Below are positions 1-21,969 of a stretch of 21,969 nt of DNA, piece after piece (within the stretch, counting starts at the first letter, position 1; each line of letters starts with the position of its first letter). The stretch spans positions 64,001 to 85,969 of the IMG/VR virus record IMGVR_UViG_3300008267_000017; one strand, given 5' to 3'. Both the position numbers and the translations under genes were made by a program. The DNA is from a virus. The notes under the pieces are model-generated. The model searched no databases, was not told the origin of the DNA, and worked only from the letters and a program-made list of their open reading frames with translations.

Positions 1-930
1 GGAAACAAATTCCAATCTGGGTCTGAGACATGGATTACGTCAGATATTGAAGCTTATTGGATAGAACGTGGAGCACAACTACTTTCTATTTCATCATACG
101 GACAGTTTGGTTGTGTAGGAGCTTCTAGAACATCAGACCAAGACTTACACAATCATGGAACCGCAGCAATTGGTGTTGTCGGACTGGCAAACAATGACAG
201 AACAAGTGGGGCAGGCATTGCTTGGGCTGGATACTTTGAAGCAAATCGACAAAGCTCTGTACCCTCTGGTCAAGGAACAACTTTCGGCACTGAGGTTGCT
301 GTAAAAAATAAGGGAAATGATGTAATAAATAATCCTTATAACAAAATGCCCGGAGGTTCAACTATTGGAGATTGGTTTGCTGCTGGCGGTGACGAATCCT
401 ACAACGGCACACCAGCAAACCCATCAACTTGCGCAATACTGATTGGTAAAAACTCGACAACTTGGAATAAAGGTATCGTTTTTGATGCCGTCGGTATCAC
501 GGGAACCGACGGGGTGAATGGAACTGGCGTTGCTATCAGCATGGCTAAAGGACACGTTTTGCAGTGGCAGGTCGCTGGTGGTTTGGAAGGAGCTTCAATA
601 TATAGTGACGTCAATTCAAATTCACAAAGAAGCGGTCTGATTCTCAAAAACAATCAGATTTGGGTAACTGTTGCAGGGCAAATTACTGGCACTATTGAAA
701 AAGGCTCGGGAACAGCTAGCTACCTAAGAATGATAAGTTCAGCAACCGGAGGAGCTGCTCAAATACAAGTATCAAGCACTGATACAAATTCTGATCTATT
801 ACTTGTACCACAAGGAACAGGGACAGTAAGATTTGGTTTTTTCACTAGCAATGCTGATGCAGCGATAAATGGGTATATCGGAATAAAAGATGCAGCAGGA
901 AATTTTAGAAAATTGGCAACTATTGCTTAA
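1..930 (+). CDS. Tail fibre / tail spike protein, C-terminal part (5' end outside window)
   Basis: Frame 1 is open from the first base to TAA at 928-930, giving 309 residues with no start, so the gene begins left of the window. The protein is rich in Gly, Ser, Thr, Asn and Ala, without membrane segments or Cys clusters, as in trimeric phage fibres and spikes. The last 30 residues contain AAINGYIGIKDAAGNFRKLA and end TIA; this GYI-x-I-x-D..G..RKLA-x-IA ending is common at the C-termini of phage tail fibre or spike proteins (family knowledge). The segment around residues 150-260 (ILIGKNS..WNKGIVFDA...) looks like the repetitive beta body of a virion appendage. Likely role: receptor recognition at the tail tip. 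An ATG at 346 lies in the same frame but is internal: the reading before it is equally protein-like and no ribosome site precedes it. Confidence 0.85.
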   Translation, partial: GNKFQSGSETWITSDIEAYWIERGAQLLSISSYGQFGCVGASRTSDQDLHNHGTAAIGVVGLANNDRTSGAGIAWAGYFEANRQSSVPSGQGTTFGTEVAVKNKGNDVINNPYNKMPGGSTIGDWFAAGGDESYNGTPANPSTCAILIGKNSTTWNKGIVFDAVGITGTDGVNGTGVAISMAKGHVLQWQVAGGLEGASIYSDVNSNSQRSGLILKNNQIWVTVAGQITGTIEKGSGTASYLRMISSATGGAAQIQVSSTDTNSDLLLVPQGTGTVRFGFFTSNADAAINGYIGIKDAAGNFRKLATIA

Positions 931-944
931 CTTTAAGGATTATT

Positions 945-1106
945 ATGGAAGATACTAAAGAGGTTAGATATGCTCTACCAATGGATTTATTAGAAATGGT
1001 TGTAGGGTACTTAGGTGAAAGAAAGTATCTTGAGGTTAGACATATTATTGCTCGTATAGAGCAAGAAACGATTAAGATAGACATACCTATTGAAGATGCT
1101 CAGTAG
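945..1106 (+). CDS. Small conserved-type phage protein downstream of tail fibre, 53 aa
   Basis: ATG at 945 follows AAGGAT with good spacing and lies 14 bases after the fibre stop. The 53-residue product (MEDTKEVRYALPMDLLEMVV...) is soluble and predicted helical, with a LPMDLLEMVVGYLGERKY core followed by an amphipathic helix ending near Ile-Glu-Gln-Glu. Small proteins of this style (LP-x-x-L...V..YL..RPY.EV) are often found just after phage tail fibre genes, but their function is not known to me; a fibre-assembly helper or attachment factor is only a guess from position. Confidence 0.65.
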   Translation: MEDTKEVRYALPMDLLEMVVGYLGERKYLEVRHIIARIEQETIKIDIPIEDAQ

Positions 1107-1151
1107 TTAAATAAAGATTTATCGCAGCAACACAACAAAGAAAGGCAACAA

Positions 1152-1250
1152 ATGAATAAATTGAATTTTGTAGAAGATACAGACCCTGATGACGAGACGG
1201 GTTCGGGCGAACCCCCTAAGAAACCCCCAGTTAAACCTGTAGGAGGTTAA
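1152..1250 (+). CDS. Very small acidic/proline-rich ORF, 32 aa
   Basis: ATG at 1152 is preceded by AAAGAAAGG; the frame stops at TAA 1248-1250, two bases before the next start, so the three genes form a tight row. The 32-residue product has an acidic half (VEDTDPDDETGSGE) and a Pro/Lys half (PPKKPPVKPVGG). The last codons also hold the AGGAGG used by the next gene. No homologue is recognised. It could be a real small protein or only a translated leader that couples ribosomes to the membrane-protein gene. Confidence 0.45.
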   Translation: MNKLNFVEDTDPDDETGSGEPPKKPPVKPVGG

Positions 1251-1251
1251 C

Positions 1252-1665
1252 ATGTTAGCAGCTATCAATGAATATTATTGGGGGATATATCCTAGCCTAA
1301 TGATAGCTGCTGCATACCTCAACAGAAATAGTGTGTCAAGCTTGTGGCTAATATTCATTGTCTCAGCTTCACACTACCTCCCTGTCAAAAACATAGAGAA
1401 TTATTACCTATGGTATGCAGTTGTCATATGTACAGAACTTTTGGTAATAACTCTTTCAATGAGGCTAAAGTGCTATGCAAGCTTCGTTGTTGCTGGTGTA
1501 ACGTCTCTATTACTACTCAGTCACATAACCTCACTTCTTGCAAGTAATACAGCATTATATAGTATTATCGCAAAATATTTAGAACACCTTCAGATGCTCT
1601 CATTCATAGTCGCATCACCATTACTTATAGAAAAATTGAAAAGGAAATTACGATGCCTAGTGTAG
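1252..1665 (+). CDS. Polytopic membrane protein of the lysis region, 137 aa
   Basis: The start at 1252 has an ideal AGGAGG site (1241-1246). The 137-residue product has about four hydrophobic stretches: residues ~14-45, ~60-80 (YLWYAVVICTELLVITLSM), ~85-108 (VVAGVTSLLLLSHITSLLA) and ~115-130, with a basic tail KLKRKLR. It overlaps the next gene by 13 bases, which links it to the TM/coiled-coil protein and the endolysin. Position and topology would fit a holin or a pinholin regulator, but the sequence matches no family I recognise. Confidence 0.7.
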   Translation: MLAAINEYYWGIYPSLMIAAAYLNRNSVSSLWLIFIVSASHYLPVKNIENYYLWYAVVICTELLVITLSMRLKCYASFVVAGVTSLLLLSHITSLLASNTALYSIIAKYLEHLQMLSFIVASPLLIEKLKRKLRCLV

Positions 1666-2015
1666 AAATTTGGTTGTGGGTATTATCAGGTATTTTTGCA
1701 GTAGCAGGTACTCTTGTGACAGTTGTGTGGGCATTACTACGAGAAGAGGCTAAAGCTCAAGCAGAGCTTATCAAATCTAAAGCAGATCAGGTTAGGCTGT
1801 CAGATGCTGAAATACGTTGGAAAGAGGATATGCATCGTCTTCGCGAGGACAATGAGAAGATGAGTAACAAGCTTGAAGAGCGTCACTTACGAGAGATAAC
1901 ACAGATGGAGACTAGGCTCACTACCAAAATGGAGAGCTTGGAGCGCACAGTATTGAGTTCAAATCACAGTACAAATGAGTTGATAAAAGAGCTTATCAAG
2001 GAGATGGCTAAATGA
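1653..2015 (+). CDS. One-TM coiled-coil protein next to endolysin (spanin-like or holin-like)
   Basis: 120 residues. An N-terminal membrane segment (about 5-28, WLWVLSGIFAVAGTLVTVVW) is followed by a long, highly charged helix (about 29-118) with heptad-like spacing, as in an anchored coiled coil. This is the topology of inner-membrane spanins (Rz type), but also of several uncharacterised proteins beside M15 endolysins. No separate lipoprotein (outer spanin) with a lipobox was found nearby. The gene overlaps its upstream neighbour by 13 bases and the endolysin start by ATGA (2012-2015), so it is translated with the lysis genes. Role in lysis is inferred from context and topology only. Confidence 0.7.
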   Translation: MPSVEIWLWVLSGIFAVAGTLVTVVWALLREEAKAQAELIKSKADQVRLSDAEIRWKEDMHRLREDNEKMSNKLEERHLREITQMETRLTTKMESLERTVLSSNHSTNELIKELIKEMAK

Positions 2016-2467
2016 CACAATTGTCACCACATTTCACACTAGAAGAACTCACAGCATCCTCTAAAGCCAAAGCTCTCAAAATAGATAACACTCCAACTCC
2101 AGAAATCCTAGAGAACTTAAAAGCTCTAGCACTAGCTCTAGAAATGATTAGAAGTGTGTGTGGTAAGCCTTTGAAGATTTCTAGTGGGTATAGATATCCT
2201 GCTTTAAATAAAGCTGTTGGAGGAAGTTCTACGTCAGCTCACACGCTGGGATTGGCAGCAGACTTTACAGTGACAGGACTAACACCACGACAGATTTGCG
2301 AGAAGATTGTTGCAGCAGGAATTAGAGTAGACCAACTCATACTTGAAAATATTTCACCAAGTAATCCAGATGGTGTATGGGTACATGTGGGATTGAGTAA
2401 AGGTGTTATGAGAAATCAAGTGCTTACAATGAAAGCTGGTAAGTATTATGTTGGGTTAATTAAATAA
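2012..2467 (+). CDS. Endolysin, M15-family L-alanyl-D-glutamate / D-Ala-D-Ala type peptidase
   Basis: A 151-residue zinc peptidase of the Peptidase_M15_3 type, which cuts the peptide stems of peptidoglycan to lyse the host. The N-terminus (SPHFTLEELTASSKA) is typical of the family. Zinc ligands are visible as H77 and D84 in SAHTLGLAADF (75-85) and H125 in WVHV (123-126); E112 in DQLILEN is the likely catalytic acid. The SSGYR motif (57-61) is also present. Full length for a single-domain phage endolysin, with no signal peptide, so it should need a holin for export. It starts inside the previous stop (ATGA) and ends in TAATG shared with the HNH gene. Confidence 0.93.
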   Translation: MTQLSPHFTLEELTASSKAKALKIDNTPTPEILENLKALALALEMIRSVCGKPLKISSGYRYPALNKAVGGSSTSAHTLGLAADFTVTGLTPRQICEKIVAAGIRVDQLILENISPSNPDGVWVHVGLSKGVMRNQVLTMKAGKYYVGLIK

Positions 2468-3090
2468 TGTTGAAATACTGTAGCGTGTGTGGTAATGAGT
2501 TTAATGCAGCTAAAGGTAAAGTGTGTGCTAAGTGCAGATACAACAAAAGAAAACTAGAATTAGCAAACTCTTCTATAGATACTAATAAATTATATCAGTG
2601 TTTAGATTGCAGTCAGTTGAAGACCTATGAGAACTTTTACCCATCTAAAATTAAGTCAAATGGGTTGTCTTCTAGATGTAAACATTGTGAGTCCGTTAAG
2701 TATAAAGAAAGAAAAGACTCAGAAACTTATAAACTACTGCGTAACAAATATCGAGCTAATCGTACTGAAGACCACCGTGAAAAAGCTAGGTTAAAAGTTA
2801 GGGATTGGAAGAGTAAGAATAAGTTCAAAGTTTTGGCTCAATGTGCTAGACGAAGAGCTAGTAAGTTGAGAGCTACTCCTAGTTGGGCAGATAACTCAAA
2901 GATAGTAGAGATATATAAGCGTTCGCAAGAATTGACAATCAGCACAGGAATTATTCATCACGTAGATCACATAGTACCTTTGATATCTGAATTGGTTTGT
3001 GGGCTGCATTGTGAAAACAATCTGAGAGTTATTGTAGGAAAAGAGAACTTATCAAAAGGTAATCGTTATTGGGACGACATGCCAGATTAA
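2467..3090 (+). CDS. Free-standing HNH endonuclease with zinc-finger N-terminus
   Basis: 207 residues. Three or four Cys pairs in the first third (C5/C8, C20/C23, C45/C48, C71/C74) indicate zinc-binding DNA-recognition modules; a basic middle part (90-135) follows. The nuclease core is HHVDHIVPL (164-172) followed by LHCENNLRVI (180-189) and N194 in KENLSKGNRYW, a regular HNH layout. It starts on the last base of the endolysin stop codon (TAATG) and stands alone between lysis genes, the usual position of a phage homing endonuclease. It probably cuts phage DNA lacking the gene and so spreads itself; target unknown. Confidence 0.88.
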   Translation: MLKYCSVCGNEFNAAKGKVCAKCRYNKRKLELANSSIDTNKLYQCLDCSQLKTYENFYPSKIKSNGLSSRCKHCESVKYKERKDSETYKLLRNKYRANRTEDHREKARLKVRDWKSKNKFKVLAQCARRRASKLRATPSWADNSKIVEIYKRSQELTISTGIIHHVDHIVPLISELVCGLHCENNLRVIVGKENLSKGNRYWDDMPD

Positions 3091-3105
3091 TTTAAAGGAA
3101 AGATT

Positions 3106-3471
3106 ATGTTACAGAAATTAACAAGTATATTTAACTTGTTCCGTAAAGGACAGGAGGTGGCTAATGTAGAAGCTTGGAAAGCTGGGCAAATATCAGCCAA
3201 CGTATTAGCAGGTGTATTTTTAGCAGGAGTTCAAGTTGCAAAAGCATTCGACTATCAAATCCCTATGGATGAAGCTACTGCAAATAACATTGCTATTGGT
3301 GTTGTCGCAGCCGTTAACTTCGTCATCACAGCTATTACCTCGAAACGAGCAGGTGTATTACCAGCCAAACCAACAGGTGAAGCTCTACCAGAATTGGCAG
3401 AAGCCAGTGCAATCTCAGCACCAAAAGAATTGGCTCCTATTGAAGAACGTGTCATCAACTTCGACAAGTAA
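3106..3471 (+). CDS. Two-TM holin-like membrane protein, 121 aa
   Basis: The start at 3106 follows AAAGGAAAG. After an amphipathic N-terminus (MLQKLTSIFNLFRKGQEVAN) come two hydrophobic segments: about 29-47 (ANVLAGVFLAGVQVAKAF) and about 62-80 (IAIGVVAAVNFVITAIT), joined by a short acidic loop, then a basic step (SKRAG) and a Pro/Ala/Glu-rich tail of 40 residues. Two TM helices with a charged tail beside an endolysin fits a class II-like holin; similar phage proteins have been called holins, but this is not proven by any motif. It is the best holin candidate together with the polytopic protein at 1252. Confidence 0.65.
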   Translation: MLQKLTSIFNLFRKGQEVANVEAWKAGQISANVLAGVFLAGVQVAKAFDYQIPMDEATANNIAIGVVAAVNFVITAITSKRAGVLPAKPTGEALPELAEASAISAPKELAPIEERVINFDK

Positions 3472-3523
3472 TTGTCAATATAAAATAATACCCCTTGTCT
3501 CGTATAAACCTTTTGTAGAGGCT

Positions 3524-3619
3524 ATGCAAGAACAAGGGGAAATTAATAAAGAAAATGCTTTGAATATTCTGACTAATTCGTTTGAGGGAGTTAGATTCAC
3601 AATACATTGCAGATTCTAA
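3524..3619 (+). CDS. Possible small protein, 31 aa, last gene of the late block
   Basis: ATG at 3524 follows TAGAGG by two or three bases, an unusually short spacing. The product MQEQGEINKENALNILTNSF... reads like a small helical protein, and the upstream in-frame codons are also protein-like, so a longer unit with a non-ATG start is possible. It ends just before the terminator hairpins. No family recognised. Confidence 0.35.
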   Translation: MQEQGEINKENALNILTNSFEGVRFTIHCRF

Positions 3620-3627
3620 TATGGTTT

Positions 3628-3643
3628 TAGTCTTGAGAGACTA
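3628..3643 (+). other. Small perfect hairpin upstream of the terminator
   Basis: TAGTCT-TGAG-AGACTA forms a six-pair stem with a four-base loop, two bases before the main terminator stem. It has no U tract of its own and may help protect or process the 3' end of the late transcript. Confidence 0.45.
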
Positions 3644-3645
3644 TT

Positions 3646-3678
3646 GAGAGCGTCCTTCGCAGGATAGCTCTCTTTTTT
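3646..3678 (+). terminator. Rho-independent terminator of the late (+ strand) block
   Basis: GAGAGC (3646-3651) pairs with GCTCTC (3667-3672), and an inner TCCT/AGGA pairing closes a TCGC loop. Six T's follow (3673-3678). It lies between converging gene sets, six bases before the stop codon of the first - strand gene. The opposite strand has no U tract after the hairpin, so it should act mainly on + strand transcripts. Confidence 0.85.
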
Positions 3679-3683
3679 ATTGG

Positions 3684-3827
3684 CTATTCGTTTACAGCTA
3701 GTTCACGTTCAGCATCAGATAATGGAGCAGTATTTGTTAGTGCTTTAATAGCCACTTCCATACCAACATCTTCCACAGCCTTGCTTAGTGCATCACGAAT
3801 AACTTCTTTTGTAATTGACTCAAACAT
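3684..3827 (-). CDS. Small protein, 47 aa, last gene of the - strand block
   Basis: ATG (3827-3825) begins one base after the preceding gene's stop; a weak AAGAAAG precedes it, so translation is probably coupled. The 47-residue product MFESITKEVIRDALSKAVED... is acidic and predicted helical, with an ALTNTAPLSDAERELAV C-terminus. Uncharacterised. Its stop lies immediately beside the late terminator, marking the point of convergence. Confidence 0.6.
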   Translation of the reverse strand: MFESITKEVIRDALSKAVEDVGMEVAIKALTNTAPLSDAERELAVNE

Positions 3828-3828
3828 A

Positions 3829-4083
3829 TTAAGCTTTCTTGAACGTACCGACAGAGTTGAACAACTTCACAGCTAAGTTGATAGTCTTGTCCAACGCATT
3901 AACATAATCCTTCTCAGATACTTCTGTCCCAATATCTGCTGTGGTTGTCAATAGCTCTCGCACAAATTGGAACTTAGCAGCCCCTTGACCACTTTGAGGG
4001 ATAGCTTCCTCTGCAGCCTTGACAGCTTGGATTACGAGGGGGAGTAGTTGTACTACTAATTTTAAAATTGTAACGAAATTCAT
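3829..4083 (-). CDS. Small protein with hydrophobic N-terminal helix, 84 aa
   Basis: Good AAGGAG site. Residues 3-23 (FVTILKLVVQLLPLVIQAVK) form a hydrophobic or amphipathic helix; the rest (QSGQGAAKFQFVRELL...) is helical and polar, ending in LFNSVGTFKKA. Proteins with an opening 'L..V..LLP.VIQ....AEE.IP..G.GA.K...V' are common small proteins in phages, but I know no assigned function. It may sit on the membrane. First pair of a compact row with the genes on either side. Confidence 0.75.
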   Translation of the reverse strand: MNFVTILKLVVQLLPLVIQAVKAAEEAIPQSGQGAAKFQFVRELLTTTADIGTEVSEKDYVNALDKTINLAVKLFNSVGTFKKA

Positions 4084-4094
4084 TTTGATTCTCC

Positions 4095-4304
4095 TTAATT
4101 AAATAAACCTAAAAGTGCTCCGAGAGGAAACACTAACACACCGACAATTTTAAATACAAACTTGGCTGTCAGCCCACCATCATACATCTGAGTGATTTGG
4201 TAGATGTTCATACACCAACCTACAATAACTGTAATCCACAAACCAATAACAGTTAGAGCTAACACTAGCGGCATATCCCCATAGCTATCTTTCTTGTATG
4301 ACAT
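4095..4304 (-). CDS. Small two-TM membrane protein, 69 aa
   Basis: AAGGAG precedes the ATG. Two membrane segments are clear: about 11-32 (MPLVLALTVIGLWITVIVGW) and about 48-67 (FKIVGVLVFPLGALLGLFN). The 'GV.VFPLG...G' C-terminal helix is a pattern seen in many small phage membrane proteins expressed early. Superinfection exclusion is one role known for such proteins in other phages, but nothing here identifies it. Confidence 0.75.
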   Translation of the reverse strand: MSYKKDSYGDMPLVLALTVIGLWITVIVGWCMNIYQITQMYDGGLTAKFVFKIVGVLVFPLGALLGLFN

Positions 4305-4313
4305 AATTTCTCC

Positions 4314-4676
4314 TTAGTTAAATTGTTTGTCTAGGAAAGCGAAAGCATTTCCCTTCTCTTTTACAGCTTGCACAGCCTCATCATTCTTGATAGCAGCCTT
4401 GACATAAGCCTTTGTTACAGCAGGTTTAAAGCTGAAACCTTTAGACACAGTTTTAGCAGCCTTGCCAAACTCCTTAGACAGCTCTTTAATTTCATTTGTC
4501 AGAGCAAAGATTTCTGTGTCAGCAGCAATGACAGCTTTGCGACGTTCTTGCAACTCTTTAATCTCTGCGTCAATAGATTGTACAGCTTCTAATTGTGCAA
4601 TGTAGTCTTTTACAAGTTCTTGCTTCTTGTTAATCTCTACTGCACGTTGTTTCAAATCATCAAATACGTTACTCAT
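4314..4676 (-). CDS. Coiled-coil protein, 120 aa
   Basis: TTAGGAG precedes the ATG. The product is almost wholly helical and charged (residues ~5-75, DLKQRAVEINKKQELVKDYI and on), and ends in a more mixed C-terminus (SKGFSFKPAVTKAYVKAAIK, then NAFAFLDKQFN). No Cys and no motif. It is next to another coiled-coil gene (4688), so the two may form a hetero-oligomer; this is inference only. Confidence 0.7.
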   Translation of the reverse strand: MSNVFDDLKQRAVEINKKQELVKDYIAQLEAVQSIDAEIKELQERRKAVIAADTEIFALTNEIKELSKEFGKAAKTVSKGFSFKPAVTKAYVKAAIKNDEAVQAVKEKGNAFAFLDKQFN

Positions 4677-4687
4677 TATTTATTCTC

Positions 4688-4972
4688 CTAACGCAAAGCT
4701 AAATATGAAGCAAACCGTGTCATCAAGTCATGCTCAATCACTTTCCAAGTTTGTTCAGGGTCTGGTACAGTTTTACGAGCTAATGCATTTGGTAAGACAT
4801 CTAACAAACTGTGAATGCTCTCTGCTTCATCTTCAGCCTTCTCAGCACGTTTATGATAATACTCCTTGTTTGACTTCGCAGACTCAAGTTCCTTGTTAGC
4901 TTTCTCCAACTGTTCTTTCAACTCTTTAACATCCTTACGAAGTGATGTGAGTGTTTCCTTTTTAATTACCAT
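4688..4972 (-). CDS. Coiled-coil protein, 94 aa
   Basis: GGAGAAG precedes the ATG, which shares TAATG with the upstream gene. Residues 1-60 form a continuous charged helix (LRKDVKELKEQLEKANKELE), followed by a short C-terminal part (LDVLPNALARKTVPDPEQTW). Function unknown. The repeated E/K/L heptads suggest dimerisation. Confidence 0.7.
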   Translation of the reverse strand: MVIKKETLTSLRKDVKELKEQLEKANKELESAKSNKEYYHKRAEKAEDEAESIHSLLDVLPNALARKTVPDPEQTWKVIEHDLMTRFASYLALR

Positions 4973-5151
4973 TATTTCTTCTCCTTAAATTGTTCATTAC
5001 ACGTTAAACATTTACTCTCAGTGGTGACTATGTTCCTATCAGGATTTGTATTAACTCCTTCACTATTGTAGATAGGAGGATAATATGCGCATGTCATTGT
5101 CTGAGCTACTGGTATTATACGACACTTATCTGGTGTTTGACAAGTATTCAT
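4972..5151 (-). CDS. Small cysteine-rich protein, 59 aa
   Basis: ATG (5151-5149) overlaps the stop of the upstream gene (ATGA) and TAA (4974-4972) overlaps the next ATG. The 59-residue protein contains C4, C10, C21 and a C-terminal CLTC pair (48-51) in KCLTCNEQFKEKK, which looks like half a zinc ribbon; PPIYNS in the middle is polar. The fit with both neighbours by stop/start overlap is strong evidence that it is real. Function unknown. Confidence 0.7.
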   Translation of the reverse strand: MNTCQTPDKCRIIPVAQTMTCAYYPPIYNSEGVNTNPDRNIVTTESKCLTCNEQFKEKK

Positions 5152-5348
5152 TTCTTCAAATCTTCAATAACAGACAAGAAATATGGTGTAGCATCTGCAC
5201 CATAATCTTCCTCATCTTCAAACAACAAACGATAGGCTTCATTCATAAACTCATCAGGGGCTTCACGATAACGTCTATCCCATTCTGTAAATGCTGCTTG
5301 GATTTCTCCTACAGTTAATGTCAATACTGTGTCCTTTGTAATTTTCAT
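5148..5348 (-). CDS. Small acidic protein, 66 aa
   Basis: A strong AAGGAGG site precedes the ATG. The product (MKITKDTVLTLTVGEIQAAF...) starts with a beta-like segment, then a helix with TEWDRRYREAPDEFM, and a very acidic C-terminal half (FEDEEDYGAD). Small acidic early phage proteins often act by binding host enzymes, but no target is indicated. Shares ATGA junctions with both neighbours. Confidence 0.75.
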   Translation of the reverse strand: MKITKDTVLTLTVGEIQAAFTEWDRRYREAPDEFMNEAYRLLFEDEEDYGADATPYFLSVIEDLKK

Positions 5349-5527
5349 AATTCCTCCTTCTTAAACGTTTCATTCATACGACTCAGATAAACTGAATAGC
5401 CCTCTTCAAAACTCTTCAACAACTCCTTGATCGCATACTTGTAGAATATGAACGCGCAATACCCCATTGTACTTACTACAAGGAGTCCTCCTACTACACT
5501 TGCAAATACCAACTCAATAAAACTCAT
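5345..5527 (-). CDS. Single-TM small membrane protein, 60 aa
   Basis: I chose ATG 5527 (MSFIELVFAS...) because TAGGA/GGGGAG lies just upstream and the start is two bases after the previous stop; a longer frame to 5566 would overlap the upstream gene by 37 bases and has no ribosome site. One membrane helix covers about residues 5-31 (ELVFASVVGGLLVVSTMGYC), followed by a polar amphipathic tail (YAIKELLKSFEEGYS). Function unknown. Confidence 0.7.
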   Translation of the reverse strand: MSFIELVFASVVGGLLVVSTMGYCAFIFYKYAIKELLKSFEEGYSVYLSRMNETFKKEEL

Positions 5528-5529
5528 TC

Positions 5530-5754
5530 CTAGCTCCCCAAATTTTGTATTGTGATATATCCCCAACCTGCTAAACCTGCTTCGATAATGTCAGCAGCTT
5601 CTTCATCTTCTTCCTTTACATCATTCCAAATCCAGTCAAGTTCTTTAAGTACAATGTCTTTGATTTCCTCTTCAGGCATAGAATCTGGTACAGCAAACAC
5701 TTCCTCATTACTGTTACCTCCAAACTGGCCATTCATGTCATACTCACACCACAC
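5530..5754 (-). CDS. Small acidic protein with disturbed start (in-frame TGA at codon 2 of the best start)
   Basis: The open frame from GTG 5754 gives 74 residues: VWCEYDMNGQFGGNSNEEVF, then an acidic helix (MPEEEIKDIVLKELDWIWND) and GWGYITIQNLGS. The natural start by ribosome site is ATG 5769-5767, seven bases after AGGAGG, but its second codon (5766-5764) is TGA. The following codons TAC ATT AAA read YIK and continue smoothly into VWCEYD, as if the original protein were M-x-YIKVWCEYD. Translation may now start at GTG 5754 or ATG 5736, both without a good site. Small proteins with an 'FGGN.NEEVF.V' segment occur in other phages; function unknown. Confidence 0.65.
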   Translation of the reverse strand: MWCEYDMNGQFGGNSNEEVFAVPDSMPEEEIKDIVLKELDWIWNDVKEEDEEAADIIEAGLAGWGYITIQNLGS

Positions 5755-5784
5755 TTTAATGTATCACATCACTCATCCTCCTTA

Positions 5785-6171
5785 TCACCAATCAATATTA
5801 ATAACGTACTCTCCAGCTTCTAACAATCCACGATTGTATAGGTCATTAGCTACCATGTCAACACTAGGGTAGAAATTACGATGCCACCATAATGAGGTAT
5901 ATCCGAGATAATCTGGATCACCATACCACTCTTTAGGGTCACGAGACTGCCAAGCGAAGAAGCTAACTCCCATTTCTTCACCATTAATTATTTCTGGTAC
6001 AGTTGTGTTCTCGTAATCAAAAGGGTTCTTGCAAGGTACAGTCAACTTATGAATACCACGATCTTTACAATCGTCTTGCTGTTGAAAGCTGTAAGGTACT
6101 TTGTAGGTATCTTGGACAAGTTTATCCCAATCCCTGACTTCAACAAACTTCTTAGTTTTACTCTTCAACAT
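5785..6171 (-). CDS. Conserved phage protein of unknown function, 128 aa
   Basis: AAGGAGG plus five bases precedes the ATG. The protein opens KFVEVRDWDKLVQDTYKVPY, continues SFQQQDDCKDRG, has a middle block VPEIINGEEMGVSFFAWQSR, then LWWHRNFYPSVDMVANDLYN and ends AGEYVINIDW. I recognise this ordered set of blocks as a family of phage hypothetical proteins found near early genes; no activity is known to me. Soluble, no Cys motif (two isolated Cys). It shares TAATG with its upstream neighbour. Confidence 0.8.
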   Translation of the reverse strand: MLKSKTKKFVEVRDWDKLVQDTYKVPYSFQQQDDCKDRGIHKLTVPCKNPFDYENTTVPEIINGEEMGVSFFAWQSRDPKEWYGDPDYLGYTSLWWHRNFYPSVDMVANDLYNRGLLEAGEYVINIDW

Positions 6172-6581
6172 TATTCCTCCTTCTTAACATATTTACGATA
6201 CGTATTCTTTATGAATACCACCACCCTCTTCACAACTTCCAACCTCTTCAACTCTGATATAGGCATCACAATCTTGGCATGATCGCTACTCTCAGGTGAT
6301 ATTAGAAAATACTTCCCACAGTGAGAGACTTCTGCCACAAACTTGGTGTAATACTTTCCACTACCAATTCTATTGTTCTTACTCTTAGCACGTCTCTCAT
6401 TAAGCACTTTGAATTTAAACTTATGTGGGAAATGAGGATTATCAGCCATCTCAAGAATTAACGACTCTAAGGAGTCGTATTCTGAATCAAATACTTTAGC
6501 AATACGTTCTCGTGCAAGCCTGTGAGATTCTTTCAGTCTTTCCTTGTATTCAGGTTGTTGCCATAGTTCTTTGAGACTCAC
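6171..6581 (-). CDS. Basic phage protein of unknown function, 136 aa
   Basis: The start is GTG 6581, five bases after GGGAGGT; no ATG fits better. The first 60 residues are charged helix (ELWQQPEYKERLKESHRLAR), the middle is basic (LNERRAKSKNNRIGSGKYYT) and the end is Lys-rich (FIKNTYRKYVKKEE). The basic composition would allow nucleic-acid binding, but no fold is recognised. Confidence 0.75.
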   Translation of the reverse strand: MSLKELWQQPEYKERLKESHRLARERIAKVFDSEYDSLESLILEMADNPHFPHKFKFKVLNERRAKSKNNRIGSGKYYTKFVAEVSHCGKYFLISPESSDHAKIVMPISELKRLEVVKRVVVFIKNTYRKYVKKEE

Positions 6582-6593
6582 AATTACCTCCCA

Positions 6594-6818
6594 TCAGTGA
6601 ATTGCAGTTGAGCATTCTGAAACAATTTTAAACACCCCTTCGTCTAGCATATCATACACAACATCAATATCTAGAATAAACGGTCTATGCTTTGAGTCTA
6701 TGATAATGTAGCCATTCTCGTAATAGTCTTTAAATGCTGTAAATACTTCTGACGAATCTGTAGCCTTAGTTGAAGTAAATTTAAAGCTGACATCTGTTTC
6801 TACTGTAAATTTTTGCAT
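6594..6818 (-). CDS. Small protein, 74 aa, first gene of the left small-gene cluster
   Basis: Two ATGs stand in tandem (6821 and 6818); 6818 has the better distance from AAGGAGG. The product (MQKFTVETDVSFKFTSTKAT...) is a mixed beta/alpha small domain with IIIDSKHRPFILDIDVVYDM. It lies directly behind the promoter at 6850-6878, so it should be the most strongly expressed gene of this cluster. Unknown function. Confidence 0.7.
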   Translation of the reverse strand: MQKFTVETDVSFKFTSTKATDSSEVFTAFKDYYENGYIIIDSKHRPFILDIDVVYDMLDEGVFKIVSECSTAIH

Positions 6819-6839
6819 CATTGCCTCCTTAATTTGTTT

Positions 6840-6870
6840 GGAAAGCTCTATTATGGATTAAGAGCTTTCC
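6840..6870. repeat. Perfect 10-bp inverted repeat around a -10 box
   Basis: GGAAAGCTCT (6840-6849) and AGAGCTTTCC (6861-6870) are exact reverse complements separated by 11 bases. On the - strand the -10 hexamer CATAAT (6855-6850) sits in the loop, one arm is in the -35/-10 spacer and the other begins directly after the -10 box. There is no U tract on the - strand, so it does not look like a terminator for the genes here. A regulator-binding operator is possible. Confidence 0.8.
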
Positions 6871-6878
6871 TTTGTCAA
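6850..6878 (-). promoter_or_regulatory. Sigma70-type promoter for the left small-gene cluster
   Basis: TTGACA (6878-6873), 17-base spacer, CATAAT (6855-6850): a perfect -35 and a -10 with one mismatch. It lies four bases after the glutaredoxin stop and points at the gene starting at 6818. Overlaps the inverted repeat at 6840-6870. Confidence 0.8.
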
Positions 6879-6881
6879 GAT

Positions 6882-7115
6882 TTATTTCAAAGCATCCTCA
6901 CGCCACAGACGCAACAATCCCTGATATCCGTTTGCAACTAAGCTCCCATTCTTAAAAACTTGTGGCAGAGAGCGTAGTCCCATGTTTGCTAATTGTTGCA
7001 TGGCTTCAAAATCTGTATCAACATCCTTAGTCTCATACTCTACACCAGCATCTTCCAACAAAGTTTTAGCAAGCACACAATTTGGACAACCACTTTTTGT
7101 GAATAACGTAATCAT
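6882..7115 (-). CDS. Glutaredoxin / NrdH-like thiol-disulfide reductase
   Basis: A 77-residue thioredoxin-fold protein. The redox motif is C10-P-N-C13 (KSGCPNCVLAK), and LRSLPQVF carries the cis-Pro (P51) that packs against the active site; a second family feature, NGYQG, follows at 62-66. The length is normal for glutaredoxin/NrdH. It is the last of a three-gene row nrdA-nrdB-grx, 15 bases after nrdB and with a GAAAGGA site, so it most likely re-reduces the C-terminal Cys pair of NrdA during dNTP synthesis. Glutathione- versus thioredoxin reductase-dependence cannot be decided from the sequence. Confidence 0.92.
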   Translation of the reverse strand: MITLFTKSGCPNCVLAKTLLEDAGVEYETKDVDTDFEAMQQLANMGLRSLPQVFKNGSLVANGYQGLLRLWREDALK

Positions 7116-7130
7116 TTATTTCCTTTCGTA

Positions 7131-8138
7131 TTAAAAATCATCCCAACCTTCAACAGCCGTTGACTGTGAGTATTCTGTAACATTTGTCTCAAAGAAATTT
7201 TCCTTCTTGCGGGAATCTAAGTGAGCATATGGATTAGTATTAAATCCCTTATACAGAGTACCAAGTCCTACAAGCTTTGCACGTTGATTCGCAAGATACT
7301 TGACGTATTGCTCCGTAGACTCTTTAGAAACACCCAAGATGTTATCCCCGTAAGTCTCAATACCCCATTCAATTTCTTGTTCTACTGCAGCTCTAATGAC
7401 TTCCTCTAACATCTCCTTATCTTCTTCGGATGTTAGCAAGTCTCGCACTAAGTAACTCATTAGAGACACATGGGTAACTTCATCGTTCTCAATATACTTA
7501 ATCACTTTAGCCAAACCAACTCCCTTGTTGCGAGAAGCCAATTGATAGAAGAAGTTGAAACCACTGTAGAAGTAAATACCTTCAAGCACAAAATCTGCTG
7601 CAATTGCAAGCTTAAAACTATCTTCACTACGATTACGATTGAACTTAATGTACAAGTCAGCAATAGCCTTGTTACGCTTTAGCAGAAGAGGATTACTACG
7701 CCAATAGTCATATATTTCTTCACGATCTAAGTTAGGGAACAGCTCCTGCAAAATGTATTGGTAGCTCTGACTGTGCACCAACTCCTGATATGCTTGCACT
7801 GTCAGGCAGGCAGATACTTCTGGTGCTGTAATATAATCAGACAACACAGGTAGAGTATTCACTTGCATAGAGTCTAGAGCAATCAAGAAACTCAGAGTGT
7901 TCTTTAGCGCAGATAATTCATGATCTGTTAACTCTTTAAGTGTAACCTTATCTTCCACAAGACTCACTTTCTGAGGCAACCAGAAATTATTCTGCATGAT
8001 TCCTAACAAATTAGTAGCCCACTTATACTTAATCGTATTCAGGTTAAGAATTCCTGTAGAGTTTCCTCCAATCAATTTACGATCTTCCAGAGTATCACTA
8101 CCATTCTCATTAAATACTTTCTTACGTTTCATTTCCAT
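7131..8138 (-). CDS. nrdB: Ribonucleoside-diphosphate reductase, beta subunit (class I)
   Basis: 335 residues, an R2-type ferritin-like protein that makes the tyrosyl radical used by NrdA. All metal ligands of the Escherichia coli enzyme have counterparts: D89 (ALDSMQ), E119 and H122 (QELVHSQSY), E186 (VLEGIY), E220 and H223 (NDEVTH). The radical Tyr is Y126, seven residues after E119 exactly as in E. coli (E115, Y122), so this is of the Tyr-radical subclass. The C-terminus (EGWDDF) is the acidic tail that docks on NrdA. AAGGAG lies 5 bases before the ATG, and the gene starts 9 bases after nrdA. Full length, no sign of an intron. Confidence 0.97.
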   Translation of the reverse strand: MEMKRKKVFNENGSDTLEDRKLIGGNSTGILNLNTIKYKWATNLLGIMQNNFWLPQKVSLVEDKVTLKELTDHELSALKNTLSFLIALDSMQVNTLPVLSDYITAPEVSACLTVQAYQELVHSQSYQYILQELFPNLDREEIYDYWRSNPLLLKRNKAIADLYIKFNRNRSEDSFKLAIAADFVLEGIYFYSGFNFFYQLASRNKGVGLAKVIKYIENDEVTHVSLMSYLVRDLLTSEEDKEMLEEVIRAAVEQEIEWGIETYGDNILGVSKESTEQYVKYLANQRAKLVGLGTLYKGFNTNPYAHLDSRKKENFFETNVTEYSQSTAVEGWDDF

Positions 8139-8147
8139 ACTTTCTCC

Positions 8148-10331
8148 TTAAGATTCACAACTCTCGCATGCACTCTCTTTAACAGCTACTGAAGCATTCT
8201 TTTTAATAGAACGAATATAGTAGATTGTCTTGCACTTCTTCTTGTGTGCATAGTGAATAGCATCATACAAGTCTTTAGCTTTAAAGTCAACTTTATTTTG
8301 GTCAAACATCAATTCCATACTAATCCCTGTGTCAATATACTTCTGTAATTCACTTGCTACATCAATAATCTCAAGAGCATCAAACTGAGGTAAGTCTCGT
8401 GCATAACCTTCTGGATGTTCCTTTAAATATTTAGCAGCAATCGACATCACACCATTCTTATTGTCCTCAGAGAAGAACTTCTCGTACACTGGTAGGAACG
8501 TGGCACTTGCTTCTTGGTAGATGCTTGTACTTGTCGTTGGTGCAGGACTTGTCAATTGTGAATTGCGAATACCATACTTATCAATCTCTTGCTGCAATGC
8601 TTCCCAACATTCAGGGTGCTTACTATTACTTGCAAAATACTTTGTTTGTTCTCCCGAAGCCCACGTACTATCTTTGAATGCATTGAACGTGCCAAACTCT
8701 TTAGCCAACTCAACAGACTCTGTAGCTGCACTCAATTCAATAATCTCAGAGAGTTCTCGGATAGCTGTCAAAGAACGATAGTTCAATTTATTCTTAGCTA
8801 AATAATCATTCAAGCCCATAATACCAATACCGATTGTTCTGAACTCATCATTGTGATCTGATGTAATGCTGTCAGGAGCATTCGTCAAACTAATGCCATA
8901 ATCTAAGATACGAGCTGCAATACGTGCCACCTCTGCCAATTCTTTCAGGCTGTCAATATTTGCTAAGTTGATTGACGCCAGATTGCACACATGTCCATAT
9001 ACATCTGGCTTTGTGTTTGAGTATGATTCTACACATAAGTTAGCACATACAATACCATAAGAACCTTTGTGACCCTTGTTAGGATTTCTACGATTCATCT
9101 CATCTGTGAAGCTCAAGAATGGGAGTCCAGAATCAAATTGACTACGCATAATAATCTTCATCAAATCACGAGCGTTAGAAATCTCCTTAGCCACTTTCAA
9201 CTTACCTGCATAGAATGCTGCCTCAATCTTAGCATATGCTTCTTCAAACTTTTCGTTATACAATCCTCGGATATCAATACCAAGCTTCTCACGTACTTCG
9301 TAAGGACAGAATGTTACGAAAGGTTTCTGTTCCTTATCTCGTTGCATAAACAAATCAGGTACTGTCACTTGTGGGAATACATCGTAAGCCTTCAAACGTA
9401 AATCACCATGCTCTGTCTGCATATCAAGAAAGTCTTGAATGTCATTATGCCAGATTGGTAGAGCTACTGTTGCAGCTCCTGCTCGTTTTCCACCTTGATT
9501 CACAGCAACCATTGTATCATTAATGATCTTAACCCACTGTGTAATGACACCTGCTGCACCATCATACCCTGCTACAGAACTTCCTTTAGCACGTAAGTAT
9601 CCTAGAAATACTCCAATGCCTCCACCGTTCTTGCTAATCTTAGCCATTCGTTTTACATTGTCAAAGATAGAATCTAAATCATCTTCAATTGTAATAATAA
9701 AGCAAGAAGCTACGTTACCACCTTTACGAAGGTTATTCATAAACGGGGTCGCAGGTGATAGCTTTCGTAAGCTAAATACATCGTAGAATTGTTTTACCCT
9801 CTCAACACGAGTGTTTTCAGGCTCTAATTGACCAAAGCGCATAGCATTTACCATGTGCATGTGTTGGTTCAATTCATACTTACCTAAATACTTTTTATCA
9901 ACTGTCAATAGAGATGCATAAGAATGGTCTAAGTCACGTTCGATCTTGATGTACTTTCCAAGTTCGTTGATTTGTTCATCTGTGTAGAAGTCCAATATCT
10001 CTTTTGTATATTCTTTCTTCTTAACATTGTATTTGATAATGTCTAAGAAGCTCTTATCTTTCAGCTTAAAGTTTGCCCACATGTTAGCTGCATAAGCACG
10101 TCCACCTACTTTAAGCCATTCTGGATTTGTTGGTGTTGCTAATTGAACAGCTTGACGAATTACGTTCTCTTGGATTGAAGAGGTTTTAATTCCATTCTTG
10201 ATTACAGCATCCATCATGGATTCCAACACCAGATTGTTTGCACCTGTCTCTCCTACAGCATGTGCAATTGATTGCTTAATCTTAGCTGCGTCATAAGCTA
10301 CTTTTGTACCATCTCGTTTCTCTACAATCAT
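8148..10331 (-). CDS. nrdA: Ribonucleoside-diphosphate reductase, alpha subunit (class I)
   Basis: 727 residues. N-terminal ATP-cone (VEKRDGTKVAYDAAKIKQSI, allosteric activity site), then the catalytic barrel. Active-site residues: C210 (VASCF) and C449 (HVCNLAS) form the substrate-site Cys pair; N431, C433 and E435 (ANLCVES) carry the thiyl radical and acid/amide; Y704-Y705 (TIYYIR) are the radical-transfer pair to NrdB; C722 and C725 (ACESCES) are the C-terminal shuttle reduced by glutaredoxin. I place the start at ATG 10331 because AGAAAGGGAAAT precedes it; a longer frame to 10388 would run through the promoter -10 box. It converts NDPs to dNDPs for phage DNA synthesis. No intron or intein is visible, though such insertions are common in phage nrdA genes. 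Confidence 0.97.
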   Translation of the reverse strand: MIVEKRDGTKVAYDAAKIKQSIAHAVGETGANNLVLESMMDAVIKNGIKTSSIQENVIRQAVQLATPTNPEWLKVGGRAYAANMWANFKLKDKSFLDIIKYNVKKKEYTKEILDFYTDEQINELGKYIKIERDLDHSYASLLTVDKKYLGKYELNQHMHMVNAMRFGQLEPENTRVERVKQFYDVFSLRKLSPATPFMNNLRKGGNVASCFIITIEDDLDSIFDNVKRMAKISKNGGGIGVFLGYLRAKGSSVAGYDGAAGVITQWVKIINDTMVAVNQGGKRAGAATVALPIWHNDIQDFLDMQTEHGDLRLKAYDVFPQVTVPDLFMQRDKEQKPFVTFCPYEVREKLGIDIRGLYNEKFEEAYAKIEAAFYAGKLKVAKEISNARDLMKIIMRSQFDSGLPFLSFTDEMNRRNPNKGHKGSYGIVCANLCVESYSNTKPDVYGHVCNLASINLANIDSLKELAEVARIAARILDYGISLTNAPDSITSDHNDEFRTIGIGIMGLNDYLAKNKLNYRSLTAIRELSEIIELSAATESVELAKEFGTFNAFKDSTWASGEQTKYFASNSKHPECWEALQQEIDKYGIRNSQLTSPAPTTSTSIYQEASATFLPVYEKFFSEDNKNGVMSIAAKYLKEHPEGYARDLPQFDALEIIDVASELQKYIDTGISMELMFDQNKVDFKAKDLYDAIHYAHKKKCKTIYYIRSIKKNASVAVKESACESCES

Positions 10332-10355
10332 ATTTCCCTTTCTAATAATTCTCTT

Positions 10356-10397
10356 TTCTGAAGAGTGAACGACTATTATAACACCCACTCTTCAGAA
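10356..10397. repeat. Perfect 12-bp inverted repeat around the nrdA -10 box
   Basis: TTCTGAAGAGTG (10356-10367) and CACTCTTCAGAA (10386-10397) are exact reverse complements with an 18-base loop that holds the -10 box TATAAT (10380-10375). The outer arm starts directly after the -35 box; the inner arm lies at about +1 to +12 of the transcript. No U tract follows on the - strand. It does not match the NrdR-box consensus as I know it. Confidence 0.85.
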
Positions 10398-10403
10398 TTT
10401 CAA
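10375..10403 (-). promoter_or_regulatory. Sigma70-type promoter of nrdA-nrdB-grx
   Basis: TTGAAA (10403-10398), 17-base spacer, TATAAT (10380-10375), with TG one base before the -10 (extended -10). The start point would be near 10368, giving a leader of about 37 bases to the nrdA ATG. Very close to consensus. Confidence 0.85.
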
Positions 10404-10424
10404 TAGCTTATTTCTCACAAACTC

Positions 10425-10568
10425 TCATTCCTCACAAACTACAATAAACCCTTCCTCAGAACAATGTATTGTAGCATGAGGATGTTCTTTCAATGCCTCT
10501 TGTAAGCTTTTCAATACACTTGCAACTAATACGCCTGAGTCGCAGTAGAATACTACGTTATTTTCCAT
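10425..10568 (-). CDS. Small protein, 47 aa, upstream of the nrd promoter
   Basis: ATG (10568-10566) overlaps the end of the upstream gene by 11 bases; GGAGGAGTTA supplies a good ribosome site. The product (MENNVVFYCDSGVLVASVLK...) has a beta-strand, a helix (LKSLQEALKEH) and a second strand (EGFIVVCEE), a small alpha/beta domain. It ends 22 bases before the -35 box of nrdA. No family recognised. Confidence 0.65.
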   Translation of the reverse strand: MENNVVFYCDSGVLVASVLKSLQEALKEHPHATIHCSEEGFIVVCEE

Positions 10569-11088
10569 TAACTCCTCCAACGTATTCGTAGAATGTTTTC
10601 ATACCGCCATTAGCACCCATTGAACTTCCTCTCACATCAATAGCAATCTGGTTTAATAGGTTGATTTGTTGCTCTAAAACCTGCCAATTCTCTTCGTACA
10701 TTGATTCGTATTCCCGATCACTTTCAGCGTCATCCTCCACGGATTTACCATAAGAGAAGCAACCTCCAGACAGCTTCACCATCTCTTGTGTCAGGCTCAC
10801 ATCACGTCGAAGATGGCTTAGTGTCCTCACTTCAGGTGTGCAGAAGGGACTTGAACGGAATGAAGGTGTGTTTGTAAGCTCTCCAATCAATCTGTACCCT
10901 ACTACAACTTTACCGAACATATTCTTATGTTGAGATGCTTCATAGCAGTATCCTCCAGTTACGTCCATGCCTGCTGTACGAGCATGGTTCAACACTTTCT
11001 CATCATTCTTAGGGTGAATCAAAGAGACTTCATTCATCCCTGCGAAGTCCCCTAATTTTAATAAATCTGAAACTGAAATGTTAAACAT
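10558..11088 (-). CDS. Phage protein of unknown function, 176 aa
   Basis: ATG 11088 is chosen over GTG 11094 because AGGAGG is five bases from the ATG and touches the GTG. The protein opens with a helical MFNISVSDLLKLGDFAGMN, has a Gly/Tyr-rich middle (GMDVTGGYCYEASQHKNMFG), a Arg/Ser-rich segment (SFRSSPFCTPEVRTLSHLRR) and an acidic helix (SVEDDAESDREYESMYEENW). No membrane segments. It overlaps the MazG-like gene by eight bases, so the two are probably translated together. Function unknown. Confidence 0.75.
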   Translation of the reverse strand: MFNISVSDLLKLGDFAGMNEVSLIHPKNDEKVLNHARTAGMDVTGGYCYEASQHKNMFGKVVVGYRLIGELTNTPSFRSSPFCTPEVRTLSHLRRDVSLTQEMVKLSGGCFSYGKSVEDDAESDREYESMYEENWQVLEQQINLLNQIAIDVRGSSMGANGGMKTFYEYVGGVNGK

Positions 11089-11689
11089 TAGCACCTCCTG
11101 ATAAGAACCCTTTTACTTCATGCCCTGAGAGATTAACAAGAACAAAGTTTAATGGCTTACGTATCTTCGAAGTCTCTTTATCCTTAAACACATACACACT
11201 ATGTTGTGAATTGTATTCCTTTGTTGTGTTAGGTGGTTGAATATTTTCTATAGCACTCTCTAATTTAAACTTTTTAACTACACGCGCAGATAATGGATTG
11301 TGGTTTATTGCGGTAATATCTCCTGTCGGAAACTTACTCAAGTTATTCTCATTCACTTTCTTCAAAGCCCCCGCCACATCAAACCCTGCAGACTCAAGTT
11401 TCTGCATTAGTCCAGCCACTGTTACAAACATATCACAGGCTGCATCTAACAGCTCTACGTCTGGGTCGTATTCATCTAAGTTCTCATCATCATAGTTTGT
11501 CCATTCACTTCGTGGGGTAAGCCCACGTTCTACAGCCTCAATACCTTCTGTGAGTTCTTCAAAGATGAAGGACAATTGATTATCCACACTCTCTGGTGTT
11601 ACGTTGTCAAGGTTAGAAGCAATCTGATTAAACAGCTTTACATTCTTGTAAGCCTCTTGAATTGTATCTTCCATTTTGTTATACCCCAT
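11081..11689 (-). CDS. MazG-like / PRA-PH-type nucleoside phosphate pyrophosphohydrolase
   Basis: 202 residues. The N-terminal 110 residues show the all-alpha NTP-pyrophosphatase pattern: EELTE (44-48) with a second acidic residue at E51, then after about 30 residues E79-x-x-D82 and D86 in VELLDAACDMFVTVAGL. These E/D residues bind Mg2+ and the triphosphate in MazG and HisE-like enzymes. The segment NENNLSKFP (113-121) is typical of this family. The C-terminal 80 residues (TTKEYNSQHSVYVFKDKE) are an extra domain seen in phage versions. It may remove modified or host nucleotides, or lower (p)ppGpp; substrate not readable. Start ATG 11689 has GAGGAGATATA. Confidence 0.8.
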   Translation of the reverse strand: MGYNKMEDTIQEAYKNVKLFNQIASNLDNVTPESVDNQLSFIFEELTEGIEAVERGLTPRSEWTNYDDENLDEYDPDVELLDAACDMFVTVAGLMQKLESAGFDVAGALKKVNENNLSKFPTGDITAINHNPLSARVVKKFKLESAIENIQPPNTTKEYNSQHSVYVFKDKETSKIRKPLNFVLVNLSGHEVKGFLSGGANV

Positions 11690-11859
11690 TATATCTCCTC
11701 ATTCGTTAACTCATATACATCCAACACTTGCACATTATCTACACACCAGTTTGTATTAGCTTCATCTTCTACAAATCGAATAAGCGTATCAACAGCTCCA
11801 AGTGGTGTGTCTTCATAGTGTACGTCTATCGTGCAGCTTACTCTGAATGTTTTATTCAT
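11689..11859 (-). CDS. Small protein, 56 aa
   Basis: ATG 11859 is preferred because GAGGAGAAATAAC precedes it; a frame from 11877 lacks a site and overlaps the previous gene. The product (MNKTFRVSCTIDVHYEDTPL...) is a beta-rich small domain ending in an acidic helix (DVYELTNEEI). Shares TAATG with the MazG-like gene. Function unknown. Confidence 0.65.
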   Translation of the reverse strand: MNKTFRVSCTIDVHYEDTPLGAVDTLIRFVEDEANTNWCVDNVQVLDVYELTNEEI

Positions 11860-11860
11860 G

Positions 11861-12040
11861 TTATTTCTCCTCTTCATAAAGTACCTTACCTTCTGGATAC
11901 ATCAAGGCATTAATTGCTTCTACAGCTTCACTATCTGTTAAAAATCGCCTACAACCTTTATACCAAATATCATTCCATCCGAACCAAGATTTGTACTGTG
12001 GTCGATAATATCCTTGATCTGCAATTATTCGTGCCTTCAT
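11861..12040 (-). CDS. Small aromatic-rich protein, 59 aa
   Basis: ATG (12040-12038) has GGGAGAAATAAA upstream, and the TAA (11863-11861) is one base before the next start. The 59-residue product MKARIIADQGYYRPQYKSWF... contains many Trp and Tyr (SWFGWNDIWYKGCRRF), followed by a helix (TDSEAVEAINALMYPEG). The pattern suggests a small folded domain with a paired beta sheet. Function unknown. Confidence 0.7.
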   Translation of the reverse strand: MKARIIADQGYYRPQYKSWFGWNDIWYKGCRRFLTDSEAVEAINALMYPEGKVLYEEEK

Positions 12041-12041
12041 T

Positions 12042-12218
12042 TTATTTCTCCCAACGAATGTTTATTCCAAACCTGTCTGAAAAACTAATAGCATCTTGTT
12101 CATTGTAAAACTCACAGATTCTGTTCGCATTGTCGTCGTACAAGCACCCACTAAATTTAATCTCATTATTGTTTGGTAATAGTACAACAGCAGTTCTTGC
12201 ATAAATATTTATGACCAT
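12042..12218 (-). CDS. Small protein, 58 aa
   Basis: ATG (12218-12216) has AAGGAGGTGTT upstream. The product MVINIYARTAVVLLPNNNEI... begins with beta strands and ends IRWEK. Two Cys (C25, C34) are isolated. Its TAA is one base before the next ATG, in the same packed row as its neighbours. Function unknown. Confidence 0.65.
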   Translation of the reverse strand: MVINIYARTAVVLLPNNNEIKFSGCLYDDNANRICEFYNEQDAISFSDRFGINIRWEK

Positions 12219-12227
12219 AACACCTCC

Positions 12228-12533
12228 TTAAAAACTAAAATGAAATTCCTGCATCTGCTGTCGCAATTGTTCCTGTGCAGCAAAGGCATTATACACTAAT
12301 TGCAAATCTAAGTCCACACTCTTCAAATATTCTAACAAGTCTGGCTCTTGTTTATATGCAATAGGAACACCGTAATGATAGTGTGTACATCCTGCAGAAT
12401 ATCCTTTGTCATCGAATAATGCTGTCTTGTCTGAAATCACTCCAACACTTCCTTGAGGAGCTATTGAAACACAACCATTCTCGTAGAATGTTATTAGGAT
12501 GTTTCTGAATAATGGAATTGTAATGTTGTTCAT
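12228..12533 (-). CDS. Small protein of unknown function, 101 aa
   Basis: Starts in ATGA overlap with the metallophosphoesterase stop. The first half is beta-like (NNITIPLFRNILITFYENGC, then SIAPQGSVGVIS) and the second half has THYHYGVP followed by a helix (LVYNAFAAQEQLRQQMQEF). The stop TAA is part of TAAGGAGG, the ribosome site for the next gene. No family recognised. Confidence 0.7.
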   Translation of the reverse strand: MNNITIPLFRNILITFYENGCVSIAPQGSVGVISDKTALFDDKGYSAGCTHYHYGVPIAYKQEPDLLEYLKSVDLDLQLVYNAFAAQEQLRQQMQEFHFSF

Positions 12534-13612
12534 TTAGCTTCTCCATAATTCTCCAACAACCAATCAATAGATACAACCATTGGATTATAACTCCCGTTCC
12601 TAACATTGTGCTTGACAACAATTCCTTTCCAATGATGATTCCCCTGCTGACCTTTGTAGTCTTCTTCATGCATATAAAAAGCCCCTGCTACTAAGCCAAA
12701 TTGCTGCTCTCCGTCAATTTGCAAGTATCGTGTAGCAATGTCGAGTATTTGTCTGTGTCCCATACTGAATGATCGACCAAGTTTTGTCAACATATTAGCA
12801 GCAGTGCCTGTCATTGGCTTTCCTGTCATAACATTCTGGAAGTAATGGCAATAGGCAATTCCACCAACCGTTACTGGAGTTAGGAAAGGATAAACTTCCC
12901 AACCAAACTCTTCATACTTTAAACTGTGTATTCCTAAAAATCCATCAAGCTCTGGACAACTATTTACATGACGTGTGATTCGGTCTTCATGATTGCCCAA
13001 ACACAATACCATACGAGGTTTGTATTTAATCTCTCCAAACTCTTCAAGTTCTGCTTGTTGTAGATTGTATAAAGGTTCTAATAAAATCCACATAGCTTCA
13101 ATAGCTGCATTGATATCTTTAATAACTCGTTTACCCTCAGCAGACTTCTTACCTTTGTCCCAAGAAGATAAACTTTCCATATCTGCAAAGTCCCCGATGT
13201 TGATAATGACATCTGGTTTCTTGTGTACGATGTAGTTACCTAGTGCAGCTAAGTGAGAAAAGTCTACACCTTCTTTGGCTTGTGCATCTGGAATGAATAA
13301 ATGAGTACCTTCTTGTTTTGTTGGGTCTGTGACAATCTTGAATACAGTCTCATAAGTGATTGGGTCGTCACTGTTGATAGCATTTAAGGTGTAGAATTCT
13401 TCTGAATAAGATAGTGATGGGTACATGTCATCGACACGTTTAACAGCATCAACATCATCGTCAACCTTCTCACGCTCTTTGTAATAAGCCCGTAACGCAT
13501 CTGAGACTGAGCTTTTAGGAACTCCTAACTCTCTCGCAATCCCCCTCCACGACAATGCACCTGTTTCGGCTAATTTGATCGCACCTAGCATCCATTCTTT
13601 ATTACTAATCAT
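12530..13612 (-). CDS. HTH domain fused to calcineurin-like metallophosphoesterase
   Basis: 360 residues in two parts. Residues 1-45 form a helix-turn-helix (LSWRGIARELGVPKSSVSDA) of the type that reads DNA. Residues ~104-350 are a metallophosphoesterase: D109 in FIPDAQ, GDFADM (140-145, D141), GNHEDR (206-211, the family hallmark), H256 in YCHYF and GHRQ (285-288). In this protein motif I is D-x-Q instead of D-x-H, which I recall in several phage relatives. The substrate may be DNA ends or nucleotides, given the HTH. Position among replication genes supports a DNA role, but no activity is proven. AAGGAGAATAC precedes the ATG, and ATGA overlaps occur on both sides. Confidence 0.88.
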   Translation of the reverse strand: MISNKEWMLGAIKLAETGALSWRGIARELGVPKSSVSDALRAYYKEREKVDDDVDAVKRVDDMYPSLSYSEEFYTLNAINSDDPITYETVFKIVTDPTKQEGTHLFIPDAQAKEGVDFSHLAALGNYIVHKKPDVIINIGDFADMESLSSWDKGKKSAEGKRVIKDINAAIEAMWILLEPLYNLQQAELEEFGEIKYKPRMVLCLGNHEDRITRHVNSCPELDGFLGIHSLKYEEFGWEVYPFLTPVTVGGIAYCHYFQNVMTGKPMTGTAANMLTKLGRSFSMGHRQILDIATRYLQIDGEQQFGLVAGAFYMHEEDYKGQQGNHHWKGIVVKHNVRNGSYNPMVVSIDWLLENYGEAK

Positions 13613-13824
13613 GTATTCTCCTTATGTTCATTATGAAAGTCGTATGCTGCTTGTAGAGCTTCAATTAAAGTGGGAACATCTTCAATATAAAACTCATCAT
13701 TTGATAGAAACACTATATGTTGATTGTCATCAACATTACTTGTACAAATATCTACAGATTCAACATCCTCTGCAAGACTAAGAAATCTCCAACACAAATC
13801 ATCTTCGTCAGCTTCAATAGTCAT
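13609..13824 (-). CDS. Small acidic protein, 71 aa (paralogue of the 14009-14239 product)
   Basis: GAGGAGAATGT precedes the ATG. The product MTIEADEDDLCWRFLSLAED... ends VPTLIEALQAAYDFHNEHKE. The C-terminal block [ED]-[VI]-P-x-L-I-x-ALQAAYDF is shared with the gene at 14009-14239; the N-terminal parts are different in sequence but similarly acidic and beta-rich, with FYIED/IYCKD before the shared block. Function unknown. Confidence 0.75.
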   Translation of the reverse strand: MTIEADEDDLCWRFLSLAEDVESVDICTSNVDDNQHIVFLSNDEFYIEDVPTLIEALQAAYDFHNEHKENT

Positions 13825-14012
13825 ACATTCTCCTCTAAATTAATCGTCAAAACCATCGTCTTAGTCTTTACACCAAACAACACTGGATGTGTATCAACAC
13901 TAACTATCAAACCCCTAATATCATAATCCTTCAAAGCAATATCTAACGTCTTCTCAATCACTTCCCTGTAAACAGGTTCAAAAAGTCCATTGTGGTAGGT
14001 TATGTTTTTCAT
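13821..14012 (-). CDS. Small protein, 63 aa
   Basis: Lies between the two ALQAAYDF paralogues, joined to both by ATGA overlaps. The product MKNITYHNGLFEPVYREVIE... has an N-terminal helix and then beta strands (IRGLIVSVDTHPVLFGVKTK, then MVLTINLEENV). Small soluble domain; not recognised. Confidence 0.7.
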   Translation of the reverse strand: MKNITYHNGLFEPVYREVIEKTLDIALKDYDIRGLIVSVDTHPVLFGVKTKTMVLTINLEENV

Positions 14013-14239
14013 TGCGATTCCTTAAACTTAAAATCATAAGCTGCTTGCAATGCTAAGATGAGCTTAGGAATGTCTTTACAGTAAATCTCTGAAATTTCAT
14101 CTTTATCATAATTCATAAAAGTGATCGCAGAAAGTGCCTTGCTCACATACACACATTCTATATTACCTTGAGAATTAGTATAAGCAAATCGTTGGTCTTC
14201 TGGAACATCTTCACTATCATCTTTATCAACAAATATCAT
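14009..14239 (-). CDS. Small acidic protein, 76 aa (paralogue of the 13609-13824 product)
   Basis: AAAAGGAG is nine bases before the ATG. The product MIFVDKDDSEDVPEDQRFAY... ends IPKLILALQAAYDFKFKESQ, matching the C-terminal block of the 13609 gene. The two probably arose by duplication and then diverged. An internal promoter-like sequence in the upstream gene (14301-14329) points at this gene. Function unknown. Confidence 0.75.
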   Translation of the reverse strand: MIFVDKDDSEDVPEDQRFAYTNSQGNIECVYVSKALSAITFMNYDKDEISEIYCKDIPKLILALQAAYDFKFKESQ

Positions 14240-14240
14240 A

Positions 14241-14753
14241 TTAATTCACTCCTTTTAAAATTGAACGAACAGCAGCTTTCCTATTTGCTTCGTTATTGAC
14301 ATTATATTCTTCGTGCCAATCATAGTCAAGGATAAACTGAACAATATCATCTTTATTTTCATTCTTGAAGATAGCTATCAATTCCTTCTCTAATGTAGCT
14401 TCATCTTCTGTCACACCATGCTTGAACATGTATGTTTTAATATCGTGACATGTGTGGCAGAGAATGTCAAGTCCATCTTTCTCACAGAACAACCGTTGCA
14501 TAAACCCTTGTACATCTTCCCAGCAACTCAACACACCACATTCTTCACGATGGTCTACCGCAACTTGCTTCGCAGAAAACAACCCTTTGCATTTAGCACA
14601 CTGGTAACACACTTTCTGTCTAGGATTATCTCCAACATAAGGACGTTTAGCTGCTGCTAGGGCTTCGTATATTGGTGGATGACGCTGTGAAATCTTTCGT
14701 AAAGAACTTCTCAACCATACGAAGAAGTTTATAGGCTTCTTAGCTTTCTTCAT
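14241..14753 (-). CDS. HNH-fold nuclease-like protein, 170 aa
   Basis: ATG 14753 is used (GGAACGT upstream); a TTG at 14762 is less likely. Zinc and nuclease features: C52 and C55 (YQCAKCKGLF), V66-D67-H68 (AVDHREECG), then C99 and C102 with H103 (LCHTCHDIKT). This CxxC...VDH...CxxCHxxKT order is an HNH-like zinc-bound nuclease fold found in many phages, often not mobile. The C-terminal 60 residues are acidic helix. Unlike the free-standing HNH genes it fits into the operon (overlap with its upstream neighbour), so it may be a phage repair or packaging nuclease rather than a homing enzyme. Confidence 0.75.
   Translation of the reverse strand: MKKAKKPINFFVWLRSSLRKISQRHPPIYEALAAAKRPYVGDNPRQKVCYQCAKCKGLFSAKQVAVDHREECGVLSCWEDVQGFMQRLFCEKDGLDILCHTCHDIKTYMFKHGVTEDEATLEKELIAIFKNENKDDIVQFILDYDWHEEYNVNNEANRKAAVRSILKGVN
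14301..14329 (-). promoter_or_regulatory. Possible internal sigma70 promoter inside the HNH-like gene
   Basis: TTGACT (14329-14324), 17-base spacer, TATAAT (14306-14301) within the coding region of the 14241 gene, pointing towards the small genes at 14239 and beyond. The hexamers are close to consensus, but a chance match in A+T-rich coding sequence is possible. Confidence 0.45.
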
Positions 14754-14991
14754 ACGTTCCAATCACTTCACAAGATAAATTAGGTAGGTCTCCTAATACA
14801 TTCTCAAATAATATCTGGATAACATCTTCCACCCTGTTCACAGGTAATCCAACTTCTTCTGACATTTCTTTATAGTTTACGAACTCTTCACCAATACCTA
14901 CACATAAGCAACCACCCGCCTGTGGTACGTCAATAATATAACCAACATCGTCTGTTGTGTTCGACTGTATTGTGTATTTCTTAATTTCCAT
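14740..14991 (-). CDS. Small acidic protein, 83 aa
   Basis: ATG 14991 (MEIKKYTIQSN...) is chosen because GAAGGAGGGTGG lies just upstream; a frame from 15021 has no site. The protein has beta strands (GYIIDVPQAGGCLCVGIG), a helix (KEMSEEVGLPVNRVEDVIQI) and an acidic end. Overlaps both neighbours by short stretches. Function unknown. Confidence 0.7.
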   Translation of the reverse strand: MEIKKYTIQSNTTDDVGYIIDVPQAGGCLCVGIGEEFVNYKEMSEEVGLPVNRVEDVIQILFENVLGDLPNLSCEVIGTYEES

Positions 14992-15172
14992 AATTCCACC
15001 CTCCTTCATTATAACTTTCAAAACATGCTTTGTGCAGTCTCCACAAATGCTTAGGAATCTCTACAGAAATACCAGCATTCCATTCCTCTTCCATTGCACA
15101 GCTCCACATAGCATGACATTTAGCAGACTCTTCAAATATCATCCAAGCTGGTAGTATGTTGTTCCAGCTCAT
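14981..15172 (-). CDS. Small Trp-rich protein, 63 aa
   Basis: ATG 15172 lies in ATGA overlap with the exonuclease stop, after TTGGAAAG. The product MSWNNILPAWMIFEESAKCH... contains seven Trp and several Cys/His (KCHAMWSCAMEEEW), and ends YNEGGWNYGN. The Cys/His content could bind a metal but the spacing is irregular. Function unknown. Confidence 0.7.
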   Translation of the reverse strand: MSWNNILPAWMIFEESAKCHAMWSCAMEEEWNAGISVEIPKHLWRLHKACFESYNEGGWNYGN

Positions 15173-16140
15173 GATTCTTTCCAATCAATTCCTAGATTGT
15201 TCAAGAGCTTCTCTGTGCTGAACGCATCATCTTCTGAGCGTTTCATATGAGCACAAGCTGCATACATGTCCATAATTTCTATCAAACTCTTAGACTGTTC
15301 AATTCCTTGCCAATCTGTATATACAATAGGTTCTTTAGGATACCAAGCTTTGTATTGCTTGTAAACAGCTTCTACAGCTTCTTTATCTGTTTTGCAGTCT
15401 TTCAGTAGATTGTACATTGACACGACACCAAACTTCTTTCCAGCTATTTCACACGGCTTGAATGCATCAATCGAGTCGCCCAAAATCCACTGAGCATAAT
15501 AAAAAACTCTACCATATCCATCGAAGTCTTTGTTATCTTTAACCAGCTTAATCTCTCCAAAACCTCTTACAAGAAACGGCTCAGATTGTTTAGTCCAATT
15601 ATACATATAGCCAGCAACACCATTTTGGTCTCCGTCAATTGTGCAAGCAATTGTCTTAATCCCTTGAGCTAATCCCTCTGCACATCTCTGAGCCAACTTA
15701 TCATCAACCTCTCGTCCATTAACAATTTCAGCTTTCTTTTTATGCTCTAGATAGTCTCTACACTCTTTCAATTGTATAGGCTTGGTACTGCTTCGACCAC
15801 TTTTATACTTTGTTGGAAGAGGGAGCTTATCACGAAAGTTATCAACACCACTCAAGTATACCTCAACTTCATCTGCTTTGCAAGACTTCTTTAAAGCTTC
15901 AATAGTAGTGTTTATAGCGTGAAATGCATGAGAAATATCTTCTGGTGTTTGTACATCTACAATATCAAACTCTTCAATACTAAAAGAATCTTTAATTTGC
16001 TCTTTCAAGCTTGTTCTGTGAGGGCAGATAATCTCTTGTCCTGTTGTTTTATGTGTTGCCTTGATACTACGAGTTTCGTTTGCAGCAGCGCATCTGAAAG
16101 CCACGATATCGCCATCAATTACTGCTATTGTTTTAGTCAT
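15169..16140 (-). CDS. 5'-3' exonuclease, FEN/PIN-like (phage replication exonuclease)
   Basis: 323 residues from ATG 16140 (TTGGAGAAAAG upstream). Acidic metal-binding residues of the FEN/T7-gp6-like fold are seen in order: D9 and D11 (VIDGDIVAF), D100 (YLSGVDNFRD), D146-D147 (GREVDDKLAQ), D169 and D171 (CTIDGDQNG) and G221-D222...D225 (QWILGDSIDAF), the last being the helix-hairpin-helix region. In related phages this enzyme removes RNA primers and degrades host DNA or creates 3' overhangs for recombination. It lies between an AP2/HNH-like gene (eight-base overlap) and a small Trp-rich gene. Length is normal for the family. Confidence 0.9.
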   Translation of the reverse strand: MTKTIAVIDGDIVAFRCAAANETRSIKATHKTTGQEIICPHRTSLKEQIKDSFSIEEFDIVDVQTPEDISHAFHAINTTIEALKKSCKADEVEVYLSGVDNFRDKLPLPTKYKSGRSSTKPIQLKECRDYLEHKKKAEIVNGREVDDKLAQRCAEGLAQGIKTIACTIDGDQNGVAGYMYNWTKQSEPFLVRGFGEIKLVKDNKDFDGYGRVFYYAQWILGDSIDAFKPCEIAGKKFGVVSMYNLLKDCKTDKEAVEAVYKQYKAWYPKEPIVYTDWQGIEQSKSLIEIMDMYAACAHMKRSEDDAFSTEKLLNNLGIDWKES

Positions 16141-16750
16141 CTTTTCTCCAATCACAAATGTGTTCCCAATTTCTCATGTGCTCAATCACCCGCGAATCTA
16201 CTTGATACTCAGAAGTCAGAAGTTTTTCATACCATACTTTTGCGTATTTCTCTTTCTCCAATTTGTAGATTTTTCTAGCTTCTTCAATTTTACTGACATC
16301 AAAGAATCCCAACCTCTTAACTTCTCCTAGCATTTCAACACGAACTTCTAATTTATTTAAATTCTTTTGTAAATACATGCCTTGAGGATATTTACCTCTG
16401 CGTCCTTTTGAACTTTCCAAGAATCTGTTTAATTCTGAAGGAATTAGTACACACTTTTCTTTTGAATATTCCTTCATACCGTCTTTACATATGTCAGCAT
16501 CTAGTTCATAACCTAACCCATAACCAGTTTGAGTTACATGCCAATCTGTAAACTCCTGAAAATCTTTAAAAGAGTTTATACTGCCTCTGTAGTTAGGTAT
16601 TGTTAGTTGAGTATTCCCGTTCTCATTGCACCTTTCTTTTAGATTATTCCAAAGGACACCACTAATAGTCCATGTGTATTTATCTCCAACATATGCTCTT
16701 TGTACCCACCTCCCTCTGTGATCTTTAAAATCGGGTTGTGTTCTCCTCAC
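16133..16750 (-). CDS. Phage AP2/HNH-like DNA-binding protein (probable free-standing homing endonuclease relative)
   Basis: 205 residues. The start is GTG 16750 with a strong TTGGAGGTGAT site and GTGA overlap with the upstream stop. Features: ISGVLWNNLKERC (29-41), WHVTQTGYGLGYELDADICK (70-89), then YSKEKCVLIPSELNRFL (95-111), the ordered blocks of a phage family with a 'LD.DI...YS...C..P..LN' nuclease-like core, and a C-terminal AP2-like module (GKYPQGMYLQKNLNKLEVRV, then LGFFDVSKIEEARKIYK) known from homing endonucleases and integrases. A classic H-N-H triad is not obvious, so nuclease activity is uncertain. It sits in front of the exonuclease, whose ribosome site lies in its last codons. 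Confidence 0.7.
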   Translation of the reverse strand: MRRTQPDFKDHRGRWVQRAYVGDKYTWTISGVLWNNLKERCNENGNTQLTIPNYRGSINSFKDFQEFTDWHVTQTGYGLGYELDADICKDGMKEYSKEKCVLIPSELNRFLESSKGRRGKYPQGMYLQKNLNKLEVRVEMLGEVKRLGFFDVSKIEEARKIYKLEKEKYAKVWYEKLLTSEYQVDSRVIEHMRNWEHICDWRKDD

Positions 16751-16953
16751 GTCATCACCTCCAATTTATTCCAATCCCCATTACAAGTAAATTCTAAGTC
16801 ATCTAGGCATTCTACAATATGCTCATATTCCCACTTATATCCGTCTGGATAACCATCATGAGGACAAGAGTATTCATAAGCTGTGTAAGTTTCATACCCA
16901 AAGCATACCTTGCCACCAGCTTCTAGTATCTTCCTAACTTCTTCTTTAGTCAT
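16747..16953 (-). CDS. Small protein A of a three-member tandem family, 68 aa
   Basis: ATG 16953 forms TGATG with the upstream stop. Sequence order: MTKEEVRKILEAGGKVCFGY, then TAYEYSCPHDGYPDGYKW, then EHIVECLDDLEF and a terminal GDWNKLEVMT. It shares the pattern 'MT..E...ILE.G..VCF......Y.C....G....YE...VE..LD.....WN' with the genes at 16953-17153 and 17478-17675. Three Cys could bind metal. Its last bases carry the strong ribosome site of the AP2/HNH-like gene. Unknown function. Confidence 0.75.
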   Translation of the reverse strand: MTKEEVRKILEAGGKVCFGYETYTAYEYSCPHDGYPDGYKWEYEHIVECLDDLEFTCNGDWNKLEVMT

Positions 16954-17153
16954 CACATTATCTTCTCATTCCATTTTGCAGAGTAGTTTATAATATCTAG
17001 AAGAGCTTCTTCTACAGAGTCAAATTCATATAAGAACCCTCCTGTATGAGAAGTCGGACATTCCCACACAACTCCTTCTGCAGTCCAAGTGAGGTCGCCA
17101 CATCGCAGTTCAAGACCTTCTGACAGGATGTGTTTAGCTTCGTCAAGTGTCAT
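16953..17153 (-). CDS. Small protein B of a three-member tandem family, 66 aa
   Basis: ATG 17153 forms TGATG with the upstream stop; a TTG at 17165 in frame is less likely. MTLDEAKHILSEGLELRCGD, then LTWTAEGVVWECPTSHTGG, FLYEFDSVEEALLDIIN and KWNEKIM. It shares the family pattern with the 16747 and 17478 genes, including 'TWT...V.ECP' with the latter. Unknown function. Confidence 0.75.
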   Translation of the reverse strand: MTLDEAKHILSEGLELRCGDLTWTAEGVVWECPTSHTGGFLYEFDSVEEALLDIINYSAKWNEKIM

Positions 17154-17305
17154 CACAAATCCCAATCAAGTAAGGCACAACGAGCAGCTTCCTCAACAGA
17201 ATCTCCTGCTTCAATGTACCGATTAAATGCTAACGTAACTTCATATTCTAATCCATATTCACCAGCAATGTCTAACATGCACTTCTTAATTTCGTAATCA
17301 GTCAT
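17153..17305 (-). CDS. Small acidic protein, 50 aa
   Basis: ATG (17305-17303) is in ATGA overlap with the upstream stop, and TGA (17155-17153) forms TGATG with the next gene. The product MTDYEIKKCMLDIAGEYGLE... is one or two helices ending AARCALLDWDL. It resembles small phage proteins with 'AF..Y...G.S.EEAA..AL.DWDL' ends. Function unknown. Confidence 0.7.
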   Translation of the reverse strand: MTDYEIKKCMLDIAGEYGLEYEVTLAFNRYIEAGDSVEEAARCALLDWDL

Positions 17306-17478
17306 TTTCTCCCCTTCCTCATAGCAACCATTTTCAACCTCTGCCGCTTGTTAAGTGTGCTACGTTTAATCTCACTATAAACCTGCCGCAGTATTGGAGA
17401 GTTTGCAAGAATCTCCTCAGCTTGATCTTGCTTGAACATCCACAGAGTGAATTTTCGTAATGTTGTAATATCTTCCAT
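17302..17478 (-). CDS. Small basic protein, 58 aa
   Basis: ATG 17478 has AAGAGGTG eight bases upstream and forms TGATG with the previous stop. The product MEDITTLRKFTLWMFKQDQA... ends in a very basic helix (RSTLNKRQRLKMVAMRKGRK). The basic tail suggests nucleic-acid contact, but no fold is recognised. Confidence 0.7.
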   Translation of the reverse strand: MEDITTLRKFTLWMFKQDQAEEILANSPILRQVYSEIKRSTLNKRQRLKMVAMRKGRK

Positions 17479-17675
17479 CAGTACACCTCTTCCCAATTAC
17501 CACACATACTGTCAATATGATCTAGCATATCTTCTATGTTTGCGAAAGTTTCATAACAACATGTATAATCACCTTCGTTGCAACCACACTCGTAAACAAA
17601 GTTCTGCCAAGTCCAACCCTCGAAGCACACAGCTTTACCTTGTTCTAGCACTATTCTTGCGTCATTCCTGTCCAT
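17478..17675 (-). CDS. Small Cys-rich protein C of a three-member tandem family, 65 aa
   Basis: ATG 17675 has AGAGGTATAACA upstream; a TTG at 17693 is in frame but without support. MDRNDARIVLEQGKAVCFEG, WTWQNFVYECGCNEGDYTCC, then YETFANIEDMLDHIDSMCGN and WEEVY. It carries the family pattern of the 16747 and 16953 genes, with more Cys (C17 and a C-x-C...CC group), which could form a small zinc site. Unknown function. Confidence 0.75.
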   Translation of the reverse strand: MDRNDARIVLEQGKAVCFEGWTWQNFVYECGCNEGDYTCCYETFANIEDMLDHIDSMCGNWEEVY

Positions 17676-17811
17676 TGTTATACCTCTCGTCAAACTGATC
17701 TACAAGATCATCTAGGCAAGGAATCATATCATCTAAGAAGTCCAGTAACTCTTCGTAGTACCCTACCAAGTCTCGTAATCCTTCTAACTCCAATTTTTCT
17801 TGTTCTGTCAT
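17662..17811 (-). CDS. Small acidic helical protein, 49 aa
   Basis: ATG (17811-17809) has TTGGAGGTGTT upstream and forms ATGA with the previous stop; TGA (17664-17662) is 14 bases inside the next gene. The product MTEQEKLELEGLRDLVGYYE... is a strongly acidic amphipathic helix. Overlaps on both ends support it. Function unknown. Confidence 0.65.
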   Translation of the reverse strand: MTEQEKLELEGLRDLVGYYEELLDFLDDMIPCLDDLVDQFDERYNNGQE

Positions 17812-17993
17812 AACACCTCCAATGTTTTCATCAACTGATGAGCTTCAGCAACTTTACGCTTCAATACTTCTTGCTGAATAGCCAGCTTCTTGAACTCCTG
17901 TTTATTCTGTCTTACAGCTCTCTTTGCACTGTCTAATTCCTTTTGCAAAAGGGCTTTCAACTCCTGTCGAGCTATTTGTTTAGCTGTTGCCAT
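17808..17993 (-). CDS. Small basic coiled-coil protein, 61 aa
   Basis: AGGAGGAGAAT precedes the ATG. The whole product is one long helix rich in Lys, Arg, Gln and Leu (ARQELKALLQKELDSAKRAV, then NKQEFKKLAIQQEVLKRKVA). Likely a dimer or trimer. It overlaps the next gene by ATGA. Function unknown. Confidence 0.7.
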   Translation of the reverse strand: MATAKQIARQELKALLQKELDSAKRAVRQNKQEFKKLAIQQEVLKRKVAEAHQLMKTLEVL

Positions 17994-18002
17994 ATTCTCC
18001 TC

Positions 18003-18260
18003 CTATCCATACCAACTGTGAGATTCACGTCTCACTTCACTCTTAGCTCCACAAACGTTACATTCATTCCAATAGTCTGTATACGCTTTGTCATAGTAAC
18101 TCCCTTCAAAATAACTCTCCTTCTTCACAATCTTTGGATGCTTACAATTATCATCTCTAAGCTTCTTCGCAGCAATGTATACAGCATTTGCTTCATTGAG
18201 TTTTCGTTGCGCATCTTCAAAGTCTGCTTGGAAGCTATTGAATAAATCTAGTTGTTGCAT
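18003..18260 (-). CDS. Small zinc-ribbon-like protein, 85 aa
   Basis: TAGGAGGAAGT precedes the ATG. An N-terminal helix (QADFEDAQRKLNEANAVYIA) is followed by C39 and H41 (DNCKHPKIV) and C67 and C70 (NECNVCGAKSE), which together could bind one zinc. Phage proteins with a C-x-H...C-x-x-C pair are often called zinc-ribbon hypothetical proteins. It lies just after the stem-loop behind the SSB gene, at the head of a small-gene row. Function unknown. Confidence 0.75.
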   Translation of the reverse strand: MQQLDLFNSFQADFEDAQRKLNEANAVYIAAKKLRDDNCKHPKIVKKESYFEGSYYDKAYTDYWNECNVCGAKSEVRRESHSWYG

Positions 18261-18277
18261 ACTTCCTCCTATAAACT

Positions 18278-18313
18278 AAAGCCCTCATACCTCACAAGGA
18301 AGCTGAGGGCTTT
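18278..18313 (-). terminator. Stem-loop after the SSB-like gene (weak terminator or processing site)
   Basis: AAAGCCCTCA and TGAGGGCTTT pair over ten bases (18278-18287 with 18304-18313), with a small CCT/AGG pairing in the loop. On the - strand it is followed by AGTTTATAG, only modestly U-rich, then the ribosome site of the next gene. It may cause partial termination so that SSB is made in excess over the small genes. Confidence 0.55.
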
Positions 18314-18357
18314 GTCTGTATTACATACGGTTAAGCTACATCAAAATAGTTGTCATT

Positions 18358-19383
18358 TTAGAAAGGAATGTCATCGTCAATATCAAAGAAGTTAGGTGCT
18401 GTCTTAGCAGGAACCTTCTCTTTAGGAGCTTCTGGTTGTTCGTCAGAATTGTCACTACCTAAAATAGAATAAATCTCCTGAAGCTCTTTATCAGTTTCAA
18501 TTAATTTGGCTTGAATTTCTTTAGCTTTTTCAATCAATTCTGCTTCGTTAAACTTCTGCTGAATAGCCTTCTGCATCTCTGTGCCTTGGTAGTCAGATGC
18601 CAATACAATCTTACGTAAATCAGCAATTCGTACCAAATCAAGCTTGCAACTACCACTCAACTCATCATTAGTCTCCAACAAATCTGTATCCTCGAACCCG
18701 ACAGAAATAGCCTTAATCAACGCAGCAGGAGCTGCCATGCCTTTCATCATTGGTACAGCATTTTTCAGCTTGACATTGACATACTTGTTGTCGTTCTTTT
18801 CTTCAACCTTAACTTCAACATTGTACATGAATGGCTTACCTAACAACTGACTGACATCATTCAAGAATGGATTCTTGTAATTTGCATCAAAAATAACATC
18901 CTTAACAAATTTACCAGCATCATTCTTAACTACTGCTGCAATCTTGTTCCAAGCTGAAGCTGGAGCTAACAACCAAGGCTTACCTTTAATGTAATTACCA
19001 TCGGCATCACGAGGAGCCACTGTAACGAGATTAACACCTTCACTCATACCACGAGATACTTGATGTAAAGGAACACGAATATTACGTACACCAATGTCAC
19101 CTTCGTAGTCGTGCTCTTGTGTCAGCAAATCTACATAGACAGATACTTTCTGCTCTTCACTACCTTCTTTTGGGAGAATGATTTTATCCTTACCATCTTC
19201 ATCTTTCTCCCGCTTACCTGCTGTATCCTTAGCAAACTTAGGAAGCTTGGCATGTTGACCAAGATTCACTAACAATCCAACTTGTACAGCTTGCAAACCA
19301 TCTTCAGGGATGATTGCTACAAATGGTTTACGATCTGTGTTGTCGTTTTGTGGAAGGTTACTTTTTGGTTTAAAACTACTCAT
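18358..19383 (-). CDS. Probable single-stranded DNA-binding protein, 341 aa
   Basis: The protein has a basic, soluble N-terminal two thirds with beta-strand character (KVSVYVDLLTQEHDYEGDIG, VRNIRVPLHQVSRG, KPFMYNVEVKVEE) and a helical, acidic C-terminal third ending in NFFDIDDDIPF. An acidic tip with a terminal Phe (DIDDDIPF) is the usual protein-binding tail of phage and bacterial SSBs. It stands behind the strongest promoter in the window, and SSBs are needed in large amounts. The fold is not confirmed by a motif; the call rests on tail, size, position and resemblance to phage SSB families. TATAGGAGTATTTAA precedes the ATG. Confidence 0.65.
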   Translation of the reverse strand: MSSFKPKSNLPQNDNTDRKPFVAIIPEDGLQAVQVGLLVNLGQHAKLPKFAKDTAGKREKDEDGKDKIILPKEGSEEQKVSVYVDLLTQEHDYEGDIGVRNIRVPLHQVSRGMSEGVNLVTVAPRDADGNYIKGKPWLLAPASAWNKIAAVVKNDAGKFVKDVIFDANYKNPFLNDVSQLLGKPFMYNVEVKVEEKNDNKYVNVKLKNAVPMMKGMAAPAALIKAISVGFEDTDLLETNDELSGSCKLDLVRIADLRKIVLASDYQGTEMQKAIQQKFNEAELIEKAKEIQAKLIETDKELQEIYSILGSDNSDEQPEAPKEKVPAKTAPNFFDIDDDIPF

Positions 19384-19471
19384 TTAAATACTCCTATAAA
19401 ATTATGCATAAGCCATGCACAGGCATTAACGGTTATACAGCTTAGAATGAAGCTGACACATTTAAAACGCA

Positions 19472-19500
19472 ATTATACACACTTTAAAACTTCTTGTCAA
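19472..19500 (-). promoter_or_regulatory. Consensus sigma70 promoter of the SSB-like gene
   Basis: TTGACA (19500-19495), exactly 17 bases, TATAAT (19477-19472): a perfect consensus match. The start point near 19465 gives a leader of about 82 bases to the ATG at 19383. The leader holds two small stems: CAGCTT/AAGCTG (19438-19455) and TGCAT/ATGCA (19405-19419), and a 10-codon ORF (ATG 19417) whose TAG overlaps the TAGGAG ribosome site. Confidence 0.9.
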
Positions 19501-19505
19501 ACAAA

Positions 19506-19730
19506 TTAAAGCACATTCTTAAACATTTTCATTCTCTTGTCACTACTCAGCGTCATGTAGTCTAACACAACAGCATAAGCTTCAACCACTTTATTTTGAT
19601 AATCTAAATCTTCTTGCATCAATGTATCTGGGTACTTATCTTTAACGAGTGAAGCATCTTTAAACAACCTAGCACGTACAAGTTCTTCCATTATAACATG
19701 GTCTGCATGTTTGTTGAAATCTATTTTCAT
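19506..19730 (-). CDS. Small helical protein, 74 aa
   Basis: GGAGAACAC precedes the ATG; ATGA overlap with the previous stop. The product MKIDFNKHADHVIMEELVRA... is mostly helix with mixed charge, ending SSDKRMKMFKNVL. It ends six bases before the -35 box of the SSB promoter, so this is the last gene of its transcription block. Function unknown. Confidence 0.7.
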   Translation of the reverse strand: MKIDFNKHADHVIMEELVRARLFKDASLVKDKYPDTLMQEDLDYQNKVVEAYAVVLDYMTLSSDKRMKMFKNVL

Positions 19731-19912
19731 GTGTTCTCCTTCACTAATTTATTCAAAACATCATCTACAGACATTCCCACCACTTCATCCTTATTGAATT
19801 GGAAGTATATCCTGTTTGGCATTCCTATGCAAGCATCCTTCTCAAATAAATCTATGTCTTGTATGCTTAGGAGTGATAGAAGATAGTTGTACTTTTGTTC
19901 TATTGTTGGCAT
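19727..19912 (-). CDS. Small protein, 61 aa
   Basis: TTAAGGAGAAACC precedes the ATG; it overlaps the membrane-protein gene by 13 bases and the next start by ATGA. The product MPTIEQKYNYLLSLLSIQDI... is a small acidic helical domain with a beta strand (RIYFQFNKDEVVGMSVDDVL). Function unknown. Confidence 0.7.
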   Translation of the reverse strand: MPTIEQKYNYLLSLLSIQDIDLFEKDACIGMPNRIYFQFNKDEVVGMSVDDVLNKLVKENT

Positions 19913-20193
19913 GGTTTCTCCTTAATTAAGAATCTGTGGTGAAGGTATGCCGACAACGATCCTCCAAGACCTGCTCCAACCCCTACAAATACCACAATCC
20001 ATCCAAGTCCATTTTTAGCCATGATAGACACAGAGTACACTTCAGTCACAGCCATTAACATAGAAGTTGGCATAATCCACCAGTATGTCCTATGCGCTAT
20101 ATTCTGCTGCTGCCATGCTTTGAGAAACACGAATACAAAGATTGATATCATCGCTAGGAAGTATAACATAGGTGGTTCTTGTAGACTACTCAT
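19900..20193 (-). CDS. Small membrane protein, about three TM, 97 aa
   Basis: ATG 20193 (MSSLQEPPMLYFLAMIS...) is used: TTTGAGGACAGCT supplies the site and it overlaps the previous stop; a longer frame to 20229 would overlap by 44 bases. Hydrophobic segments: about 8-26 (MLYFLAMISIFVFVFLKAW), about 38-56 (WWIMPTSMLMAVTEVYSVSI) and about 62-82 (GWIVVFVGVGAGLGGSLSAY), then a basic tail (HHRFLIKEK). No family recognised. An early membrane protein may affect superinfection or the cell envelope, but nothing shows this. Confidence 0.75.
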   Translation of the reverse strand: MSSLQEPPMLYFLAMISIFVFVFLKAWQQQNIAHRTYWWIMPTSMLMAVTEVYSVSIMAKNGLGWIVVFVGVGAGLGGSLSAYLHHRFLIKEKPCQQ

Positions 20194-20704
20194 AGCTGTC
20201 CTCAAACAATTCTCGTGGAGGTAAGTCATTACCTTCTTTGTAGTATTGAGTATAATGAATCAACATCATTACGTTACAGCAAATATGTCCCAAATGTTTG
20301 CGTCCAGATTCAGCATCAACTTCTTCACCATTGATAATTGCCAATGTATGACGTACAGCACATGCTAAAGGAACGCTCCATTGCATACCCTTCATCCAAT
20401 TGAATTTTTTATACTTAGCTGCTCCATAAGTGAACACATGAGTGGACTCTTCAATAGCATCGTCTCCAAGAATCTGTAAGATTGTTCCTAAGTTTACCGC
20501 ACTGTGGGTCTTCTGGAACTCCCCAAGTTGAAACAACACATTGGTTAAGTCACAGAAATCTGAAGACACTGTGCTGGCAATATAATCTGCAAAATCACTC
20601 AACAACAACATTGAATAATCAGGCTTCCCACTATTGTAACGAGCACCAGAACCTTTCTCGTTGCTGTCAATGTTTCCTACTTGTTGTGCTACTATTGTTG
20701 TCAT
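20186..20704 (-). CDS. dATP/dGTP diphosphohydrolase-family protein (DUF5664)
   Basis: 172 residues. The N-terminal GSGARYNSGKPDYSMLL (18-34) and the C-terminal half FTYGAAKYKKFNWMKGMQWS (91-110), VRHTLAIINGEEVDAESGRK (117-136) and HLGHICCNVMMLIHY (137-151) are the signature blocks of this family. Its members are helical MazG-like enzymes; some are reported to cut purine dNTPs, so this one may shape the purine dNTP pool together with the MazG-like protein and NrdAB. The family is common in phages, including ones without modified DNA. AGGAGGAATAAC precedes the ATG. Exact substrate not readable. Confidence 0.85.
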   Translation of the reverse strand: MTTIVAQQVGNIDSNEKGSGARYNSGKPDYSMLLLSDFADYIASTVSSDFCDLTNVLFQLGEFQKTHSAVNLGTILQILGDDAIEESTHVFTYGAAKYKKFNWMKGMQWSVPLACAVRHTLAIINGEEVDAESGRKHLGHICCNVMMLIHYTQYYKEGNDLPPRELFEDSYE

Positions 20705-20714
20705 GTTATTCCTC

Positions 20715-20999
20715 CTATTTCAATTGATAGTTTTCCATATTAGCACAACGCAGCTCTCTGTTATACTGAATCCTGTATCCTATTTCACTCTTTAAAGCTC
20801 GTTGTAACTTCGAGTATTGCTTGATTTGTTTCTTGTAAATTTTAATCTCTTCCAAGTTGCTGTCCACTCGTTGTTGGTAATTAAATGCTCTTGTACCAAG
20901 TACATCAATATTTGTTTTACAGATAGACACGTTAATCTCAAGTTCGCTTAGAATATTCCTGTTCAAAGCAATCTGAGATTGATAGTCACTGATCTTCAT
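20715..20999 (-). CDS. Coiled-coil protein, 94 aa
   Basis: Two ATGs in tandem (21002, 20999) follow AAGGAGGA; the second has the better spacing. The product is one long charged helix (SDYQSQIALNRNILSELEIN, then VDSNLEEIKIYKKQIKQYSK) ending RELRCANMENYQLK. It is the first gene behind the promoter at 21031-21059. Function unknown. Confidence 0.7.
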   Translation of the reverse strand: MKISDYQSQIALNRNILSELEINVSICKTNIDVLGTRAFNYQQRVDSNLEEIKIYKKQIKQYSKLQRALKSEIGYRIQYNRELRCANMENYQLK

Positions 21000-21018
21000 C
21001 ATTCCTCCTTCTGTTTAG

Positions 21019-21591
21019 TTAATAAGTGATATTGTAGGGTGTTTTGTCGGGTGTGTCAAGTATTTTGTCAATCTCATCTGTAATATCTCTGCGGCTGCGT
21101 TTATTCACAATACTACTGATTGTTGTCCGAGGTTTTCCCATACTAACAGCTACAACATTAACACCCTCTCCAAGTTTAACTCTGGTATATGCCTCTTTTA
21201 CTTCATCAATAGTAAGGACTTTGACAGCGCCAACTTCATATCGTTTCTGCATTCTACCTGCAGCATGTGCGTGGTCAATATTACTTTTTCTAGAAATCCA
21301 CTCAAGGTTATCGACATGATTATTACTCTTATCACAGTCCTTGTGATTCACTTGAGGGAGATTATCTGGATTATCTAGAAAAAACTCTGCGACAAGCCTG
21401 TGAGCGTATTTCCTTACTGGAGACCATTTTCCATCTTTCTTTATCATTGTTACTTGATAAGTTAAGTAGCCAGCTCCATTATCTGATAACAAGCACTCCC
21501 TGCCATCATCGCACTTCAAACGACCAAAGCTGCTGATCTTCTTACCTACATACCTGCCATCGTGATATACATCTTTCCAAATTTCTTCCAT
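21019..21591 (-). CDS. Free-standing HNH homing endonuclease, NUMOD4-HNH (I-HmuI-like)
   Basis: 190 residues in the I-HmuI-type order. N-terminal NUMOD4-like block EIWKDVYHDGRYVGKKISSF plus GRLK (3-26); HNH nuclease core AHRLVAEFF (63-71), VNHKDCDKSNNHVDNLEW (81-98, with H83, N90/N91, N95) and SNIDHAHAAG (103-112); C-terminal helix-turn-helix (TIDEVKEAYTRVKLGEGVNV, then GKPRTTISSIVNK). CGATAGGAGTAATA precedes the ATG. It sits directly after DNA polymerase exon 2, which is preceded by a group I intron, and has its own promoter. Likely role: homing nuclease cutting a polymerase gene or a neighbouring site in intron-free or HNH-free phages; the link with the intron is inference. Confidence 0.9.
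   Translation of the reverse strand: MEEIWKDVYHDGRYVGKKISSFGRLKCDDGRECLLSDNGAGYLTYQVTMIKKDGKWSPVRKYAHRLVAEFFLDNPDNLPQVNHKDCDKSNNHVDNLEWISRKSNIDHAHAAGRMQKRYEVGAVKVLTIDEVKEAYTRVKLGEGVNVVAVSMGKPRTTISSIVNKRSRRDITDEIDKILDTPDKTPYNITY
21031..21059 (-). promoter_or_regulatory. Sigma70-type promoter in the 3' end of the HNH gene
   Basis: TTGACA (21059-21054), 17 bases, TACAAT (21036-21031): perfect -35 and one mismatch in the -10. It lies in the last 13 codons of the HNH gene and points at the 20999 gene and the DUF5664 gene. Confidence 0.75.
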
Positions 21592-21617
21592 TATTACTCC
21601 TATCGACTAAAGATGTT

Positions 21618-21646
21618 AGTATATCACCCAGACTAAGATTTGTCAA
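21618..21646 (-). promoter_or_regulatory. Sigma70-type promoter of the HNH endonuclease gene
   Basis: TTGACA (21646-21641), 17 bases, TATACT (21623-21618), with TG one base before the -10. It begins four bases after the DNA polymerase stop and ends 27 bases before the HNH ATG, so the HNH gene can be expressed separately from polymerase. Confidence 0.82.
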
Positions 21647-21650
21647 TAGA

Positions 21651-21803
21651 TTAGTGAATATCCGAGTACTTTAATCCAAAGTTGATATCACAAGCCAAAT
21701 CTCTATTAAGTTTAAGTTGTTTATTAACTTCCTCTAACCCATCTGATATGAGTTGCTTGAAATCTTCCTCTAACTCTACTTCCTGCTCATTAATTAATTC
21801 ATC
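21651..21803 (-). CDS. DNA polymerase (family A), C-terminal exon 2
   Basis: Reading - strand from 21803: DELINEQEVELEEDFKQLIS, then DGLEEVNKQLKLNRDLACDI and NFGLKYSDIH, stop TAA (21653-21651); 50 residues with no ATG start. The opening D-E-L is the end of motif C (V-H-D-E) of family A polymerases, the following acidic helix and the C-L-x-C-x-hydrophobic then G-x-x-Y-S-D-I-H ending fit the C-terminus of phage Pol I-like enzymes (T7 gp5 ends ...NWAICH). Exon 1, ending in ...H (CAT or CAC), should lie right of the window before the intron. Replicative polymerase of the phage; position next to exonuclease/SSB genes supports this. Exon length is a multiple of three from the first intron-free base. 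Confidence 0.82.
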   Translation of the reverse strand, partial: DELINEQEVELEEDFKQLISDGLEEVNKQLKLNRDLACDINFGLKYSDIH

Positions 21804-21969
21804 CGTTCATTCAAGTAAGCTCGTTAAACTTACTCCGCTTTCGCTGCTGCACATTCCTATGCAGTCTAGACTATCTCACATCCTTTTAAGGATTCTCCCA
21901 TTTCGAGTCACTTGACCCTACGCTTTTCAGCTAGTCGTTACACGTTCCTATTTCTAGGCTTCGCTCGGT
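21804..21969 (-). ncRNA. Group I intron, 3' half of a td-like (IA) ribozyme core, interrupting DNA polymerase
   Basis: The - strand shows the conserved 3' parts of a group I intron in order. P6 hairpin CCTA-GAAA-TAGG (21947-21958); P7 5' strand GACTA (21936-21932); P7.1/P7.2 with AGGGTCAAGTGACTCGAAA, which is identical to the phage T4 td intron as I remember it; P8 ATCCT/AGGAT (21880-21893); P7 3' strand TAGTC (within 21869-21874); P9 CTGCAT/GTGCAG (21847-21864); a GC-GAAA-GC loop (21837-21844); P9.2 AGTAAG/CTTACT (21814-21834); and a terminal G (21804, omega-G) before exon 2. P1-P5 and the 5' splice site lie beyond the window. No ORF is seen in this part. The intron should splice itself out of the polymerase mRNA. 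Confidence 0.92.

What the first reader, a model, noticed from the sequence alone, without database searches (positions are those of the whole stretch)
21651..21969. td-like group I intron splits the DNA polymerase gene exactly in the HDE catalytic motif
Seen: on the - strand an ordered group I core (P6, P7, P7.1/7.2, P8, P9, P9.2 and a terminal G) is followed directly by an open frame that starts D-E-L and ends 50 residues later as the C-terminus of a family A polymerase. Known: group I introns in phage genes are often inserted in codons for catalytic residues, and polymerase introns occur in SPO1-like and T7-like phages; the P7.2 stretch matches the T4 td intron. Inference: exon 1 ends in ...VH, probably CAT so that U forms the P1 U-G pair. 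A simple ORF search misses both the exon and the intron, so the polymerase would be annotated as truncated.
Basis: partly seen in the sequence, partly recalled or inferred. Interest (0 to 1): 0.8.

Follow-up and report, generated by a model that had tools for sequence, protein, structure and literature searches.

The report
Self-splicing intron splits phage DNA polymerase
A bacteriophage DNA polymerase gene is interrupted, exactly between two active-site residues (His and Asp), by a small self-splicing group I intron of a well-known type; it is real and neatly confirmed, but the same insertion site is already known in other phages.

Summary
The finding is right. The window ends at the end of an 85,969-base phage contig whose last 31 bases equal its first 31, so the missing half lies at the contig start. 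Joining the ends gives, in order: family A polymerase exon 1 ending ...KLLGQFH (CAT); a 240-nt group I intron with no open frame; and exon 2 (window 21803-21651), starting D-E-L and ending 50 residues later. An independent contig (L007) carries the whole arrangement unbroken; its intron scores 58.7 bits against Rfam RF00028 (gathering score 50). Of 11 differences between the two introns, six fall in drawn helices and all keep pairing, including two compensatory pairs. Another relative (L012) has a different intron at the same spot; 18 relatives have an uninterrupted HD(E/D). GenBank Vibrio phages (qdvp001, 424E50-1, K470) carry ORF-less introns at the same His|Asp-Glu junction, and the literature puts the phiI/W31 introns at this site ("881", E. 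coli numbering). This is a new member of a known kind. Two additions: an HNH endonuclease gene directly follows exon 2, suggesting but not proving mobilisation in trans, and a second ORF-less intron interrupts the terminase gene of the same phage.

The parts
21804..21969 (-). 3' 166 nt of a 240-nt group I intron (intron positions 75-240): P4 3' strand, P6/P6a, P7, P7.1, P7.2, P3 3' strand, P8, P9, P9.1, P9.2, terminal G. The 5' 74 nt lie at the start of the contig (L002 32-105, - strand).
21939..21969 (.). last 31 bases of the contig, identical to its first 31 (L002 1-31), so the contig closes in a circle inside the intron
   Evidence: continuity supported by the unbroken relative L007
21651..21803 (-). 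polymerase exon 2: DELINEQEVELEEDFKQLISDGLEEVNKQLKLNRDLACDINFGLKYSDIH and stop; carries the catalytic Asp-Glu of motif C
21618..21646 (-). sigma-70-like promoter match TTGACA-17-TATACT (11 of 12, TG before the second hexamer) between exon 2 and the HNH gene
   Evidence: consensus match only
21019..21591 (-). free-standing HNH endonuclease gene (190 aa, PF13392 HNH_3; nearest solved protein 1u3e, recognised from own knowledge as I-HmuI), candidate mobiliser of the intron

Best explanation
A 240-nt ORF-less group I intron (subgroup IA2 layout, with P7.1 and P7.2) sits in phase 0 between the codons for His and the catalytic Asp of motif C of a phage family A DNA polymerase. The exon end CCAU pairs with the intron's internal guide GUGG; guanosine attack, then exon ligation, restores QFH-DEL. 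If it is not spliced, the UAA at the start of the intron ends translation right after His, leaving a polymerase without the Asp-Glu pair, so the phage should depend on splicing. Shown: anatomy, intact frame after splicing, helix-preserving substitutions, intron-free relatives, relatives with introns at the same site. Inferred: that it splices, and how it moves (if it still does, probably by an endonuclease acting in trans, of which the HNH gene directly downstream is the candidate).
For: The contig ends overlap by 31 nt and the joined frame gives ...KLLGQFH|DELINEQEV.... L007 holds the same arrangement in one contig, 88% identical over 2.9 kb, and hits RF00028 at 58.7 bits. Of 11 intron differences from L007, the six in helices all keep pairing, including C51-G78 to A-U in P4 and A213-U227 to G-C in P9.2. 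L012 has an intron at the same codon junction, 80.9 bits. 18 relatives read straight through His-Asp. Vibrio phages qdvp001, 424E50-1 and K470 have 253-254-nt introns between ...LSYH and DE.... Across the six introns, 26 of 45 consensus pairs show double-sided changes. Exon 2 is conserved: 13 synonymous, 1 non-synonymous. The HDEL segment aligns with the HDE of solved Pol I.
Against: The window's own intron is put together across contig ends, so its continuity rests on the 31-nt overlap and on the relative L007. No RNA data exist here. In this contig a 14-bp tandem repeat puts the exonuclease part and the polymerase part in different frames, so this copy of the gene, or its assembly, may carry a defect unrelated to the intron.
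Confidence: 0.96

Rival explanations
1. On mobility, collaborative homing: the free-standing HNH enzyme cuts intron-free polymerase alleles at the insertion site, and repair copies both the intron and the endonuclease gene; the intron protects its own genome from the enzyme.
For: The intron has no ORF, and an HNH gene with a promoter-like site directly follows exon 2. L007 has the same layout. L012, with its own intron at that site, has an HNH gene directly upstream of the polymerase. The best solved-structure match is 1u3e, recognised from own knowledge as I-HmuI of the SPO1 polymerase intron. Collaborative homing is described for S-PM2 psbA (PMC6083498) and noted for T3/T7-like phages and ICP1 terL (PMC10448857).
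Against: HNH genes also lie directly downstream of intron-free polymerases: L008, L009, L011, L013, L023, L024 and GenBank phages AM24, D22, VH-8 and vB_PsaM_M1. Adjacency is therefore not specific to intron carriers. A first tblastn impression that it was did not survive the HMM search. No significant similarity to the T3 HNH protein.
Confidence: 0.4
2. On mobility, resident intron: it is no longer mobile, having lost any endonuclease ORF; the HNH gene is an independent occupant of a nuclease hotspot beside the polymerase gene.
For: The slot after the polymerase gene holds different nuclease types in different relatives: HNH_3 in several, Endonuclease_7 in L020 and (by near-identical sequence) L021, a weak AP2 match in L022, none seen in L010, L014, L016.
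Against: Introns at the same site in distant phages and the intron-free majority of relatives suggest gain and loss rather than simple inheritance.
Confidence: 0.5
3. Artefact: the polymerase is simply truncated and the group I likeness is chance or a misassembly at the contig end.
For: The window fragment alone scores only 17.9 bits.
Against: Unbroken independent copy in L007 over the gathering score, compensatory changes, restored frame, introns at the same site elsewhere.
Confidence: 0.01

Closest known systems
Group IA2 introns of T7-like phages phiI and W31 (DNA polymerase gene, site 881 in E. coli numbering; PMC3428280 citing Bonocora and Shub 2004)
   Same: Host gene family; insertion site His881/Asp882 by the published numbering; IA2 subgroup
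   Different: Those introns carry an HNH gene inside (PMC3428280 lists I-TslI of W31 as intron-encoded); here the intron has no ORF and an HNH gene lies outside, after exon 2
ORF-less introns in the polymerase genes of Vibrio phages qdvp001, 424E50-1, K470 (GenBank records)
   Same: Same His|Asp-Glu junction, small (253-254 nt), similar core
   Different: Different polymerase lineage; intron sequence about 72% alike to that of L012 over the part that aligns
DNA polymerase introns of SPO1, SP82, Bastille and Pf-WMP3
   Same: Group IA2 introns in family A phage polymerase genes
   Different: Inserted at site 674, in the fingers, and carrying HNH genes (PMC3428280)
T3 HNH gene next to an intron-free polymerase; S-PM2 F-CphI next to psbA
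   Same: Free-standing endonuclease gene adjacent to a gene that can hold the intron (PMC6083498)
   Different: T3 polymerase has no intron (single CDS); F-CphI is of another nuclease family; the HNH protein here has no significant match to the T3 protein

Membership tests
Group I intron (RF00028) | Covariance-model score over the gathering score for the whole intron | tested here: met
   58.7 bits (cut-off 50) for the intact copy in L007, which differs from the joined intron at 11 of 240 positions. The window fragment alone is below the cut-off. The joined sequence itself could not be scanned as a source.
Group I intron (RF00028) | P3-P8 core with P7 pairing and G at the 3' end | tested here: met
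   P3, P4, P5, P6a, P7, P8 and P9 all pair fully in the window copy and in L007; last base G
Group I intron (RF00028) | P1 with exon U paired to G of the internal guide | tested here: met
   Exon CCAU with intron GUGG; GTGG is invariant in six introns at this site
Group I intron (RF00028) | Self-splicing | not testable with these tools
   Needs RNA
Subgroup IA2 (td, phiI, SPO1 type) | P7.1 and P7.2 between the P7 5' strand and the P3 3' strand | tested here: met
   P7.1 GCU/AGC and P7.2 GUC/GAC present, the layout that PMC3428280 uses to assign IA2; not aligned to td itself
Family A DNA polymerase | Pfam DNA_pol_A match and motif C HDE after splicing | tested here: met
   PF00476 over the cut-off for exon 1 and for L007; HDE aligned with solved Pol I
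Collaborative homing pair | Free-standing endonuclease that cleaves the intron-free insertion site | not testable with these tools
   Only adjacency shown, and adjacency also occurs without the intron
Mobile intron with internal homing endonuclease | Endonuclease ORF inside the intron | tested here: not met
   240-nt intron without an endonuclease ORF

The most novel reading that the evidence does not exclude
One phage genome carries two ORF-less group I introns in two essential genes (polymerase active site, and terminase just before Walker B), each moved in trans by a neighbouring free-standing endonuclease gene, so that intron and endonuclease behave as separable two-part mobile elements across a phage lineage.
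Probability: 0.25. Interest if true: 0.5.

Novelty: new member of a known kind. Interest (0 to 1): 0.3.

Why it matters
It corrects what would be annotated as a truncated polymerase, and it adds a clean natural series: the same His|Asp junction intron-free in many relatives and occupied by different ORF-less introns in others, with nucleases of several kinds in the slot beside the gene. That series makes the collaborative-homing idea testable with ordinary cleavage assays. The intron type, the gene and the site are already known.

Tried and rejected
1. Rfam gathering scan of the window alone: no hit, because the intron is cut by the contig end. 2. The idea that an adjacent HNH gene marks only intron carriers, suggested by tblastn, was rejected after the HNH_3 profile search and ORF listing showed HNH genes after intron-free polymerases. 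3. Homology of the HNH protein to the T3 HNH protein: no significant match. 4. Erwinia phage phiEa1H (hit H33) holds an intron in its polymerase gene but at another place, upstream of its HDE; Vibrio phage S4-7 has a split polymerase gene, but no intron at this junction was found by the simple search. 5. RNAalifold cannot draw the P3/P7 pseudoknot and pairs the P7 3' strand with the guide region; that helix was disregarded. A hand-drawn pair count failed on a length error and was not repeated.

Full report
What the window is. The window is bases 64001-85969 of an 85,969-base virus record, so its right edge is the end of the contig.

Finding the missing half. A search of the record with the DNA_pol_A profile found a match at its other end, bases 106-807 on the - strand. 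The open frame there ends ...KLAKQRGLEFKLLGQFH, last codon CAT, followed at once by TAATGTTGGTGGCTTC. The first 31 bases of the contig are identical to its last 31, so the contig closes on itself inside the intron. Joined, the intron is 240 nt, has no endonuclease ORF, and its removal fuses the frame to ...LLGQFH-DELINEQEVELEEDFKQL....

Is the join real? L007, an independent contig, carries exon 1, intron, exon 2 and the next gene unbroken, 88% identical over 2.9 kb. There the intron scores 58.7 bits against RF00028 (gathering score 50, E 2.3e-14). The window fragment alone gives 17.9 bits.

Is it a functional-looking intron? P2, P3, P4, P5, P6a, P7, P7.1, P7.2, P8, P9, P9.1 and P9.2 all form in the window copy. 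Of the 11 differences from L007, six fall in these helices and every one keeps pairing: C51-G78 becomes A-U in P4, A213-U227 becomes G-C in P9.2, and two single changes swap one standard pair for another. P1 is exon CCAU with intron GUGG, the splice-site U facing G. An alignment of six introns at this site gives a consensus with double-sided changes in 26 of 45 pairs, though one helix drawn there is not part of the group I fold. Exon 2 shows 13 synonymous and 1 non-synonymous codon differences from L007, so it is evidently still read as protein.

The site. HDEL aligns with the HDE of solved family A polymerases. In E. coli numbering this is His881-Asp882 (own knowledge); PMC3428280 states that the phiI and W31 introns are 'at the site 881'. 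Of 20 related loci examined, 18 read straight through the junction (HDE or HDD), one is the close relative L007, and one (L012) holds a different intron there (80.9 bits); a twenty-first, L027, does not reach the site. In GenBank, Vibrio phages qdvp001, 424E50-1 and K470 have 253-254-nt introns between ...LSYH and DE.... The intron type, the host gene and the insertion site are thus all known.

Mechanism. Without splicing, the UAA that opens the intron stops translation after His, before the catalytic Asp; the phage therefore should need splicing for replication. How the intron moves is open. It encodes no endonuclease. Directly after exon 2, behind a promoter-like match, lies a 190-aa HNH_3 protein whose only solved relative in the search is 1u3e, recognised from own knowledge as I-HmuI. 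L012 has an HNH gene on the other side of its polymerase. That fits collaborative homing as described in PMC6083498 and PMC10448857. But HNH genes also follow intron-free polymerases in six relatives and in phages AM24, D22, VH-8 and vB_PsaM_M1, and T3 has an annotated HNH gene after its polymerase. The slot also holds other nuclease types. Adjacency alone therefore proves nothing about who moves the intron.

A second intron. The same record has another group I intron (83.3 bits) at bases 40115-40395. It interrupts the terminase large subunit; splicing would give ...GSWQGSQLTR|ILIDEAADKW..., just before Walker B (the terminase reading of the exons rests on the Walker A and DEAAD motifs seen in the sequence, not on a profile search). 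It too has no nuclease gene of its own. A 324-aa frame lies directly upstream, but Pfam gave no nuclease domain for it.

Verdict. Observation confirmed, interpretation supported, novelty low: a new member of a known kind with a tidy comparative series.

Noticed in passing
L002 1395-1910 and 103-1389, - strand (contig start): A 14-bp tandem repeat (GGTAGCTATAAACA GGTAGCTATAAACG) puts the exonuclease part and the polymerase part of the gene in different frames; the relative L007 has one copy and a single frame. Real frame break or assembly error cannot be told here.
   Followed up: partly
G000:C1:40115-40395 (L001 1511-1791): Second ORF-less group I intron, in what reads as the terminase large subunit gene, just before Walker B.
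   Followed up: partly
L031 (G003:C1:57998-58236) and L028 (G002:C1:63017-63234): Group I introns in related phages that appear to interrupt terminase genes at other places (one in the Walker A region, one near the gene start).
   Followed up: partly
window 21939-21969 and L002 1-31: Contig ends overlap by exactly 31 bases, so the record is probably a complete circular map.
   Followed up: yes
L008, L009, L011, L013, L020-L024, downstream of the polymerase gene: The intergenic slot after the polymerase gene is a nuclease hotspot: HNH_3, Endonuclease_7 or a weak AP2-like protein in different relatives.
   Followed up: partly
window 16133-16750 (-) and L002 3499-4065 (-): Two further proteins, one with a weak AP2 match and one without a Pfam match but similar in look to the AP2-like protein of L022; possibly more free-standing homing endonucleases.
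   Followed up: no
GenBank KT932418 (L032), OX241437 (L035), OZ196312 (L036): Deposited Vibrio phage polymerase annotations stop at or before the intron and leave exon 2 as hypothetical protein(s) or unannotated.
   Followed up: partly
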